Virus record (IMG/VR): IMGVR_UViG_3300032053_000039
Span: 1 to 64,000 of that record
DNA length: 64,000 bases
Reading direction: 5' to 3' (one strand)
DNA from: a virus
Shown: positions 1-64,000 of the stretch, in pieces
Position numbering within the stretch: position 1 is the stretch's first letter
Layout of the letters: every line of letters begins with the position of its first letter
Position numbers and translations under genes: made by a program
The notes under the pieces: generated by a model
What the model saw: only the letters and a program-made list of their open reading frames with translations
Databases searched by the model: none
Told to the model about the DNA's origin: nothing

Positions 1-322
1 TACTAAAGATTTCGGCTTCTACATGCATTTGTTTTAGTAATGCCTGTGTTATTCTATCTGGATTACAAGAATCGTGCATATGCGCAAAATCAAAATACAT
101 TCCTTCAGGATCTTCTCGATAATCCCATACACCTGTAATTTCTTCTTTATTAGTTCCTGGTATAAGCATTTTAAATGCTGAAACAATATGATATAGAAAT
201 CCTTCATACCATTTAAATATACTTATCTCTAAAGCAGTCCCAATTGGATGAAAGAATCTTCTATTCACCTCTTGAAGATATCCTTTTTCTCTGAATTCTG
301 AAATAGGTATATACTTTATCAT
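1..322 (-). CDS. Hypothetical protein, 3' end cut by window edge
   Basis: An ATG at 322-320 opens a frame that stays open to the window edge (about 107 codons seen). The protein begins MIKYIPISEFREKGYLQEV and is rich in aromatic residues and histidine (RRFFHP, FDFAHMHD). The start overlaps the stop of the upstream gene as TAATG, so it is probably translated by coupling. I do not recognise a family. It is not in the plus-strand late operon, so a structural role cannot be assumed. Confidence 0.7.
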   Translation of the reverse strand, partial: MIKYIPISEFREKGYLQEVNRRFFHPIGTALEISIFKWYEGFLYHIVSAFKMLIPGTNKEEITGVWDYREDPEGMYFDFAHMHDSCNPDRITQALLKQMHVEAEIFS

Positions 323-1374
323 TACTTATCCTTCTTAGCTAAAAGTTTTTTAAGACTATCTGAAAGTTTGTGTGATAGTTTCTTTGCAACTTTTACTGCT
401 TGTGGATACACACTATTCGCATATTTCTTTGAAAGAACAGATACCTTATCTTCTTCTTCCATGAGCTTTTTATAATTACCTGAATTTGTTTTTTTAAGTC
501 TATCTTGTCGTTCCCTTGATTCTCTTACCATCCTCTGAATGTATTCTTCATCAATAGAATCAAAATGTTCAAGCTCATATTCAGGGTCATCTTTCTTTAG
601 GGTTTGTACAAATTTGTCTAAAGTAAGATCGCAATATTCATCTACCCAATCTGCAATGAAATAAAGTTTGTCTGGTTCATAGTCCAAGGTTCCAAAGAGA
701 ATAGGGTCTTTCTCTTTTATTTTCTGTTTATTGGTTTTTACTTCAGCAACTGACTTTTTTTTATTATCGACATCAATCTTTTCTTTATAATCAAGATAGA
801 GCACCATATAATCATCGAACATCTTGATCTTTTTAAACTTATCTAGACGTTTTTTAACATTAGTTGGTATAGGTCTGTCGTACTCTGCAAGCTTCTTAAA
901 TCTGATATCAACGTCTTTGACTTTATTTTTATACCGATCAACAGAATCTCGATTAATTATGTATTCAATACCACATACTGATAATTCCTGTTCACGAACG
1001 CAGATAGCAATCTTACGGGCAAATTCTTCATAAAGTGCTTTCTGACCCAAGTCTTCTGCTTGTCTTACCAGTACTTGAAGTTTGGCGAGTCGTTCATGCA
1101 TTTCTTTCTGTTCAAGTTTGGTCATTTTAGATTTAACAAATTTAAAATATAATTGAGGATGGATAACTTTTTTATCTAGAACCCAATCCATTTTAATAGC
1201 TGTGCCAACATCGGTTCTATATTGATTATATTGACTAGAAGTATAATAAATATTTGTTGAAGTGGTTATATTTAGTGGAACTGTACTGTCGTAGGTAATC
1301 CAAGATGTAGAATCATATAATGGATTTATCCCAGTAAGTGTTCCTGTTGTTCCGGCAGTGCTTGTCCAAGCCAT
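322..1374 (-). CDS. Hypothetical Lys/Glu-rich protein, 350 aa
   Basis: The first 55 residues are rich in Ser, Thr and Tyr and look unstructured or beta-prone (MAWTSTAGTTGTLTG). The rest is charged and helical, with coiled-coil-like stretches around residues 80-130 and 280-345 and a lysine-rich C-terminus. This split resembles phage proteins with a short surface-attachment segment followed by a helical body, but no catalytic motif is visible. Its TAA overlaps the ATG of the next gene. Function unknown. Confidence 0.75.
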   Translation of the reverse strand: MAWTSTAGTTGTLTGINPLYDSTSWITYDSTVPLNITTSTNIYYTSSQYNQYRTDVGTAIKMDWVLDKKVIHPQLYFKFVKSKMTKLEQKEMHERLAKLQVLVRQAEDLGQKALYEEFARKIAICVREQELSVCGIEYIINRDSVDRYKNKVKDVDIRFKKLAEYDRPIPTNVKKRLDKFKKIKMFDDYMVLYLDYKEKIDVDNKKKSVAEVKTNKQKIKEKDPILFGTLDYEPDKLYFIADWVDEYCDLTLDKFVQTLKKDDPEYELEHFDSIDEEYIQRMVRESRERQDRLKKTNSGNYKKLMEEEDKVSVLSKKYANSVYPQAVKVAKKLSHKLSDSLKKLLAKKDK

Positions 1375-1382
1375 GTGTTACC

Positions 1383-1655
1383 TCACTTTCTTAATATGCA
1401 TGATCTCGTACATATATAATTATTTTCTTCATTAAAGTCATCTATAGAATTTTCAATTGCATCTTCAATGCATTGTTTTAATCCTTCAGGAGCATGTACT
1501 GTGAATGCTTCTTCTTTGATATGCGAACTTCCCTTATAAAAATAATACATAAGTATTTGTACAACACACAGTTTTGACTTTTTGAGATTTTCTAATTCAC
1601 TAGTAAGTTTTTTGTATTCTTTAATAGAAAGTGTTACTGTATCTGGTATGGGCAT
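1383..1655 (-). CDS. Hypothetical protein, 90 aa
   Basis: Small acidic protein with an N-terminal predicted helix (SIKEYKKLTSELENLKKS) and a central segment reading CVVQILMYYFYKGSSHIKEEAF. It sits 8 bp upstream of the 350-residue gene and 7 bp downstream of the 197-residue gene, so it belongs to the same leftward operon. No family recognised. Confidence 0.65.
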   Translation of the reverse strand: MPIPDTVTLSIKEYKKLTSELENLKKSKLCVVQILMYYFYKGSSHIKEEAFTVHAPEGLKQCIEDAIENSIDDFNEENNYICTRSCILRK

Positions 1656-1662
1656 GTTAACC

Positions 1663-2256
1663 TTACTTTATATTCTCAAGAAAGAAGGATGCTAGAATTG
1701 TATTGAAATTCTTATCCTTATTTTTAAGCATGCACTCTAATAGCTCTTGAATTTCATTTTTTGTAGCGAGTCTAATAGCAGTGAGAGAGTTATTTGGTAA
1801 AGATTTCGCAGAAACTGGTGTATCCTCTGCAATAATACCCTGACCGTCTGATTTGGTTATCAGAATAGGTTCTCCAATAGGATATCCGTGATTATTAGGA
1901 TTACTCAATGCAACGACAACAATTCCTAGATCGAAGGTAATTGCTAGGGTCTTTTCTTTTTTTGAAGGAGGAAACTTCTCACCAATGGCAATTTCAAATG
2001 CTTCTCTTAAAAAAGAATCATGCCCACCCCAACTATGCTCATCAATTATTTTAGCGAGTTGCTTTACTCTTTCTGAATATTTAGTGGTATCTATCTTTTT
2101 ATTTTCTTTCTGGTAAAACCCATATTTATCTCCCCAAGCACGGGTTCTTTCATAGATACTAGATGTAAGAGTTTCGAGAACAGTACCTTTCTTTTTCTTG
2201 TCGAGCCTTTCGACATTTTTTTCTATTATACTTTTTTCTTTATTCGCTTTTGCCAT
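1663..2256 (-). CDS. Hypothetical protein, 197 aa
   Basis: A lysine-rich N-terminus (first 30 residues) is followed by a mixed alpha/beta region with the segment TLAITFDLGIVVVALSNPNNHGYPIGEP, then a C-terminal helical region. No membrane helix, Cys cluster or nucleotide-binding motif is visible. The start ATG is preceded by an AGGAAAGAT Shine-Dalgarno-like stretch. Function unknown. Confidence 0.7.
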   Translation of the reverse strand: MAKANKEKSIIEKNVERLDKKKKGTVLETLTSSIYERTRAWGDKYGFYQKENKKIDTTKYSERVKQLAKIIDEHSWGGHDSFLREAFEIAIGEKFPPSKKEKTLAITFDLGIVVVALSNPNNHGYPIGEPILITKSDGQGIIAEDTPVSAKSLPNNSLTAIRLATKNEIQELLECMLKNKDKNFNTILASFFLENIK

Positions 2257-2276
2257 TTTTATCTTTCCTTGCTTAT

Positions 2277-2505
2277 TTATCTATATTTTGGTTTTTCAAT
2301 AGATACGTTAAAATTTATTTTATAAATCTGCTTATGAACTTTATCTGATATCCTTGCAAAGGCAGCATCATTAAACATATCGGATAGATCAAGCTCAGAT
2401 ACATACTCTGTAAGATTTGTTTCTAAAATTAAGGAGGAAAGGTCTTATGCCCATATAAAGAGAAATTTGAATAGATAAATCTTCATCTTTTGTTAATTTT
2501 GACAT
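2277..2505 (-). pseudogene. Small gene split by a +1 frameshift
   Basis: An ATG at 2505 with a very good Shine-Dalgarno (AAAGGAGATATAAC) starts MSKLTKDEDLSIQISLYMGI and soon hits TGA at 2397-2395. The next frame is open from 2444 to a TAA at 2279-2277 and encodes a normal-looking sequence (LETNLTEYVSELDLSDMF... to IEKPKYR). The whole interval is 229 nt, one base more than 76 codons. Dropping one base near 2441-2442, in the CC of ATAAGACCTTTCC, joins the halves into about 75 residues. It may be a decayed gene, a sequencing indel or programmed frameshifting. Confidence 0.6.
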
Positions 2506-2529
2506 GTTATATCTCCTTTTTTAGGAAAA

Positions 2530-2558
2530 CATATAACTAATTTGTTATACTACGTCAA
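2530..2558 (-). promoter_or_regulatory. Sigma70-like promoter
   Basis: On the minus strand TTGACG (2558-2553) and TATATG (2535-2530) are separated by 17 bp, just upstream of the gene starting at 2505. It resembles the TTGACT promoters before the ribbon-helix-helix genes at 11.6, 23.3 and 40.2 kb. Confidence 0.5.
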
Positions 2559-2584
2559 TAATATTTTTAATAATTATTATTTTT

Positions 2585-2677
2585 TTATTTTCTTCCAGAT
2601 ATTTTTATTTTTATGCCCATACTTATTATAAAACCAACAAACAAACCCAAGACGAATGCAACTAGTATCACCTCCAT
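2585..2677 (-). CDS. Single-pass mini membrane protein, 30 aa
   Basis: The ATG at 2677 follows TTTGGAGGTTCGT, a clear Shine-Dalgarno with good spacing, and the frame runs to TAA at 2587-2585. The peptide is MEVILVAFVLGLFVGFIISM followed by a basic tail (GIKIKISGRK). This is one transmembrane helix with a positive-inside C-terminus. Such micropeptides are common in phages, sometimes as holin-like or regulatory peptides, but nothing here assigns a role. Confidence 0.65.
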   Translation of the reverse strand: MEVILVAFVLGLFVGFIISMGIKIKISGRK

Positions 2678-2717
2678 ACGAACCTCCAAATAAGAATTTG
2701 TTAAGTATTAAAAAATA

Positions 2718-3290
2718 TTAATTATATTTGCTATTTCCTTGTTTATTACTTAACAGGTCATTTTCTTTATTTTCAAGGAAATACAAAGATCTAAACATAT
2801 TTAAAAGAGTCTCTTGCATATCAATATCATTTTGTTTGAATACATTTGATGTAAATTTTACAAGTTCAGACTTGTCACATATATTTGAAAATCCTATGAT
2901 TGTTAACAATATGGTAAAGATCGTCAACGATGTTTGCTTATTTTCACCAACTGAAGACCTTATTATAAAAAATAATTTAAATAGTATTAAATGTACCTCT
3001 CTGTTACTAATATTAATTAATTCTTTATCTAATCTTTCTTCGATTTCTTTATTTAAATTTGCAGTAAATCGATTTTCAAGAGAAGAGAAACATATAAGAA
3101 GCACAGTTTCAAAAGGTTTACTTAATGGTATCTCCTGTATTAACTTTCCTATATCTCCAAAAGTTTTTGTTGAGGTTTCTGATTCTGCCAGTATCTTAAA
3201 TATACTCTCAAAATCTTTTTTTGGAATATTAAGTTTCTTTATAACATCTTCAAACTCTTCAAAAAAATTAGATATACTTTTATCTTCCAA
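2718..3290 (-). CDS. Hypothetical helical protein, 190 aa, TTG start
   Basis: The frame begins with TTG at 3290-3288, directly abutting the TAA of the upstream zinc-ribbon gene. GAGGGA lies just before it, so coupled translation from a rare start is likely. The protein looks all-helical with hydrophobic stretches (FETVLLICFSSL, TSLTIFTILLTIIGF) that are borderline for membrane insertion. No motif recognised. Confidence 0.65.
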   Translation of the reverse strand: MEDKSISNFFEEFEDVIKKLNIPKKDFESIFKILAESETSTKTFGDIGKLIQEIPLSKPFETVLLICFSSLENRFTANLNKEIEERLDKELINISNREVHLILFKLFFIIRSSVGENKQTSLTIFTILLTIIGFSNICDKSELVKFTSNVFKQNDIDMQETLLNMFRSLYFLENKENDLLSNKQGNSKYN

Positions 3291-3464
3291 TTAATCCCTC
3301 GCAGCTTTAAATCCATCAGGTATTGTTATATTAATATTAGATAATACTCTTTTTGCGTCACTACCACAATCACACTTAGTGTACTCTGGAAAATTTACTA
3401 TTCCGTACGGTTTTTTATACTCTATTATTTTTTTACATTCTATACATTTATAATCTGACAGCAT
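3291..3464 (-). CDS. Small FmdB-like zinc-ribbon protein, 57 aa
   Basis: ATG at 3464 follows AAAAGGAGTTTTT; stop TAA at 3293-3291. The N-terminal half contains CIECKK and, about 20 residues on, CDCG, giving a C-x2-C...C-x-C zinc-ribbon like the FmdB/regulatory zinc-ribbon family. The C-terminus (ITIPDGFKAARD) is short. It overlaps nothing and directly precedes the TTG-started gene. The zinc site is read from sequence; a regulatory or assembly role is inferred. Confidence 0.65.
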   Translation of the reverse strand: MLSDYKCIECKKIIEYKKPYGIVNFPEYTKCDCGSDAKRVLSNINITIPDGFKAARD

Positions 3465-3484
3465 AAAAACTCCTTTTTATAACA

Positions 3485-3946
3485 TTATTCTATTCTAAGC
3501 AATCCTCTATATTCTTTCTCATTGGTGATCATGTCTCTCTTGTGATCTTCTGCTTGCTGCTGAATACTTTCAAATGCTGCATAAACAGTAGCACTCGTTT
3601 CCATAAGCTTTTTAACTTGATATCCTATCTCTGCAGATATTCTTAAATTTGTCTTCATTCCTCGCATAGATGCCAAATATACTCTTTCCGCATCTTTTAC
3701 ATATTTATTTTTATCATTGATAATGTTTTCAAGATGTCGTATTTCAGCATTCTTTTCTTCCATTTCTAGAAAGTGTTCTTCTTTTAATCTACTTCTATCT
3801 TCTTGAAATTTTATATTAATTTCTTCTGATGTTCTTCTTCTTTCATTCTCTTTTATTCTAACAAGATAGCTTTCCATATTAGAAGTATGAACATATCCTC
3901 TCTTTTCCAAGAATTTAACAAAAACATCTTTACTTGGTTTCTTCAT
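3485..3946 (-). CDS. Hypothetical coiled-coil protein, 153 aa
   Basis: Strongly charged and helical. Residues 30-95 are a long predicted coiled coil (ENERRRTSEEINIKFQEDRS) with heptad spacing. The gene starts 2 bp after the DnaB-like helicase stop and so shares its operon. Position next to the helicase makes a replication accessory role possible, but no family is recognised. Confidence 0.7.
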   Translation of the reverse strand: MKKPSKDVFVKFLEKRGYVHTSNMESYLVRIKENERRRTSEEINIKFQEDRSRLKEEHFLEMEEKNAEIRHLENIINDKNKYVKDAERVYLASMRGMKTNLRISAEIGYQVKKLMETSATVYAAFESIQQQAEDHKRDMITNEKEYRGLLRIE

Positions 3947-3948
3947 AT

Positions 3949-6489
3949 CTAAGCTCCTGTTAATAAGTCTGATTTACTCATATTAATATTATGCTGATAC
4001 TCTGAACTTATTTGCTCAAAGCAGGTAGTATCTGGATTGAATAGAAAATTTACAAGAGTATTATTTTCCCCCATCCGTTGTTTCAAAACAATTATTTCAG
4101 CTATATTTTTATTCATGCCCTCTTGTATTGCCTGGGCATTGTGTTCTTCCTCTTCTCCAAAAAGATTATTTTGATTGGCTATATTTTCTAACATCTTTGT
4201 TTTAAGGGCTAACTCTGGAGAATAGTACGGTCTATGAACTCCTAGAACTATATCAGATACTTCTGTAAGAGCACCTGCGTTTTTTAAATCATTCATATTA
4301 GGTCTATTAAATCTTCTATTGGCAACATCTCTTCGTATTTGAGCCACAAGGATCATATGAATTCCAAGTTCTTTGACCATAGGTTGTATTATATTAACAG
4401 TCTTTTCATAATCCCTGGCAAAGTTATCACTGCTTTGAAGTTCTTTTATTTTACCAAATAAATCTATAACGACAACCATATACCCAGTTTTAAGATGATC
4501 CTGTAAAAGCATTATTTGCTCTCGTATAGATTTTATACTTTGATTTGGTTTATCATTGAGATAAATAAATCTATCTCTTCTTAATCTTTCTAGTTCTGTA
4601 TCATAAAATTGTCTTTCTTCTGTAGATAAGAGATCAGGATCGGATACTATCTTGCTTACAGGTATACCACTTTTGAAAGCGACCAATTTATGAATAAGAG
4701 GCATTGAGTTCATCTCTAAAGCAAACTGAGCTGTTACTACTCTTTTATTGGATAGATTCTTCATGGAAGACAAAACGAATGAAGAATTGTGTGTAACTGT
4801 AAAATCTTTGAGAATATACAGACCATCTCCCTCTAATTCAAAACCATAATAATCATATTTACCATCATGGGAAATTTCTATTTTCGTTTGAGTTGGTAAA
4901 TGTTTTTTATTATGTTTATAAGCTATTTTTCTTTTTATTTTAAGAGGGATCTGGTAATTATTTCCACATATTCTTATTCTCCAGTACATTCCTTTGAAGT
5001 CTATGGATTTTATTCTTTTTTCTTCTAAAGTGGCTGTGCAATAAAATCCCAGGCTTCTAGATAAGAATAATATATCGTCTTTTAATTGTTGATATTTCGT
5101 AGATATTTCATGTATTCCTGAAGTCATGTACCCATCGGTATCTAGAAGTCCTGCTAATAGATTTAACCTAATTTCTTTAGAATTATATAGATATTCCTTT
5201 GGTACGTGCTTATTTTCTATAAGATTGTAATTTCTCAAGGAATTTAAAATGTAATTTTCTTCAGAACTTCCTCTTCCATTACTAATCCTGCAGTTAGGAC
5301 AATTTGGCCTATCTTTAGTAGTATCTTCGTGATATAACATATTTAATTTATTAGCATATTCTTTTAAATAGGTTCTTATTTCTATATCTGGATTTGAAAT
5401 AGTTACTCCCGAAGAATAACCGTCACCAAGCCAAACCCCTAAGAAGTAGGGATCTAAAAGAATTTTCTTTTCCTCAAATTCTAGAGTAGCCTTATATCCT
5501 CGATATTTATTAAAAAAGTTATCTGATTTTTCTAATGCGTCTTTAACAGATACATTAACTATTTCTCCATTTTCTTTCCAGCCTATAGAGACCCGACAAC
5601 CTCTTTCAGCTCCTATTCGTGTTCGAATAGAGCATCCAGCTTTTTGAAGAGAGAGTATATGATCTTTATTTACAAAATAGTCATCTCCTCGTTTTTGATG
5701 AATTTTGTACATATCTCCAAAACCTTTCGTAGTTGATAGAACTTTTCTAGATTTTGAATCAGGCCCCATCAATAAATCATCTACAACAATATCTTCGACT
5801 TTCTTAAAGGAACAATCATACATCATTATTTTTGTTCCTTTCTTCTGACATTTGCCCATAGAGCTAAGTCCCGCAACAGTTGTTATTTGCTTTGGAGCAA
5901 ATCCTTCTGTTAGCAGCGCATCTAATTGAGAAAATCCTGTAGTATACTTTTCTCTTGTTAATTTTTTCTCTTCAATGTAAGCCGGGATTAATTCTTCCAT
6001 TCCTTTAAATTCAAGCCGTGAAGAAGAATATCCTTGTTCTACCATAGATTGAAAATACTTTAAACGATCTTCTATATCTGAAAGCGTTGATGAAGAGTTT
6101 ATACAAACTGAGTATAAGGATGAAGATTTTTCAAGTATGTTTGATTTAATACTGTCAGTTACTAGTTTTTCTAGGTGGGCTTTAAAATTTTCATGAGGTA
6201 TCTTAGGATAGTTAGATACAAGTGAAGATAAAAATTCAAATGTAACAAAAAATCGTATTGGACATGATTTTGATTTTAGGAGTATTGATTCATAATTTAC
6301 ATCTATATTATCATTACCACATTCAAGAACTGCCCAGGAGACGGTCTGATATTCTTTCTGTCTAAATACTTTCCAATTACCTTGACGTAAGAAATAATTT
6401 CTATTTTCAGAATCTTGTATAACATTTGAAATAATAGTAGCTTCATTATCCATATCTATTGGATAATCAAAGAGAACGGTATTACTCAT
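3949..6489 (-). CDS. dnaB: Replicative DnaB-type DNA helicase, intein-containing
   Basis: After removing residues 214-568 (intein), the extein is 491 aa, a usual DnaB size. It has an N-terminal helical domain, then FSQLDALLTEGFAPKQITTVAGLSSMGK, where the Walker A loop reads SSMGK|SSF across the splice site. Downstream are the DnaB/RecA-fold elements ARDYEKTVNIIQPMVKELG, ILVAQIRR and the late-domain KNAGALTEVSDIVLGVHRP. It unwinds the fork 5'-3' and recruits primase. The loader (14.2 kb), primase (11.9 kb) and polymerase (16.9 kb) lie in the same leftward block. The helicase cannot hydrolyse ATP until the intein is spliced out. Confidence 0.93.
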   Translation of the reverse strand: MSNTVLFDYPIDMDNEATIISNVIQDSENRNYFLRQGNWKVFRQKEYQTVSWAVLECGNDNIDVNYESILLKSKSCPIRFFVTFEFLSSLVSNYPKIPHENFKAHLEKLVTDSIKSNILEKSSSLYSVCINSSSTLSDIEDRLKYFQSMVEQGYSSSRLEFKGMEELIPAYIEEKKLTREKYTTGFSQLDALLTEGFAPKQITTVAGLSSMGKCQKKGTKIMMYDCSFKKVEDIVVDDLLMGPDSKSRKVLSTTKGFGDMYKIHQKRGDDYFVNKDHILSLQKAGCSIRTRIGAERGCRVSIGWKENGEIVNVSVKDALEKSDNFFNKYRGYKATLEFEEKKILLDPYFLGVWLGDGYSSGVTISNPDIEIRTYLKEYANKLNMLYHEDTTKDRPNCPNCRISNGRGSSEENYILNSLRNYNLIENKHVPKEYLYNSKEIRLNLLAGLLDTDGYMTSGIHEISTKYQQLKDDILFLSRSLGFYCTATLEEKRIKSIDFKGMYWRIRICGNNYQIPLKIKRKIAYKHNKKHLPTQTKIEISHDGKYDYYGFELEGDGLYILKDFTVTHNSSFVLSSMKNLSNKRVVTAQFALEMNSMPLIHKLVAFKSGIPVSKIVSDPDLLSTEERQFYDTELERLRRDRFIYLNDKPNQSIKSIREQIMLLQDHLKTGYMVVVIDLFGKIKELQSSDNFARDYEKTVNIIQPMVKELGIHMILVAQIRRDVANRRFNRPNMNDLKNAGALTEVSDIVLGVHRPYYSPELALKTKMLENIANQNNLFGEEEEHNAQAIQEGMNKNIAEIIVLKQRMGENNTLVNFLFNPDTTCFEQISSEYQHNINMSKSDLLTGA
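4786..5850 (-). other. Intein 1 in DnaB (LAGLIDADG type), 355 aa
   Basis: Begins at Cys214 directly after the Walker A lysine (SSMGK) and ends at Asn568 in VTHN, with Ser569 as the +1 nucleophile. The N-terminal splicing block reads CQKKGTKIMMYD; block B has NKDHILSL. Two endonuclease motifs are intact: YFLGVWLGDG and LLAGLLDTDG. The insertion site is a known hot spot in DnaB helicases (established knowledge). Splicing competence is inferred from complete terminal residues Cys1, His-Asn and Ser+1. Confidence 0.92.
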
Positions 6490-6503
6490 GTAAGATCCTC
6501 TGT

Positions 6504-6674
6504 TTAATCTATGGGCAGATGCAATTCTCTATCAAAGTATCCATCAATGTATTTCTCTATGAGAAAGGCACAGACTTCACTTTCGGAAATATCGTAGAAT
6601 TGACATTTGTTTTTAAACTTGTCGTAAGAATTCCTTGTAAGACGAATCTGTAGTGCTTTTATTCTTTCATCCAT
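6504..6674 (-). CDS. Small ribbon-helix-helix-like protein, 56 aa
   Basis: ATG at 6674 lies inside the 3' end of the sigma-like gene (16-nt overlap); stop TAA at 6506-6504, just before the helicase start. A beta-strand-like start (ALQIRLTRNSYDKFK) is followed by two helices (ISESEVCAFLIEKYIDGYF), the layout of a CopG/Arc DNA-binding fold. Probably a dimeric repressor or a structural variant of that fold. Confidence 0.6.
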   Translation of the reverse strand: MDERIKALQIRLTRNSYDKFKNKCQFYDISESEVCAFLIEKYIDGYFDRELHLPID

Positions 6675-7402
6675 TGTTCGATAATATTTATTCCTGTACT
6701 AGTTATATCGAGGCCACAGAAAGGATTAGTCCTAAAGAATTTTCTTAATTCTTCCTTTTTAGAGCTTATTTTTTGATATACTGCATGATAACTAATATGA
6801 AGTCTTTCAGCGATATCTGAAATAGTGTCTGACCCTAGAAAGTAGTTCAAGCAGATTTCTTCGTTCGTTCTGCTTTTCGATTTTTCTAGAGATGATACAT
6901 TCATAAATGTTATATACTCGTTATGTATAATAAAACTCATTAAAAAGTTTTCAACAGCTTCATTAGAATTCAACATTGTGTCGTAGATAAGATTGGTATT
7001 TGTAGTAAAAGGAGACATCTTTGAGTTGTAGATCATTTCCTTATTAGCCCACTTTACCATATACCGTGGAAGCATTTTTTGGATATAATAAGAAAACTCT
7101 GATTTTTCATTATTATACTTATCAACAAGAAATATAAAATTATAGCAAACTTCTTGTTTTACATCAAAAAACTCGACAGTTCCACTGAGTTTCTTATATA
7201 AGTTAAACGAGACCGAGGAAATAAAGGGAGTGTACAAATCTATAAGAAATTGCATTGCTGTTTGAGATTCTCGATGAGTCTTGTCTTGAGCAACAAACAC
7301 TGCTTTATCTATTATTTTATAAAGTTCATGTGTTTCTTCATAGTTTCTTTTCTTATAGTTTTTGCTTAGCGAAAGTCCTTTTGTAAATATTTCTTGATAC
7401 AT
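6659..7402 (-). CDS. Sigma-70-family-like transcription factor, 247 aa
   Basis: The middle (about residues 45-120) resembles sigma region 2: AMQFLIDLYTPFISSVSFNLYKK followed by VKQEVCYNFIFLVDKYN and a core-binding-like helix. The C-terminal part has a region-4-like helix-turn-helix (CLNYFLGSDTISDIAERLHISYHAVYQKISS). Length fits a phage alternative sigma factor. It lies upstream of the helicase gene and would redirect host RNA polymerase, perhaps to the late plus-strand promoter. The helix-turn-helix is clear; sigma assignment is inference. Confidence 0.6.
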   Translation of the reverse strand: MYQEIFTKGLSLSKNYKKRNYEETHELYKIIDKAVFVAQDKTHRESQTAMQFLIDLYTPFISSVSFNLYKKLSGTVEFFDVKQEVCYNFIFLVDKYNNEKSEFSYYIQKMLPRYMVKWANKEMIYNSKMSPFTTNTNLIYDTMLNSNEAVENFLMSFIIHNEYITFMNVSSLEKSKSRTNEEICLNYFLGSDTISDIAERLHISYHAVYQKISSKKEELRKFFRTNPFCGLDITSTGINIIEQWMKE

Positions 7403-7432
7403 CTTTTAGGTATATCCTTCCTAAAAGAGCCG

Positions 7433-9718
7433 TTATACAACGGATTCGATTCCCCCGTCTTCATCGTATTCTTTAATAAGTTCTTTATAAAATCTAATTC
7501 TTTTAGCCGTAAGTATCTTTAACAAATACACCGGCAATCCATTACTATCTGGGTAGTGTGCAAGATTATCACATATATCAAATACAATTGGAAGAGGTTT
7601 ACCCTCAACAAATCGTCGTATCCTGCCCAATCGTTGTTTTATCTGTGGTAAATTGGATGATGGACACGTTAAGAACAATGCTGATAATCTTGGGAGATCT
7701 AACGCTTCACTTGCGATCTTTGTATTACCTACGATACACTGAATGCTTGTGTCTTGGCGTATCTCTTCCCATCGGGTAGATTTCCGAGTCTCTCCTATCA
7801 GGAGGACTGTTTTATACCCAAGAGAAACAAGATGCTCATTTATTTTTTTGTTATGATCGATTCTGTCACTTAATACTAAGGGATAGTATCCGGCTTCAAT
7901 GGTTCTTGTGACTTCGGATACTATTAGGTTATTCCTATCCCTATCTTCTGTTAATTGACTAATACATCTAGTTATATCTAAAGTTTGTTCTCTTTTCTGT
8001 CCAGTCCACCGCATTGTGGTGGGTATTTCAAAACGTATATTAGTATTTATAATCCTATAGTCAAAACTAGTTATACGATGTTTAGCATCTTTTGCCTCAA
8101 TGTCAATTAATTTTTCCCCCAGGGTATCATAAATTAATATATGCTTTCCATCTCTCCTTTCTACTGTTCCTGTAACTCCTACACGATATTTGGCAGGTAA
8201 ATTATTGATAACAAGATGAAACATTGGAGCACTACATCTATGCGTCTCGTCAATCACAACCATCCCAAATTTATTAAAATATTCTGGATTTTCTTGAAAC
8301 ATAATATATACTGTATTTATAATACCTAATACAATATCACCGTCTTTTTTCTTTTCTCCATTTAATTCTCCCAAGGAGTATGTGCCAAAAAGCCTTTTTT
8401 CTATTTCCCCGGTCCACTGCTTACTTAATCGATGTTCATGTACCATTATAAGAGTAGGTTGCTTTACTTTGCTAATAAGATCAAGTATCGCTATACTCTT
8501 TCCACTGTTATGAACTACCATTCCGTTTGCCACAAAGTTATGATGTGGTTCTTTACATACTATATCGTAAGTATCTTCTATTCCACAAAAAGATATCTTT
8601 TTTACTTTTGAGTAATGTGGTATTCCTTGATTAAAATTAAATTTATTTTCTATAGAATGTAATAAACAATGATCCTTTTCTAAAAGACATTCTAAATTAG
8701 ATATATCATTATTAAATGGATTCCTATCCTTATGATGTATATGATATTTAAAAGGATCTATAAATTTTAATAATTTACTCCCCTTTTTATCGTTTTTTAT
8801 TGTATTTATAAAATCATTAAAATCTAATTTATTAATATAAGCTTCATATAGTAGTCTGTGAACTTCTGCTCTTTTTGTTATAGAACCTTTTTTTTCTATT
8901 TTAATTCTAGCATACTTATGATATTTTAATCCTGATATTTCTTTAGCTTTTGTTTTTTTTCTAAGAGAAGGTACTTCTTTTTTAGAACTATGAAGCTTAT
9001 CACACATTATTTCAGATTTACCTATTTTTAATTTTTTTAATTCTATCCATCCTGTTTTTGTCATAATTTTATGATCTTTTGTTGCCTTTATAAACAGACC
9101 ATTATCTAGTTCTAATCTATAAACATTCTTTTTCCCGCTATAAACTATATCTTCAATTTCATACAATTGAATAGTATTTCCATTATAGCTTCTTATATAA
9201 GTAGGAAAATTTAAATCCCAATTATGATAAGCATTTCCCAATTGATTAAAATGTTTATATGCTGTCTTTATTTTTAAAGATTTTCCAATTCCAGTTCTAT
9301 GGAGTCTTATTTCAGTGTCTCCTGTGATACAGCCTGGGGCTGCTTCTATAAGCCCACCTTCGTTTTTATAAAGAACATTTACTATTTTGTTTTGATTGCT
9401 ATCTAAAACAGTGTCTACCAAAGAACAATCTATAGAGTTGTGAGAAATTCTTCTATCTATAATAGTAGGAGAAATTCCTAATCTTTCACACAATAATAGC
9501 ACCCGCTTTAATCCCCCTCTTGGGAGTATAAGCATTTGATTTCCCATCATATTATCTATTCTATAATGATAAATAAATTCTGGTGTGTTTTTTACAGAAA
9601 ACTTTTGACGCTTCTTTTCAGCATATTCAGGATTTTTGTAAGTAAACTCCTTACAAAAATCTCCTACGTTATTTCCTAATTCGTTCGTATTTATGTATAT
9701 CTTGTCTTTTACTATCAT
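7433..9718 (-). CDS. Superfamily 2 DNA helicase (UvsW/XPB-like), intein-containing
   Basis: Extein of 486 aa after removal of residues 130-404. The spliced Walker A reads AAPG|SGKS. Then come motif II DETH (VVIDETHR), motif III-like VGVTGTVERRDGK and a C-terminal helicase domain with IVGNTKIASEALDLPRLSALFL and motif VI QIKQRLGRIRR. This is the SF2 layout of phage UvsW and archaeal XPB-like helicases, which remodel stalled forks and recombination intermediates. Its 3' neighbours are the sigma-like gene and DnaB. It overlaps the gene at 9669 by 50 bp. Confidence 0.9.
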   Translation of the reverse strand: MIVKDKIYINTNELGNNVGDFCKEFTYKNPEYAEKKRQKFSVKNTPEFIYHYRIDNMMGNQMLILPRGGLKRVLLLCERLGISPTIIDRRISHNSIDCSLVDTVLDSNQNKIVNVLYKNEGGLIEAAPGCITGDTEIRLHRTGIGKSLKIKTAYKHFNQLGNAYHNWDLNFPTYIRSYNGNTIQLYEIEDIVYSGKKNVYRLELDNGLFIKATKDHKIMTKTGWIELKKLKIGKSEIMCDKLHSSKKEVPSLRKKTKAKEISGLKYHKYARIKIEKKGSITKRAEVHRLLYEAYINKLDFNDFINTIKNDKKGSKLLKFIDPFKYHIHHKDRNPFNNDISNLECLLEKDHCLLHSIENKFNFNQGIPHYSKVKKISFCGIEDTYDIVCKEPHHNFVANGMVVHNSGKSIAILDLISKVKQPTLIMVHEHRLSKQWTGEIEKRLFGTYSLGELNGEKKKDGDIVLGIINTVYIMFQENPEYFNKFGMVVIDETHRCSAPMFHLVINNLPAKYRVGVTGTVERRDGKHILIYDTLGEKLIDIEAKDAKHRITSFDYRIINTNIRFEIPTTMRWTGQKREQTLDITRCISQLTEDRDRNNLIVSEVTRTIEAGYYPLVLSDRIDHNKKINEHLVSLGYKTVLLIGETRKSTRWEEIRQDTSIQCIVGNTKIASEALDLPRLSALFLTCPSSNLPQIKQRLGRIRRFVEGKPLPIVFDICDNLAHYPDSNGLPVYLLKILTAKRIRFYKELIKEYDEDGGIESVV
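8507..9331 (-). other. Intein 2 in SF2 helicase (HNH type), 275 aa
   Basis: Runs from Cys130 (CITGDTEIRL) to Asn404 (NGMVVHN), followed by Ser405 of the P-loop. Between the splicing blocks is an HNH homing-endonuclease signature instead of LAGLIDADG: AEVHRLLYEAYINK, then YHIHHKDRNPFNNDISNLE. This is the smallest intein in the window. Splicing residues Cys1, HN and Ser+1 are all present. Confidence 0.9.
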
Positions 9719-9899
9719 GAGTATCCATTGATTTCGGATCTTTTAGAAAATCCCTAAAGTATACTAAAGCTTTTACAAGAACAGTGCTGAATGGAAGGGC
9801 CTCTCCATATTTTTTATACCACAGTTGTCGTATCTCTTCTTTAGTCTTTTTAAAGGTATTCTCTTCGTTTTCTGGAATATATATTTGTGTTCTTCCCAT
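9669..9899 (-). CDS. Hypothetical small basic protein, possible RHH, 76 aa
   Basis: Begins MGRTQIYIPENEENTFKKT, a beta-strand-then-helix start typical of ribbon-helix-helix proteins, followed by a helical aromatic-rich middle and a basic tail. The 3' end overlaps the SF2 helicase start by 50 bp, and the upstream gene is the FtsZ-like GTPase, 6 bp away. DNA-binding is plausible but not demonstrated. Confidence 0.55.
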   Translation of the reverse strand: MGRTQIYIPENEENTFKKTKEEIRQLWYKKYGEALPFSTVLVKALVYFRDFLKDPKSMDTHDSKRQDIHKYERIRK

Positions 9900-9905
9900 C
9901 TATAT

Positions 9906-10997
9906 CTAAAAATCCTCATCTAATGAAATATCATCAACATCCGAGAAATCAAAACTATCCTCTTTTTCTTTTTTCATATGGTGTCTTACAGAATCTCTTT
10001 TCAAATTATTTATTTTTGATTTTAGTACCCTTGGAAGTTTTAATCCACTATTAACCATAGTAACTCGTATTGCGTTATTTAGTAGGGGATCTACGAACAT
10101 ACCTAGTCGAGAGATTGCGCTACCGCAAGTCTGCTTTGTAATGTCAAAAACTTTAGATGAGAACTTTGTAAATACTCCAGTTGTAGGTAGATCAATGCTC
10201 ACCAAGTATGCAAGAGTATCTTTATAATTAAATCCTTCTATGAAACAGGAATTAAAAAGTTTTGCTTTAAGATCTTCTTCAGAAAGAGAATCAACTTCTT
10301 TAGCGGTGAAGTACATATCTCTAATATCAGTTAAACCATTTCCGTATTGAATTATACGAAGTATCTCAGCTTTATCTATAGAACCTATACCTGTCTGGCT
10401 TATTTTTCCTTCCCTCAAAAGACCAAGAACAGATACAAGACGTATTACAATATATTCGTTTATTTTCTTCCACCAATCTTCACTAAGTCCTACTTTATTT
10501 ATAAGGTATTCATTATCTGCAAGAACAAACATATGAGCTCCACACTCTTTTAATTGCTTGAGTGTTTTCATTGCATTATCCATTGCAAGCATACCAAGCA
10601 TTTTTGGTGGAAGCGTTACAAGTACTCCAACTTTATGTCCTGACTCTCTAGCTATTTCAACAGCAGGTATTATAGAAGATCCACCAGTTCCTCCTCCTAA
10701 CCCTGCAAGAAATATTTGCATTTTCCCTTCTTCCATTTTAGAAAGAAGAAACTTTTTAAATTCAATCATATGATCATTAAGTATCTCTCTTCCTTTTAAG
10801 GGGGATCCTCCAGATCCTGTTCCTGATACTAAAAGAAGATCTTTTTCATTTATTCCAGAACCACGAACATCTACAACATCACTATTATAATAGGTAGTTC
10901 TATACCCGAGTTTTTGAAATTCTAAGGCTATTCTACTTCCACACATTCCTAATCCAGTTAGCTGGACACTATCTTTCAATAAATCGTCAATTTTCAT
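9906..10997 (-). CDS. Phage FtsZ/tubulin-superfamily GTPase
   Basis: Residues 101-107 are GGGTGGS, the tubulin/FtsZ signature loop, preceded by IFLAGLG. They are followed by an FtsZ-like strand and helix (HKVGVLVTLPPKMLG, NAMKTLKQLKECGAHMFVLADNEYLI). The N-terminus has a G-rich loop (LTGLGMCGSRIA), and residues 56-65 add VSGTGSGGSP. The C-terminal tail is acidic and disordered. The T7 region (GNGLTDIRDMYF) departs from the NxDxxD of FtsZ, so GTPase activation may differ. Phage tubulins position genomes or phage compartments in infected cells; that role here is inference. Confidence 0.8.
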   Translation of the reverse strand: MKIDDLLKDSVQLTGLGMCGSRIALEFQKLGYRTTYYNSDVVDVRGSGINEKDLLLVSGTGSGGSPLKGREILNDHMIEFKKFLLSKMEEGKMQIFLAGLGGGTGGSSIIPAVEIARESGHKVGVLVTLPPKMLGMLAMDNAMKTLKQLKECGAHMFVLADNEYLINKVGLSEDWWKKINEYIVIRLVSVLGLLREGKISQTGIGSIDKAEILRIIQYGNGLTDIRDMYFTAKEVDSLSEEDLKAKLFNSCFIEGFNYKDTLAYLVSIDLPTTGVFTKFSSKVFDITKQTCGSAISRLGMFVDPLLNNAIRVTMVNSGLKLPRVLKSKINNLKRDSVRHHMKKEKEDSFDFSDVDDISLDEDF

Positions 10998-11040
10998 TCG
11001 TAGTCCCCTTTAATTCATATGACTTTTTTATTATTTTATA

Positions 11041-11451
11041 TTATTTTATATTAGTATTTAAAGATAAAAGATAACATGTTGTTATTTTATAGCAAACGTC
11101 TTCAAATGTACAAGATATGCAATTCTTTATATGCTCCACATAATTGTTAACCATTTCTTTTTTTATATGATCAATACTATTAAAACCTTGAAGATCTATA
11201 GCAAATTTTTTACTTCCTTTGTATTCTTCAAGATCAGTTAAATCTTCTAAATTAAAATCTTCTACTTTCTCATCTTCTGGAATATCATATCTCATTTTAA
11301 ATAAAGTATCGACATCCATTTTTACAAAAATCTTTAGTAGAGGAGGACTCATATTTCCGAAACAAGGTGGAATATTTTCTTTTTTAAGTCTTGCTTCCAA
11401 AAGGGATTCTAAAGAGTCACCTATCCCATTGACATTTATGTCAGTAGTCAT
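11041..11451 (-). CDS. Hypothetical acidic protein, 136 aa
   Basis: Starts at ATG 11451-11449, overlapping the TGA of the upstream ribbon-helix-helix gene as ATGA. It contains PPCFGNMSPPLLKIFVKM and DLTDLEEYKGSKKF, and ends with three spaced cysteines (HIKNCISCTFEDVCYKI). The cysteines could bind metal, but the spacing fits no family I know. Co-transcription with the RHH gene and the FtsZ-like gene is likely. Confidence 0.6.
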   Translation of the reverse strand: MTTDINVNGIGDSLESLLEARLKKENIPPCFGNMSPPLLKIFVKMDVDTLFKMRYDIPEDEKVEDFNLEDLTDLEEYKGSKKFAIDLQGFNSIDHIKKEMVNNYVEHIKNCISCTFEDVCYKITTCYLLSLNTNIK

Positions 11452-11606
11452 TTTTTACCCAATTGATCTTCATAATGACGGTCAATAATTCTTCTAATCA
11501 ATTCAGATTTTGTTACGTTTGTTTTTTGAGATTCTTTATCAAGAGTAGTATGTTGCCTTTCGGTTAAATATACCTGTGTCCTTCTGTATATTTTCTTTCT
11601 CTCCAT
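11448..11606 (-). CDS. Ribbon-helix-helix transcriptional regulator, 52 aa
   Basis: ATG at 11606 after ACAGGAGAAAGGT. The sequence RRTQVYLTERQHTTLDKESQ then TNVTKSELIRRIIDRHYE is a textbook CopG/Arc fold: one beta strand, then two helices around the SEL/ELIRR turn. A sigma70-like promoter overlapped by a near-perfect palindrome lies directly upstream, which suggests autoregulation. Its stop overlaps the next start as ATGA. Confidence 0.8.
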   Translation of the reverse strand: MERKKIYRRTQVYLTERQHTTLDKESQKTNVTKSELIRRIIDRHYEDQLGKK

Positions 11607-11627
11607 ACCTTTCTCCTGTCATACATT

Positions 11628-11668
11628 TACTGTACATCATGTATAGTAATAAGACATAATCAAGTCAA
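11628..11668 (-). promoter_or_regulatory. Promoter with overlapping palindromic operator
   Basis: On the minus strand TTGACT (11668-11663), a 17-bp spacer and TATACA (11645-11640) form a good sigma70 promoter. A 21-bp inverted repeat at 11628-11648, reading TACTATACAT-G-ATGTACAGTA with one mismatch, covers the -10 element. The downstream gene encodes a ribbon-helix-helix protein, a family that typically represses its own promoter by binding such sites. Confidence 0.7.
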
Positions 11669-11682
11669 GAAAAAATTAATAA

Positions 11683-11895
11683 TTATACTATTTTTTTATA
11701 CACGTAACGAGTTCTTATATTTTTGCTAAAGAATTTACCGATAGAAGGTGATTGCATAAGTTCTTGATAGATTTCCTCTGGAATGCTTTGAAATTCATAA
11801 ATAGAACCACTATTAAAAGCTATCAAAAGGATATTGTTATCAGGATCGTAACCTATCTTAGATATCGTTGATGATTTGACCGGAATTAGTTCCAT
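11683..11895 (-). CDS. KTSC-domain protein, 70 aa
   Basis: The whole protein matches the KTSC domain pattern: SSTISKIGYDPDNNILLIAF, then GSIYEFQSIPEEIYQELMQS, then SIGKFFSKNIRTRY. These small domains occur alone or fused to lysyl-tRNA synthetases and in phages; the biochemical role is not established. The start lies 38 bp inside the 3' end of the primase gene, so the two are translationally linked. Confidence 0.8.
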   Translation of the reverse strand: MELIPVKSSTISKIGYDPDNNILLIAFNSGSIYEFQSIPEEIYQELMQSPSIGKFFSKNIRTRYVYKKIV

Positions 11896-13972
11896 ACTTT
11901 TTCTCCAAAAAATATTGATTTATAGATACTTCTTTATAAGTAGACTCTACCAATTCTTCAATAGTGCAATCTGCAGCATCTTTTCTATGCTTTGGAAGAA
12001 AGCAGATACTTACTTTTGTTGCATGTATTAACTGATGAGCAGATTGTATTAGCTTTTCCCCCATTAAATCATTGTCTGGAACAATAACAACTTCTTTATA
12101 CAGTCGTAATAGCTTTATTTGGTCTGGGAGAAGTCTATTGGAAAGAGCAGCAACGCATTGATTTCTTGTTCTCATGAAAAATATAGAATCAAATATTCCT
12201 TCTGTAATATATATCTTCTTTGTAGTATCTGAAAATTTATCTATACCAAATAAGAGATCATTTCTTCCATAAGATCCGTACTCTTTACCACTACCAAAAG
12301 TGCTTCTCATAAAATAATTTCTTAATATTCCTTTTTGATAGATTGGTATAAGTATCCATCCAAAATATCTTTTGAATTCTATATTAAAGGCATCATTAAT
12401 AGAACCCATTTTCCATTCTACAATTTCTTTAGGGGTTATGCCTCGTTCTGAAAGATATGGGTGAGTTTCTAATAAACGATGTCCTGGTATAACAATTTCT
12501 TTGTTTTCAGATTCAATTAAAGAAACAGACCTCGAGTTTATAAAATTCTCAAGGAACTTTCTAACTTCCTCATCAGAGTTTCCACCTGTAAGGAATTTTT
12601 TAAGATAATTCTTGGATTCCTCAAAATTTAATCCTTTGCTATTAAGTAGTGTAAATAAGTTACCCTTAAAATGACAATTGTGTACTGCAATCCCATTAAC
12701 AGTATATGAATGATCCCTTTCTACAGTTAGATCAAATACTCTTCTATTTTTACAAGGGAATATCTTTTTATCAACGATTCTATATAGAATTTTATCTTCA
12801 AGTATGATACTATCTAATTTTTTAGATTCTTTAATCCACCAAGATACAATAAAACTTTTTTTATGGTTTACTCCATTTTTATCTATATGCTCTGAATGTA
12901 TCCTCAAAGATGGCGAAAATCCAAGATTGCATAAAATAATTTTTAGTTGATAAGCTAATGTTTTAGATACAGTTGCAGCCGTTTTTAATCCATTCCTTGA
13001 AATATACCCATCTCCCAAGTAATAGCCCTCTATCAAAGATTCTAATATTTCTTTTGGATAAGATAAAAATTCAAACGGAACTTTTTTATTAATAGAGGTA
13101 TGTCCGCAAATATCATCCAACCATCTTCCAATTATAACATTAGGAATTAACACCGATAAACTATGTTTACTATTTTTATGTAAATACTCTTTACATTCAA
13201 TATCGAACAAACTTTTCGATATTTCATATATTTTTCTAACAAGATGCTTTTTAGTGGTATTATTTATATTAAATAAAGCTCCTCTATTAAGAGATCCTTC
13301 TGCAATATATAATCCTATAAGCCATGCTACGTCCTTTGTAACTTTTATATTATTTTTAAAAATTTTAGGAATCTTTCCAAAAGTTTTTTTGTATTTATCT
13401 ACATCTATACTTATAACAGGATCTTTTACAAATTCTTTTATTTTAGGGATATATACCCAATCATCTATATTTATATCCTTCGCCTCAGATTCTTTAAAAT
13501 CTGAAGTTATTAACACTCTTTCTCCTTTTTTTCTTTTATCTATCCCTTTTTTAAATCTTCCATAAAAAACATCTTCATTCTTATATATAAAAAATTTATG
13601 ATCTTCGGTACAAACTATTGGAGATCCTTCTTTGGAAATTGAAAATTCTACCATATTTCCAGAATATTCTTTTTCTAAAATTCCTAAAACCTTATTAAAA
13701 TTACCATTATGAGTTAAAACAGAATCTCCAATTTTAACTGATTCTATAGCTACTATAGAATCTCTTAACACTACAGGAGTACTAGGATCAAAACATCCAA
13801 AACAATGTATTGCACCCGTTTCTTTATGAACATGCATAGACGGGTTTCTTTCAACGTGATTAGGATTAAGACATTTTATTTTTACATTATCAGAACCTGC
13901 TGCTTTATATTCAATACCTAAATCTTTTAAGACATCAAGTACCTTTATTTGTATTAAGGTATTACGAAGCAT
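11858..13972 (-). CDS. dnaG: DnaG-type DNA primase, intein-containing
   Basis: The extein is 331 aa after removal of residues 60-432. The N-terminus is a CHC2 zinc-binding domain: IKCLNPNHVERNPSMHVH, then AIHCFG|CHF split by the intein. The C-terminal half has a Toprim domain with the acidic motif ITEGIFDS and VVIVPDND. It synthesises RNA primers for the DnaB/PolA replisome. It lacks a long C-terminal DnaB-binding domain, so it is a short phage-type primase. Removal of the intein is needed to rebuild the zinc site. Confidence 0.9.
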   Translation of the reverse strand: MLRNTLIQIKVLDVLKDLGIEYKAAGSDNVKIKCLNPNHVERNPSMHVHKETGAIHCFGCFDPSTPVVLRDSIVAIESVKIGDSVLTHNGNFNKVLGILEKEYSGNMVEFSISKEGSPIVCTEDHKFFIYKNEDVFYGRFKKGIDKRKKGERVLITSDFKESEAKDINIDDWVYIPKIKEFVKDPVISIDVDKYKKTFGKIPKIFKNNIKVTKDVAWLIGLYIAEGSLNRGALFNINNTTKKHLVRKIYEISKSLFDIECKEYLHKNSKHSLSVLIPNVIIGRWLDDICGHTSINKKVPFEFLSYPKEILESLIEGYYLGDGYISRNGLKTAATVSKTLAYQLKIILCNLGFSPSLRIHSEHIDKNGVNHKKSFIVSWWIKESKKLDSIILEDKILYRIVDKKIFPCKNRRVFDLTVERDHSYTVNGIAVHNCHFKGNLFTLLNSKGLNFEESKNYLKKFLTGGNSDEEVRKFLENFINSRSVSLIESENKEIVIPGHRLLETHPYLSERGITPKEIVEWKMGSINDAFNIEFKRYFGWILIPIYQKGILRNYFMRSTFGSGKEYGSYGRNDLLFGIDKFSDTTKKIYITEGIFDSIFFMRTRNQCVAALSNRLLPDQIKLLRLYKEVVIVPDNDLMGEKLIQSAHQLIHATKVSICFLPKHRKDAADCTIEELVESTYKEVSINQYFLEKKYGTNSGQIINDI
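12677..13795 (-). other. Intein 3 in primase (LAGLIDADG type), 373 aa
   Basis: Cys60 (CFDPSTPVVL) to Asn432 (NGIAVHN), with Cys433 as the +1 residue. Endonuclease motifs are AWLIGLYIAEG and LIEGYYLGDG, both with their acidic residue. Block B is CTEDHKFF. The +1 Cys433 is also expected to be the fourth zinc ligand of the CHC2 domain, so splicing chemistry and metal binding use the same residue. Confidence 0.9.
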
Positions 13973-14177
13973 ATCTGGCTATCCAACCTTTACTTATTAA
14001 AAAGTCCAATTGTTCCTTTTCCCGAACTTTATCTAAATCATTAGTAATAAGCCAAGTCTCTATTTTAGCCATTCTACTAGGTGTTACATAATATGGATAT
14101 TCATCTCTAATAAGGACTCGTTCACTGTCATGAACATCAAATATTATATCCGCACATTTAAAACTACAAACGTACAT
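13962..14177 (-). CDS. Hypothetical protein, 71 aa
   Basis: Starts MYVCSFKCADIIFDVHDSER and ends FLISKGWIARYAS, with an 11-bp overlap into the primase start. It is 2 bp downstream of the helicase loader gene. Placement between loader and primase suggests a replication accessory role, but there is no recognisable motif. Confidence 0.6.
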   Translation of the reverse strand: MYVCSFKCADIIFDVHDSERVLIRDEYPYYVTPSRMAKIETWLITNDLDKVREKEQLDFLISKGWIARYAS

Positions 14178-14179
14178 AA

Positions 14180-14905
14180 TTATTTCTTTAGCTCCCCTGA
14201 TGCTAAAGGGCTTGAAAAACTTCCTCGTATTTCAAGTTGTTTATAACTTCTCGAAAGAACAATTCTTGATTGAAGATAATCTTTATCTATTTTTTCTATT
14301 GGTGTATTAGAAGTGCATATAAAAATCTTTCCATTATTAACTGCGTTATTTAACCAATTATAAAGATTTATCTTTGTATAATCTCCTTTGGCAATACATC
14401 GAGTTGTGTCAAACATATCGTCTATAACATATATTTTATGAGTATCAAACTCTTGAAATGATATTTTTTCCTTACTAAAATCTGTGAAGGCGTTAAGAAG
14501 ATCTTGCATAGAAATAAATCTAACAGAAAGTCCTTCTTTAATAAAAGCAGTTCCTAATATAACTGCAAGAGTAGTATGGCATGAGTTTTCTTCAGATCCC
14601 CATATCCAAACTACCTGAATTTTATCATCAAATATTGAATGAGGATTACTTATATACTTTTTTATAGTATCTATATTTAAGTCGTTATGCAACTTAATAG
14701 GGGGCTTAAGAAATTTTTCTGAAAGATTTATGTATTGGTCAAGAGTATATCCCCAGAATATTCTTGGAATATATGCTCCTATAAGTTTAGTCTCAAGATT
14801 TATTCTAGCTTCTTTTTCCTTTCTGCAATCGCAAGGGTATGCTACTGTTTCTCCGTTCTCTTCAATTGAGATAAATGTAGTATTGTGACATTTAGGGCAA
14901 TTCAT
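14180..14905 (-). CDS. DnaC/IstB-like helicase loader with degenerate P-loop
   Basis: An N-terminal zinc-binding segment (MNCPKCHN then CDCRKEKEAR) and an AAA+ core match the DnaC/DnaI-like loader layout. The Walker A position reads WGSEENSCHTTLAVILG: the conserved GK pair is replaced by CH. The Walker B-like stretch is KIYVIDDMFD. Sensor-1-like FICTSNTP and a C-terminal Arg-containing SRIVLSRS segment are present. Position next to the primase supports a helicase-loading role. ATP binding is questionable. Confidence 0.75.
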   Translation of the reverse strand: MNCPKCHNTTFISIEENGETVAYPCDCRKEKEARINLETKLIGAYIPRIFWGYTLDQYINLSEKFLKPPIKLHNDLNIDTIKKYISNPHSIFDDKIQVVWIWGSEENSCHTTLAVILGTAFIKEGLSVRFISMQDLLNAFTDFSKEKISFQEFDTHKIYVIDDMFDTTRCIAKGDYTKINLYNWLNNAVNNGKIFICTSNTPIEKIDKDYLQSRIVLSRSYKQLEIRGSFSSPLASGELKK

Positions 14906-14917
14906 TTGTAGACCTTC

Positions 14918-15406
14918 CTATTCACATAAATAATTTTTCATACAATCTACAAAATCTTCCCAGCGCATAAGTACATATTCCTTACCTGATTCTGTAAATT
15001 TTATGAGAGCCATCTCGACCTTTTTAGATCGAATATAAATATTTAAAAGCTCCTCATATGTAAATAATATACTTTTACCCTTTGAGTTGAAGTGGAACGG
15101 AGGGTTTATTTCCATAGTAAAATCTTGTTTTCTAACTAGAGCAAAATTCTTTCCTCTAGATTCAAATCCAAACCTAAGAATAGGTATTTTATTAACTTGT
15201 TTAGATTCTTTCTCAACTTTAAGAAGTACTCCCAATTTTATGGAATAATTATCCTTATGTGTAAATTTATCCTCTACTAAAAAAGTATCATTAGATAAAT
15301 CTGATTTTTTATTCCATAACGCACCCGAAGCAACATGTGCTCTTCCCTTTATATTCTCGGCTGCTTTCTTTTCTCTTTTCTGAGATATCTTTTTATTCGT
15401 AATCAT
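14918..15406 (-). CDS. Putative PD-(D/E)xK-type nuclease/resolvase-like protein
   Basis: The segment HVASGALWNKKSD(36) followed by FLVE(45)DK(47)FTHKDNYSIKL resembles the acid...ExK active-site layout of phage-encoded small PD-(D/E)xK nucleases and Holliday-junction-cleaving enzymes. The next strands (PILRFGFE, FALVRKQDF) fit that fold. It lies between the loader and RecA. The catalytic triad is read by eye; family membership needs a profile search. Confidence 0.45.
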   Translation of the reverse strand: MITNKKISQKREKKAAENIKGRAHVASGALWNKKSDLSNDTFLVEDKFTHKDNYSIKLGVLLKVEKESKQVNKIPILRFGFESRGKNFALVRKQDFTMEINPPFHFNSKGKSILFTYEELLNIYIRSKKVEMALIKFTESGKEYVLMRWEDFVDCMKNYLCE

Positions 15407-15504
15407 ATATCCACTATTATATAATTATTTAAGTTAACTTTAATATTAAAAAATAAGTCTACATAACTAAGAGGAACGGGATACTCTTTAGATTTCCAAG
15501 TCAT
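15403..15504 (-). CDS. Mini-protein coupled between recA-like and nuclease-like genes, 33 aa
   Basis: ATG at 15504 overlaps the TAA of the RecA-like gene (TAATG), and its TGA overlaps the ATG of the nuclease-like gene (ATGA). The peptide is MTWKSKEYPVPLSYVDLF followed by FNIKVNLNNYIIVDI. Tight coupling on both sides is the main evidence that it is translated. No function is known. Confidence 0.5.
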   Translation of the reverse strand: MTWKSKEYPVPLSYVDLFFNIKVNLNNYIIVDI

Positions 15505-16889
15505 TACTTTATTTTAATATCCTTATATAACTCTCCTACGAATTGGGGATTTCCTTTAAAGAATTCTACCAGTTTATTCATACCTTGGAATGTCTCCCCT
15601 TTAGTTTTATAATAAGGACCTGCTCGCTCTATAAGATTTTTTATAACTCCGAGAGATACTATCTCAGCAATATGATCTATTCCTATAGGGAAAGAAGTTC
15701 CCGGCCTGAAATAATAATCATAGGTGAACATGTCACCAGGAGCATTAAGTTTGTTTTTATCAGCACGGATTCGTATTTTTTGACCATAGAAGTTGTCTTG
15801 AAATTTAGCTTCTGTTCCATCTTCCTTTAACCAGCATTCTCTTTTCACTTCAATAATAGAAGCGCTATGATGCCCTACTGCATTTCCACCACTAAATGAA
15901 TCAGGACCTGCGTGAAATGCTGTAAGGTTGGATCGTACCTGCGACAATATAAATAATGTTGGCTTGTATGCTTCTAATTCATCTTCCATATCGGTAGGTG
16001 CAAAAGAGGATACAACATACCGCATAAGCTTTCCATTTGCTTTAGCCTCACTTCCCATATCAGCTTGACCTGCTTCTCTTTCTCGTATATAGCGAGGAAC
16101 AGCTCCTTGAAGAGAATCCCAAACAACAATGTCAACACCACGTTCCTTTATAATAGGTCTTAAAAGTTCTACACCTTCTTCAGTATCTTCTGGCTGCGCT
16201 ACCATAAGCCTTTCTGGAATGATACCACAGGCTATTAAATAATCCTGAGTTGCCATTTGTATCACTTCCTGTTCTTGTACAGTAAGCTTCTTGACCCATT
16301 TCTCTTTTTCTTTTACCATCTTTTTTTCATCATCAGAAAGAGTAACTTTCTCTTTAAGATCTTCTATTTCTGCTACAATGGTGTTGTAATCAAGTTCATC
16401 AACTTCTCGTTCTCCATAATCAGTGGTTTGAATTATTCTTTTCACTTTTATTATTCGAGGATCTTCCATTTGTAAATTATCTTCATAATCCACAAACAAT
16501 ACTTTTTTAGGTTCTGGTTTTTTACATTCACATACAGGAATAAGAAGCATATATTTTAATATAGCAGTCCATCGATCTTCTATAGAAGCTTCATAAAACT
16601 CAGGAAGAACACCTCGGCACACTCTACAACATCTTTGAGCAAACGCAGTTGTTTGATTGATCAAAGCGTTCTTACCACTCGAACGCGATCCAAAAATCAT
16701 TATTATTCTTTTGTATGCAAATCCTCCTCCGGTGAGTTCATCTACAGAAAAAGATCCGGAAAAATATCTTTTAAGATATACTGACTTGGCTTTATCCAAA
16801 GTCGTTATCTTATTTGTTTTATACTTTTTATTTATCTCTAAAATACTGGCTGGTAATTCAAACATAAAATCCTCCCTTATTTTGTCCAT
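15504..16889 (-). CDS. RecA-like recombinase with a cysteine-cluster insertion
   Basis: Walker A at residues 67-74 is GSRSSGKN. A Walker B-like strand (DIVVWDSLQGAV) and an L2-like region (FSGGNAVGHHSASIIEVKR) follow, giving a RecA/UvsX fold of usual size. It would drive strand exchange in recombination-dependent replication with RuvC, SbcCD and the SF2 helicase. After the P-loop helix an insertion contains C87, C88, C91, C120 and C122 (CRVC...CEC), a possible zinc site. The Walker A Thr is Asn. The ATG follows GGGAGGATTTT; the start lies 13 bp inside the polymerase gene. Confidence 0.85.
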   Translation of the reverse strand: MDKIREDFMFELPASILEINKKYKTNKITTLDKAKSVYLKRYFSGSFSVDELTGGGFAYKRIIMIFGSRSSGKNALINQTTAFAQRCCRVCRGVLPEFYEASIEDRWTAILKYMLLIPVCECKKPEPKKVLFVDYEDNLQMEDPRIIKVKRIIQTTDYGEREVDELDYNTIVAEIEDLKEKVTLSDDEKKMVKEKEKWVKKLTVQEQEVIQMATQDYLIACGIIPERLMVAQPEDTEEGVELLRPIIKERGVDIVVWDSLQGAVPRYIREREAGQADMGSEAKANGKLMRYVVSSFAPTDMEDELEAYKPTLFILSQVRSNLTAFHAGPDSFSGGNAVGHHSASIIEVKRECWLKEDGTEAKFQDNFYGQKIRIRADKNKLNAPGDMFTYDYYFRPGTSFPIGIDHIAEIVSLGVIKNLIERAGPYYKTKGETFQGMNKLVEFFKGNPQFVGELYKDIKIK

Positions 16890-19800
16890 ACTTCTTGAAT
16901 ATCTACATCCACCTTAAGTGGCATGGTTACTTTTGGAATATTCTCGGTCATACATTTTACAAATACAGGAGATAACTCCTCTACATACTTATCAGGGCTT
17001 TCTATTAAGATACTATCATGAATAGTTCCTACAAGCATTGTTCTATACTGAGGATTTTTTTCTATCCACTCCTGACATCTTGAAATTCCCATAGCGGTTA
17101 TATCATTAGCAGAGCTTTGAATTTTTGTGTTTGTTGCCTGCCGCAGAGCTTTTCCTTTTTCTATATCATTACTACTAAGTGCTTTTGAAAGATATCTTTT
17201 TCTTCCATAAAGAGTTTCTACATATCCGTACTGCTGAACGAATATTTCGTTATCATGTATAAATTTTTTAACATTTGGATAGGTACTGAAGAATTTATTC
17301 ATAAAGTTAAGCGCAGCTATCTCTGTTATTCCTAAATCTTCTGCAAGAGATCGAGCCTGTAGACCAAAAATTATTCCAAAATTTATTGCTTTCGCTGAAG
17401 ATCTTAATTTCTCATGTTCTGGTTTTTTCTTATCAAAAGAATCAAAAGGTACTCCAAACATTACACATGCAGTATAAGTATGAAAATCATGTCCGGATGC
17501 AAAAGCTTTTATCATACTAGTATCATCAGACATCATTGCAAGAACACGAAGCTCTATCTGTGAATTATGACTTACAAACCCATTTGCTATGTAGCTGTGT
17601 GTTTCTTCTACTTCTATATCATATGTCTCAGCAGGGCTTATTTTTTTTATATTAGATATTTTACAATATACTTGGTTCCATTCTGATATTTTGTGTAATC
17701 CAAGATCTTTATATATTTCAGGGTAGTCTTTTTTTATGAGATCAGAAGTATACTTGGATACAGATCCTTTCCTATTTCTAGTATTTTTTAATAAATTTAT
17801 ATTAGTATACTTTTTTGATTTATTTGTTAAATTAGGATGATTTCCATAAACAGGACTTGCATCAGAACTTTTAAGTATACTTAATAATTTTAATTTTTTT
17901 CTTTTACTAATAAATCCTATTTTTTCATAGAATACTTTAGTCCAATGAGACTTTATATCAAGTATATATACTGTAAATTTATATCCCCGAATTTCATGGT
18001 TTTGTTTTCTCTTTTTAGCTATAATTCCTAAAGATAATAATAATAAATGAACATCGTCTATTAATGATTCCTCAACAGAGGAACATCGAATTCTATCATC
18101 AACAGATCCATCAGTTTCAAAATATCCACGAAGCCAGGAAGATATTAAATCCTCGTTGGATTGAAAAAGAAAAGAAGGAACCCGTTTTTTAGATATACCC
18201 AAATTATTAAATACTTTTATTAAGGGCTTTGAATTAAAATTCATTGCAACAGCACCACGTCTCTCTTTGCATATACTACAAGATTCTCCAAATTGCTTGT
18301 GTAGTATATTCTCTATGTAATTTATAACATCTTTATCTTTAACACAAATGTGCCATTGTATTGTTGTCTTTCGACAATTGCTTTCAAGAGTTGTACCATT
18401 ACCACTAAGGACTCCAAAAAACTCACATAAAGAATTATTTATAAAATTAGGATATTTTTTTAATATTTTATTACTAGCATGTGTATATTCTATTTTTGGC
18501 AAAGGTATCTTGTTTTTATTGTTTAAATGAAAGGGTTGTAATGCTATAAAATCATTTTCAAAATCTAAATTTTTTAAATTTTTCCAAACATAATTTCCAT
18601 GAATATCTATAACACGAATTCTATGAAGATCTGTCATTTTTATTTTATATCCTAGCTCCGTTGTAACCTCATATACTTCCTTAACACCTTGTTTAAAGAC
18701 ATTTAGTACTTTTTTTAGAGATCCATCCTCTTGAATAACTTTTTCATTTTTTTTTAAATATTGTATTTCCTTAAGTCCTGTTTCTGTAGCAACTAGGGTA
18801 TCTCCAACAAGGCATTGGTCCAAGCAAATAAGTTTATTACCTCTTTCAGCACGAACCATATTTCTTATTTTATTATCTCTAGGTATTGTATGAAGAAAGC
18901 AGCTTGCTCTTCCTGTTGCTGTTAACTGATAATAACTCGGGTGTACCCTATGAGTAAGTTTGTCTGCTTTATTCATAAAGCCCACTAAATATGTAGAGTT
19001 CTGTTTTGACAAAGTTCTGTATTCTAATATACTTTTCAATATCGGTTTTTGATTACTAAAGAATGTTATTGCTTCTTCATCTCCTGCAGGATTTCTACCC
19101 TTTTTAGTAACATAGTTTTTATTAGGCTCAAGACCTAAAACATTGTACATTAGGTTACTTATCTCTTTTGAAGAGTTAAGATTTAACTCGTATCCAACTT
19201 TATTAAATATCTTAATTTTTATCTTTTCGATCTCTTCTTTGTTTTGACGAGCTACCTTATCCATATATTTAAAGTCTAATCGTATTCCATTCAGAGTCAT
19301 GTGTATTAAAGAATAGCAGTATTTCATAATAATATTATAAAACACATCTCGATATTCTGAATCTATCTTAGGCTTCATTATCTTATAAAGTCTATAGGTA
19401 ATATCAGAATCCATCGCTGAGTAATATTGCAAAGGAGTAAGATTTAATTCTTTTAACTTTTCTTTTCTTTTAGTTTCTATTTGGGTTCTTAATCCAAGAA
19501 GATACTTATCATATTCTGTAATAACCCCTTTTTCAGAAGATTCAAAATCATCTGGATTCCATAATTGCCCTTGTACTTCTACAGCATCTTCTTTAGCCTG
19601 ATATTTTCCTATTCCTCCGAAAGATGCGAGGATGTCTTTATATCCTCCTTCGTTGGTCATTATCCAGGATAAAGTTTCCAGCTTATAAAGAGAATTTCCA
19701 ACATCTCCTTCCGAACTCATATTTAAAGTATGGTACGCTAACATTGTATCAAACAAAACTCCATTTACTTTGAATCCTAATTGCATAAGAAAACTCAAAT

Positions 19801-20629
19801 CAAAGGAGATATTATGGCCAACTTTTTCATTATTGGAAGTCATACTCTTTCTAAAAAGATCTTCAAATTCGAGGATATTATTCCATTGTATGTGAACGCC
19901 TTGACCAACAGTATGACAAAAAGATATATCAGTTATTTTATCTTCTCTGTGATTAAATCCCCGGGTTTCTAAGTCAAATGCAAAGGAAGGAACTTCTATA
20001 AGTTCTTCAAGATACTTTTTTATATCTACAGGATCTTCTAAAGTTCGAGCATTTGCTTTCATTTTTCTTTGTGGAGGAAGATCTATAATCTGTTTTGCCA
20101 GAATAAGATCATTTACAAAGTGTTGGTATAGTAACCTATCTTGTGTTCTCATTAGATATGCTGGATGATATGTAGGAATAATTACTGTATCTAACTCAGG
20201 AAAATACATTTTTTTACCACGAGCACTTTCAATAGTTAGTCCTATCTTTATGAGTTGCTGAAGAGCTATCTTTCCGATTGTTATTATAACTTTCGGTTTC
20301 ATTTTATTTATGAGTTCTATGGTAAATGCTCTACAACAATCTATTTCTTTTGGAGTAGGAGTTCGATTATTTCCAGACTCGTCTATGGGATGACACCGAA
20401 TTGCATTGCTGATAAAGCAATTTATACCTATCTGATCTAAATAATGTTGAAGCATTTTTCCAGAAGCACCTACAAAGGGCATTCCCGCATCTGCTTCTGC
20501 CTGTCCTAAAGCTTCTCCAAGAAGAAGGACTCCCGAATTAATATCTCCTCTTCCAACAACATGAACACTCTTGGAAGTTCTCCACATGTTACATTTTTGG
20601 CAGAGATAGTTATTTGTAGTATATTCCAT
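16877..20629 (-). CDS. polA: Uracil-DNA glycosylase/DNA polymerase I fusion, intein-containing
   Basis: Three parts are visible. Residues 1-185 are a family-4-like UDG domain: GEALGQAEADAGMPFVG, NAIRCHP, TYHPAYL, and four cysteines (10, 13, 79 and 98 or 99) placed as in the 4Fe-4S class. Residues 210-420 are a 3'-5' exonuclease (FDLETRG, HNISFDLS, YSAMDSD). The rest is a family A polymerase: motif A LDQ|SQIELR, motif B RSSAKAINFG, motif C GTIHDS. Extein length is 833 aa. The glycosylase may scan or recognise uracil during synthesis. TAATG overlap with the ruvC-like gene. Confidence 0.92.
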   Translation of the reverse strand: MEYTTNNYLCQKCNMWRTSKSVHVVGRGDINSGVLLLGEALGQAEADAGMPFVGASGKMLQHYLDQIGINCFISNAIRCHPIDESGNNRTPTPKEIDCCRAFTIELINKMKPKVIITIGKIALQQLIKIGLTIESARGKKMYFPELDTVIIPTYHPAYLMRTQDRLLYQHFVNDLILAKQIIDLPPQRKMKANARTLEDPVDIKKYLEELIEVPSFAFDLETRGFNHREDKITDISFCHTVGQGVHIQWNNILEFEDLFRKSMTSNNEKVGHNISFDLSFLMQLGFKVNGVLFDTMLAYHTLNMSSEGDVGNSLYKLETLSWIMTNEGGYKDILASFGGIGKYQAKEDAVEVQGQLWNPDDFESSEKGVITEYDKYLLGLRTQIETKRKEKLKELNLTPLQYYSAMDSDITYRLYKIMKPKIDSEYRDVFYNIIMKYCYSLIHMTLNGIRLDFKYMDKVARQNKEEIEKIKIKIFNKVGYELNLNSSKEISNLMYNVLGLEPNKNYVTKKGRNPAGDEEAITFFSNQKPILKSILEYRTLSKQNSTYLVGFMNKADKLTHRVHPSYYQLTATGRASCFLHTIPRDNKIRNMVRAERGNKLICLDQCLVGDTLVATETGLKEIQYLKKNEKVIQEDGSLKKVLNVFKQGVKEVYEVTTELGYKIKMTDLHRIRVIDIHGNYVWKNLKNLDFENDFIALQPFHLNNKNKIPLPKIEYTHASNKILKKYPNFINNSLCEFFGVLSGNGTTLESNCRKTTIQWHICVKDKDVINYIENILHKQFGESCSICKERRGAVAMNFNSKPLIKVFNNLGISKKRVPSFLFQSNEDLISSWLRGYFETDGSVDDRIRCSSVEESLIDDVHLLLLSLGIIAKKRKQNHEIRGYKFTVYILDIKSHWTKVFYEKIGFISKRKKLKLLSILKSSDASPVYGNHPNLTNKSKKYTNINLLKNTRNRKGSVSKYTSDLIKKDYPEIYKDLGLHKISEWNQVYCKISNIKKISPAETYDIEVEETHSYIANGFVSHNSQIELRVLAMMSDDTSMIKAFASGHDFHTYTACVMFGVPFDSFDKKKPEHEKLRSSAKAINFGIIFGLQARSLAEDLGITEIAALNFMNKFFSTYPNVKKFIHDNEIFVQQYGYVETLYGRKRYLSKALSSNDIEKGKALRQATNTKIQSSANDITAMGISRCQEWIEKNPQYRTMLVGTIHDSILIESPDKYVEELSPVFVKCMTENIPKVTMPLKVDVDIQEVWTK
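17564..18814 (-). other. Intein 4 in PolA motif A (LAGLIDADG type), 417 aa
   Basis: Cys606 (CLVGDTLVAT) to Asn1022 (NGFVSHN), with Ser1023 of the polymerase motif A as +1 residue. Endonuclease motifs are FFGVLSGNG and LRGYFETDG. The first has Asn where the catalytic Asp/Glu is expected, so cleavage activity may be lost. The C-terminal splicing block (HSYIANGFVSHN) closely resembles that of the first ribonucleotide reductase intein. Confidence 0.9.
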
Positions 20630-21180
20630 TATATAAGATTTTCTTTTTTATTTGTTTTTACTAAGTTGTTCAAGACATCGATCTGGTATTTTTTTAAATC
20701 TATTTTTTTTGGTTTCTTTTCTAAGAAGATATTATAGTAATCATGAGCTATTCGTGCCATAGAGTACGCATCTGCAATATTATCGTCTCTAAGCTCTACT
20801 CCAAAATTTTTAAATAGATCGAGAATCAGAACACCTTTTATTTTCTCTTTTGCTGATCCTGATATAAATTTCTTTGCAGAGAGAGGAGAAATACCTATAG
20901 ATTTTATACCCATTTTAAATAAGTGTAGTTTTAATACACCATTAAGCTCTCCGATATTAAAAAGATGTCCTTCAGCTCGAAAAGCGGGAGTCTCAATTCC
21001 TGCTAACTTTATAGTATTTTTAAACGGTTCAAGGGTTTTTAAAAATATTTCTTCAATGAATAATAATCTTTCAGTATCTTTAGCCTCAACATGAAGGACT
21101 TTCTTTTCTAATATAGTATATTTCTCATCTATAATAACAAGTCCAGTTCCGGTTAATGACATATCAAGGCCAAGATACAT
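20629..21180 (-). CDS. ruvC: RuvC-like Holliday-junction resolvase
   Basis: RNase H-fold pattern with GLDMSLTGTGL (Asp6), IETPAF (Glu63) and a C-terminal acidic cluster DDNIADAYSMA (Asp132/133 and Asp137). The middle helix region FISGSAKEKIKG fits the RuvC DNA-binding segment, and 183 aa is a typical size. It would resolve branched replication intermediates before packaging. It overlaps the polymerase start as TAATG. Confidence 0.85.
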   Translation of the reverse strand: MYLGLDMSLTGTGLVIIDEKYTILEKKVLHVEAKDTERLLFIEEIFLKTLEPFKNTIKLAGIETPAFRAEGHLFNIGELNGVLKLHLFKMGIKSIGISPLSAKKFISGSAKEKIKGVLILDLFKNFGVELRDDNIADAYSMARIAHDYYNIFLEKKPKKIDLKKYQIDVLNNLVKTNKKENLI

Positions 21181-21201
21181 AAAGACCTTCCTTAATTTAT
21201 C

Positions 21202-22389
21202 TTAGGACACCGTATACTTAGCTTGGCAAAATGGGCATACCGTGGCTTTAGAAGAAATCAAGTTATTGCAAACAGCGCAAGGTTCCATAAGAACTGTATT
21301 ACAATTTGGACACTTTGTTGTACCTTGCGGTACAAGTGCCTTACAATTAAAGCAAGGAATAGCTTGAGGAGCAACTGCAAGAACTCTTCGTGGAGGTTCT
21401 TGACTTGGAGAAGCCATAGGAATAGCACTATCGTCAAATGGGAGAGGTTGTTGATTATTTGGCTGCATTGCTGCAGGAGGAGGAGTCATAACATTTATGT
21501 ATCCCTGAGGAGGTACTTCTATGTTTGTATTCATAGATTTTTGTTGGCTTTGTCTTTCTTGCCATTGTGCATTTTCTGATGCTGCTTGTTTTTCAAACTC
21601 AGCATAGAAATTAGTTCCCATAGCAATATCCATTCTTTTTATTTTAGTTGGAATGTGCTTCAAACAATAGAATGCTGATGATAGTTTTATAATAGTCTTT
21701 AAATCATTTCTTTTATAAAGTTTTTCTTCCTCTTTAATAAATCCAGCAACAACATGAGGAACATTTACTCCTGCTTTTCGTATATCAGGAGTAGTGTTTT
21801 TTCCAGTACCTTCTTTTGTATAATTTACATCATACTCACTGAAGTCTCCATCATCATCTACACATTTTTTAAGAGAGGACATAGCTCTTTGACCTAAACG
21901 AACTATTTTAGTACTTTTTTCCTTTTGACACCAAACAACAGAAGTATTCTCAATAACTTCAGGATTTCTGTGAATAACATTGTAAATAAACTCAAGTTTA
22001 GGTCTAGCTGTTGCAGGAGCACCGTAGGCAGGATTCCAATACTCTGTCATTATCTTATAAAGATCAGGGTCTTTTACTTGGTATGTAGATACTTTTCCAA
22101 ATTGACCTTTTTTTGTTTCAAAGAATCCACCATCAAAGTATCTGTTACGATCACCAAACATTCTTCCAAGAAGGCTAACTCCTTCAAACTCATTCTCAGC
22201 AATAAATGGTCTGATCTTGTCATCATCACAAAGAACCCAAGATATGTAATACCCTATAAAAGAATCAGGCCCATCTATGAATCGCAAAACAGCAGAATTA
22301 CCTGGAGTAACTCTCACTTCTTTTGCATATTCTTTCTCATAAGTATTGTCATTAGAAAGATTACCAGTAACTTCATCAAATTTTCCCAT
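21202..22389 (-). CDS. Putative single-stranded DNA-binding protein with C-terminal zinc ribbons
   Basis: 395 aa in three parts: a folded N-terminal region (residues 20-250, with VTPGNSAVLRFIDG and aromatic-rich strands), a Pro/Gln-rich linker (about 285-340), and two C-terminal zinc ribbons with four CxxC pairs (CFNC, CPNC, CAVC, CPFC). Position beside ruvC and polA and the linker-plus-tail design suggest an ssDNA-binding scaffold like T4 gp32. This is inference from context; the N-terminal fold is not recognised. The SD is AAGGAGACTGCT. Confidence 0.45.
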   Translation of the reverse strand: MGKFDEVTGNLSNDNTYEKEYAKEVRVTPGNSAVLRFIDGPDSFIGYYISWVLCDDDKIRPFIAENEFEGVSLLGRMFGDRNRYFDGGFFETKKGQFGKVSTYQVKDPDLYKIMTEYWNPAYGAPATARPKLEFIYNVIHRNPEVIENTSVVWCQKEKSTKIVRLGQRAMSSLKKCVDDDGDFSEYDVNYTKEGTGKNTTPDIRKAGVNVPHVVAGFIKEEEKLYKRNDLKTIIKLSSAFYCLKHIPTKIKRMDIAMGTNFYAEFEKQAASENAQWQERQSQQKSMNTNIEVPPQGYINVMTPPPAAMQPNNQQPLPFDDSAIPMASPSQEPPRRVLAVAPQAIPCFNCKALVPQGTTKCPNCNTVLMEPCAVCNNLISSKATVCPFCQAKYTVS

Positions 22390-22418
22390 AGCAGTCTCCT
22401 TAATATAATATTTAAGTT

Positions 22419-22440
22419 CAATAAATTCTTAGATTTATTG
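22419..22440. other. Perfect 8-bp hairpin between genes
   Basis: CAATAAAT and ATTTATTG flank a 6-nt loop in the 55-bp gap before the SSB-like gene. No U-run follows on the minus strand, so it is not a typical terminator. It may be an mRNA end or processing structure. Confidence 0.35.
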
Positions 22441-22444
22441 GTAT

Positions 22445-22954
22445 TTACGAAGGTTTTCCAGCTGCAATGTTATAGTCCTTAAGAGCATGCAACTTAAATC
22501 CATAATTTTCTAATCCAGAAACAACTCTTTTTACAAGGCCGAGCTTATATGTCTCTGTTCTTAGAAGATTACTATATTGTTCATATTCTTTTTCAAAATG
22601 AACTTTTATAAAATTCTCTTTCTCTTTTTCTGTTCTTTTTTCAGACTTTCCTAGAGGTGGGAGTATAGCATTAATTTCAAAATATTTTTTAGCTTGCCAC
22701 ATATTGAACTCATCTTCAAGTTGCTGGACAACTTGATTTTGAGATTCATAAATCATTCCATAGACAAACAACTTTCTAGAGATTTCATTTATCTCTAGCA
22801 TAATATCACGAAGATTTGTATAATTTTCTAATTCTAGTTGCTGTGAATCGAAAACAACGGGGTTAATAGGCAGGTCTTTATAAGAAGTATTTTCCTTATA
22901 AAGTTTAAAAGTTTCGTTAATCGTGCCAAAAGACTTATAAATACTTTCGTCCAT
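22445..22954 (-). CDS. Hypothetical helical protein, 169 aa
   Basis: Mostly helical and acidic to neutral, with a likely coiled coil (NYTNLRDIMLEINEISRKLF) and a basic C-terminal half. First gene of the replication block, upstream of the SSB-like gene. No family recognised. Confidence 0.65.
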   Translation of the reverse strand: MDESIYKSFGTINETFKLYKENTSYKDLPINPVVFDSQQLELENYTNLRDIMLEINEISRKLFVYGMIYESQNQVVQQLEDEFNMWQAKKYFEINAILPPLGKSEKRTEKEKENFIKVHFEKEYEQYSNLLRTETYKLGLVKRVVSGLENYGFKLHALKDYNIAAGKPS

Positions 22955-23051
22955 AATAATTCCTCATTCTCATTCTTTTTTTAAAATTCTTAGCTAAAAT
23001 GCTATTTTTATATTCTACAAATAAATATTCAAGGAACATCTAGATCATTTA

Positions 23052-23225
23052 CTATTTTGATTCTTTATACTCTTTCCACTCTTTTTCCAATACTCTTTGT
23101 ATTAGATCAGAGGCTCCAAAATTAAGTTTTCTGCACAAATCATCAAGTATTTTCTTGTGTTTCGGTAAAAGTGATATTGATATATTTTTGGCCTTTTTTT
23201 CATCAGAGAGTTTCAACCGACCCAT
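23052..23225 (-). CDS. Ribbon-helix-helix-like regulator, 57 aa
   Basis: ATG at 23225 and TAG at 23054-23052. NISISLLPKHKKILDDLCRK then FGASDLIQRVLEKEWKEYKE is a strand-helix-helix layout of the CopG/Arc type. It is preceded by a TTGACT promoter overlapped by a perfect 15-bp palindrome, so autoregulation is likely. It probably controls the replication block that begins at 22954. Confidence 0.7.
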   Translation of the reverse strand: MGRLKLSDEKKAKNISISLLPKHKKILDDLCRKLNFGASDLIQRVLEKEWKEYKESK

Positions 23226-23266
23226 ATAAATTTTTCTCTTTCCATGTATTTTTTTATGTCACTTCT

Positions 23267-23307
23267 ATGTTTTAAAAACATCTAATTATTATTAATAATT
23301 AAGTCAA
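23267..23307 (-). promoter_or_regulatory. Promoter with 15-bp palindromic operator
   Basis: Minus strand TTGACT (23307-23302), 17-bp spacer, TAGATG (23284-23279). ATGTTTT-A-AAAACAT at 23267-23281 is a perfect palindrome overlapping the -10. The same arrangement occurs at 11.63-11.67 kb. Confidence 0.55.
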
Positions 23308-23336
23308 CAAAAAATTAATAAATATTGTTAAAAAGC

Positions 23337-23369
23337 TAATAAGGGGAGAAGAAAAAACTCCCCTTATTA
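23337..23369 (-). terminator. Intrinsic terminator (minus strand)
   Basis: A 12-bp perfect stem TAATAAGGGGAG/CTCCCCTTATTA with a 9-nt loop is followed on the minus strand by GCTTTTT. It ends the transcript of the basic 53-residue gene just upstream and insulates the RHH promoter region. Confidence 0.8.
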
Positions 23370-23392
23370 AATTGGAGATCAAAGCGAGAAAA

Positions 23393-23554
23393 TTACTTAG
23401 TTTTTTTCTTTCTATTAGTTTGATCGTTTTTGAATTTTTCGTCTTTTTTAGGAAGAGCTGCCTTTCCTGGTTTACTCCCTTTACCGATGTCATATTTTTT
23501 GGGAGTTTCTTTTGAACCAATGGTTTTTTCTTTGTCTGTCTTCATCTTGGGCAT
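23393..23554 (-). CDS. Small highly basic protein, 53 aa
   Basis: ATG at 23554 after TCAGGAGAATTTGT; TAA at 23395-23393. Composition is extreme: about one third lysine, with TIGSKETPKKYDIGKG and a NRKKKTK end. It is probably disordered and may bind nucleic acid. A strong terminator follows 24 bp downstream. It was chosen over an overlapping, start-poor frame at 23299-23520 because of its Shine-Dalgarno and coding-like composition. Confidence 0.65.
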   Translation of the reverse strand: MPKMKTDKEKTIGSKETPKKYDIGKGSKPGKAALPKKDEKFKNDQTNRKKKTK

Positions 23555-23604
23555 ACAAATTCTCCTGATACGTTTATTATTTAAAATCTAAAAGATTTTA
23601 TTTT

Positions 23605-24894
23605 CTAATATCCTGCTATTTCTAATGTGGTAAAATCACCGTCAAGAAAAACAAAGTCTTTAAATGCAGGTATATAACAAAGAGATTTTTCGTACTCTTC
23701 ATATGCTATAATAACAGCTATTTCACCATCAATATCTATAAACATATTAGCATCTGGTTCCATCTTAGATGGTTTAAGTTCAAGGTAATTTATTAGGTTT
23801 TTTGGGAGTTCTATTTCATATCCCAAGTTAGTAAGGAAGACTCTTGACTTATTTTCAGTTTTCTCTAATTGAAACCCAATATATGTTTTTGGTATAGGTT
23901 GCAATATAAAAGGTTCTTGGAAGTAGAGGGAATCATCGACTAATCCAACAGGACGAATATCTTCTACCCAATCACTATCTTGTCCCGCTGTTTTTATCCA
24001 AGGGTTATAGGAAGCATATTCGTGAATATCTCCTTCAAGCTCTTTTAATAGTTCTCTTTCTTGTATTTCTTTTTTATTATCTTTTGTTTTGTAAACAAAA
24101 GGTAGTTTATAACTTCTTACATATTTATCAAGATCTGCTTGAGATAGTGTTGACCATCTATTTATTTTAAGATCTCTTAATTTCAAAAATAACAATCTTT
24201 TGTATTGATCTTTAATTTCATTACTAGCATGCATAGGAATACCAGGAGCATTGTCAGGTATTTCAGATTCTCCTCGAGGAGCATATACTCTTAAGCTACA
24301 GCCACAGTTAGAATGACTAAGGTAGATAATAGGTTTAGGGGGGCTATATCCTTTAACCCCTGCATGCATAATAGCTTCACTAATAAGATTTTCTACAGTG
24401 GTTCTTAGACCAAGGTTAGCGGTACAAATTGGCCATCCATTTACCTTATGACAATTATCATGTTTAAACTCAGGTCCTCGTATCCAACTAACGTCACTAT
24501 ACCCCACGGATTTTAAATATTCTAGTATCATAAAGGATCCATCCATATTTCCCTGCTTTTCTTCGGAAGGGAAATATTGATCGATGGCCAAAGATGGAGC
24601 GAATGTTTGTAGTACATAAAGTTCTCTTTTTTTCTTATCTGGAACTTTTTTAGGATATTCTGGTTTCTCTGGAGTTGGAGGAATAGGAGGTTCTGTTGGT
24701 GTTACTGGAGGAGATGGAGCAGTAACAGGAGCTAGAGGTTCCTCTCTTAACTCTTCGGAAGGGACAGGACGAGTAAGTATATTTGGGGTGAAAGGATTTG
24801 ATTCTACATCAGGGGCAAAAAATCCTTTTGGAAATAATTCTCCATAAGGAAATTGCATATCCTGTGGCTTTATAGGAGCAGCCTTTTTTATCAT
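23605..24894 (-). CDS. Hypothetical protein with Pro-rich linker, 429 aa
   Basis: The N-terminal 85 residues include a Pro/Thr-rich spacer (APVTAPSPPVTPTEPPIPP). The following domain contains NCHKVNGWPICTANLGLRTT and LSHSNCGCSLRVYAPRG, with paired cysteines that could bind metal. The C-terminal 150 residues are beta-rich. The domain order resembles a multidomain virion or cell-surface protein, but no family is recognised. It follows the nucleotidyltransferase-like gene by 3 bp. Confidence 0.65.
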   Translation of the reverse strand: MIKKAAPIKPQDMQFPYGELFPKGFFAPDVESNPFTPNILTRPVPSEELREEPLAPVTAPSPPVTPTEPPIPPTPEKPEYPKKVPDKKKRELYVLQTFAPSLAIDQYFPSEEKQGNMDGSFMILEYLKSVGYSDVSWIRGPEFKHDNCHKVNGWPICTANLGLRTTVENLISEAIMHAGVKGYSPPKPIIYLSHSNCGCSLRVYAPRGESEIPDNAPGIPMHASNEIKDQYKRLLFLKLRDLKINRWSTLSQADLDKYVRSYKLPFVYKTKDNKKEIQERELLKELEGDIHEYASYNPWIKTAGQDSDWVEDIRPVGLVDDSLYFQEPFILQPIPKTYIGFQLEKTENKSRVFLTNLGYEIELPKNLINYLELKPSKMEPDANMFIDIDGEIAVIIAYEEYEKSLCYIPAFKDFVFLDGDFTTLEIAGY

Positions 24895-24897
24895 TTA

Positions 24898-25845
24898 TTA
24901 GTCCTGGCCAGAAAGTATCTTGTATACATTTATAACATCATCAGGGCCTATTCTTATACCTTTGTATAACGCAGCAACTTCAAAGAGTATTCTAAGATAT
25001 CCATATCGTTGGAGTATCTTATAAATAAGATTGCCTTTGGAATAGTTTAAAGATCCCATTAATTTTTCTAGATCACTTTTAAGACCTACCCTTGAAAATT
25101 CCATTTTCCTTAGATTGGATGCTATACCACGATCAGTAATAAGAGAGTCTATATCATCATTTACTCTATCAAGGGCTACTTGAAAATCTGTGCTTAATAG
25201 TTTAAGTTCCTCTTTATCAAGAGTTTTCATGTAGTCTTTTAAAACTAAGAAATCCACACTATCTCTTTTAGCTTTATCAATATCTATAACGATTTTATCA
25301 ATATACTTCTGAGCCAGATTTTTAGCAGAATTTAGTATGTAAGACGAAGAAAGAGTTCCTTCTAGTTTCTTTGGTTCTTTTAGCCATTCATCTGTAATAA
25401 GATTATACAAACTATCATATTTTATGAGAGCAGCTCTCTCTGCTTCCTCTTCTGTAAAAAAATATGTATCTAGAGGATGAAATGTTTCTGGTATAAAAGC
25501 AGTTAAAAAAGAACTTCTTCTTCCTGCTTCTATAAGCTCATCACAAATATCTTCTCCCGTAGAATCTTGATATTTTGGATTATTCTTTTTAAATAAATCT
25601 ATATTTAAAACAACTTTTACATCTAGGTCTGAATCATCTTTATAGAAATATGTCGCTAAGGATGAACCTATGTAAAGATGAGATACAAACTCTTTATATC
25701 CTTTAATACCAAAACTAATAAAAAAACCCTCCATAGATTTATATATAAACTTTTTTATTGAAGGTTTTAATTTATTATCTTCCCATATTTCTGGGGATAA
25801 TGTTTTTCTTTGGTAATCTAAAATAGATGATATCTTTTTCATCAT
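24898..25845 (-). CDS. Nucleotidyltransferase-fold protein, 315 aa
   Basis: Near residue 60, HLYIGSSLATYFYKDDSDLDVKVVL contains the GS...DxD pattern of the pol-beta/MNT nucleotidyltransferase superfamily. The rest is helical and could be a substrate-binding domain. Such enzymes transfer nucleotides to proteins, RNA or antibiotics; the target here is unknown. ATGA overlap with the upstream gene couples the two, possibly as a pair. Confidence 0.6.
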   Translation of the reverse strand: MMKKISSILDYQRKTLSPEIWEDNKLKPSIKKFIYKSMEGFFISFGIKGYKEFVSHLYIGSSLATYFYKDDSDLDVKVVLNIDLFKKNNPKYQDSTGEDICDELIEAGRRSSFLTAFIPETFHPLDTYFFTEEEAERAALIKYDSLYNLITDEWLKEPKKLEGTLSSSYILNSAKNLAQKYIDKIVIDIDKAKRDSVDFLVLKDYMKTLDKEELKLLSTDFQVALDRVNDDIDSLITDRGIASNLRKMEFSRVGLKSDLEKLMGSLNYSKGNLIYKILQRYGYLRILFEVAALYKGIRIGPDDVINVYKILSGQD

Positions 25846-26135
25846 TTGTGTTCCAGGGAGTCTACAACATCTTCATAAGAATCAATAGCGTTGCTATAAG
25901 ATTGAATAGAGCTTGTAAGTCTTTGTATTCTTTGATTTAGATGGAGGACTCGATCATTTAGAGTATTTACTTGAACGAACCAATCATCACTAGTATACAT
26001 AACTTCTATAACTTTATCCCTTATTTCCTCAATAAAGAATGTTAAGTTTCTATCAGTATTAGTTTGACTTATTTGTTGAATGTGTGATAGGATATAATCA
26101 CATTTTGTTCTTATATCATTTTCGAATAACTGCAT
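25842..26135 (-). CDS. Small coiled-coil protein, 97 aa
   Basis: Helical, with a C-terminal heptad-rich region (LNDRVLHLNQRIQRLTSSIQ). Its TGA overlaps the nucleotidyltransferase ATG. A small helical partner next to a nucleotidyltransferase recalls toxin-antitoxin (MNT/HEPN) pairs, but no HEPN RxxxxH motif is visible, so that reading is not supported. Function unknown. Confidence 0.6.
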   Translation of the reverse strand: MQLFENDIRTKCDYILSHIQQISQTNTDRNLTFFIEEIRDKVIEVMYTSDDWFVQVNTLNDRVLHLNQRIQRLTSSIQSYSNAIDSYEDVVDSLEHK

Positions 26136-26542
26136 TAGTTTATATCTCCGTAAGGGTCAAGCTCTGTATGAATCTTTGAAAAATCCTTATTACGAAGTTT
26201 GAACATACCCTCTTTAGAGACTAGTTGGGATCCACCAGTATCCCATTTCACAAGAATGGTATCACCATCATTTTTTATACCTTTAACAATTCCCATTCTT
26301 CCTGTTGATCGAGATCTTATAAGGTCTCCTATCTTAACATCTTCTTCTTTTATGAAGTACTCGATAAGATCTTCTCTCTCTGCTTTCTTGAAGGTTCTCT
26401 TAACAAGCGGACTAGAATAGCGTATTCCGTGAATAGCAAGCCAATCTGCTATTTTTTCTACAGGCATGTTCATCTTAAGCATGCGATACAAAGTTTCAAT
26501 ATGATCTTGATTTCTTTCTGTTCTTACCGGTGTAGCTTTCAT
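26135..26542 (-). CDS. Hypothetical protein with helical head and KOW/Tudor-like C-terminus, 135 aa
   Basis: The first 65 residues resemble a helix-turn-helix module (VEKIADWLAIHGIRYSSPLV). The C-terminal part reads DVKIGDLIRSRSTGRMGIVKG and ILVKWDTGGSQLV, a small beta-barrel pattern as in KOW or Tudor domains that bind RNA or RNA polymerase. The gene ends where the next begins (TAATG-type overlap). A transcription or processing role is inference. Confidence 0.55.
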   Translation of the reverse strand: MKATPVRTERNQDHIETLYRMLKMNMPVEKIADWLAIHGIRYSSPLVKRTFKKAEREDLIEYFIKEEDVKIGDLIRSRSTGRMGIVKGIKNDGDTILVKWDTGGSQLVSKEGMFKLRNKDFSKIHTELDPYGDIN

Positions 26543-26549
26543 AATACCT

Positions 26550-27206
26550 CTATTGTTCTATTAAAATTGGAGAGTCATGATCTCCCTTATTTATTATTAT
26601 CAGCTTAAGAGCACTGCTATTAATATCTCTACCAAGATCATATCCTGCCGATTGTTGGATTTTTCCTGAACCGAAGCCACCAAAACAATATTTTATGAGT
26701 TTTCCTTCAGACAGAAATTCATATTCATACCATGATTTTTTCTCAGGATTTTCAAATTGATAGAATCGACTATCAGAATCGTATTTTCCTATATTGTAAA
26801 ATACATCTAGAGCCTGTTCCTCAAGTTTCTTTCCTGGTTCTACACCGGCATTAACAACATAGATAAAATCATTAATTTTTATAATTAAAGGAAGTTCCTC
26901 TAGGTAGTTTATAAGATAATTACTATCTTTTTCTAGCCAGTTAGGAATGTTATCTTCAGTACAAGCATCAAACTCTCTTTTTCCTTTAACCGAATAAGTA
27001 TTATGACAATTGGCTAAAAAATAGAGACAATCTAAGGATTTATCATTATCAAGATCGATATTATTCCCAGTTGTTACAAGAGTATCATCCTTATTAAATC
27101 CTTGATTATATAACAAATTAACAAGAGATTCATAATCTCCCCTAATATCTCCAACGACAAAATACCTTTTAGTATTTAGAACCGATAGGTCTAAGACAAA
27201 ATCCAT
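26550..27206 (-). CDS. Metallophosphatase-fold protein with lost catalytic residues, 218 aa
   Basis: The order of motifs matches the serine/threonine phosphatase (PPP) family but each is altered. GDIRGD (19-24) replaces GDIHG. TGNNIDLD (46-53) replaces GDxVDRG. VKGKREF (73-79) replaces xxGNHE. VNAGVEP replaces VHAG. With most metal ligands gone it should be catalytically dead. A role as a binding or decoy protein, for example sequestering a phosphoprotein, is possible. The fold call is moderate because it rests on motif spacing. Confidence 0.6.
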   Translation of the reverse strand: MDFVLDLSVLNTKRYFVVGDIRGDYESLVNLLYNQGFNKDDTLVTTGNNIDLDNDKSLDCLYFLANCHNTYSVKGKREFDACTEDNIPNWLEKDSNYLINYLEELPLIIKINDFIYVVNAGVEPGKKLEEQALDVFYNIGKYDSDSRFYQFENPEKKSWYEYEFLSEGKLIKYCFGGFGSGKIQQSAGYDLGRDINSSALKLIIINKGDHDSPILIEQ

Positions 27207-27280
27207 TATGTACCATTCCTGATAGAAATAGCTTCTTGAAATAATAATGTTAAAAAAATTGGCAGAATTAAGCCCAAATC

Positions 27281-27547
27281 CTAAACTTTTTCATATACAA
27301 TGAAAGAATTATTTCTACCCTCAAAAAAGTTACCAAGGCTCTTTTTTCGTATGGATATTATACCTGGGCCTACAGCACTTTTGAAAAAAACGTAATCCCC
27401 TTGATCATCCCCAACCGAATAATCGTATTTATAATAATTGTCCTTACCACGAAATTTCAAAATATCTCCTTGAGTAAGCTCTTGAGAAGACTTAGAGTAC
27501 TTTTTTGGGGTAAGACCAAAATTGTACGAAGATCTGATTTGGTTCAT
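27281..27547 (-). CDS. Hypothetical protein, 88 aa
   Basis: Contains GDILKFRGKDNYYKYDYSV and GVISI-like beta strands (GPGIISIRKKSLG), consistent with a small all-beta domain. ATG follows AGAGGTATGTT. It lies between the dehydratase and phosphatase-like genes with 73-bp and 40-bp gaps. Not recognised. Confidence 0.6.
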   Translation of the reverse strand: MNQIRSSYNFGLTPKKYSKSSQELTQGDILKFRGKDNYYKYDYSVGDDQGDYVFFKSAVGPGIISIRKKSLGNFFEGRNNSFIVYEKV

Positions 27548-27587
27548 AACATACCTCTATTTTTATTTTATAATTACCCTCCGGTAA

Positions 27588-28652
27588 TTATCTTTTTTCG
27601 TAGTTACTTTCAATCCACTTAAGGTATTCTCCTGTTTTTATGTCTTCTATCCATTTTTTGTTATTTAAGTACCATTTTACCGTAAAATCCATTCCAGAAT
27701 AAAAAGATGTACGCTGATTCCACCCCAGAAACTTTTTTAATTTATCACAATTAACAGCATATCGTTTATCATGCCCAGGCCTATCTTTTACATAGGTTAT
27801 AAGATTTTTATAAGTATTTATCGGTACTCCGGTAAGATCTGATACAATCTCACACAAAATTTCTATTATTTCTATGTTCTTTCTTTCGTTATCTCCTCCT
27901 ATATTATAGGACTCTCCTATCTCTCCTTTGGTAGCTATTGTCCAAATAGCCTCACAGTGATCTTTTACAAATAACCAATCTCGGATTTGAGTGCCATCCC
28001 CATAAACAGGAAGAGGTTTCCTTTCTAGCATATTTAATATCATAAGAGGGATAAGTTTTTCTGGAAATTGATAAGGACCATAATTATTACTGCAGTTGGA
28101 TATAAGAATTGGCATATTATAGGTATGATAGTATGCTCGTACTAAATGATCTGCACTTGCTTTACTAGCAGAATAAACACTTCTAGGATCATAAGGACTT
28201 CTTTCATGAAAGTATCCGGATTCAGGTAAAGATCCAAACACCTCATCGGATGAGATATGATAAAATATAATGTCTTTATTTATCATTCTAATAGCTTCTA
28301 AAAGAGAAAATGTTCCTAAAATGTTTGTTTTTATAAAATCACTAGGACCATATATAGATCTGTCCACATGGCTTTCTGCTGAGAAATTTATTATAAGATC
28401 AATATCATAATTTTTAAATGTACTTACAAAGTCTGTATCGAGAATATCACAGATGTCTAATTTAATAAATTTGTACTTTTCTTCAACACCTAAAAGATTA
28501 CTTGGATTTCCAGCATATGTTAATTTATCTATATTTAAAATATTTCCTTTGAAGCCAATATCTTCTATAAGATATCGTATGAAGTTAGATCCTATAAATC
28601 CCATTCCTCCCGTTACTGCTATGTTTTTAATATCTCGTTTAATCTCTTTCAT
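27588..28652 (-). CDS. rfbB: dTDP-glucose 4,6-dehydratase (RmlB/RfbB-like)
   Basis: Extended SDR enzyme with NAD-binding VTGGMGFIGSN, the family region ESHVDRSIYGPSDFI, the catalytic SSDEVFG (usually TDEVYG) and YSASKASADHL (YxxxK), followed by NCSNNYGPYQFPEKLIP and QIRDWLFVKDH. It converts dTDP-glucose to the 4-keto-6-deoxy sugar, first committed step toward dTDP-rhamnose. At 354 aa it is full length. No RmlA, C or D is in the window, so the phage may feed host sugar pathways or glycosylate its own products. A mannose-phosphate-isomerase-type cupin lies at 41.7 kb. Confidence 0.9.
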   Translation of the reverse strand: MKEIKRDIKNIAVTGGMGFIGSNFIRYLIEDIGFKGNILNIDKLTYAGNPSNLLGVEEKYKFIKLDICDILDTDFVSTFKNYDIDLIINFSAESHVDRSIYGPSDFIKTNILGTFSLLEAIRMINKDIIFYHISSDEVFGSLPESGYFHERSPYDPRSVYSASKASADHLVRAYYHTYNMPILISNCSNNYGPYQFPEKLIPLMILNMLERKPLPVYGDGTQIRDWLFVKDHCEAIWTIATKGEIGESYNIGGDNERKNIEIIEILCEIVSDLTGVPINTYKNLITYVKDRPGHDKRYAVNCDKLKKFLGWNQRTSFYSGMDFTVKWYLNNKKWIEDIKTGEYLKWIESNYEKR

Positions 28653-28675
28653 ATAATTTTAATCTCTTAATATTT

Positions 28676-28903
28676 TTAATCTACTAATTCATATTCTATT
28701 TTAAATATAGCTTCATCGCATACGAACATATAACCGTATTGAGTCATAATAATATAATCACCACAATAACCCTTTATACTAATTCCTTCTACAATAAGTT
28801 CAAATTTGGAATCCATTTTCCAGAACATTACAGTAAGAGGCTTTTTAATTGCTTTTCGAGGGCTAATCTTCGACAGGTCTTTGGGTGATGCTATTGACAA
28901 CAT
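28676..28903 (-). CDS. Hypothetical protein, 75 aa
   Basis: Small, with a basic N-terminus and an aromatic-rich beta-prone body (CGDYIIMTQYGYMFVCDEAIF). It lies 22 bp downstream of the reductase stop. ATG follows GGAGATATATAA. No family recognised. Confidence 0.6.
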   Translation of the reverse strand: MLSIASPKDLSKISPRKAIKKPLTVMFWKMDSKFELIVEGISIKGYCGDYIIMTQYGYMFVCDEAIFKIEYELVD

Positions 28904-28925
28904 TTATATATCTCCATTTTTAATA

Positions 28926-31900
28926 TTATCCGCATTTAGAATACCCACATCCAATATCTGAACATTTGAGACAACCCTCAGAAAATCTTAATTTTGATCC
29001 ACAGGTAGGACAAACTTCTTGAGCATCCAATCCATCCTCTACATATTTTTTGAGTGTTCGAGCGAGGACTTTAGCAAAATGGGTTACATCACCTTCTGCC
29101 TTATTAAGCATTATAAGAACTTCATCCAGAGGAACTCCTGATTGTAAATGCAAAGAGATGGATCGAGCAAAAGCATCATGCTCTTTATTATAAAAGGATT
29201 TCCCTATATTGTTTATAAGAACTTCGTCATCATATTCAAAAGAATAATGTTTTGTTCCTTGCCTTTTAATAAATCCATCTTCTATTTTCTTAGGAATACA
29301 AACATCATCAACTGCTCCAGCAAACATTTCAAATGGTTTACCTTCCATAAGACTTACAAAAACAATCCATTTATGACCTTGATACATAACTCTGTGAATC
29401 TCGCAAGGAAGGGTAGGAGGCCTTTTTGGGATAGCTCTATAGACGATACCCTCTATTTTATCTTTTTTATCAGAATCGTGAATGAGTATTCCTTCTCTAC
29501 ATCCATCCCGATAGACAGTAACTCCAATAATTCCCCTTTTATGAGCATCTAAAAACACACCAGCTACATCTTCCTTAGTAGCATTACTAGGTAAATTAAT
29601 AGTTTTACTTGCTGATAACGAAACATTAACTGCGGTAGCTTCTAAAATGCTTAGGTGTTCCATAGGTGTTAAATCTCCTGCGGTTAAAAATACTTTCTTC
29701 ATATCATCTGGTATATCTTTACATTTCTGGCATGAGCCTTTATTTTCAGAAACCTCCTTAAGTATCTTTTGTTTTATTTTATCATCAAAATTATCAATGA
29801 GATATTTTTCAAATACAGAATCTCCAATACAAACAACATCATATTGTTTTACTCCCTCTTTTATACCAGTTTCTATTTTACGTGAATAAGATAAAGCAAA
29901 GACGGGTTCGATTCCTCCAGATACTTCGGCGATGTATGCAATACTTCCAGTTGGTGCTATAGAAGTGCAGCAACTATTTCTAATTCCGTGTTTTTTAATA
30001 TCACTTCTAAGTTCTTCTATATTAATATTTCTACAGGATTTGTGTTTAAAAAATCTTTCGTTAGCCTTTATAAAAAGATCATAGTCAAACGCTTCATAGG
30101 ATCCTTCTATTTTAGATAATTCTACAGATTCTTGCATAGACCTTAAAGTAAGATAACGAATAACCTCTTCAGTAAATTTAAAAGCTTTATCAGAGTTATA
30201 TGGTATTTCTTTTTTATAGAGAGCATGAGCAAGACCCATAACACCAAGACCAATTGGTCGTGTTTTTAATGTAACTTCTTTTATTTTTTTTATAGGAAAC
30301 TTATTTTTATCAATAGTGCTATTTATAAATCGAGTTGCTTTTACTATTATTTCTTCGAATTCATCCCAATTAAATTTTTTACCTTCAACTAAAGATGATA
30401 AGTTTATAGAACCAAGGGCGCAACTTGTATATGGAATATTGGTAAATTCTGAGCAATTCGAGCATACAACATATTCTATACACTTTTTATTTTTTTTATT
30501 TAAATACTCTCTTCCGCCTATTAAAAAATTGTGTGTTTCCTCAACAGTACCATCGTATACATCTTCTTTACCAATATATTTTATTGATATTATTTTATGA
30601 TTATAAGAATCCCCAATAGCTTTTTTTAATTCAAATTTATGTTTATAATTTTTAATATTTTTTTCTGCTAAATATATTAAATCTTTAGCAAATCTTACTT
30701 TATTTATATTATCTTTCAAATAAGAAAGAGACGGACAAAAAATATTATTATTCCGAATAACAGTTCTTGCTCCTTTATACTCTTTACCGAAATTAAGATA
30801 AGTATTACCAAGTTTTTTATAGGCTCTAAACATCTCTAAAGTTAATTTTAATCTTCTTTTGGTATTTGGATGGTCCAAATACTTTTTTGAAAATTTAGAA
30901 TTTTCAAACATAAAAGGTTTTTGTATTTCTTTAACACAACAATAATGAGAACAAAATGTTATTTGCCTTCTATCATAGTCTACAATGAATTCCTTTCCAC
31001 AATATTCACATTTTTTATATATTATAAAATTTAAAGATTTTTTATCAAATTTAAATATTTGTTCTCCGGACACCAGATTATTATACTGTTTCAAAAGTTT
31101 ATTATATGTTATAGATTCTATATATTTAACTTTAGCAAGATCACAATATTCTTTAGGATTACTATATCTATATTTATTTCCTTTATTATTGGTATTTAAG
31201 AGAGGAAGATTTAAACTCTTCCACATTTGAAGAGTAAAGAAATTGTAAAGAGTATTTTTAGAGTATTTTTTTATTAACCTAACAATTTCTTCATTTGATA
31301 TATTTTTAGAATTACTGTTTTTTAAACCTTGGTTTAATTCTCTTTGTTTTCTAATCCAGGAATCTCTATCTTTAATTTTAAATACTGGATTGTTTTTACC
31401 AAGTTTATCCTTTCCATGTAATTGGTCATGAGTTTTATAATCCATTATTTGTAAATTTTCTGGTCTGTTGTCTAGAGAGTCATAATTAATATGATGAACA
31501 ACTTCTCCCTCAGAAAGTAATTTACCTGAAAAATATGCTGCAATAAGTCTATGTTCTGATTTTGTAATTCCATTGGTGGTAATAGTACAATATTCTTTTT
31601 TCTTAGAAACGGATTTACTATAATTTTTTATTATGGATTTTATACTACTTCCTTTTTTTAAATCTTTTAATGGAACCATAACACCAGAGGTAGTTAAGAA
31701 TTCATGATTATTTGTGCATTTTATAATCAAGCCACTATCAAAAGAAACTTCATAAATATCAGCGTTTTTTTGTGTGAGTCTGGGATTTAAAAATTTCTTA
31801 ATTCTCAAATCTCCTTGTTTATCTAAAGTATATACAGGAACATCTTTTTCTTCATCTACTAGTTGCTTAATAGAAATAGAACCTCTTCCATCTGCGACTG

Positions 31901-34025
31901 CTATGAGAGTATCCCCTGTTATACATGGATTTGAGATTACAGTTTTATTGATATTAGTAACAGTACACTGCCTATAAGCTATATCCATATTAAAAATTCC
32001 TGGTTCTGCGACCGACCAGGCATTTTCTACAATAGCATCCCACAACTGTTTTATTGTTACCATCTCCCCTTCTGAATCTAACAAAGCCATTGTGGCTCCA
32101 TCTGTAACATTTTTTATAGTGTGAGGAATCTCTGGATTTTCTTCCAAGTCTTTATAAAAGCTATCAGGAATCATTACAGAAAAATTAAGTCTATTGAATT
32201 TACTCAAATTCTTTTTTGCTTCTATAAATTCTAGTATAGACGGATGATCTATTGTAAGGAGACCCATCGCAGCACCCCTGCGACTATTGTGAGTAACAAT
32301 CCCATTAGCTATGTAAGAATGAACGTCTTCCACATTTATATCATAGGTTTCATTTTCTCCAGTATCTTCTATTTTTACTACTTTACTAAAAAAGTAATCT
32401 CCAACTTCAGGAATAAGATTAAAAGCAAATTCTTTTTTCTCTTTTAAGTGCTGGTATGAAGATATACTAAAATTTCTTTCATTCCTAAAATATCTTTTTA
32501 TCTCTTTTTTTAGTTTTTTATGACTTTCTGGTTTATAATGATTTTTGTCTATTTCTTCTAAAACTTTAGAAAACCAATACCGAGGAAAGGGAAGAACATA
32601 GCTTTTTTCTCGAGTTAGATCACATTTCCAATTTTTACATTCCATGAAACGTGATTTTTCATCACAGCTTATAATCTTTTTCCAATTTTCTAATCCTACG
32701 TAAGATAGTATTTTTAAACTATGTATAAATTCTTCTTTGCTGAAACAATTTTTCCCATGTTTAGTTAAAAAAATACTATTTGGGCAACCCAGTTCAAATA
32801 AAATAGCAGATACTTCTTTTATGAGAACAAAAGATGATGAGTTTAATTGAGGGTATCCATGACTAACTGAACCATCTGATTCAAAAAGACCTCTTAAATA
32901 CATTCCTTTTATCGAAATAGGACTTTTTCTAATTAATAAAGGAATTGACGCAGTATTACTTTTGCTTTTATTTAATTTATTTAAAATGAGAAATTCCTTT
33001 AATTTTTTATTCGATATAGTGATATTTACACAATCACCTTTCCCTCTTTGAGTATAAAAAGATATATCTCCAAATACTTTTTTCAATTTTTTAGGAAAGT
33101 CTTCTACCAAATAACTTTTGAGGGGAATGGTAAAAACAATTCTATAATCTTTTTCTTTTGATGCTACAGATCCATTTCCTGTAAGATATCCAAGAATAAA
33201 TGCAAAATCTTCTGTTATTTCTTTAGGTAAGCTAATATCATTTTCATTAAAATGATTATATCTAGACTCATCTAATTGTTGTAATTTTTGAATTACTCCA
33301 TTTCCTGATTTTAATTTGATTACAGCAAAGTCTCCTTTTTTAACATCTTGAAGCTCTTTCCAAATGAATCCATTTTCTGAAAATATTTTTATTTTATGAT
33401 TATATGTCCCTTCAAGCTCTATTCCTTCTTCTGTTATAATTTTTAATGTGCTCGCAATACCGTTACAGTAAAATCCTTTAGAGTCTTTAATACCATTTTC
33501 GGTGTCTATTTTTATACTATGATCATGCCAACCATAATCTCTATTGCTTATTATTTCATCTAAATATAATAAGCCTTCTTGAGTAGAGATAAGAGATCTT
33601 CCTATGAGACATCCTGACTGATTAACACCATCAAGCATTTCATTAAATATTGCTATAAAAGGGAGAGGTCCTGAGCTGGTTCTACCATTAAGGGTTTTAA
33701 TTTCTTCTTTTGATCCTCGTAACCTAAAGTATGGAATTCCTATTCCACCTCCCATCTTTGTAACAATAGCACATTCTTTTAATGATTCAAATATTCCCTC
33801 AATACTATCTTCTATATCCATAGGGAAGCACGAACTAAGAGTTCCCACTCTTTCATTAGTCCCTCCGTTCATCAAAGTCGGAGATGAAGGAATAAATTTC
33901 ATTTGTTCTAGGTATGGATAGATATCAGGATATATTTTTGAGATTCGCTTAGCTAATTCCTCCCAGGTATTTTCACTTGATAGAAAATATCTATCTCTAA
34001 GCAATTTTACAATAGATTCATTCAT
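28926..34025 (-). CDS. nrdJ: Class II (B12-dependent) ribonucleotide reductase with two inteins
   Basis: Extein of 767 aa after removing residues 139-580 and 701-1190. The N-terminus has FIPSSPTLMNGGT and LSSC66FPMD, the first redox Cys. The spliced active-site loop is SNP|CSEF (N-x-C-x-E). Then TRPIGLGVMGLAHAL, NSCCTSIAPTGSIAYIAEVSGGIEP, TVYRDGCREGIL, and a CPTCG...CLKC...CGYSKC tail typical of NrdJ enzymes. It reduces NTPs or NDPs to deoxy forms with adenosylcobalamin. No NrdB, NrdG or NrdI neighbour is present, which supports class II. Confidence 0.9.
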   Translation of the reverse strand: MNESIVKLLRDRYFLSSENTWEELAKRISKIYPDIYPYLEQMKFIPSSPTLMNGGTNERVGTLSSCFPMDIEDSIEGIFESLKECAIVTKMGGGIGIPYFRLRGSKEEIKTLNGRTSSGPLPFIAIFNEMLDGVNQSGCLIGRSLISTQEGLLYLDEIISNRDYGWHDHSIKIDTENGIKDSKGFYCNGIASTLKIITEEGIELEGTYNHKIKIFSENGFIWKELQDVKKGDFAVIKLKSGNGVIQKLQQLDESRYNHFNENDISLPKEITEDFAFILGYLTGNGSVASKEKDYRIVFTIPLKSYLVEDFPKKLKKVFGDISFYTQRGKGDCVNITISNKKLKEFLILNKLNKSKSNTASIPLLIRKSPISIKGMYLRGLFESDGSVSHGYPQLNSSSFVLIKEVSAILFELGCPNSIFLTKHGKNCFSKEEFIHSLKILSYVGLENWKKIISCDEKSRFMECKNWKCDLTREKSYVLPFPRYWFSKVLEEIDKNHYKPESHKKLKKEIKRYFRNERNFSISSYQHLKEKKEFAFNLIPEVGDYFFSKVVKIEDTGENETYDINVEDVHSYIANGIVTHNSRRGAAMGLLTIDHPSILEFIEAKKNLSKFNRLNFSVMIPDSFYKDLEENPEIPHTIKNVTDGATMALLDSEGEMVTIKQLWDAIVENAWSVAEPGIFNMDIAYRQCTVTNINKTVISNPCITGDTLIAVADGRGSISIKQLVDEEKDVPVYTLDKQGDLRIKKFLNPRLTQKNADIYEVSFDSGLIIKCTNNHEFLTTSGVMVPLKDLKKGSSIKSIIKNYSKSVSKKKEYCTITTNGITKSEHRLIAAYFSGKLLSEGEVVHHINYDSLDNRPENLQIMDYKTHDQLHGKDKLGKNNPVFKIKDRDSWIRKQRELNQGLKNSNSKNISNEEIVRLIKKYSKNTLYNFFTLQMWKSLNLPLLNTNNKGNKYRYSNPKEYCDLAKVKYIESITYNKLLKQYNNLVSGEQIFKFDKKSLNFIIYKKCEYCGKEFIVDYDRRQITFCSHYCCVKEIQKPFMFENSKFSKKYLDHPNTKRRLKLTLEMFRAYKKLGNTYLNFGKEYKGARTVIRNNNIFCPSLSYLKDNINKVRFAKDLIYLAEKNIKNYKHKFELKKAIGDSYNHKIISIKYIGKEDVYDGTVEETHNFLIGGREYLNKKNKKCIEYVVCSNCSEFTNIPYTSCALGSINLSSLVEGKKFNWDEFEEIIVKATRFINSTIDKNKFPIKKIKEVTLKTRPIGLGVMGLAHALYKKEIPYNSDKAFKFTEEVIRYLTLRSMQESVELSKIEGSYEAFDYDLFIKANERFFKHKSCRNINIEELRSDIKKHGIRNSCCTSIAPTGSIAYIAEVSGGIEPVFALSYSRKIETGIKEGVKQYDVVCIGDSVFEKYLIDNFDDKIKQKILKEVSENKGSCQKCKDIPDDMKKVFLTAGDLTPMEHLSILEATAVNVSLSASKTINLPSNATKEDVAGVFLDAHKRGIIGVTVYRDGCREGILIHDSDKKDKIEGIVYRAIPKRPPTLPCEIHRVMYQGHKWIVFVSLMEGKPFEMFAGAVDDVCIPKKIEDGFIKRQGTKHYSFEYDDEVLINNIGKSFYNKEHDAFARSISLHLQSGVPLDEVLIMLNKAEGDVTHFAKVLARTLKKYVEDGLDAQEVCPTCGSKLRFSEGCLKCSDIGCGYSKCG
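30456..31925 (-). other. Intein 6 in RNR, at catalytic cysteine (HNH type), 490 aa
   Basis: Cys701 (CITGDTLIAV) to Asn1190 (VVCSN), followed by Cys1191, the thiyl-radical cysteine of NPC. Inside is an HNH module: SEHRLIAAYFSGK, then VVHHINYDSLDNRPENLQ, and later a zinc-finger-like CEYCGKEF...CSHYC. The penultimate residue is Ser rather than His, and the end is extended past the usual block G (THNFLIGGREYL), so Asn cyclisation may use an alternative residue. Confidence 0.85.
32286..33611 (-). other. Intein 5 in RNR, N-terminal (LAGLIDADG type), 442 aa
   Basis: Cys139 (CLIGRSLIST) to Asn580 (NGIVTHN), followed by Ser581 (SRRGAAM). Endonuclease motifs are FILGYLTGNG and LRGLFESDG; the first has Asn in place of the catalytic acid, as in the PolA intein. 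The C-terminal block (HSYIANGIVTHN) is nearly the same as that of intein 4. Confidence 0.9.
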
Positions 34026-34113
34026 ATTATATCTCCCCCGAGGTATTGGTTCTTATTTTTTATTCATATAATCTTTCTATAATAAAATCGAAAGTATACT
34101 AAGGATACTTAAG

Positions 34114-34902
34114 TTACATCTTCTTATTTAAATCTTGCATTAAATCTCCAAGCCATATTGCGAAAGAATGTTCTGCTATTATTGCACTGGAATCTCCCCA
34201 AGTTATTTTCTCAAGCCCCCATTTTTTTGTATAAACATTCATATCACAATATCTTACCAAGCCATTGCAAGTATCATAAACCATAGCAATATGTTGATTA
34301 TTTCCTCCTAAATCAAGCATGATTATATCTCCTGATTTGATTTCCTGGATATTCTTTCTTATCTTAAGCTCTCCTCGTTCGGATAAGTTTTGTACTCTCC
34401 TTTTGAATGTAGAAATACCCTCTAATTCCATATTAGAACCCCATCCTCGAAAATACACGTAAACCGAACCTACACAATCTGCCTGTTTGCTTTTAGGATC
34501 TCCACTTAATGCATAGTTCCAATCTTTAAACATCCAGATCCATTTCATTAACTTTTCTTCAGGAGATGCTTGCACAAATCGATCATAAGATAATTTTAAA
34601 TCTGCAATCCTATTTAATGTATTAAACTTATTTCCAAATATATCCGAATTTGTATTGCTTGAATATTTCCATACAGTAGATATAACCGAAATACAAACAA
34701 TTACGGTTACAATAGCAATAAGAGAAAGCCAGTTTATATTTTTAATAGGATAATGTATGAATTGCCAAATCTTTGAGGGAAAATTCTTAAAAAAGTCTTT
34801 TATTTCTTTTTTAGAATCTTTCTGTTTGAGTTCTTTTAGAAGTACTTTCTTTTCTTCCGTATAAGAAGACTCGAAGCTATTTGATTGTTTCTCTGCTTCC
34901 AC
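34114..34902 (-). CDS. Membrane-anchored NlpC/P60-like peptidoglycan hydrolase, 262 aa
   Basis: A charged N-terminal cytoplasmic region (1-55) leads to one transmembrane helix (about 59-77, WLSLIAIVTVIVCISVISTVW), then an extracytoplasmic domain. That domain has ADC143VGSVYVYF and GDIIMLDLGGNNQH204IAMVYD, the Cys/His pair of the NlpC/P60 amidase fold. It could cut peptide cross-links during lysis, or act as a virion or superinfection factor. The Cys-His pairing is read by eye. Confidence 0.65.
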   Translation of the reverse strand: MEAEKQSNSFESSYTEEKKVLLKELKQKDSKKEIKDFFKNFPSKIWQFIHYPIKNINWLSLIAIVTVIVCISVISTVWKYSSNTNSDIFGNKFNTLNRIADLKLSYDRFVQASPEEKLMKWIWMFKDWNYALSGDPKSKQADCVGSVYVYFRGWGSNMELEGISTFKRRVQNLSERGELKIRKNIQEIKSGDIIMLDLGGNNQHIAMVYDTCNGLVRYCDMNVYTKKWGLEKITWGDSSAIIAEHSFAIWLGDLMQDLNKKM

Positions 34903-34970
34903 TGGAATACCCCCGGGGTATGAATATTTAGTAATACTTATTTTATTTTTATTTTAGGGAAAAGTATTAC

Positions 34971-34997
34971 TTAGTAAATGATAGAATCATTTACTAA
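34971..34997. other. Perfect 12-bp inverted repeat, 3-nt loop
   Basis: TTAGTAAATGAT / ATCATTTACTAA with loop AGA, in the 110-bp gap before the hydrolase gene. A second pair, AGTAATACTT and AAGTATTACT, lies immediately to its left (about 34929-34970). No U-run follows on the minus strand. Could be an operator or mRNA-end structure. Confidence 0.4.
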
Positions 34998-35012
34998 CGA
35001 TATTGAGATGGT

Positions 35013-35300
35013 TCATTTTGTATAGTTTAGTATAAATCGAATATGATCTTTATACACTCGTTGATTGTTAAGATCTTTTCCAAATACAGGGCCGTGAGTT
35101 TCTCTTTTTTTTCTTCCTCCAATCCACTCAGCGTCTACGAATGTGTAATAATCTCCTTCTAGTTTAAATAACTCTATATAACCTTTCTTACTACGGCTAT
35201 TAATATAGGTTTCTGCCTCAGATTTTGTATCACATCCCATAAAAGCATGATATGTCATATCTCTAGCAAGATAAATAGTTTTTGGTAAAGATCCCTTCAT
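35013..35300 (-). CDS. Hypothetical protein, 95 aa
   Basis: Contains TIYLARDMTYHAFMGCDTK and a basic stretch (WIGGRKKRETHGPV). ATG follows GGGAGGTTTATAT. It may be a small nucleic-acid-associated protein, but no family is recognised. Confidence 0.6.
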   Translation of the reverse strand: MKGSLPKTIYLARDMTYHAFMGCDTKSEAETYINSRSKKGYIELFKLEGDYYTFVDAEWIGGRKKRETHGPVFGKDLNNQRVYKDHIRFILNYTK

Positions 35301-35311
35301 ATAAACCTCCC

Positions 35312-35587
35312 TTAATCTTTTGCTTCTTCAGTCCTTTCTTCTCCATGATGTTCTTGATGACATTTTCGACACCAGATCTTACATTTAGCAGCCTCTTTCT
35401 TAAATTTTTCTGGAGACCAGGACCAAATTTTGTGACTTATTTTTTCATCTTTATCTTTATGATGCATTTCTAGGTTTTTCTTAGAACCGCACTTCTCGCA
35501 CTTTTTGTCTTTAAAGAAATCTCTTTTTTTCTTTTCAAGCCATTGTCGTTGATATTCTTGTTTATCTTCCAATTTTTTAAATGGCAC
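35312..35587 (-). CDS. Free-standing HNH endonuclease, 91 aa
   Basis: HNH pattern with zinc ligands: CEKCGSKKNLEMHHKDKDEK, then KIWSWSPEKFKKEAAKCKIWCRKCHQEHHGE. Such short genes are usually solo homing endonucleases or nicking enzymes. ATG is followed by a basic N-terminal helix. It sits 11 bp upstream of a gene of unknown role and adds to the HNH load of two inteins. Confidence 0.75.
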   Translation of the reverse strand: MPFKKLEDKQEYQRQWLEKKKRDFFKDKKCEKCGSKKNLEMHHKDKDEKISHKIWSWSPEKFKKEAAKCKIWCRKCHQEHHGEERTEEAKD

Positions 35588-35641
35588 AATTTCCTCCTAA
35601 CAGTATGTTGTTTTAATATCTAAAGAAAAATAATAATTTTA

Positions 35642-35917
35642 TTAATATAGAAAATCTTCAACAAATATGGGAGTTTGATCTCCCATATAGGAACCATCGA
35701 CGTTAAAATCAAAATATTCAATAGCTTCTTCAAGGCTCATATCCTTAGATAATATATCAATACATTTTGATTTGGAATATACTACTCTAAGAGTTTTTGT
35801 GCAAACTCCTATAATAGCAGGATTAAAGTTATCGGCAAATAGGAAAGTATCTTCTGGGAAGGACTCGATGATTAGATCTTGGACAGAGGTAGTATCCTTT
35901 TTATTGTATGTATTCAT
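35642..35917 (-). CDS. Hypothetical protein, 91 aa
   Basis: Acidic, with VQDLIIESFPEDTFLFADNF and a C-terminal VDGSYMGDQTPIFVEDFLY. The SD is weak. It is 11 bp downstream of the TGA-interrupted gene. Not recognised. Confidence 0.6.
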   Translation of the reverse strand: MNTYNKKDTTSVQDLIIESFPEDTFLFADNFNPAIIGVCTKTLRVVYSKSKCIDILSKDMSLEEAIEYFDFNVDGSYMGDQTPIFVEDFLY

Positions 35918-35928
35918 ATTAATATCTC

Positions 35929-36117
35929 TTATATCATATTTGGATAAAGCTGGTTCTTAGATCTACCAATTACAACGTGAAACTGTTCAATATCTGGAAC
36001 AAAGGAATGTTCATGAAATTTAAAATCATTAGAATTTTCTACAATAAGAACTCGGCTACAAATATCTGAACAGTATCAGACTTCTTTATAATTAGTAATG
36101 CTAAGAAGTCTATTCAT
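35929..36117 (-). pseudogene. Small gene interrupted by in-frame TGA
   Basis: An ATG at 36117 overlaps the upstream stop (ATGA) and encodes MNRLLSITNYKEV, then TGA at 36078-36076. The same frame continues for 48 codons to TAA at 35931-35929 with a normal-looking sequence (YCSDICSRVLIVENSNDF... GRSKNQLYPNMI). No alternative start lies close after the stop. It is either a nonsense-inactivated gene, a readthrough site or a sequence error. Confidence 0.5.
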
Positions 36118-36512
36118 TTTGTGACCGCATTTGCATTTAATTTCTTTTTCTCTTTTAGTTCTGGATAGAATATGATAATATCGTCGCCTAGTATAGATTT
36201 TTTTATTATTTTAGCGTTCCAGGTTTGGAAATTTGTAAGAGACTCAAGAGTTTTCCCGGCATTATCCACAGTTGTTGATAACTGTATCCATTGAATCTGA
36301 TCAGATGAGTAGGGTGTTCCGTTTATAACGACAGTGCTTTGAGATTGGCCTTGAAGATTAAGAGTATTTATACTTTTATCTATTTTCAATCCCCCACCCA
36401 AAATAAAATAAACATTAAGAGATATAGATACAAGTAAAAATAGTGTTATCGCAATAAATGCTGCTTTCGTAAATTTGTCTTTTATGAAATTTAAAAAATT
36501 GGTTCCTGGCAT
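36114..36512 (-). CDS. Single-pass membrane protein, 132 aa
   Basis: One N-terminal transmembrane helix (FIAITLFLLVSISLNVYFIL, about residues 19-38) is followed by an extracytoplasmic segment with a Gln/Ser-rich stretch (NLQGQSQSTVVING) and a Lys-rich end. The type II-like topology is inferred from positive residues before the helix. The phage role is unknown; spanin-, holin-like or superinfection functions cannot be separated. Confidence 0.65.
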   Translation of the reverse strand: MPGTNFLNFIKDKFTKAAFIAITLFLLVSISLNVYFILGGGLKIDKSINTLNLQGQSQSTVVINGTPYSSDQIQWIQLSTTVDNAGKTLESLTNFQTWNAKIIKKSILGDDIIIFYPELKEKKKLNANAVTK

Positions 36513-36752
36513 TCCTTTTTCCTATTATATAAATAATAATAAATATCCCCAAATAACTTAAGTCTATAAAACACAAATACCGTAATTTTTTGTAAATTTC
36601 TTATTTTTTATAACACAATGAGTCTTCTTCCGAGAAGAAGAGGATTCAAAATTAAAACGAAGACAATAAACTTATTATGTATAAAAATTTTTTAATAATA
36701 ATTAATACTACAATGCTTCATATAAGTTTTTTAATAAATTTCATAATATATA
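36513..36752. other. AT-rich intergenic stretch with degraded mini-ORF and small hairpin
   Basis: No complete gene is visible in these 240 bp. A minus frame at 36744-36652 reads MKFIKKLI, TGA (36720-36718), then SIVVLIIIKKFLYIISLLSSF and TAA, like a broken membrane mini-protein. A hairpin TCTTCTTC-CGA-GAAGAAGA lies at 36623-36641 with no U-run beyond it. Otherwise nothing is seen. Confidence 0.35.
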
Positions 36753-36992
36753 TTATTCATACTCAACAACAGCTTGTCTGCAAAAATCTATAAGTTGAAT
36801 ATATGTTTTAGTATCACAATTTTCTTTTCCAGTAAGATTATATTCAACTAATTTTAGATCTAGGCACTTTTTGAAATCTTCATTAATGTCTAAACATTTT
36901 TTCTTTGTAGGTTCTCGACAGATAAAGAATATTACAAACAATAGAAATAAACATAGAGCAATAGCAGCTCCTCTTTTAGCCCCCTTTTTCAT
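36753..36992 (-). CDS. Small single-pass membrane protein, 79 aa
   Basis: The start is placed at 36992 (GAGGTGTTATATG upstream gives a good SD) rather than the upstream in-frame ATG at 37004, which has no SD. An N-terminal KKGAKRG is followed by a transmembrane helix (AAIALCLFLLFVIFFIC) and a soluble tail with five cysteines. Unknown function; part of the membrane-protein island. Confidence 0.6.
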   Translation of the reverse strand: MKKGAKRGAAIALCLFLLFVIFFICREPTKKKCLDINEDFKKCLDLKLVEYNLTGKENCDTKTYIQLIDFCRQAVVEYE

Positions 36993-37126
36993 ATAACACC
37001 TCATATAGTTTAAATATAAATTTAGTTTTATATTTTATTTATACACTTTATTTCTATTTTCTTTATGTCTTTATCAATAGGGTATATCCAAGCGTAAAGA
37101 CTGAAGGAATATCCTTTATCTCTAGA

Positions 37127-37468
37127 CTAATCTTCTTCGGCTCTAAGTATTTTCCTATAAATAGATATCCTTGGAATTCTAAATCCATACACTAAGAAAC
37201 TATATGTTTTGCCTTTTTCTATTTTATCATATATTCCAAAATTAAATTTGTCGTTAGTTTTATCTGACTCTACAAAAATTTCTTTATCTGTTACTATTGT
37301 ATATGTTACTTCAAAATTCTTATTTTTTTCAATCGTATCTATTTTTTTATCTAACACTTTAGCAATAACAATATCTATAGCATTATAGTATATAACAGGA
37401 ACAATTGTAAAAAAATTAATAGATCCTACGAGCACAAATAGCAAAAAAGTCATTAATGCTAACTTCAT
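37127..37468 (-). CDS. Membrane-anchored protein, 113 aa, of a widespread phage type
   Basis: An N-terminal transmembrane or signal segment (LALMTFLLFVLVGSINFFTIV) is followed by a small beta domain: VTYTIVTDKEIFVESDKTND, then YDKIEKGKTYSFLVYGFRIP. This TDKE..F...Y..L..GKTY.F.VYG.R.P pattern recurs in many unrelated phage small membrane proteins (from memory, no name assigned). It stops at a TAG (37129-37127), and the same frame stays open for about 32 further codons to 37028. Confidence 0.65.
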   Translation of the reverse strand: MKLALMTFLLFVLVGSINFFTIVPVIYYNAIDIVIAKVLDKKIDTIEKNKNFEVTYTIVTDKEIFVESDKTNDKFNFGIYDKIEKGKTYSFLVYGFRIPRISIYRKILRAEED

Positions 37469-37543
37469 TAAAATATGATTCCTATAGTAGAATTTATTTT
37501 GAAAAGATATCTTTATTATAATAATACATAATTTTTATTTTTT

Positions 37544-37792
37544 TTAAGGTGTGTCTATACATTTAATTTTGTTTGCATTATTATCAAGCATGGGTATTCC
37601 TATAAGCTTCTCGGGCCAGGTATGATAATAATATCCCAAGATACATTTTACTTCGAATACCTCTTCAACATTAATTCCCCTTTGCCTAAATTCATTAAAT
37701 CTCCAATCAAGTACAATTGGAGCATCTTTCGTTGTTTTAACAAAGAGTATTAGAATAGTGATTATAGTTATCACTATTAAAAAATTTTTCAT
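37544..37792 (-). CDS. Small membrane-anchored protein, 82 aa
   Basis: Start placed at 37792, where GGGGGTCTAT precedes ATG; the in-frame ATG at 37804 lacks an SD. The N-terminus (KNFLIVITIITILILFV) is a transmembrane anchor, followed by a soluble domain (DWRFNEFRQRGINVEEVF) with two cysteines, in CILGYYYH and in CIDTP. Confidence 0.55.
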   Translation of the reverse strand: MKNFLIVITIITILILFVKTTKDAPIVLDWRFNEFRQRGINVEEVFEVKCILGYYYHTWPEKLIGIPMLDNNANKIKCIDTP

Positions 37793-37836
37793 ATAGACCC
37801 CCATTTATGAAAAAATTTTATGTTGTAAGATCTCGC

Positions 37837-38067
37837 TTAGTTCAGTCCAATTCTGTAAGTTCTTTTGTTTTTATTTATTTTTACTTTTCGATTTTGTTCT
37901 TCTTCTTCTATATCAAAAGTGCTATATTTAATATATCCAGCTATAATACCAAGTTCATCTATAGATGAATTTATTCGGCTCATAATATCGTTAATTAAAT
38001 CAAAGTCGTTTCTAGTATCTAATATTTTTATGTTCATTACTAAATTGGCATTGATCCTTTTTTCCAT
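37837..38067 (-). CDS. Hypothetical protein, 76 aa
   Basis: Start at 38067 (GGAGGATTTG before ATG) rather than 38079. It begins MEKRINANLVMNIKILD, has an acidic middle (YIKYSTFDIEEEEQNR) and a basic end (NKNKRTYRIGLN). Possibly a small alpha/beta regulator. Not recognised. Confidence 0.55.
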   Translation of the reverse strand: MEKRINANLVMNIKILDTRNDFDLINDIMSRINSSIDELGIIAGYIKYSTFDIEEEEQNRKVKINKNKRTYRIGLN

Positions 38068-38079
38068 CAAATCCTCCAT

Positions 38080-38517
38080 TTAATTATAAACAGTGTTTTT
38101 ATAGGATTCTATTAGTTCTTGAGATTTTTTTAATAATTCTATATTTGGTTCTTTTTTTTCTATAAAAAAATGCTTATAGACGAGTACAAATAGCTCTTTG
38201 TTTTCTACTATTCCTTTTATAACATATTTATATTTTTCTGTATCCTTTATAAATCGAGAGATATCCCAAATCCAAAATTTAAGAATCATATTGTTGTAAG
38301 GGATAAACATGTTACTAAGAAGATCATTTAATTCATAAGCAGAATCCTCGTCTTTAATACAAGCAATGATACTTCTTACGAATATATTACAATCAAATGA
38401 TATTTTTTCTTTAAAAACCCATTTTGTTCTAAAGGACAAAAACGATAGTGCTAAAGACAATGCTATAATTATCGAGATTATTATAACCATAACTATAGAG
38501 GCAACGTACAAATTCAT
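38080..38517 (-). CDS. Single-pass membrane protein, 145 aa
   Basis: One N-terminal transmembrane helix (VASIVMVIIISIIIALSLALSFLSF) precedes a helical, charged cytoplasmic-type domain containing RSIIACIKDEDSAYELND. No motif recognised. Part of the 36-40 kb island of membrane proteins. Confidence 0.6.
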   Translation of the reverse strand: MNLYVASIVMVIIISIIIALSLALSFLSFRTKWVFKEKISFDCNIFVRSIIACIKDEDSAYELNDLLSNMFIPYNNMILKFWIWDISRFIKDTEKYKYVIKGIVENKELFVLVYKHFFIEKKEPNIELLKKSQELIESYKNTVYN

Positions 38518-38519
38518 AA

Positions 38520-38714
38520 CTATTCTCCAATAAGTTTAAAATACAATTTAATCCTATCGGATTTACTCCATACATTATAATTACTATCTCTATTTAAAAT
38601 GTCATCAAAAAACCAATATATCCCATTTTTATCCTCTTGCGGAAAGAAGACCCCTTGCTTTAGCTGGGGGATGAATTTTCCGCTAATTTCTTTCAATTCC
38701 ATACATTGCATCAT
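38520..38714 (-). CDS. Hypothetical protein, 64 aa
   Basis: ATG at 38714 overlaps the upstream TGA as TGATG, so this start is preferred over the upstream GTG at 38723. The sequence contains IPQLKQGVFFPQEDKNGIYW and a basic end. Not recognised. Confidence 0.5.
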   Translation of the reverse strand: MMQCMELKEISGKFIPQLKQGVFFPQEDKNGIYWFFDDILNRDSNYNVWSKSDRIKLYFKLIGE

Positions 38715-38932
38715 CAAAAGCACTTCGATGAAAAAAAATATAATATGATAGCTAAGGTTACTATAATTAAAGTAGATAAACTTATTATCGCTGCAATTGC
38801 TGTAGCTAAGATACCCTTATCCTCTTTCCAGGCCAACCAAACTCCAATATTGGTTAATATAACTGCAGAGACTCCAAGAAATCCTAAGGATATGAGTAAA
38901 ACCCATATAAGTGATTTTATACTATTGCACAT
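38714..38932 (-). CDS. Two-helix membrane protein, 72 aa
   Basis: Two transmembrane segments (LIWVLLISLGFLGVSAVILT and ATAIAAIISLSTLIIVTLAI) separated by a short charged loop (LAWKEDKG). Size and topology are holin-like or resemble small immunity proteins, but no lysis partner is adjacent. Its start overlaps the 3' end of the upstream interrupted gene by about 8-11 bp. Confidence 0.6.
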   Translation of the reverse strand: MCNSIKSLIWVLLISLGFLGVSAVILTNIGVWLAWKEDKGILATAIAAIISLSTLIIVTLAIILYFFSSKCF

Positions 38933-39076
38933 AAGTTTCTATGGAAAGAGGCACAATACCTGTGTATGTACCTTCAATATTCGTAATTCTATATATTTCA
39001 AATTTGACCAATTCTTGTATCCTGATAATAGAATAATAAAAAAGCACATTATTACTATTTTAAGACAAAATTTCAT
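38922..39076 (-). pseudogene. Signal-peptide small gene with -1 frameshift at a T6 run
   Basis: ATG at 39076 follows AAGGAGCTATTAAA and overlaps the upstream stop as ATGA. The start frame gives a signal-like MKFCLKIVIMCFFIILLSG but continues into an unconvincing tail. The -1 frame entered at the TTTTTT run (39038-39043) encodes FEIYRITNIEGTYTG and IVPLSIETYVQ and ends by overlapping the next gene start. The interval is 155 nt (51 codons plus 2), consistent with one missing base or a -1 slip. Confidence 0.5.
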
Positions 39077-39354
39077 TTTAATAGCTCCTTAGTTTTTTTT
39101 AATTTATCTCTGAGCTGTTTAAGATCTTCTTCTGTTTTATTTATATTACAATTTAATATTTCTATTATCTGTTCTCGTGTTAGTATAGAAAAATTCATAT
39201 CATCCCCATAAATTGATATCTTGTCTCCAGAGTCAAATAGCATATTTATGGACTGTTTTGATGAAAACCCGACAGGTTCATTTGAAGTTTCTATAATTTT
39301 TTTACCTTTTAAGAAATTTGCTACATCGTCTGTTTTTATTTTGTTTGTTCTCAT
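39073..39354 (-). CDS. Hypothetical protein, 93 aa
   Basis: Basic N-terminus (MRTNKIKTDDVANFLKGKK), beta-prone centre (INMLFDSGDKISIYGDDMNF) and a C-terminal coiled coil (EEDLKQLRDKLKKTKELL). Its TGA overlaps the next gene's ATG. Not recognised. Confidence 0.55.
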   Translation of the reverse strand: MRTNKIKTDDVANFLKGKKIIETSNEPVGFSSKQSINMLFDSGDKISIYGDDMNFSILTREQIIEILNCNINKTEEDLKQLRDKLKKTKELLK

Positions 39355-39418
39355 TATTACACCCCCATATAATTTTACTTCATCGAGGGTTCATATTTTT
39401 ATTTTATTTTTTTTTTAT

Positions 39419-39456
39419 ATTCTTCGTCTTTCCTTCTATTCTTCGTCTTTCCTTCT
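39419..39456. repeat. 19-bp direct tandem duplication
   Basis: The unit ATTCTTCGTCTTTCCTTCT occurs twice back to back at 39419-39437 and 39438-39456. It lies across the 3' end of the gene starting at 39654 and duplicates its last codons (RRKDEE) beyond the stop. Confidence 0.8.
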
Positions 39457-39654
39457 ATCTATATATGATTCTGCCAAATGAATTATAGTATTCTCTAATT
39501 GCTTATCTGAAAAACTGAGTCCGGATAAAAGTCTATAAAATAACTCAAATAGTTCTTCTGTTGTAGAATCAATATCTAGTGTTGTTTCTACAACCTCACA
39601 ACTATCAATTTCACCACTAACGTTATTAGTCCCATCAATTCTCAGTTTTATCAT
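39436..39654 (-). CDS. Hypothetical acidic protein, 72 aa
   Basis: Contains VETTLDIDSTTEELFELFYR and a C-terminal helix (IIHLAESYIDRRKDEE). The C-terminal codons are part of the 19-bp duplication. ATG follows AAGGAGATTATTA. Not recognised. Confidence 0.6.
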   Translation of the reverse strand: MIKLRIDGTNNVSGEIDSCEVVETTLDIDSTTEELFELFYRLLSGLSFSDKQLENTIIHLAESYIDRRKDEE

Positions 39655-39690
39655 AATAATCTCCTTATTTCTTTTTAAGGTATTTATAAA

Positions 39691-39924
39691 CTAAACAGCA
39701 TATTCTTTTTTTATGATTGTAAGGAATTTGAGGAGGCCGTTTTCAGTTTTAAATTCCTGGAGAGTTCCATCTATATAAAAGTATGTCTCTACTTTTCCAA
39801 TATTACCACAAGGATTCTTATAAACTTTTATTTCCTTTTGAATATCCATAAAGTTATCTCTGTACACAGTAAGCCAATATCTTTTATGAAACAAATACCC
39901 AGTCTTTATCCAATTTGGTTTCAT
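39691..39924 (-). CDS. Hypothetical protein, 77 aa
   Basis: Basic, aromatic-rich (WIKTGYLFHKRYWLTVYRDN, ETYFYIDGTLQEFKTENG) and likely small alpha/beta. A GGGGGGTTATC lies before the ATG. Not recognised. Confidence 0.55.
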   Translation of the reverse strand: MKPNWIKTGYLFHKRYWLTVYRDNFMDIQKEIKVYKNPCGNIGKVETYFYIDGTLQEFKTENGLLKFLTIIKKEYAV

Positions 39925-40015
39925 GATAACCCCCCGATAATTATTCTGTTAGACTTCCTTTTTTAATTTATATTTATTAGGTAACAAAATCTATTAATAA
40001 CTTACAAAAACTCCT

Positions 40016-40168
40016 TTATTTGGAATATTTTTTAACTAAATCTTTGACTGCTTTTCGAATAAGATCTGCGACAGTAACAGTATATCCATGCTTTTCTTGT
40101 TCATCTTTAGCTAATTTTTCAAGAGAGTCTTTGTCTTTCTTATCTATTCTGAAATTAAGCTGCTCCAT
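40016..40168 (-). CDS. Ribbon-helix-helix regulator, 50 aa
   Basis: ATG at 40168 after AAAAGGAGTTTCTC. MEQLNFRIDKKDKDSLEKLA then YTVTVADLIRKAVKDLVKKY is a strand-helix-helix fold of the CopG type. A TTGACT-N16-TATACA promoter precedes it. Likely an autoregulated repressor of the nearby small-gene island. Confidence 0.75.
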   Translation of the reverse strand: MEQLNFRIDKKDKDSLEKLAKDEQEKHGYTVTVADLIRKAVKDLVKKYSK

Positions 40169-40210
40169 GAGAAACTCCTTTTAAACTATATTATAACAGG
40201 AAATACCTTA

Positions 40211-40238
40211 TGTATAATACGACATAACAATTAGTCAA
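40211..40238 (-). promoter_or_regulatory. Sigma70-like promoter with palindromic core
   Basis: Minus strand TTGACT (40238-40233), 16-bp spacer, TATACA (40216-40211). The spacer/-10 boundary contains the palindrome GTATTATAC. Serves the ribbon-helix-helix gene at 40168. Confidence 0.6.
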
Positions 40239-40261
40239 TAATATTAGTATAACCTTTTAAT

Positions 40262-40411
40262 TATTTTTTGAAAATTAGGAAATACAAGTGTATATTATTT
40301 TTTCTTTTTATATCTATCTAAAATTCGTTCTTGGTAATTTTGACGAACGATTCTATCCGGATCTTGCTTCCGAAATAAAAAATTCAATAATCCCATAAAG
40401 AATTTTTTCAT
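40262..40411 (-). CDS. Small basic protein, 49 aa
   Basis: ATG at 40411, TAA at 40264-40262. It begins with an amphipathic helix MKKFFMGLLNFLFRKQDPD and ends in a Lys-rich and Phe/Leu stretch. A sigma70-like promoter is 33 bp upstream. Possibly membrane-active, but there is no known family. Translation is supported by the promoter and an open frame only. Confidence 0.4.
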
Positions 40412-40443
40412 TGTTATTCACACCAGATTAAATTTTTTTATAC

Positions 40444-40472
40444 ATTATCAGTACATCAGGAAACTTAGTCAA
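40444..40472 (-). promoter_or_regulatory. Sigma70-like promoter
   Basis: Minus strand TTGACT (40472-40467), 17-bp spacer, GATAAT (40449-40444). Located before the 49-residue gene. Confidence 0.5.
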
Positions 40473-40485
40473 TTTAAGCAACTTG

Positions 40486-40680
40486 TCAAATATTTTTTAA
40501 ATACATTGATTTTCGTGTAAGGGATTGATCTCTATTTTTTAGTTCTAGAGTTTGTTTGCTTTTAATAATGTAAAGGCATCTCTTGCAGGTTACTTTGTCG
40601 ATATTAGATGAATTCTTACTTCCATAACCAGAGTAACCGCAAATAGACAGTCCCCCATCTCTCTTGTAATGAATTGCCAT
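40486..40680 (-). CDS. Small zinc-binding phage protein, 64 aa
   Basis: Begins MAIHYKRDGGLSICGYSGYG and continues IDKVTCKRCLYIIK. This H...C...CxxC layout recurs in many small phage proteins as a zinc knuckle (from memory). The tail is basic. Function unknown. Confidence 0.6.
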   Translation of the reverse strand: MAIHYKRDGGLSICGYSGYGSKNSSNIDKVTCKRCLYIIKSKQTLELKNRDQSLTRKSMYLKNI

Positions 40681-40698
40681 AACAACCTCATCTTAATA

Positions 40699-40887
40699 TT
40701 ATCTGTTTTTATCTTTGATTTTTGAAGTCTGCTTGCCTTGCTTTTGTATATATATTTTAAGGCAATTCTTTAGTATCCAGTTTACAGACCTATCAAGTTT
40801 CATGGACATCTTTGCTAATTCTACTATATCTTCCTTAGGAAGTTCTATGCTAACTTCCACTTTATCATCACCTCCATTCATAATCAT
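40699..40887 (-). CDS. Ribbon-helix-helix regulator, 53-62 aa
   Basis: KVEVSIELPKEDIVELAKMS then LDRSVNWILKNCLKIYIQK is a CopG-type fold. Two starts are possible: ATG at 40887 with little SD, or GTG at 40860 preceded by GGAGGTGAT, an extended match to the 16S anti-SD 10 nt upstream. The GTG start gives 53 residues and begins exactly at the beta strand, so it is favoured. Confidence 0.65.
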   Translation of the reverse strand: MIMNGGDDKVEVSIELPKEDIVELAKMSMKLDRSVNWILKNCLKIYIQKQGKQTSKIKDKNR

Positions 40888-40889
40888 TA

Positions 40890-41210
40890 TTAGTGCATAT
40901 CGGTTTTATCGTTTATTATTCTATCAGAAAGATTTTTAAATAACCATAACTCTGCATCCTCTCGAGAACTAAAACTTTTAGGATGAATATAATAAAGATA
41001 GTTATAAGAATCTTTCATAGCAACAGGACACTTAGAGTTATCACAAGCACATTCTATAGATTCTCTATCATTAATGATATCTGTAATAAATATGAGATTG
41101 TATCCATTGGGAACAAGTCCATACTGTTCATGAACAAGTGGTTCTATTATCTCAATAGACACTATCCTCTCTGTATTAATAAAAACTCCGTTACCTAAAT
41201 TGAGAAGCAC
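40890..41210 (-). CDS. Hypothetical protein, 106 aa
   Basis: Contains LGNGVFINTERIVSIEIIEP, a start common in small phage and plasmid proteins of unknown function. ECACDNSKC follows as a possible metal site, with a C-terminal helix (REDAELWLFKNLSDRI). Role unknown. Confidence 0.6.
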   Translation of the reverse strand: MLLNLGNGVFINTERIVSIEIIEPLVHEQYGLVPNGYNLIFITDIINDRESIECACDNSKCPVAMKDSYNYLYYIHPKSFSSREDAELWLFKNLSDRIINDKTDMH

Positions 41211-41254
41211 CTCTATGCCCCTTATTTATAATATTGCTATATACTTCTCTATAT

Positions 41255-41399
41255 TTAATCTAATAAATCTTCAAAATCTAACCAATTTTTCTCAATCATA
41301 AGAAGAATTAAATAACCAATTGGTTTTAAACGTATCTATATTATTACGAATATATTCAATTTCATCTTTTGAAAGTAGTGTGGGTGGTATATATCGCAT
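41255..41399 (-). pseudogene. Frameshifted small relative of the adjacent Nmad-like gene
   Basis: ATG at 41399 starts MRYIPPTLLSKDEIEYIRNN and stops at TGA 41294. The other frame contains PIGYLILLMIEKNWLDFEDL, ending at TAA 41257-41255. It matches the C-terminus of the next gene (LMGYLVLLCIQQDWTTYEDL). The interval is 145 nt, one base over 48 codons. Dropping one A in the AAAA run at the TTTAAAACC site (about 41324-41327) joins the parts. It is a truncated duplicate, decayed or carrying a sequence indel. Confidence 0.55.
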
Positions 41400-41408
41400 A
41401 AATATTGT

Positions 41409-41684
41409 TTAATCTACTAAATCCTCATAGGTTGTCCAATCTTGTTGTATACATAAAAGAACCAAGTAGCCCATTAAATCACAAATATCGTTTTTTCTTA
41501 ATTCGGGACTGTTTCTTATTCTAGAAAGTTTCTCATCACATCTATTTAATATATTATCCCCTGCTTCGCTTTTAGAGAATATTCTTATAGGAGCTATAGC
41601 AGAGTCTCCGTATCGTTTATTCTTCTCTTTTAGGAATGTAGCAAAATTACTACAAACTTGATCTATCTTCTCTTGAGTAGTCAT
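41409..41684 (-). CDS. DUF1599/Nmad-like nucleotide-modification-associated protein, 91 aa
   Basis: The segment EKNKRYGDSAIAPIRIFSK, then ILNRCDEKLSRIRN and DLMGYLVLLCIQQDW matches the DUF1599 (nucleotide modification associated domain) pattern, an all-helical MazG-like family often near phage DNA-modification or nucleotide-pool genes. Catalytic residues are not certain. Its ATG overlaps the TGA of the upstream cupin gene, so they may act in one pathway. Confidence 0.7.
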   Translation of the reverse strand: MTTQEKIDQVCSNFATFLKEKNKRYGDSAIAPIRIFSKSEAGDNILNRCDEKLSRIRNSPELRKNDICDLMGYLVLLCIQQDWTTYEDLVD

Positions 41685-42148
41685 TGTGCTCTCCCATACC
41701 GATCTTTTATTCTTACAATATCTTGTTCATCATTTTCACCAAAGGCTACATCGAGAACAAGACCTTGAGGATCAGGACCCACATAAGTTGCTCTATGAAT
41801 AACAAATCTATGGAAACCAAACATATCTCCTTTCTCTGCTTTTACTGTTATAATATTTTCTTTAAGAAAAAGTTCAAGATCTCCAAATCTTTTATACTCA
41901 TCTTGTTCACTTAGTATTTCTTCTGGAACAGGCTTACTGCTATAATCAATTACAAACCCTTCACTTAGAATAAGATAAAATTGATCACGTTTGAAATGAT
42001 ATTGCATTGAAAGAGACTCATTCTTATTTATGTATAATATCTTAGTTGTGCATTTTTCATTGTCAGAATATAAACCGTAATATCCCCAAGGCCGGTTTTC
42101 TGTAGAGTATTTGAATGGTTCTTCTTGCTTTCCTAGAAACAATTTCAT
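41681..42148 (-). CDS. Mannose-6-phosphate isomerase type II-like cupin, 155 aa
   Basis: RPWGYYGLYSDNEKCTTKIL, SLSMQYHFKRDQFYLILSEG, VKAEKGDMFGFHRFVIHRA and VAFGENDEQDIVRIKDRYGR match the C-terminal cupin of ManC-type enzymes, with metal-binding His residues (QYH, IHRA). As a stand-alone cupin it could isomerise fructose-6-P/mannose-6-P or bind a sugar nucleotide. It stops in TGA right after the family's usual end, which argues that TGA is a normal stop here. Confidence 0.75.
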   Translation of the reverse strand: MKLFLGKQEEPFKYSTENRPWGYYGLYSDNEKCTTKILYINKNESLSMQYHFKRDQFYLILSEGFVIDYSSKPVPEEILSEQDEYKRFGDLELFLKENIITVKAEKGDMFGFHRFVIHRATYVGPDPQGLVLDVAFGENDEQDIVRIKDRYGRAQ

Positions 42149-42172
42149 AAAGCACCTCTTACTAATATATAC

Positions 42173-43042
42173 CTAATCTTCTTCAGGTTCTGTTGGAGGT
42201 TCTGTAGGTTTAGCTTTTGCTTTTTCCGTACCTTGAATAACTCCACCTGATTTTAAAATACTATCCTCAAGAAAATTAAATTTCTCTGAAAGGGATATTC
42301 TGAGATTTTGAATAAGATTTGCATAAGCAGGATTCTTTTCAAAATCTACAAAAACTATTTGAATATCATCAAGTATCTTACTCAATACACCAAGTTTGTA
42401 GGAAAGAATAGCATTAGATAAATCATCTCGACTTATAGGGAATAATCTTTTATCAATTATCTGCCAGGTTTTTAGAATAGAATTTTCAACTTCTTCAGCT
42501 AATTTATTCATTTGAAAAAATTCTTGAATCTCTATATCCTCAAGTATTCTTGTTTCTTGATGATCAGATAATTCCTTTATTCTATTCTGAATAAAATGAA
42601 GTCTCTGCCCTTTTGCTTCGAGAACTCCCTGAGCTCCTGCAAAAAGATCTATATTTCCTTCTAAGATAGAAGCAACAAGTTCTCGTGACTCCTGGTTGGT
42701 ATCCTCTTTTATATTTATTATTTTTTGAACACTAGAAGATATAATATAATGATTATTAAAATGTGTAGTAAGGTTATCAACGGAAATATTTACATTATAG
42801 GATATATCACTTAAGGGTAAATGTTTTTTTGCTCTCATCATATTTATTTCCATATGATCTCGACGAGTGCAAACAATACAAGCACGACTTTTTTTTATAT
42901 ACTTTCCATAATAATCCATCTTATCAGGTTCAATTGTTGGAACAATAGCAGTATTAGATGTTACTGGCAGGAAGGATTCTTCCTTGGGATCTTCTGAGCA
43001 CATATCTATTATATTTTTTTCATTACTAAAATCATTATCCAT
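42173..43042 (-). CDS. Hypothetical protein, 289 aa, possible HTH/zinc head
   Basis: Near the N-terminus: SRACIVCTRRDHMEINMMRA then LSDISYNVNISVDNLTTHFN, a zinc-knuckle plus helix-turn-helix-like arrangement seen in some phage terminase small subunits and regulators. The middle is helical; the C-terminus is Pro/Glu-rich and disordered. Terminase small subunit is a possibility only. Confidence 0.5.
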   Translation of the reverse strand: MDNDFSNEKNIIDMCSEDPKEESFLPVTSNTAIVPTIEPDKMDYYGKYIKKSRACIVCTRRDHMEINMMRAKKHLPLSDISYNVNISVDNLTTHFNNHYIISSSVQKIINIKEDTNQESRELVASILEGNIDLFAGAQGVLEAKGQRLHFIQNRIKELSDHQETRILEDIEIQEFFQMNKLAEEVENSILKTWQIIDKRLFPISRDDLSNAILSYKLGVLSKILDDIQIVFVDFEKNPAYANLIQNLRISLSEKFNFLEDSILKSGGVIQGTEKAKAKPTEPPTEPEED

Positions 43043-43427
43043 TTCGCAATACCTTCGCTGTAACTATTCTTATTTTATCACCAGTATAAGAAGTATTTTT
43101 ATTTATTGATAATATTATCTTATCTTCTTCTACTAGAGGATAGACATCGATAAAAGAAAATTTCGATTTATCTAGTTCTGATATATGCTTACAAACTTTT
43201 AAAATATCTTTTATTGATATATCTTTCTTATCCATTATTTCAAGAAAGTCAGCTAAGGATATAAACGTCTCATTTTTCTGTTCTAATATAGTTTCATATT
43301 CTATTTCATCTAATTTCTTTGATTTTTTATTTATATCTTGAGATAACTCTGCAGCATCTTTAATATAAGATGTTAGCTTTGATGGGGATTTACCTCTGGA
43401 CTTTAATTTATTGAAAAGTGGAAACAT
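43035..43427 (-). CDS. Hypothetical protein, 130 aa
   Basis: Basic N-terminus (MFPLFNKLKSRGKSPSKL), charged helical middle and a beta-prone end (IILSINKNTSYTGDKIRIVT). Overlaps the next gene by 8 bp and abuts the coiled-coil gene upstream (1-bp overlap). Not recognised. Confidence 0.6.
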   Translation of the reverse strand: MFPLFNKLKSRGKSPSKLTSYIKDAAELSQDINKKSKKLDEIEYETILEQKNETFISLADFLEIMDKKDISIKDILKVCKHISELDKSKFSFIDVYPLVEEDKIILSINKNTSYTGDKIRIVTAKVLRNG

Positions 43428-44878
43428 TAGCTCTCTTTAACTATAAGCAATGTATTCTCTATTCTTGGGTTTTCTATAGGAAATACAGAAAAGAAATTAT
43501 TAAAGTATAATCCAAAGTAATCTGTGAGTACCTGACGAGAAGCAAGAGCTTGTATTACATATATATTATTATTTGGAAACTGCTCCATAAGATTTGAAGC
43601 CAGGTTAGTCGTATGATATCCAAAGAAGTATCTTAGATAATTGGCTATAATTGTTACCGGAAGTGGTTGAAGACTAGAAGATAAATGAGTTACGATTGTA
43701 TTATTTTCTATATTGCTTATAGTAGCATCTGCATAAGAGTGAGATTGCTCGAATTTGAGTTGCTTATCTAAATTTTTAGATTTTATACCTTTAAGTTTTG
43801 TCTCATGATTGAGCATTTCTTTAAAAAGAATATCTTGCTCAGCATTAAGTTGATTTATTCTAGTATCAATACTACTAAGATCAGTATCTTTATAGCTATC
43901 TATTCTTTGAATTTCTTTACTAAGAATTTCTATATTAGAACCGGATGTCCTTACAAGAAGAGATATATCTTTGAGAGTTTTTTCTACAGAGGTTCTGTCA
44001 TGATCGAATACTATTTTTTTGTCATGAAGATATCTTAAATCTTCATCATTTCCACCTCTATCTACCATAAAAGAAAGTTCAGCATCAATATCTTTTATTA
44101 TGTTATTAAGTTGAAGCAACCTATCTTCGTATGTTTTTTTCGATTCTGATAGCATTTGATTTTCTATAGCGAATTTTTCTCTTTCTTGCATAAGAGATTC
44201 TCTGTTATTCACCTTCTCAAACATCTCGCTTTTGTTGTTTTGAAGATTCTCTCTTTCCATCTTTATATGTTCTATTCTTGTTAATACCTGAGAAATCTTT
44301 TCTTCGAGAGAATCTATAAGGAGTTTCTCTGTCATAATATTTTTTTGATTTATACCTTGACTCTCTACCTCAAATTTAGAAATCTTTGTTCCAAACTTTT
44401 TCTCCAATGCAGGAAATATTCCTTTCACTGGATTTTTAAATTTATCTATAAAACTAAATATTGAGTCATATTCAAAGAATATATCCCTAACAGGATGAGT
44501 CATAAAAAATAAATGAAAATAGTCTTTTATAAAATTTATTTCATCTGGTATTGTAGTTCCTTCTGAATTACAAATAACCAAATGCTCAGCGTCTTTATAA
44601 GACATTCCTATTGTAACAACTACTGATTTTGGAAGAGTGTAGTAATTTCCAAAAGCGTTCTTTATAAGCTCAACAACATAAAGTGGTATTGTTTCGTCTT
44701 TGGAAAAATTGATCATTGAGGTAGTATCAGCATCTTTATCATTGTATATAAAATACAACCATTTCAAGTCATTTAATTTATAAAGGTTTTCTTCAATTCT
44801 AGAGAATATGGTTTCATACACTGAATCAGAAAGGCCTGTATAGTCACGAAAATCTTTATAGATGTTCTTTTTTATCAT
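43427..44878 (-). CDS. Hypothetical coiled-coil protein, 483 aa
   Basis: Residues 1-160 are globular. Residues about 185-360 form a long coiled coil (EEKISQVLTRIEHIKMEREN and following). The C-terminal 100 residues are globular. It follows SbcC in the same operon; the coiled-coil architecture suggests a recombination or scaffold partner, but no ATPase motif is visible. Confidence 0.65.
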   Translation of the reverse strand: MIKKNIYKDFRDYTGLSDSVYETIFSRIEENLYKLNDLKWLYFIYNDKDADTTSMINFSKDETIPLYVVELIKNAFGNYYTLPKSVVVTIGMSYKDAEHLVICNSEGTTIPDEINFIKDYFHLFFMTHPVRDIFFEYDSIFSFIDKFKNPVKGIFPALEKKFGTKISKFEVESQGINQKNIMTEKLLIDSLEEKISQVLTRIEHIKMERENLQNNKSEMFEKVNNRESLMQEREKFAIENQMLSESKKTYEDRLLQLNNIIKDIDAELSFMVDRGGNDEDLRYLHDKKIVFDHDRTSVEKTLKDISLLVRTSGSNIEILSKEIQRIDSYKDTDLSSIDTRINQLNAEQDILFKEMLNHETKLKGIKSKNLDKQLKFEQSHSYADATISNIENNTIVTHLSSSLQPLPVTIIANYLRYFFGYHTTNLASNLMEQFPNNNIYVIQALASRQVLTDYFGLYFNNFFSVFPIENPRIENTLLIVKES

Positions 44879-44896
44879 ATAATCTCCAATTAATTT

Positions 44897-46987
44897 TTAA
44901 TTGATATAACTAATTTCATTTTGATCCATATGGATAGTTATTAAGTTGGGAAAAGATTCTGCATCTTCCGTATGTGTAATAACTAATATTTGATTAAAGG
45001 ATTCCGATATTAAAGTCAATATTTTTTTAACCAACGTCCGGTTTTCTTCATCAAGAGCCCCAAAAGGTTCATCCATGACTATAAACTGAATGTTAGACAT
45101 TGTTTGCTGAGTTATAACTTTAGAGAACCCCAGTCGTAACCCGATATTAACGATTGTTTTTTGTCCTCCAGAGAGTCTTTTATAGCTTCGATACTTGCCA
45201 TTTTTCTCAAATCCTATTACGATTGGACTGTTCTTTTTAGAGGTATCCTCATATATTTTTACTACAAGATTCGGCATTACATGTTGTATTATTTCATTAG
45301 AAAATTGTTCTATAGAGGCAATAGACTCATTAAATATATTCTTTGGTATTTCTAAGAATATTTTATAAAGTTCATCATTTACAGATTTCTCTTCTTTGTA
45401 GGAATTCAGTAACTTCTTTTCAGAATCTATTTGATTATCTAGATCTTTCTTCGACTTTTCTTTCTCTAGAAGAGAGCCTAATTCTAGGGATAAACTATTT
45501 AAGGACTTATCTATATTGGTAAGTTCTATTGTTTTTTGTTTTAGTTCAGATTCATTAAACTGTATTTTAGAAAGTGTTTCCTCAAGGGATTTTATATCTA
45601 GTTCGAGGACGCTTATCTTTTCTATTTTATTGAGTTTGTTTTCTTCAAAAGAGCTTAACTGAGATTTACAAATATCTAAGTTGTTTTTACAAGAGTTGTA
45701 ATCTATAATATTTCTATTCTTTCTATCTTCCAAGGTCTTTATTTTTAGTTCACTGTTTTCTATAGATAATTTTAATTGCCCTTTTTCAGTTTTTATTATA
45801 TCTAACGATTTCAAAATATCTAGTTTTGATTTATTAAGGGGTTCAAGAGTTTTATTAATAGAATCCAATTGATTAGATACTTTTAAATTTTCTTCTTGAA
45901 GATGATCTTCAGTAACTTCTTGCTTACAAGTAGGGCATACTCCAGATCCTATATTAAGTTTTTGAGATTCTAGATTCTTAATATCTTGATTAATCCGAGC
46001 AATTTCTACAGCTAGATTGTTGTTTTTATCTTTTAATTCTTGCTCCTCACTTTCCTTGAATTCAAGATTGTCTTTAAATTTTAGCAAGTCCTCTGTATAT
46101 CCATTAATTTCAGGTTCTACATCTTCCAAATTAAATGAATTCAATTTTAAAGATAATTCTTCTTCAATCTTTTTTGTAGCATCTATCTTAGTTACTATCC
46201 CTTCTAGATCTCTGCTCTCTGATATAAGAGAGGATTTTTTTAAAGATAGCATATCAAGATCAGATTTATATTTATAAAACTCTTGTATGAATTCATTAGC
46301 TTCTATTTTTCTTTTATATAAATTTTCTATGTTTTTTTCAAGAGGTTCCTTTTTGAATAGGGATTCTCCTATACTTTTTGATTTCTCTTCCCAAATTGTT
46401 ATATTATTTTGAGAGCTTAAAATTGAGTCGGATAATTTTTTTATATCTTTTGATATATCCTTGCTAAGGGTCCTCCATATTTCCATATCGAGAACTTTGT
46501 TTATATAGTTTCTTCTCTCTTCAGGACTTGTCTTATTATTATCTATAAATTTATCCATATTCATCTGTTCAAAGAAGACAGATGCGGTAAACATATCATA
46601 ATCCATTCCTATTATTCTATTTATATGCTCTTGGGTTGTATCTATTTTATCACCAAGTCTTACGTCTTCTTGAAATAGATCCAGGTATGAAGCTCCTTTA
46701 TTTATGCCTCTTTCACAAGTATATGCTTGCCCATCCTTAATAAATTTAACCCTTACGTACATTGAATCAGAAGTATCATTAACAAATTCTAATATTTTAT
46801 CAGCCTCTCCTTCTCCATAAAGAGCGTATATTATAGACATTACTAAAGAGCTTTTACCACAGCCGTTGCTCTTACCAGTAGCATCATCAAAAACTCCAAC
46901 TATTCCAGTAATACCTTCTGGTATTTGAACAAGGGTATAATTTTTATAAGAACTATAACCTTCAAGTTCAATAGTTTCTATCTTCAT
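44897..46987 (-). CDS. sbcC: SbcC/Rad50-like recombination ATPase (T4 gp46-like)
   Basis: N-terminal Walker A at 38-46 (GKSNGCGKS), a long coiled coil, and a central zinc hook (GVCPTCKQEV, about residue 348). The second coil is followed by the ABC signature RLSGGQKTIVNIGL and Walker B IQFIVMDEPFGALDEENR. At 696 aa it is a compact phage Rad50. With SbcD it forms the nuclease complex that processes DNA ends and hairpins for recombination-dependent replication. The SbcD gene is 1 bp away. Confidence 0.93.
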   Translation of the reverse strand: MKIETIELEGYSSYKNYTLVQIPEGITGIVGVFDDATGKSNGCGKSSLVMSIIYALYGEGEADKILEFVNDTSDSMYVRVKFIKDGQAYTCERGINKGASYLDLFQEDVRLGDKIDTTQEHINRIIGMDYDMFTASVFFEQMNMDKFIDNNKTSPEERRNYINKVLDMEIWRTLSKDISKDIKKLSDSILSSQNNITIWEEKSKSIGESLFKKEPLEKNIENLYKRKIEANEFIQEFYKYKSDLDMLSLKKSSLISESRDLEGIVTKIDATKKIEEELSLKLNSFNLEDVEPEINGYTEDLLKFKDNLEFKESEEQELKDKNNNLAVEIARINQDIKNLESQKLNIGSGVCPTCKQEVTEDHLQEENLKVSNQLDSINKTLEPLNKSKLDILKSLDIIKTEKGQLKLSIENSELKIKTLEDRKNRNIIDYNSCKNNLDICKSQLSSFEENKLNKIEKISVLELDIKSLEETLSKIQFNESELKQKTIELTNIDKSLNSLSLELGSLLEKEKSKKDLDNQIDSEKKLLNSYKEEKSVNDELYKIFLEIPKNIFNESIASIEQFSNEIIQHVMPNLVVKIYEDTSKKNSPIVIGFEKNGKYRSYKRLSGGQKTIVNIGLRLGFSKVITQQTMSNIQFIVMDEPFGALDEENRTLVKKILTLISESFNQILVITHTEDAESFPNLITIHMDQNEISYIN

Positions 46988-46988
46988 A

Positions 46989-48107
46989 TTATTTATCCTT
47001 ATTTATCTCTGCATAAGATTCAATACGTTTAATACCACAGCTTATAATCTTTTCTTTATCTAGATCTGTTTTATAATTATTAACATAATCCCTAAATATA
47101 TCATAACTGCTTTTTCTTGTATTTATAAAAATACTGTCAGAACCTGTATTTTCTTTTTTATCTCTCTTTTTAATACTTCCAATAAGGCATTCTCGATCTT
47201 TAAAGAATTTATATATTTCTGTAATATTTAATTTTTCTTCAAATAAATGATCTATAAAAATAACGGATCCTAGTAATATTCTTGATGATTTAAAAAATTC
47301 TAGAGGATCTATTCCATCTGGTACAGAGTATCTTAAAAACTTTCTTATTCCTGGTATTTCTTCAAAGTAAGAATTTCCATCTTTATCTATAAGGCAAAAT
47401 CCTTTTTTAAGTCCTATGTCTGTAGCATCCATATAGGATGTTGATCCAGGGTAGATAACAGATACATTTCCTTTTACATAATTTTGGGCTGTGTGGATAT
47501 GACCTAGAAGAAATAAAAACTTTCTATCTTTAAATACATCTGCATCAAGAAGATAAACTCCCCGAGACAGCATTCGGCTTTCAGATCCTATACGGCTAGA
47601 ATACTCTTGAATATGTGATACGATCATAGTTCTGTCTCTTGCAGAAGAGATGGCCATCTCAAGTTCTTGATTGACAAAGGCATCCTTATCCTTAAGACTT
47701 TTATTTGGGACATACGGTATAAATTTAACATTCCAATCGTACCAATTAAAATTGTGGTTTTCTTCGTAGATAAACTTTATATTTTTAAGTTTCAGTTTAC
47801 TTCCAAAAATCATTCCATGATGGTACATAGAAGTATCATGATTTCCTGTAATAATATATACGGGTTTATTCAAAGAATCCATATTAAAAAGCCATTCTGC
47901 CAAAAATTGAACATTCGGTGGGGTAGGATGGTTTGTATGAGTCATATCTCCACCAAAGATTATAGTATTAATATCATCCTTTTTACCTCTTTCAAATATA
48001 TAATCAAGAGCCTTCATAGCATCAAGTTCTGCTGAATATATTCCGTTAGAGTCCTGAATTGAATGAGATCTTAATCCTAGATGAATATCACTGAAAAAAA
48101 GTATCAT
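46989..48107 (-). CDS. sbcD: SbcD/Mre11-like nuclease (T4 gp47-like)
   Basis: Metallophosphoesterase motifs in order: FSDIHLG, GGDMTHTN, ITGNHDTSMYHH, IVSHIQEYS and GHIHTAQN, the active-site set of Mre11/SbcD. The C-terminal 140 residues form the capping and ATPase-contact region. It cuts DNA ends with SbcC. The 4-bp overlap with the DUF115 gene (48104) implies one operon. Confidence 0.93.
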   Translation of the reverse strand: MILFFSDIHLGLRSHSIQDSNGIYSAELDAMKALDYIFERGKKDDINTIIFGGDMTHTNHPTPPNVQFLAEWLFNMDSLNKPVYIITGNHDTSMYHHGMIFGSKLKLKNIKFIYEENHNFNWYDWNVKFIPYVPNKSLKDKDAFVNQELEMAISSARDRTMIVSHIQEYSSRIGSESRMLSRGVYLLDADVFKDRKFLFLLGHIHTAQNYVKGNVSVIYPGSTSYMDATDIGLKKGFCLIDKDGNSYFEEIPGIRKFLRYSVPDGIDPLEFFKSSRILLGSVIFIDHLFEEKLNITEIYKFFKDRECLIGSIKKRDKKENTGSDSIFINTRKSSYDIFRDYVNNYKTDLDKEKIISCGIKRIESYAEINKDK

Positions 48108-49132
48108 TTAATTTTCTCCCTTATTTCAAGTTTCTCCAGTATTTCAAGGTTAATTATATCTAATCCCTTAAGTATCCCTGATTTTGAAGAATTAAGAACG
48201 TATCTATGTGATACTTTAATCAAAGATAAGAGGAGCATAGCATAGTAACTAAATAATTTAGAGGTATAATAATCATTTTCTGTGTGAGGATCAAAGTACT
48301 TAAGTTCTTTTTTTACTTCATATTTTATAACTTCTTTTTTAGAAATTCCTAAGGCACGAGCTCTTCTTTCAAGATAGTCCTTACAATAATATTTTTTATG
48401 AGTATATGCTAGATCGTATCCTGATAAAATAATACAACTAGGATCAAGAAGAACCGATATTATAAACATTGCATTTCCGACCCATCCGTTATTTTGGACA
48501 TAAGGGTACTTTCTTGTCTTCCATGTCATTTTCTTTAGTACTAAATTTTTATATCGAATAGTATCTGATTGATTAAAAAATAATATTTTTCCTTTCCAGG
48601 CTTTTAGTGCTTCGGGGTTTAGTGTCGAAGATGCAACTAGTATTAAATCAGAAGTATCTAGATCATGCCAAAAGAATTTAATTAGTATTGATGGATCTAA
48701 AGATACTACAAGATTTGGTTTTATTTTATTTTTTAGACAATTATAAAGAACGGCATCTTGACAGATTATATAAAAATTGTGGGTCATTTTTTTAATAACC
48801 TTTATATCTTTATCAAGAGAAGGTCCATCTGCAAGAAGAATAACTGGTATGTTTCTTGATAATCTTTTCTTTAAGATTTCCAAAGAATCAACCCTTGTTG
48901 TTATTTTAAATATTCCTAATTTTAAATTTTCTGTGTAATTATCTCTCCATGTTTTTATAAAAGGATCTTTCTTTACCAATTCTATTTCTTTGGGTATTGA
49001 TCTTATTTCTTTTATACAGGAATAAATTAATTTTATACATTTTAATAAATAAAAAATAAAATTTATTCCAAACAGCTTAAGATACTTTATAGTTTTTTTG
49101 AAATATCTTTCCAATCTATTAAAGAACCACAT
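48104..49132 (-). CDS. DUF115/MptE-like protein, 342 aa
   Basis: The core IPVILLADGPSLDKDIKVIK, YIICQDAVLYNCLKNKIKPN and LVVSLDPS, followed by ILVASSTLNP and GWVGNAMFIISVLLDPSCII, matches the DUF115 / 6-hydroxymethylpterin diphosphokinase-like fold. In bacteria this family works in flagellin glycosylation and cofactor pathways. In phages the substrate is unknown. The ATG lies inside the upstream gene by 46 bp. Confidence 0.75.
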   Translation of the reverse strand: MWFFNRLERYFKKTIKYLKLFGINFIFYLLKCIKLIYSCIKEIRSIPKEIELVKKDPFIKTWRDNYTENLKLGIFKITTRVDSLEILKKRLSRNIPVILLADGPSLDKDIKVIKKMTHNFYIICQDAVLYNCLKNKIKPNLVVSLDPSILIKFFWHDLDTSDLILVASSTLNPEALKAWKGKILFFNQSDTIRYKNLVLKKMTWKTRKYPYVQNNGWVGNAMFIISVLLDPSCIILSGYDLAYTHKKYYCKDYLERRARALGISKKEVIKYEVKKELKYFDPHTENDYYTSKLFSYYAMLLLSLIKVSHRYVLNSSKSGILKGLDIINLEILEKLEIREKIK

Positions 49133-49593
49133 TTAGAACACTCCATAGTCCAAGCATCAATGATATTACTGCAGCTACATGTATAATCCCAATTTAGATA
49201 TTCTGTACCCATACCCTCTCTAACTTTCTTATATTTCGTAGGTGTAGCTAATTTAATTTCTTTTTTATCGGAAGAAAGACCTGGCTTTTTTATTTGTTTT
49301 AAATTTTCTACAACAGCATTAAAATATTTTAACGAATGCGTTTTAACTAATCCTTTTTCCCAATCTTCTTTAAAATATTTTACACATTCTACAAGTCTAT
49401 CTTTACCTACTTTTTCTACCAACATTGATATATTTGTTATCTTGTCCTGTTTCGTTATTTTTTTCTCTGCACCTTCTCTTTTAAATTTAGTATAATCGAA
49501 AAATGAATTATAAAATCTACAAACAATATCTCCATCTTCCCTTCCAAATGTTTTATGACAAAACTCTCTAAATCCTTCGAATACCTCTCTCAT
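49087..49593 (-). CDS. Zinc-ribbon protein of unknown function, 168 aa
   Basis: A helical basic body (REDGDIVCRFYNSFFDYTKF) and a C-terminal zinc ribbon (CSCSNIIDAWTMECSKCGS). The C-terminal end overlaps the DUF115 gene; its ATG overlaps the initiator gene stop. Initiation accessory or nuclease-like roles are possible, none shown. Confidence 0.6.
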   Translation of the reverse strand: MREVFEGFREFCHKTFGREDGDIVCRFYNSFFDYTKFKREGAEKKITKQDKITNISMLVEKVGKDRLVECVKYFKEDWEKGLVKTHSLKYFNAVVENLKQIKKPGLSSDKKEIKLATPTKYKKVREGMGTEYLNWDYTCSCSNIIDAWTMECSKCGSLIDWKDISKKL

Positions 49594-50777
49594 GAATAAA
49601 TCCTCTCACCTTCTTGTGTTACTAAATAGTCTACCTCCGTTCCACACACAGAACAGAATCTTAAATCATCATGAAGTTGTGTTTTATGACCACATTTACA
49701 AACATATACATAATTATCTTCAACAGGTTCTAAATGAGATGTGTCTTCAGGTACATTTCTTAGCAGGGCCTCTAGAAAATACTTAGGGGTTATCTTTCTT
49801 GAACAGATTCCAAGTGCAATGCTTCCTTCGATGGTTTCTATAGCTTCAAGTACTTTACTCAAAGTGAATCTATTTATCCAAGTTTCTAAAGATTCTAATC
49901 GAATAATATTTTTTTCAATTTTAGATTGTTTCCCGTACACCTCTATCCGTTGTAAAATATTAATTATCCTGTTGCTATTCTTAATTAAATCATTATAATA
50001 TATAGGTATACATCCATTGTTTTTATCTATTAAAAATTGAATAAGTCCCGCCGAGGTCAATTCTTTTAAACTTTCCTGAGTCCTTTCTTCTCTTAACTCT
50101 TCTAAGGAGTTCTCTTTCTCCCCCTCTTCTCTTTTAGGAATTCCTAAAGAGTTATCTTCCTGATGTTTTTTTTCTTCCCCAAAAAAAAGATCTGTAGTAA
50201 TCTCTGTAGTATTCTCTGTAGTAATCTTTGTATATGTATTACAGATTTCCGTAGGAGGGTCATACGGATTTCCGTATGAGGGTGGTACAGATTCTCGTAG
50301 GGGGGTGGTACGGATTTTTGTATGACCCCCCTTTTCGATATGATTATAAGTTATTTCAGTTATTCTTTCAACATTAGGTTCTACAAACATTACATTATAG
50401 AGCATTGTGTTTTTTACAAGTACTTGTCTAAATTCTACAGAAATAAGATTTAAACGTACTAATGTCTCAAATGAATCACGGACTTGCCTTTTGCTAGATC
50501 CAGTTAATTCAGCGTAATCACTATAGCTTTTCTGAAGTTTATCAGAATTGAATTTTTTTGATATTGATGCGATATCATCGGTTTGAGGATCTCTTGTGGT
50601 TGTAGGAGTATACCAATATCTAATATTGGCTAGTATATACGCAGCTAAGAAATCAGTAACTTTTTTTCCTTTAGTTGTTGTATATGTAATTGCTTTTAAC
50701 CAAGAAGGAGGTAGAATATCACCGGATATATTTAATTTTCCAATAGCATCTACAGTAGGTGTTGTATTTTTTATCAT
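49590..50777 (-). CDS. Replication-initiator-like protein with winged HTH, 395 aa
   Basis: An N-terminal region (30-120) with YSDYAELTGSSKRQVRDSFE and RLNLISVEFRQVLVKNT resembles a winged helix-turn-helix of phage replisome organisers. A linker with Thr-rich repeats (ITTENTTEITT) follows, then a helical domain and a C-terminal zinc ribbon (CKCGHKTQ...CSVCG). The gene contains a 92-bp, four-copy 23-bp iteron array. Iterons inside the initiator gene are typical of lambda O-type origins. The DNA binding and origin role are inferred. Confidence 0.65.
   Translation of the reverse strand: MIKNTTPTVDAIGKLNISGDILPPSWLKAITYTTTKGKKVTDFLAAYILANIRYWYTPTTTRDPQTDDIASISKKFNSDKLQKSYSDYAELTGSSKRQVRDSFETLVRLNLISVEFRQVLVKNTMLYNVMFVEPNVERITEITYNHIEKGGHTKIRTTPLRESVPPSYGNPYDPPTEICNTYTKITTENTTEITTDLFFGEEKKHQEDNSLGIPKREEGEKENSLEELREERTQESLKELTSAGLIQFLIDKNNGCIPIYYNDLIKNSNRIINILQRIEVYGKQSKIEKNIIRLESLETWINRFTLSKVLEAIETIEGSIALGICSRKITPKYFLEALLRNVPEDTSHLEPVEDNYVYVCKCGHKTQLHDDLRFCSVCGTEVDYLVTQEGERIYS
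50191..50226. repeat. Three 12-bp direct repeats beside the iterons
   Basis: TCTGTAGTAATC, TCTGTAGTATTC and TCTGTAGTAATC are contiguous, with a diverged fourth copy at 50227-50238 linking directly to the iterons. They are AT-richer than the iterons and could be an unwinding element. The unit is 12 nt (4 codons), so it also gives the Thr-rich protein repeat. An 8-T/4-C/8-A tract at 50165-50190 lies on the far side. Confidence 0.8.
50238..50329. repeat. Four tandem 23-bp iterons (candidate origin)
   Basis: Units at 50238-50260, 50261-50283, 50284-50306 and 50307-50329 share the plus-strand core ACRGATTYYCGTAKGRGG. Unit 2 contains an inverted repeat (ATACGGA-TT-TCCGTAT). The 23-nt period is not a multiple of three and the encoded protein shows no repeat, so the pattern is a DNA signal, not a protein repeat. 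Unit 4 diverges at its right end. Confidence 0.9.
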
Positions 50778-50960
50778 GAGTTCCTCTCGAGTTCATATGT
50801 TATATTTTTTATTTTTTCAGGGTTTGGTTTAACAAACATCACATTATAGAGTACTCCTCCTTTAATTTTTATATTTTTAAATTCTAATTTTACAATATCT
50901 AGAGATTCTAACGTATTAAATGATTCTCGAATTTGCTTTTTACTGAAATTTAATAATGAG
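50774..50960 (-). pseudogene. Truncated duplicate of the replication-initiator gene, no start codon
   Basis: The minus frame ending at TGA 50776-50774 (ATGA with the initiator ATG) encodes LLNFSKKQIRESFNTLESLD, then GGVLYNVMFVKPNPEKIKNI. It aligns with the initiator's LTGSSKRQVRDSFETLVRLN and NTMLYNVMFVEPNVERITEI. The frame is open up to 51067 but has no ATG, GTG or TTG; upstream sequence is replaced by the structured element. Probably a 5'-truncated paralog. Confidence 0.6.
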
Positions 50961-50968
50961 GACAGGAT

Positions 50969-51069
50969 AAAATAAAAAACCTCCAGAAAGTACCACCTGT
51001 TTCCAGGTTCTGCTCGGTATTTCTGAAGGTTGAGGGCTATTACACCCTTAGATATGAGCAGAAAAACCT
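50969..51069 (-). promoter_or_regulatory. Structured leader: terminator stem with competing upstream pairing (attenuator/riboswitch candidate)
   Basis: On the minus strand, arm 51030-51016 (ACCTTCAGAAATACC) pairs with 50994-50979 (GGTACTTTCTGGAGGT) over 15 bp with one bulge and one G-U. TTTTTATTTT follows (50978-50969), an intrinsic-terminator layout. Inside is ACCTG-GAAA-CAGGT, a GNRA-loop hairpin (51008-50995). Upstream, TCTGCTC (51062-51056) can pair with GAGCAGA (51015-51009), forming a pseudoknot with, or an alternative to, the terminator. It lies before the initiator operon. Confidence 0.6.
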
Positions 51070-51070
51070 A

Positions 51071-51420
51071 AGAGTACAATAACGATATTACAAATTGTGA
51101 AATTTTATGTTTCTTATTCTTAAATACTAAAATAAGAGCTGTTTCGTCGGAATATTATAGATAGAGCGGTTTTAATTTTGGGTTCGATTCTGTTTTAGTC
51201 ATTATTTAATCTAATATGGTTCATCTATCTATGTTTTATATAGCAGGACGCTATTTTATAATAAATATCTGTCAATAGAATTTTTTTAAGTCCCCTGAAA
51301 AATATTCAGGAATGAACTTAAACTTACCTTTTCAGGTTAAAATTTTAATCAAATTTCATATAATTATATTAAACGCAATTATACATTTAATCAACATTTA
51401 ATAAATACGAGGTTCTTATC
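51071..51420. promoter_or_regulatory. Divergent intergenic control region
   Basis: No gene is seen in about 350 bp between the leftward and rightward arms. TATAAT occurs at 51257-51262 and 51359-51364 on the plus strand, the second 57 bp before the late gene start, each without a good -35. A nested hairpin at 51285-51322 has an inner stem CCTGAA/TTCAGG and an outer stem TTTAAGT/ACTTAAA. The late promoter may need the phage sigma-like factor. Confidence 0.45.
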
Positions 51421-52389
51421 ATGGCAGAAGTAGTGAAAATAAATTCTAAAAAGGGTCTGGTTTCACTTACCCAGAAAGATATAGCCGAAAACGACTTGGC
51501 TTCCTGGTTGAGAACAAACTCTAAAGGTTTCGGTCATTATTCTTTTATTAATCAACAACCCTTTGAAAGGGTAGCAGCAAAACTTTTTGTGGATAAATAT
51601 CCTTCTACACATGTGAAGATAGCAGAAAGTATTGTATGTACAAAAGAAGGAGGTGTTGATGTATTTCTTAAAATCACAGATGATCAATCTCGAGGATTTT
51701 ATAACACTCATCCCACAAAGCTTGTATTCAATAAAGGAAAACAAACCGTTATTGATGATATCACAAAACATGGATCAGAAGAAGGAGTTTTGGATGTTAT
51801 AGAGGATGATGACTTGAAAGAAGACTTCGAAGATAATTCTTCTGATTATGAAGAATCTGCGGATGAGGAATTCTATGGTGAGATTGAAAATTTTCTTAGT
51901 GAAATAAAAAGTCTTTCTGAAGAAGATCTTATTAAAAAAGTATCTCCAGAAGAACTTGAAGAGATAAGTAAAATGTTAGATCTTGATAATAAATCAGAAT
52001 ACGAAGAAGACGAAGATTCTGAAAAGGAAGATTTGAAGGATGAAGATTTGGATGATATAGATATTGATTTAGAAGAAGAGGGAGACGAGAAAGAAGATGA
52101 AGAGGAAGAAGACGATTATGAGTATGAGGACGAAGAGGAGATTGGTGAGGATGAAAACGAGAAGGAAGATGATGATAATGACAACAATGATATCGAATTT
52201 GAGGAAGGCTTTATCGAATCTAAAGGGGATGATGGGATTCTTAAAGAAGTTAATCTCGAGGATTTCTCTGAAGATAAAGGGCCTGAAATAATTGAGATAG
52301 AAGGAAAGATTCCAGAAGAAAAAGGATCAATCGAAAAAGTTCCCTCTGATAAAATTCTCAGAGATTTAATAAAAGAAATTTTGGGGTAA
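51421..52389 (+). CDS. Acidic first gene of the late operon, 322 aa
   Basis: The N-terminal 100 residues are folded (GFGHYSFINQQPFERVAAKL). From about residue 130 the sequence is almost entirely Glu/Asp, with runs such as EEEGDEKEDEEEEDDYEYED, then a short charged C-terminal helix (PSDKILRDLIKEILG). Acidic proteins at the start of head operons often act as DNA mimics, scaffolds or charge spacers; none is shown. SD GAGG 8 nt before ATG. Confidence 0.7.
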   Translation: MAEVVKINSKKGLVSLTQKDIAENDLASWLRTNSKGFGHYSFINQQPFERVAAKLFVDKYPSTHVKIAESIVCTKEGGVDVFLKITDDQSRGFYNTHPTKLVFNKGKQTVIDDITKHGSEEGVLDVIEDDDLKEDFEDNSSDYEESADEEFYGEIENFLSEIKSLSEEDLIKKVSPEELEEISKMLDLDNKSEYEEDEDSEKEDLKDEDLDDIDIDLEEEGDEKEDEEEEDDYEYEDEEEIGEDENEKEDDDNDNNDIEFEEGFIESKGDDGILKEVNLEDFSEDKGPEIIEIEGKIPEEKGSIEKVPSDKILRDLIKEILG

Positions 52390-52393
52390 TATT

Positions 52394-53815
52394 ATGAATT
52401 CTAGGAATGTATTTTCTGAAGTGCAGAATTATTTTAATGATAATGGATTTTTATCGTATTTTCTTGATTTTGTTGAAGGTTCCTTTCCTAAAGCTTTGAG
52501 TTCTTTTAATACAGCTTTTCCTGATATGGGTTCTGAATCAAATATAAAAGCAGGGTTAACTTTATTCTACTATCTTTATTTTAAATCCCCTGAAGTTTTA
52601 AATAAATTACTGGATTTGGATCCAGCCGAGTTTGAAAAAAGAAAAGAATATTACAATAAGCACTATGGAAGATATTTTAATTATTTTAATAGAGAGTATG
52701 GTTCTACTTTAAATCACTCAATATTTTCTAAAATAAAAAAGATTTTAGCAACATTGAGAAATCATTGGGAAAAAAAAGTTAAAGGAGCTAGTTCTAAATA
52801 TACAGACACATCTTCCCTTGAAGAAAAAGAAAATAGATTAAATATGGAACAAGAACTCGGAGCTAATGCCTACAGAGAGTTTTTTTCTAGTTCATTACTT
52901 CCTGTAAATAAAAAAGAAGAGACTGATGAATACTTTGAAGATCAATTGGGAAATAGTCTTAATATAGGGGATGCTTTTTATATTCCTAAAATAAAATATG
53001 CTAACTTAGAGTATATAAAGAAGACTGCGATATTTGATAAATTCTTTAAACAAGATGATCCTAAAAAAACAGTAGAAGAATTATCAGAAGATGCTGCTGA
53101 GCGAGGTCGTCAGGTTTGGGAAGGATATGAATTTCCAAATCAAGAACAAAAAAGTCAGAAAGAAACCCCTAAGGCTGTGGAACCTACAAAGGATTTAAAA
53201 ATTCCTTATCCTTCTCCTTCCTCTAAAAAAGAAGAACCTGAGGATGCAGAAAAGAAAAAATACTTAGAAACTCAGAGTAAAGAACAAGATTATTTAAAAC
53301 ACAATGTTTTTAAAATAATTAAAAAATTTATGAGAAGAGATCCTTTTGGGGATGAGATTGTCTCTTGGGTAGAAGGTATTAATTTTGATCCAGAAACAGG
53401 AAAGGAAAACTACTCTTATAAAATGAAAATTCCTACTTATCTTGTTTCTTCCTACAAAGCAGAATTTCCAACAGAGAAAAAAGATAATAAAAAAATGGAA
53501 GAAAAACCAAGATACCTTATTCCTCCGAGATCTGCTTCTGAAGACATTGACGAAGAAATTTTTATTCATGAAGCTATCTATGCAGCTCTTCTTAATATTA
53601 AAGAGGCTGCAGAAGGAGAATTAACACCATCACAAGCTGTTAGTGAAGGTAAGAAAGAATTTTACGATACTAAGAAAGATAAAAAAGTAATTGTTACTCC
53701 TCAAAGTGGTGTTATTACAGTAACTCCTGAAGGGAGTGGACCGGAAGAGGAAGATGTTTATAAGTCGGATAGTATTGACGCAATAGAAAAAGAAGGGATA
53801 AAACCAATTATTTGA
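52394..53815 (+). CDS. Hypothetical late protein, 473 aa
   Basis: The N-terminal 130 residues are helical and aromatic (FNDNGFLSYFLDFVEGSFPK). The middle has a Pro/Lys/Glu-rich disordered region (KDLKIPYPSPSSKKEEPEDA), and the C-terminal part has a helical domain and an acidic tail. It lies between the acidic protein and the 1,236-residue protein, so a virion or assembly role is likely from context. Not recognised. Confidence 0.65.
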   Translation: MNSRNVFSEVQNYFNDNGFLSYFLDFVEGSFPKALSSFNTAFPDMGSESNIKAGLTLFYYLYFKSPEVLNKLLDLDPAEFEKRKEYYNKHYGRYFNYFNREYGSTLNHSIFSKIKKILATLRNHWEKKVKGASSKYTDTSSLEEKENRLNMEQELGANAYREFFSSSLLPVNKKEETDEYFEDQLGNSLNIGDAFYIPKIKYANLEYIKKTAIFDKFFKQDDPKKTVEELSEDAAERGRQVWEGYEFPNQEQKSQKETPKAVEPTKDLKIPYPSPSSKKEEPEDAEKKKYLETQSKEQDYLKHNVFKIIKKFMRRDPFGDEIVSWVEGINFDPETGKENYSYKMKIPTYLVSSYKAEFPTEKKDNKKMEEKPRYLIPPRSASEDIDEEIFIHEAIYAALLNIKEAAEGELTPSQAVSEGKKEFYDTKKDKKVIVTPQSGVITVTPEGSGPEEEDVYKSDSIDAIEKEGIKPII

Positions 53816-53831
53816 TAGTAGGAGATTAGAA

Positions 53832-56800
53832 ATGTCTCAAATAGATCTTTCCATGTTTGATAGAGAAGAAGATTTGTCTCTTCTTTTAGATGTTCTTAAA
53901 GAAGAATATTTTTTTTATAAGATAAGAAATGCTTCTAATAAAATAGGAAAAATTCCTCAAGAGGAATTTGATTCTATAGTTAATGTTATTGCTGAAGAAT
54001 TTATAAAATTCGCTGCTGAAGAAGACGAAGGCACAGATAAAAAAGGTGAATACTCTTTTTCTTTGTCAGGTTATGATATAAATACCTGGATGGATTATTG
54101 GTTTGGAATTTCTGAAAAAGGAACATCTCTTAAAGATAATGGTGTTTTCTTTTCTACAAGTGAAGAGAGAATAAATAATCTTAGAAACCGGATAGATACT
54201 CTTTCAAAAAGATTTGGATATGAAGTTTCTTCTACAAAAGAACAAAAACCCGTACGGGTTTATGGGAAACAATCTAGAAAGACACCTCCAGATATACAAG
54301 TAGACTCTCCTAAATTTGAAATAAGTGGGGATCCTTTTGAAGGCATTAATGATTTTGCAAGGGATGTTAATACTCTTGCATCCAGTTCTGATAAAAAATA
54401 TTTATCTGAGTTTGTAAAGAAATACAAGGATATTGTTTATAAACAATTTAAAGCAGAGCCTTCTAAACTATTTGGGAAAATTCCTGCTGAAGGAAGAAAA
54501 TCTTATAAAACAGAATTAGTAGGATTACTAAAAGATAATATTGAAAAACTACAAAGTGAATTATATTCTCCGGAAGGAGTTTCTGGAAAGAATGTAGGTT
54601 TTATGTCTTTAACGACAGAGCCTGCAGAAGGCCAAGGTGTTTCAGGACGTTCTGTTGAGAAAGAAACTAAGATTGATCTTAATAAAGCAGAAGTAGAAAG
54701 ATTAGATAGGAACATAGAAATTCTTTATAACGGATTGAATGCGTTGATAGAAGATCAAAAATCTCTTATTCAAGAAAATCAAACATTAAACGAAGCTATA
54801 AAGAATAATGAAATCGATCCTAAATATGACGTTCAGACAAAACTTCAAAGTATTCAATCAAATCTAGATAATACCTCTAAACAAATTAATAGCAAGAAAG
54901 AGGAAATCAGCAAAGCTCAAAGTAATAAAGAAAAAATAATTAGTTATAGAACTAAGAACTTGGAGCATGCTACAGGAGATATTTTATCAACAGAAGAACT
55001 TATAGAAAGATACGAAAGCATTCTTAAAAAATTAATATCGACTGGAAATGATATAACTAAAGAAGATCTTAATGATCCTGAGGTATACAGTTATATTCTT
55101 AGAAGATTAGGTCAAATGGATAAGGATGTTTTTGAAGAATCTCTATTCCCTAAAGAAATGGATAATACTTTTAGTAAATACATTGATGATCTTTCTAGGG
55201 GAAATATTGAGAGTATTCCTGATGATTATTTTGAAAACTTAAAAAATAAAATAGAAGATATTGCTAAAAAAAGGGTGGAGTTTAAGGTAGCAGAGAGAGA
55301 ATCGTCGAAAGCGATTATAGATAGAGTAATAACTGTTACTGAAGGGTTAATCTCTCACTATTTAGCATCAAAACAATATATTGAGGCAAAGAAAGAAGGT
55401 TTTATAAAAGAGTTAACTGAATTCAATTCAGCTGAGTCCGTAAAGAATAAGGCATTTAGTGATATGCATAATTCTTTTCAGGGAATAGATAAACTCATAA
55501 GATCGAGAGAAAGTGGATATACATCCATATATGACAAATTTTATAAAGATGCAGAAAGAAATTTAAATGGGCTTTCTTCTGAGTATAACAGACTAGTAAG
55601 AGCTATACCTAAAGATTTCCCTCAAGAGATTGTTAAGCCGTTTAAGGATAATAATAAAAAGATTACTTTAGCTGTAGAAGATGTTATGAATTTTTATAAC
55701 AGTTATACTCCTGCTGGTGAGGATGAACAAGGAGATATATCTGACAAAGATTTGGACTTCTACAGACGTTTAAATTATAAGAACAGACAAGCAGTAAATA
55801 TTATTGAAGAATCAAAGAATTTGCTAGATGTAATGGAAAAGACTTCAGAAGGGTTAACTAAGGATTATAGAAATGTTTTAAATATTGTTTTAAGATATAT
55901 AAAAACTGCTCCTACTGAGGCATTTACTGTTAAAAATAAAAATGATCTTTCTACAAAGAAAGAAGGAGTAGAAATGATGATGACTGCCCTTAAAAATATG
56001 AAGGGCAATAAACAATTTACAGTAAACTCTTTTATTTCTATGCTCAATTTATTTGATAGTATTGGAGAGTATAAAGGGATAATAAATACTCAAAGTCTTA
56101 TAGACATAGCAAATGCTAAGAGAAAAAGAATAGATGATATTTCGGGAGATATAGAAAAATCAATAAATCCCTTAAGTCAAATAATGAATATTTTCTTTAA
56201 GAAAGACACTCTTGTAAATATGAATAATACTTTAAATACCTCTGTTCAAGATGATGTAAAAAATCTTATAGGGGATAAATCAAATTTTTCTTATTCACAA
56301 GAGAGCATACAGAATTTTATTTTATCAGAGTTTTCTAGTAAGTATAAACTTACTCCAAAAATTATTGAAGATATTCATAATGTTCTACATTTTGATCCTG
56401 TATATTCAGAGTCTATTCAGAATATGTCTGGTGTTGGATTTGATACTTATACCAAAGTACCTCGAAGTCAGATTCCTTCTTCTGAGTGGAATTCTTTATA
56501 TATACTTAATGATTGGAAATCTTTAGTGAATCAATGTATGAGATCTTTAAAGTCTTGTAAGTCTACGGCTGCGGGAACATTTAATCCTGCTCATGCAGAA
56601 TATGCTCCTCAAATAGATTATTCTAAAAAGATGGAAGAATCTAAAAAAACAGATTACATTGCACATCCAGGAAAAAGTACTGAAAAATCAGAGGATATTT
56701 CCAAACTGAGAAGATTTGGAGGAGTAACAGGGACAAGTTCTCTTGCTTTAACATTTTCTGAAAAAACAAGAGATCATCAAAGGCAGCAACTGGTTGATAA

Positions 56801-57542
56801 CTTTGTATTTCTTATGGATGAGTTTGAGAACTATCTTCGTAAAGAGAAGACAGATTTTCCTAAAACAGAGAAATATAAAGATAACCTTTATGTAAACTTA
56901 TTAAACAATGCAGAGGAAGTATTTAGGAGTCTTAAATCTTCTAAAGATCTTAACTTAGGAACTATTGTTGGAAATAAAAATAAATTATTCGATGCAATAG
57001 AAAAAGCAAACACTGCTATCTTAGAAAGAAAAGGTAAAGATTATAAGATAATATCGATGGACGATGTTTCTGAATTGTATAAAGCTGCGGAACTTGTAAA
57101 TTTTGCAGATAAGACTCGTCCCGATAATAAAATAGTTTTTAAATATTTGTATTCTCCGGAAAGTCTTACAGAGGATGAAAGAAAGAAATCTAAAGAGATT
57201 ATTTCTTTTATGACGAATTATTTAGATACTGCACAAAAATCAACTTATAAGCCTTCAAAGCCTGCTAAACTTGAGACGGAAGAGAGATACTTTTCAAATA
57301 ATCCTAATATACCTGTAGAACTTACGGCTCCAGATGCATATGGATGGCCAGGAATATCTATTGTTCGTATTCCTCAGGATTCTAAGTTACGAGAGAAAAA
57401 ACGTATTCCTGGAAGTGTTAATTTCATAGTTACAAAACCAACATCTATGACTGACACAGAGGTAAAGTCTCTTCCTAGAGAGATTCAAGAGAAGTATAAG
57501 CAAATGGTAGATATACTAGGTCATACATATGTTCCTAAGTAA
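53832..57542 (+). CDS. Large helical late protein, 1,236 aa
   Basis: Nearly all helical, with long coiled-coil stretches (for example residues 285-370, NEAIKNNEIDPKYDVQTKLQ) and many Lys/Glu pairs. The C-terminal 60 residues are Pro/Gly-rich (PVELTAPDAYGWPGISIVRI). SD AGGAG. A large coiled-coil protein directly before the portal could be an internal head, scaffolding or ejection protein, but this is context only. Confidence 0.65.
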   Translation: MSQIDLSMFDREEDLSLLLDVLKEEYFFYKIRNASNKIGKIPQEEFDSIVNVIAEEFIKFAAEEDEGTDKKGEYSFSLSGYDINTWMDYWFGISEKGTSLKDNGVFFSTSEERINNLRNRIDTLSKRFGYEVSSTKEQKPVRVYGKQSRKTPPDIQVDSPKFEISGDPFEGINDFARDVNTLASSSDKKYLSEFVKKYKDIVYKQFKAEPSKLFGKIPAEGRKSYKTELVGLLKDNIEKLQSELYSPEGVSGKNVGFMSLTTEPAEGQGVSGRSVEKETKIDLNKAEVERLDRNIEILYNGLNALIEDQKSLIQENQTLNEAIKNNEIDPKYDVQTKLQSIQSNLDNTSKQINSKKEEISKAQSNKEKIISYRTKNLEHATGDILSTEELIERYESILKKLISTGNDITKEDLNDPEVYSYILRRLGQMDKDVFEESLFPKEMDNTFSKYIDDLSRGNIESIPDDYFENLKNKIEDIAKKRVEFKVAERESSKAIIDRVITVTEGLISHYLASKQYIEAKKEGFIKELTEFNSAESVKNKAFSDMHNSFQGIDKLIRSRESGYTSIYDKFYKDAERNLNGLSSEYNRLVRAIPKDFPQEIVKPFKDNNKKITLAVEDVMNFYNSYTPAGEDEQGDISDKDLDFYRRLNYKNRQAVNIIEESKNLLDVMEKTSEGLTKDYRNVLNIVLRYIKTAPTEAFTVKNKNDLSTKKEGVEMMMTALKNMKGNKQFTVNSFISMLNLFDSIGEYKGIINTQSLIDIANAKRKRIDDISGDIEKSINPLSQIMNIFFKKDTLVNMNNTLNTSVQDDVKNLIGDKSNFSYSQESIQNFILSEFSSKYKLTPKIIEDIHNVLHFDPVYSESIQNMSGVGFDTYTKVPRSQIPSSEWNSLYILNDWKSLVNQCMRSLKSCKSTAAGTFNPAHAEYAPQIDYSKKMEESKKTDYIAHPGKSTEKSEDISKLRRFGGVTGTSSLALTFSEKTRDHQRQQLVDNFVFLMDEFENYLRKEKTDFPKTEKYKDNLYVNLLNNAEEVFRSLKSSKDLNLGTIVGNKNKLFDAIEKANTAILERKGKDYKIISMDDVSELYKAAELVNFADKTRPDNKIVFKYLYSPESLTEDERKKSKEIISFMTNYLDTAQKSTYKPSKPAKLETEERYFSNNPNIPVELTAPDAYGWPGISIVRIPQDSKLREKKRIPGSVNFIVTKPTSMTDTEVKSLPREIQEKYKQMVDILGHTYVPK

Positions 57543-57656
57543 TCTAAAAAATAAATAGTGAGTATAAAATCCCGCTCGGCTGTGAAAAGTAGTATCAATA
57601 TATAGAAAGGGTAAATAATAATATTATTTATCTTAACATAATGGGGAGGATAACCC
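57543..57656 (+). promoter_or_regulatory. Portal leader region with AT hairpin
   Basis: A 114-bp gap before the portal holds an AT hairpin (TAAATAAT-AAT-ATTATTTA, around 57612-57630), a TATAAA at 57563, and GGGGAGG just before the GTG start. This may be an internal promoter or processing site. Confidence 0.35.
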
Positions 57657-60600
57657 GTGGCAGATGAACTAAAAAATGAAAATAGTCCTATTTCAGGTTA
57701 TCGAGATAATTTTGATATAATTCTACCAAGAGATGTTCATTCTGCAGCAGTACAAGATGATCGTGGAGATAAGCAGAGTACTTCTTCTTATACAGGAACA
57801 GTAAACACTTCTTCTTTTATGGGAATGCAGTCATCTGCTAATATACTGAGAAATCCTACTCGTAGATTTTATGATCCTGAAATTACTACTACAGCTATCT
57901 ATCTTCCCAAAGATATAAAAAGGAATAATAGATGGTGTCGATGGTTTTATGACCATGATGAAATGATTGGAGCTATTTTGGATGTTCATGCAGAACTTCC
58001 TTATTCTAGAGCAAAGTTACGAGTAGATGATCCTGTTATTCAAAGAGCTATTGATGAGTGCCTTGATAAAACAAATTTCTTTTCAATGCTTCCTTTGATT
58101 GATCTTGAATATATGAAAGTTGGAGAAGTCTTTATTTATACAAACTGGAGTGATTCTCTAGGAATGTGGGATAGTATTGTAATTCACAATCCTGACTTTA
58201 TTGAAGTTAAATATTCACCTTTTGCTGATAGAGATCCCGTATTAGAATTAACTCCAGACGAAGAACTTAGATCTTTGGTTCATTCAAGAAGACCTGAAGA
58301 CCAACAACTTAAAAAACGTCTTCCTCAGGATATTGTGAAAAGAGTACTTACGGGTAGAAATATCATGCTCAGCCCCAGTTGTACCACGCACATAGCTCGG
58401 AGAAGTAACCCTTATGATCTACGAGGTACTTCTATACTGCGCAGATTGTTCAGATTGCTCCAATATGAGGACAAACTTAGGGAAGCGCAGATTACGATTG
58501 CTGATAACTTTATTTACCCGCTGAAGATATTTAAACTTGGTGATGAAAATAAAGGATGGATACCGAATGCAAACCATCAGAAGGCTTTGGCTCAGATGCT
58601 TCAGCAGGCAAACTTTGACCCAAATTTTAGTTTGATATATCATTATGGTCTCAAAGTTGATATAATAACTGTAGCTGATAAGCTTATGAAAATGGATACT
58701 GAGTGGACCGAGATAAATAAAAAGAAATGCATGGCTCTTGGAATCAGTGAAGATTTTTTGATGAAAGGTGAGAATTACGCTTGTTTTACTGAAGGAACAC
58801 AAGTAACAACACCGGATGGTAAAAATAATATAGAGAACATTTCTAAAGATACTTTCGTTATTGATAAAAATGGAACTTCACAGAAGGTACTTGATAATTG
58901 GTGTGAAGGAGTACCTGAAACTTTAGTTAATATTAAATTATGGGGTGGAAAAGAATTTCAATGCACTTCTAATCACAAATGGCCGATATGGGCATGGCCT
59001 AGGAACTGTGCTTGTGGTTGCGGGAAAGAAATTAAGACTGGAAAGATGTATGCTCACTCTGGAGCTCGTATTGGAGGAAGAACTGAAAATAAAGTTATTT
59101 TTAATAAAGTATCTTTTGTAAAATGTTTTGGCCACACGACAGTAGCAGGACTTCCTGAAGGATATGATCCTAATATTACTCTTCAAGCATCTGAAATTAA
59201 AAAATATGATTATTTGATGATTCCCCGAAAGTTTTCTGAAATTAAGACAAACACATCCAGGGAGCAAGCACGATTGTTAGGATACTTCTTGGCTGAGGGT
59301 AACTATTCAAAACATCATACGACAAAGGAATTAACTGGGATTAATTTAACTTTTAATGTTAAAGAAAAAGATACCTTAGTGAAAGATGCTTTAGACCTTT
59401 GTAAAAAGATTGGATTGCCTATTGTTCAAATTGAAGAAAACAATAAAAAGAATACAATACGTTTACGTTCTGCAAATAGATTAGAATTCAAAGATCTTAT
59501 TATATGGTTTAAGAAAAGTGCTGGGGAATACTCTTATGGTAAGAAATTATCTGAAGATATTATGAGATGGCCCCTTTTCTTAAAGGAAGAATTAATTAAG
59601 GGAATATTTAGAGGGGATGGTAGTCAGACATCCAAAGTAGTTATGTATACTACAACATCTGAAGTTTTGGCGTATCAAGTGGAACTTATACTAGCACAGT
59701 TAGGATTTATTGCTAATTGGACAATACAGAATAACAGGATAAGAAATTTAACTAGTGTTTATAAAAGGAGAACAACCTATCGATTAGATTTTCATGGTAA
59801 ATTTGCACTTGATCTGGCTAACTTGGTTTGGGGAGAAGATTCAAAAGTGCTAGATGAAACAGAGAAAAAGTTTCAATGTCAAAAAGCGTGGGTTGATGAT
59901 AATTATGTATACGTTATGGTTAAATCGGTTGAAGTAGTAAAAAATACCAAGAAAGTCTATAATCTTACTGTAGAGAATTCTCATAGTTACTTAGTACATA
60001 ATATAGGAACATTTAATTCTGCCAATGTTGGATTACAAATGGCACTGGCACGATATAAAGCAAAAAGGGATCTTTTTGAAATAAAATTTTTACGAGATAA
60101 ATTTTTAAGAGTAATGGCTGAGAAGAATGGATGGTATCAGAGGGATGCCAGGGAAATAGTAGGTCAGTATCGAGTAACAAGAAAAGGAGAAGAACTTAAC
60201 AAAAGACTTATTCTACCTCAGATAATATGGGATAAGAAATTAGTTCTACGAGATGATCAGCAATATCTTACCTTTTTAAATAATGTTTATTCTAATGGAA
60301 AAGGTCCCGTATCTGTATTAACAATGTTGACAGCAATGGGACTTACTTTAGAGGAAGAATTATCGAATAAAGAAAAGCAGAGAGAGCTGGAAGAAAAATT
60401 TGGAGTAAAATCGATTGCGCCTTTACCTGGAGGGCAAGGAGCTCCATTAGGAGCAATGGCTTCAAAAATAATGGATAGATTAAAGTTCGGTAAGAAGAAA
60501 GAAGCTCGTATGGATGAACCGCCCACATTAAAACCAGATGGAGATTTTGTTACACTGGATAATATAAAAGAATACGGAACTTATACTCAGGAAGATGAAA

Positions 60601-61925
60601 ATAATTATGCAGTAGAAATATCAAAAGATTTAATACTAATAGATGATCAGGACTGGAAGAAAAGTTTACAATCTAAAAATGTACCTCAAGAAGTCATAAC
60701 GATACTTTCAAACTACAATGATAAACTGGAAGTAACCTATAAAAGATCAAATGGAAAATTTGCTTCAGAGATACAAGCAACAGGAAAAGAAATTTCAGAT
60801 GTATTGGGTAGAATATATCTTCAGGGAAAACTTTGGGCATATGGATCCACCAACTTTTTGCAGGTATCAAGAAATGTCTATGCCAGGGAAATAAAAGATT
60901 TCTCAGATATATTGATGGTAGAAGAATTCAGGAGCTGGGTAGATCTTATAGCCTCAGCTGACATGGATAAGTCAGCCATATTGAAAAATCTTAGAACACT
61001 GGGGAATACCTGCTTTTCTTATGGTCAATTGAAGGGGTATCAAGAGCAAGGGATAGAAACAGCAAAATTAAGTAATGTTATAGAGAATGACGGTATAAGA
61101 TATGAGATACTAGATTTGCTTACTAAACGGCACAATCTTGCTTCGTTGATATCTCCTCGGGGGGATATTATACTCTTTTCTGGATGTATTGAAGGAAATG
61201 AAACAGTAGATCCTCATATAGAACGATACAAAGATTTTATATCTAACGGAATACGAGTATCTTCTTGCCCTGTTGAGTTTATTAGGCCTACAAAACAATA
61301 CTTAGATAAAGTAGGAAGAGTTCTTAAAAAGAAATACGATACAATCTATTTCGTGCCGGATGTTATAGATTTACCTGAATGGGAAGAACATACTAAAAAG
61401 GCAATAGAAAAGGATCTTATAGATCTTGATAAGAATGCCCGATCTTTATCAATTTCTTCTTCTTTAATGTATGAAAAGCTTAAAAAAAGAGGAAATCTCG
61501 CCATATTTAATAATGGTAGGCATCTTTATGTATCTAATTGGATAGGTACTCAAGATAAATCTATTATTGATAATCTTATAAAGCATGTTGATATTTACCA
61601 GGAAATCGAGAAATCTATAGATAAAGCTTTTGAGAAAAAAGCATATGATCTTACCAGAAACGAACTAGAAACGTATCGGGTTTTTGGATACATAGAACCT
61701 ATAATGCGAAATTCAGAAGTTATTGGATGGAGAGCTGTAGATTCTGGAGAAGAAAGATCTAATGAAAAGATAAAGTTTGGAAAAGCTTGGGATTCTGAAG
61801 GTATTTGTATTAATGAAACAGATCAAGATTCAAAATCATTCTTCTTTGATAATTTAAAATTATGGATAGAATACCCTCATAAACTAGAGGAGTCAACAGT
61901 ACAGAGCTTTAACAAAATATTCTAA
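57657..61925 (+). CDS. Portal protein, intein-containing, GTG start
   Basis: Extein 1,010 aa after removing residues 376-787. The core has portal-like features: CRWFYDHDEMIGAILDVHAE, EYMKVGEVFIYTNWSD, VIHNPDFIEV, RSNPYDLRGTSILRRLFRLL and QYEDKLREAQITIADNFIYP. It forms the ring at the head vertex through which DNA is packaged and ejected. The start is GTG at 57657 with GGGGAGG; ATGs nearby are out of frame. The 450-residue C-terminal extension is longer than usual portals and might be a barrel or clip fusion. Confidence 0.85.
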   Translation: MADELKNENSPISGYRDNFDIILPRDVHSAAVQDDRGDKQSTSSYTGTVNTSSFMGMQSSANILRNPTRRFYDPEITTTAIYLPKDIKRNNRWCRWFYDHDEMIGAILDVHAELPYSRAKLRVDDPVIQRAIDECLDKTNFFSMLPLIDLEYMKVGEVFIYTNWSDSLGMWDSIVIHNPDFIEVKYSPFADRDPVLELTPDEELRSLVHSRRPEDQQLKKRLPQDIVKRVLTGRNIMLSPSCTTHIARRSNPYDLRGTSILRRLFRLLQYEDKLREAQITIADNFIYPLKIFKLGDENKGWIPNANHQKALAQMLQQANFDPNFSLIYHYGLKVDIITVADKLMKMDTEWTEINKKKCMALGISEDFLMKGENYACFTEGTQVTTPDGKNNIENISKDTFVIDKNGTSQKVLDNWCEGVPETLVNIKLWGGKEFQCTSNHKWPIWAWPRNCACGCGKEIKTGKMYAHSGARIGGRTENKVIFNKVSFVKCFGHTTVAGLPEGYDPNITLQASEIKKYDYLMIPRKFSEIKTNTSREQARLLGYFLAEGNYSKHHTTKELTGINLTFNVKEKDTLVKDALDLCKKIGLPIVQIEENNKKNTIRLRSANRLEFKDLIIWFKKSAGEYSYGKKLSEDIMRWPLFLKEELIKGIFRGDGSQTSKVVMYTTTSEVLAYQVELILAQLGFIANWTIQNNRIRNLTSVYKRRTTYRLDFHGKFALDLANLVWGEDSKVLDETEKKFQCQKAWVDDNYVYVMVKSVEVVKNTKKVYNLTVENSHSYLVHNIGTFNSANVGLQMALARYKAKRDLFEIKFLRDKFLRVMAEKNGWYQRDAREIVGQYRVTRKGEELNKRLILPQIIWDKKLVLRDDQQYLTFLNNVYSNGKGPVSVLTMLTAMGLTLEEELSNKEKQRELEEKFGVKSIAPLPGGQGAPLGAMASKIMDRLKFGKKKEARMDEPPTLKPDGDFVTLDNIKEYGTYTQEDENNYAVEISKDLILIDDQDWKKSLQSKNVPQEVITILSNYNDKLEVTYKRSNGKFASEIQATGKEISDVLGRIYLQGKLWAYGSTNFLQVSRNVYAREIKDFSDILMVEEFRSWVDLIASADMDKSAILKNLRTLGNTCFSYGQLKGYQEQGIETAKLSNVIENDGIRYEILDLLTKRHNLASLISPRGDIILFSGCIEGNETVDPHIERYKDFISNGIRVSSCPVEFIRPTKQYLDKVGRVLKKKYDTIYFVPDVIDLPEWEEHTKKAIEKDLIDLDKNARSLSISSSLMYEKLKKRGNLAIFNNGRHLYVSNWIGTQDKSIIDNLIKHVDIYQEIEKSIDKAFEKKAYDLTRNELETYRVFGYIEPIMRNSEVIGWRAVDSGEERSNEKIKFGKAWDSEGICINETDQDSKSFFFDNLKLWIEYPHKLEESTVQSFNKIF
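58782..60017 (+). other. Intein 7 in portal (LAGLIDADG type), 412 aa
   Basis: Cys376 (CFTEGTQVTTPDG) to Asn787 (VHNIGTFN), followed by Ser788 (SANVGLQM). Motifs are ARLLGYFLAEG and LIKGIFRGDG, both with acids. A zinc-ribbon-like CACGCGKE lies at about residue 451. The C-terminal end is offset: a VHN occurs six residues before the true FN|S junction. Confidence 0.85.
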
Positions 61926-61926
61926 T

Positions 61927-62379
61927 ATGAACTACAAAAATTACATACAAAGAAAAATAGGATCTCTTGTTAATAAGAGAAACAACAACATCTTAAAAGA
62001 AAGACGTGCCTATACCTACAAGGGACTTTCAAGTAATAAAGAGAAAGAGATCATAGTATATATTAGAATACAAAAGGATATGGATAAGCAGCAGCTTGTT
62101 GATTTCATTATGAAAAGATTTAATGTAAATGAACAAGATGCCGAAAGACTTTTCTATTTAGCATACCCAGATGGATTAGATTTTCAGGAAAATAAATCTT
62201 TAGATGCCTTGAATAATATACTCTCAACTCTTGATTGTCTACCTAAAGAATTTATAGATAAAATATTTGAAGCTATACTTGAAAAAAGAAATATTGATAT
62301 AAGGGAAATAGATCCTATAATTATTGATACTACAAAAATTGTAGTATCTTCTCTTCTTCGCAGAAGAAATTTAATTTAG
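61927..62379 (+). CDS. Hypothetical late protein, 150 aa
   Basis: Basic N-terminus (YIQRKIGSLVNKRNNNILKE) and a helical middle (FIMKRFNVNEQDAERLFYLA). It starts 1 bp after the portal stop with no SD, so translation is coupled. Between portal and protease-like gene a head-assembly role is plausible. Confidence 0.6.
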   Translation: MNYKNYIQRKIGSLVNKRNNNILKERRAYTYKGLSSNKEKEIIVYIRIQKDMDKQQLVDFIMKRFNVNEQDAERLFYLAYPDGLDFQENKSLDALNNILSTLDCLPKEFIDKIFEAILEKRNIDIREIDPIIIDTTKIVVSSLLRRRNLI

Positions 62380-62389
62380 AGGTTTCACC

Positions 62390-63265
62390 ATGAATGAGAG
62401 AACAGCAGTATCAACTCCTATTAAATACCAGCTTTTTACTGAATTCAATAAAAAGGAAAAAGATAAAATAGCTGAGATAGTAGAAGTTAATCATAAAGAA
62501 TTTTATATTGCTCCTACTGTTGAAAACTATGTTTATGCAACAACAAGGGCTTTAGACTTTGGTGACTTTCATGGAACTCTTAATAAAAAAGCATTATGGG
62601 AACATGCTGTGAACAAGAACGCAGATTTATTTAACTATGATGAAATTATGGCAGAACATCCTGTAAGGAAAATCGCTCGATATCTTACTTTTAGAACTGC
62701 TGGTATATTTCTTAATCATCAAAGTAATAATCCTGAAGCAGCAATAGGACTTGCTTTTGATGCTACCCTTGTAATGGAGCCTTATGAAGATATGCATGCG
62801 GTTCTTCTTTTTGGTATCGATAAAATGAAAAGTCCTGGAGTGGCCCGAACACTTCAGACATATCCTACAAGGGTAGGAACTTCAATGGGTTGCTCTATAA
62901 AGAGCAGTTCTTGCACTATATGTGGAAAGGAAATATTTAAGGATTCAGATATATGTGCTTGTTTAAAACACAACAGGGGATCTCGACTCAAAGGGAAAAA
63001 AGTAGCAGAACTTCTTAAAGATATGGAATTTTATGAGCAAAGTGTTGTGACTTCTCCTGCTTGTGATACAGCATATGTCATAGATGCCATATCAGAAATA
63101 ATACCTGGTAGGTTACTGAAAGTAGCTACTGATGATTTACAGCCAATACTTTCTATAATGGGTACTATTTATAATAGTATTAAGGAAGCGAAAACAATTC
63201 AAGATAAAAAAAGATTAAGCAATCAGCTCGATTCTCTTATTTATAAACTGGAAAAAATGATATAA
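62390..63265 (+). CDS. Candidate prohead maturation protease with zinc finger, 291 aa
   Basis: FLNHQSNNPEAAIGLAFDAT, then VGTSMGCSIKSSSCTICGKE and CACLKHNRGSRLKG. The pattern of a His in an NH-Q segment, a Ser in TSMGC, and an adjoining C..C zinc knuckle resembles phage capsid proteases of the NH...SMG type (from memory). It follows portal, the usual place for a head protease. SD TAGAGG. Catalytic roles are not certain. Confidence 0.45.
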   Translation: MNERTAVSTPIKYQLFTEFNKKEKDKIAEIVEVNHKEFYIAPTVENYVYATTRALDFGDFHGTLNKKALWEHAVNKNADLFNYDEIMAEHPVRKIARYLTFRTAGIFLNHQSNNPEAAIGLAFDATLVMEPYEDMHAVLLFGIDKMKSPGVARTLQTYPTRVGTSMGCSIKSSSCTICGKEIFKDSDICACLKHNRGSRLKGKKVAELLKDMEFYEQSVVTSPACDTAYVIDAISEIIPGRLLKVATDDLQPILSIMGTIYNSIKEAKTIQDKKRLSNQLDSLIYKLEKMI

Positions 63266-63281
63266 CTGGAGAAGTTTTGTA

Positions 63282-64000
63282 ATGACACCACACGAACCTA
63301 GAATGTTTCAGAGAGCAGGCGTATTTATAACTAATATCCCTTTTGGGAGTTTTGGAAATAATAAGGATGAAGTTATAAATAATTTAATAGATTCTTTATA
63401 CTCTATAAATAATATAGAATCTGGTAGTATTGCTATAGTTCCTAATGTTAATAATACAATAAGACTGATTGTGAGTTCTTATAATCCCTCTATAAAAAAA
63501 GAAATAAAAGATAATATAACTTCTGTAATAGAAAAATATCTTCCAAAGAAGAAAAAGGTAGATCCTAAAACAGGGGAAGAAACTACTATTGTTTCTTATA
63601 CACCAGAGTTCTTATTTGATGCAGAACTTGATAAAGATTACTATGGAACTCTTGGAAAGACTGGAGAAGGTACTGAAAAGGGTTGGTTCATGTTTACTTC
63701 ATTTGCTGGAAACCAAATGAAGATAAATGCAATGATGAATCATATAAATAAGATGACAACTCCTGTAACAAAAGATGGGAAGCCTAATAAGACATACGAT
63801 CCTTTTTTAGGAATATACTCAGCAATACCTCTTTTTGGGAATCTTTTTATATATGCTGATCGTACAGAAGAAGTCTACAAGAAGATATTATCTACTCCTT
63901 TTGTTTACTTTGAACCTCATGCGAAGACAGGTCAATTTCTTGTTCCTATGGATACAAAAAGTGATATAACTAGGTATCTTGGGGATCAAGTTAATGCTTC
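63282..64000 (+). CDS. Structural-type late protein, 3' end cut by window edge
   Basis: ATG at 63282 after TGGAGAAGTTTTGTA. About 239 codons are seen without a stop. The visible part is mixed alpha/beta (FITNIPFGSFGNNKDEVINN, GIYSAIPLFGNLFIYADR). Located after the candidate protease, it is probably a head protein, but it is not recognised as a major capsid protein. Confidence 0.6.
   Translation, partial: MTPHEPRMFQRAGVFITNIPFGSFGNNKDEVINNLIDSLYSINNIESGSIAIVPNVNNTIRLIVSSYNPSIKKEIKDNITSVIEKYLPKKKKVDPKTGEETTIVSYTPEFLFDAELDKDYYGTLGKTGEGTEKGWFMFTSFAGNQMKINAMMNHINKMTTPVTKDGKPNKTYDPFLGIYSAIPLFGNLFIYADRTEEVYKKILSTPFVYFEPHAKTGQFLVPMDTKSDITRYLGDQVNA

Follow-up and report, generated by a model that had tools for sequence, protein, structure and literature searches.

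The divergent junction of this phage genome raises the question of what governs transcription into the replication operon, and whether the RNA that leads into the initiator gene carries a signal able to stop it. The window, that is the whole stretch of 64 kb analysed here, is a portion of a virus record of 77,435 bases. In it, the minus-strand genes for replication and repair (initiator, SbcCD-like, helicases, primase and UvsX) and the plus-strand structural genes, which include the portal and the head protease, diverge at about 51.1-51.4 kb. The features needed for the argument are listed below, from the initiator gene towards the junction.

49590-50777, minus strand: replication initiator, O-like or DnaD-like (PHROG 270, E 2.3e-10), downstream of the leader.
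50240-50317, minus strand: iterons within the initiator gene, 3.4 copies of a 23-nt unit.
50777-50968, minus strand: second initiator copy, truncated at its 5' end and matching residues about 87-156 (43% identity, E 1.4e-14).
50968-50977, minus strand: U-tract UUUUAUUUUA, directly 3' of hairpin H2.
50978-51031, minus strand: predicted hairpin H2, the putative intrinsic-terminator stem, composed of 12 bp, a bulged C, 4 bp, a 7-nt bulge and an inner 5-bp GAAA hairpin.
50995-51008, minus strand: predicted inner hairpin ACCUG-GAAA-CAGGU, with a GNRA tetraloop.
51009-51015, minus strand: GAGCAGA, the predicted bulge of H2, complementary over its whole length to part of the H1 loop.
51036-51083, minus strand: predicted hairpin H1, with an 18-bp stem and the 12-nt loop UUUUCUGCUCAU.
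51056-51062, minus strand: UCUGCUC, in the H1 loop.
51270-51275, minus strand: TTGACA, a possible -35 element of a leader promoter, without a good -10.

Read on the minus strand, the segment from 51083 to 50968 is predicted to form two consecutive hairpins, H1 and then H2, separated by a linker of 4 nt (CCUC). H1 reads GUUAUUGUACUCUUAGGU-UUUUCUGCUCAU-AUCUAAGGGUGUAAUAGC (51083-51036) and H2 reads AACCUUCAGAAAUACC-GAGCAGA-ACCUG-GAAA-CAGGU-GGUA-C-UUUCUGGAGGUU (51031-50978), the arms of the latter being AACCUUCAGAAAUACC (51031-51016) and GGUA-C-UUUCUGGAGGUU (50994-50978). A preliminary description of this DNA had proposed a minus-strand RNA fold at 50969-51069, which is confirmed with corrections. 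That interval was too short and cut off half of H1, which reaches 51083. The terminator arms and the U-tract are found as described, as is the GAAA-capped hairpin inside the arms, while the stem counts 16 pairs with one bulged C (50990) instead of 15 bp. The upstream TCTGCTC (UCUGCUC, 51062-51056) had not been recognised as belonging to a hairpin loop, that of H1.

Both predicted hairpins have strong statistical support. The folding energy of H2 is -24.8 kcal/mol (z -5.3; 0 of 500 shuffles as stable), that of H1 -16.4 kcal/mol (z -5.3) and that of the two together -42.9 kcal/mol (z -5.5), and in neither of the latter two cases did a shuffle reach the same stability. Further folding runs were in agreement. 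No other terminator-like hairpin of the window is as strong as H2: the runner-up, at -15.6 kcal/mol, is 9 kcal/mol weaker. In a 110-nt scan over the 64 kb the element ranks third in stability overall and first on the minus strand, the first rank overall being held by the iteron block in the initiator gene. The leader RNA upstream of H1 (51083-51300, minus strand) shows no excess of structure relative to shuffles (z 0.13), and the structure is therefore confined to H1 and H2. An intrinsic terminator is defined by a stable, G+C-containing hairpin directly before a U-rich tract, and this is the arrangement found in H2 and its tail; the sequence gives good support to a putative intrinsic terminator accompanied by an elaborate partner hairpin.

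The strand on which such an RNA would act can be read from its imperfect pairs. On the minus strand H1 and H2 contain 39 pairs, 33 of them Watson-Crick and six G-U, every non-Watson-Crick pair thus being G-U. On the plus strand the same six positions are A/C mismatches and the z of the fold is only -1.6. If non-Watson-Crick positions fell randomly on either strand, the chance of six out of six on one strand would be 1 in 64. The earlier argument for the minus strand had been built on a single G-U pair, and the bias is stronger than was stated. Since all six of these pairs are G-U and the U-tract lies on the correct side, a minus-strand RNA is supported, and function on this strand, if anywhere, as a terminator-like RNA in the initiator leader is well supported. 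A protein-coding explanation was rejected: although the frame 51067-50774 stays open over 97 codons, it lacks a start codon (ATG, GTG or TTG) up to about codon 76, and homology to the initiator is seen in it only downstream of the U-tract.

The pairing previously suggested between the upstream 7-mer and GAGCAGA is borne out, in that UCUGCUC of the H1 loop is perfectly complementary to the entire bulge of H2. The duplex has an energy of -11.8 kcal/mol and a p of 0.002, meaning that an equally long match arises in 0.2% of cases when the letters of loop and bulge are shuffled. The idea of a pseudoknot or a switch is accordingly plausible. We favour a kissing contact between two intact hairpins over a mutually exclusive switch, because the match fills exactly the unpaired bulge and sits within the H1 loop; the contact is a good hypothesis. 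The two hairpins differ little in height (18 bp for H1, 16 bp for H2).

For a switch, the relevant structure is the nested helix UCUGCUCAUAUCUAAGGGU / ACCUUCAGAAAUACCGAGCAGA, in which the 7 bp are extended inward and which would occupy both the 3' arm of H1 and the 5' arm of the terminator. According to the energy model it could serve as an antiterminator. Its energy of -15.0 kcal/mol (z -3.1), nearly that of H1, derives mostly from the same 7 bp as the loop-bulge match. When the H1 segment is taken without its three outer base pairs, several intermediate transcripts fold best with the nested helix. If H1 is complete, this holds only for the 80-nt transcript, the shortest one examined, and the H1 fold is again the optimum before the 3' arm of the terminator is made. 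The terminator state lies at -42.6 kcal/mol versus -25.9 kcal/mol without the 3' arm, ahead by some 17 kcal/mol. No alternative comes close to it in stability, and the model therefore does not predict that the RNA switches unaided.

Downstream of the U-tract, whose end is about 190 nt from the initiator start, the remnant copy of the initiator has an open frame that begins beside the U-tract, and its stop overlaps the start of the intact gene (ATGA). Remnant and initiator are alike at 78% of second, 62% of first and 60% of third codon positions. Because second positions are more alike than first and third, the remnant, to go by its sequence, was probably still a gene while it diverged, with truncation following afterwards. 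As the U-tract adjoins the truncated copy, the leader was probably joined to it by recombination. The iterons in the initiator gene are the probable origin, and the terminator region is thus origin-proximal and recombined. The promoter scan found no sigma-70-like promoter on the minus strand between 50400 and 51600. The divergent promoter region has a further stable hairpin (51280-51389, minus strand; z -5.8), which lies immediately 5' of TTGACA and has no U-tract; it is a possible operator.

Six related contigs of 39.6-252.9 kb (L005-L009 and L018) were reached via the portal and the first structural-side protein, a small protein which heads the structural operon in all six; given this span the group looks like large phages. 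A covariance model of the element (R1), run against the 77-kb record, seven related contigs as a whole (two of them short near-identical fragments without this site) and L018, retrieved only the window itself and, as noise, its own reverse complement. Being built on a single sequence, this model is a weak probe and could miss a distant relative. The element was not found in two exact-pattern scans of viral contigs, and scans of viral contigs based on the initiator and on the remnant gave no relatives. A portal-based scan of GTDB genomes returned none, a DNA comparison with phage records gave chance short matches only, and no close cultured member of the group was found in the collections searched. 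With no homologue in the six related contigs or in the exact-pattern viral scans, there is no covariation to draw on.

One relative, L005, has the same gene order, its initiator also directly facing the structural operon, and TTGACA is present at a similar place in its intergenic region. Its initiator leader contains a terminator-like hairpin, CGCGAUAU-ACACC-AUAUCGCG followed by a U-tract (2498-2478). From there it is about 80 nt downstream to the better-placed start of the initiator, and the hairpin is unrelated to the element of the window. Its initiator gene has internal repeats at 1885-2010 that are analogous to the iterons. The layout may be common to the two phages; the RNA itself is not shared.

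The explanation we place first, at about even chances, is a transcription attenuator: an intrinsic terminator in the leader of the operon of a lambda-O-like initiator, with a kissing contact between loop and bulge. The minus-strand leader RNA of the replication operon, which is presumably transcribed, would fold H1 and then H2 with its U-tract, where termination would stop most transcription ahead of the initiator gene; in this way the terminator may limit the amount of initiator made. The 4-nt linker and the near-equal heights would let the H1 loop dock side by side on the H2 bulge, and this modelled docking would set the speed or the quality of terminator formation. Were H1 not to hold, the 5' arm of the terminator could be taken up in a pairing of UCUGCUCAU-AUCUAAGGGU with ACCUU-CAGA-AU-GAGCAGA. 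The position of the element is read most economically as attenuation of the replication operon, and counted in favour of this explanation are the stability of the hairpins, the rank of the terminator as best of the window, the strand bias, the loop-bulge match, the place upstream of the initiator, the separate terminator-like hairpin in the L005 initiator leader, and the known designs of lambda tR1 before an O-type gene and of the pT181 and pIP501 attenuators before rep genes. Counted against it are the lack of a homologue and of covariation, of a good minus-strand promoter for the leader and of predicted unaided switching, as well as the strain that pairing of the 7-nt bulge along its full length would put on H2.

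Another possibility, which we consider somewhat unlikely, is a strong terminator without regulation, at which a short non-coding transcript from the divergent promoter region, be it a leader or a small RNA, would end. The initiator would then be expressed either from a promoter of its own within the remnant (50968-50778) or only where processive antitermination operates, and the H1/H2 body may act in trans. The very stable hairpin and strong U-tract, the restriction of stable structure to H1 and H2, and a boxA-like GCTCTTA seen by eye near 51141 on the minus strand speak for it. However, no promoter-like minus-strand site lies between the U-tract and the initiator, and the loop-bulge match would go unexplained unless it stabilised the small RNA. 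Control by an antisense RNA of the pT181/pIP501 kind, with the H1 loop and 3' arm as a pre-emptor of the 5' terminator arm unless bound by the counter-transcript, is quite improbable. The leader of an initiator gene does hold a terminator here, as the repC leader of pT181 holds such a pre-emptor and terminator (PMC5703833), and the nested helix is close to H1 in energy and wins in several intermediate transcripts when H1 is shortened. Against this, the plus-strand promoter-like sites (50868-50896) are no more frequent than in shuffled sequence, no terminator was found beside H1 on the plus strand, the full H1 is again optimal before the 3' arm of the terminator appears, and the energy of the alternative helix is mostly that of the same 7 bp.

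The remaining two explanations are both very unlikely. The preliminary description had offered a ligand-binding riboswitch of a new class, and it would agree with this that the RNA is compact, with two helices and perhaps a tertiary contact, and that the terminator could serve as the expression platform. The result of the Rfam 15 search, in which the whole window had no match at the gathering cut-off, would agree too. With E values up to 10 the best match was Phe_leader, at 23.6 of 55 bits, and matches to lncRNA were likewise far below cut-off. The proposal is unsupported: besides the lack of an Rfam match and of homologues, the downstream gene is a DnaD/O-like replication initiator without a metabolite link and not a metabolic gene, the RNA is mostly plain helix, and, no homologues having been found, no conserved unpaired core can be recognised. 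The segment AGGTGGTAC resembles the T-box core, yet a T-box was rejected as there was no match to this family; group I and II introns, tRNA and tmRNA were rejected for the same reason. The other explanation is a DNA-level origin element or a recombination scar, inverted repeats near the origin and at a gene-truncation breakpoint having no RNA role. It draws on the GC-skew turn at about 50-52 kb, on the iterons and on the truncated copy adjoining the U-tract, and two related contigs carry repeats in the same divergent junction, L006 palindromic arrays AGGTGACAGAACTGTCACTTC beside a ParB-like gene (6340-6530) and L018 direct repeats TCAAGTGGGTCACAT (3580-4000). The skew turn is, however, confounded with the change of coding strand at the same place, the G-U pairs are distributed six to none between the strands, the U-tract is on the correct side, and the plus strand folds only about 1.6 sd better than shuffles.

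Among known systems, lambda tR1 is an early-operon terminator before an O-type gene; it is Rho-dependent and relieved by N at nutR, and the O gene carries the origin iterons. The present locus is similar in having a terminator upstream of an O-type initiator with iterons inside the gene, but the terminator here is of the intrinsic type and no N or nut system was identified. In the leader pseudoknots of the repZ type of IncI and IncL/M plasmids, the loop of one hairpin pairs with sequence beside a second stem, and the pseudoknot activates translation. Loop pairing near a second stem in the leader of a replication initiator would be common to both, whereas the second stem here would be a terminator and is placed about 190 nt ahead of the start codon. 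The pT181 repC and pIP501 repR leaders contain antisense-driven attenuators with a Rho-independent terminator, and an upstream segment can pair with its 5' arm (PMC5703833). The window has a putative terminator of this type in its initiator leader and, upstream, a segment that may be able to pair with the 5' arm. It differs in that there is no support for an antisense RNA or its promoter, that the initiator comes from a different family, and that the replicon is a phage and not a plasmid. The put RNA of phage HK022, a leader RNA of about 70 nt, has two adjacent stem-loops, with a bulged stem, in one compact unit (PMC9378689). The predicted fold of H1 and H2 resembles it in these stem-loops, but put binds RNA polymerase, prevents termination and has no terminator of its own, whereas here the second hairpin would be the terminator.

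Provided that the terminator exists and that the loop-bulge contact tunes it, the element would constitute protein-free gating of a replication operon in a large phage, with terminator efficiency depending on a tertiary contact inside its own stem. A more far-reaching reading, in our judgement unlikely, takes the docking of the H1 loop into a bulge within the terminator hairpin as the mark of a novel type of cis-regulatory RNA. Transcription of the replication operon would then depend on the kissing contact, or on a factor or ligand that acts on this contact. Even a plain attenuator would provide a concrete and testable control point for replication onset in this group of large phages.

Two observations concern the neighbouring genes. 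The replication operon includes a gene for a protein with an MptE-like 6-hydroxymethylpterin diphosphokinase domain (48104-49132, minus strand; Pfam, E 1.4e-29). Intein-like insertions are apparent in the ORFs of the DnaB-like helicase, a second helicase, the primase and the portal (3949-6489, 7433-9718, 11858-13972 and 57657-61925), on the basis of HNH matches or matches to unrelated intein-bearing families within these ORFs; in the portal of L005 an intein-like start is seen at TYA/CFTEGT.
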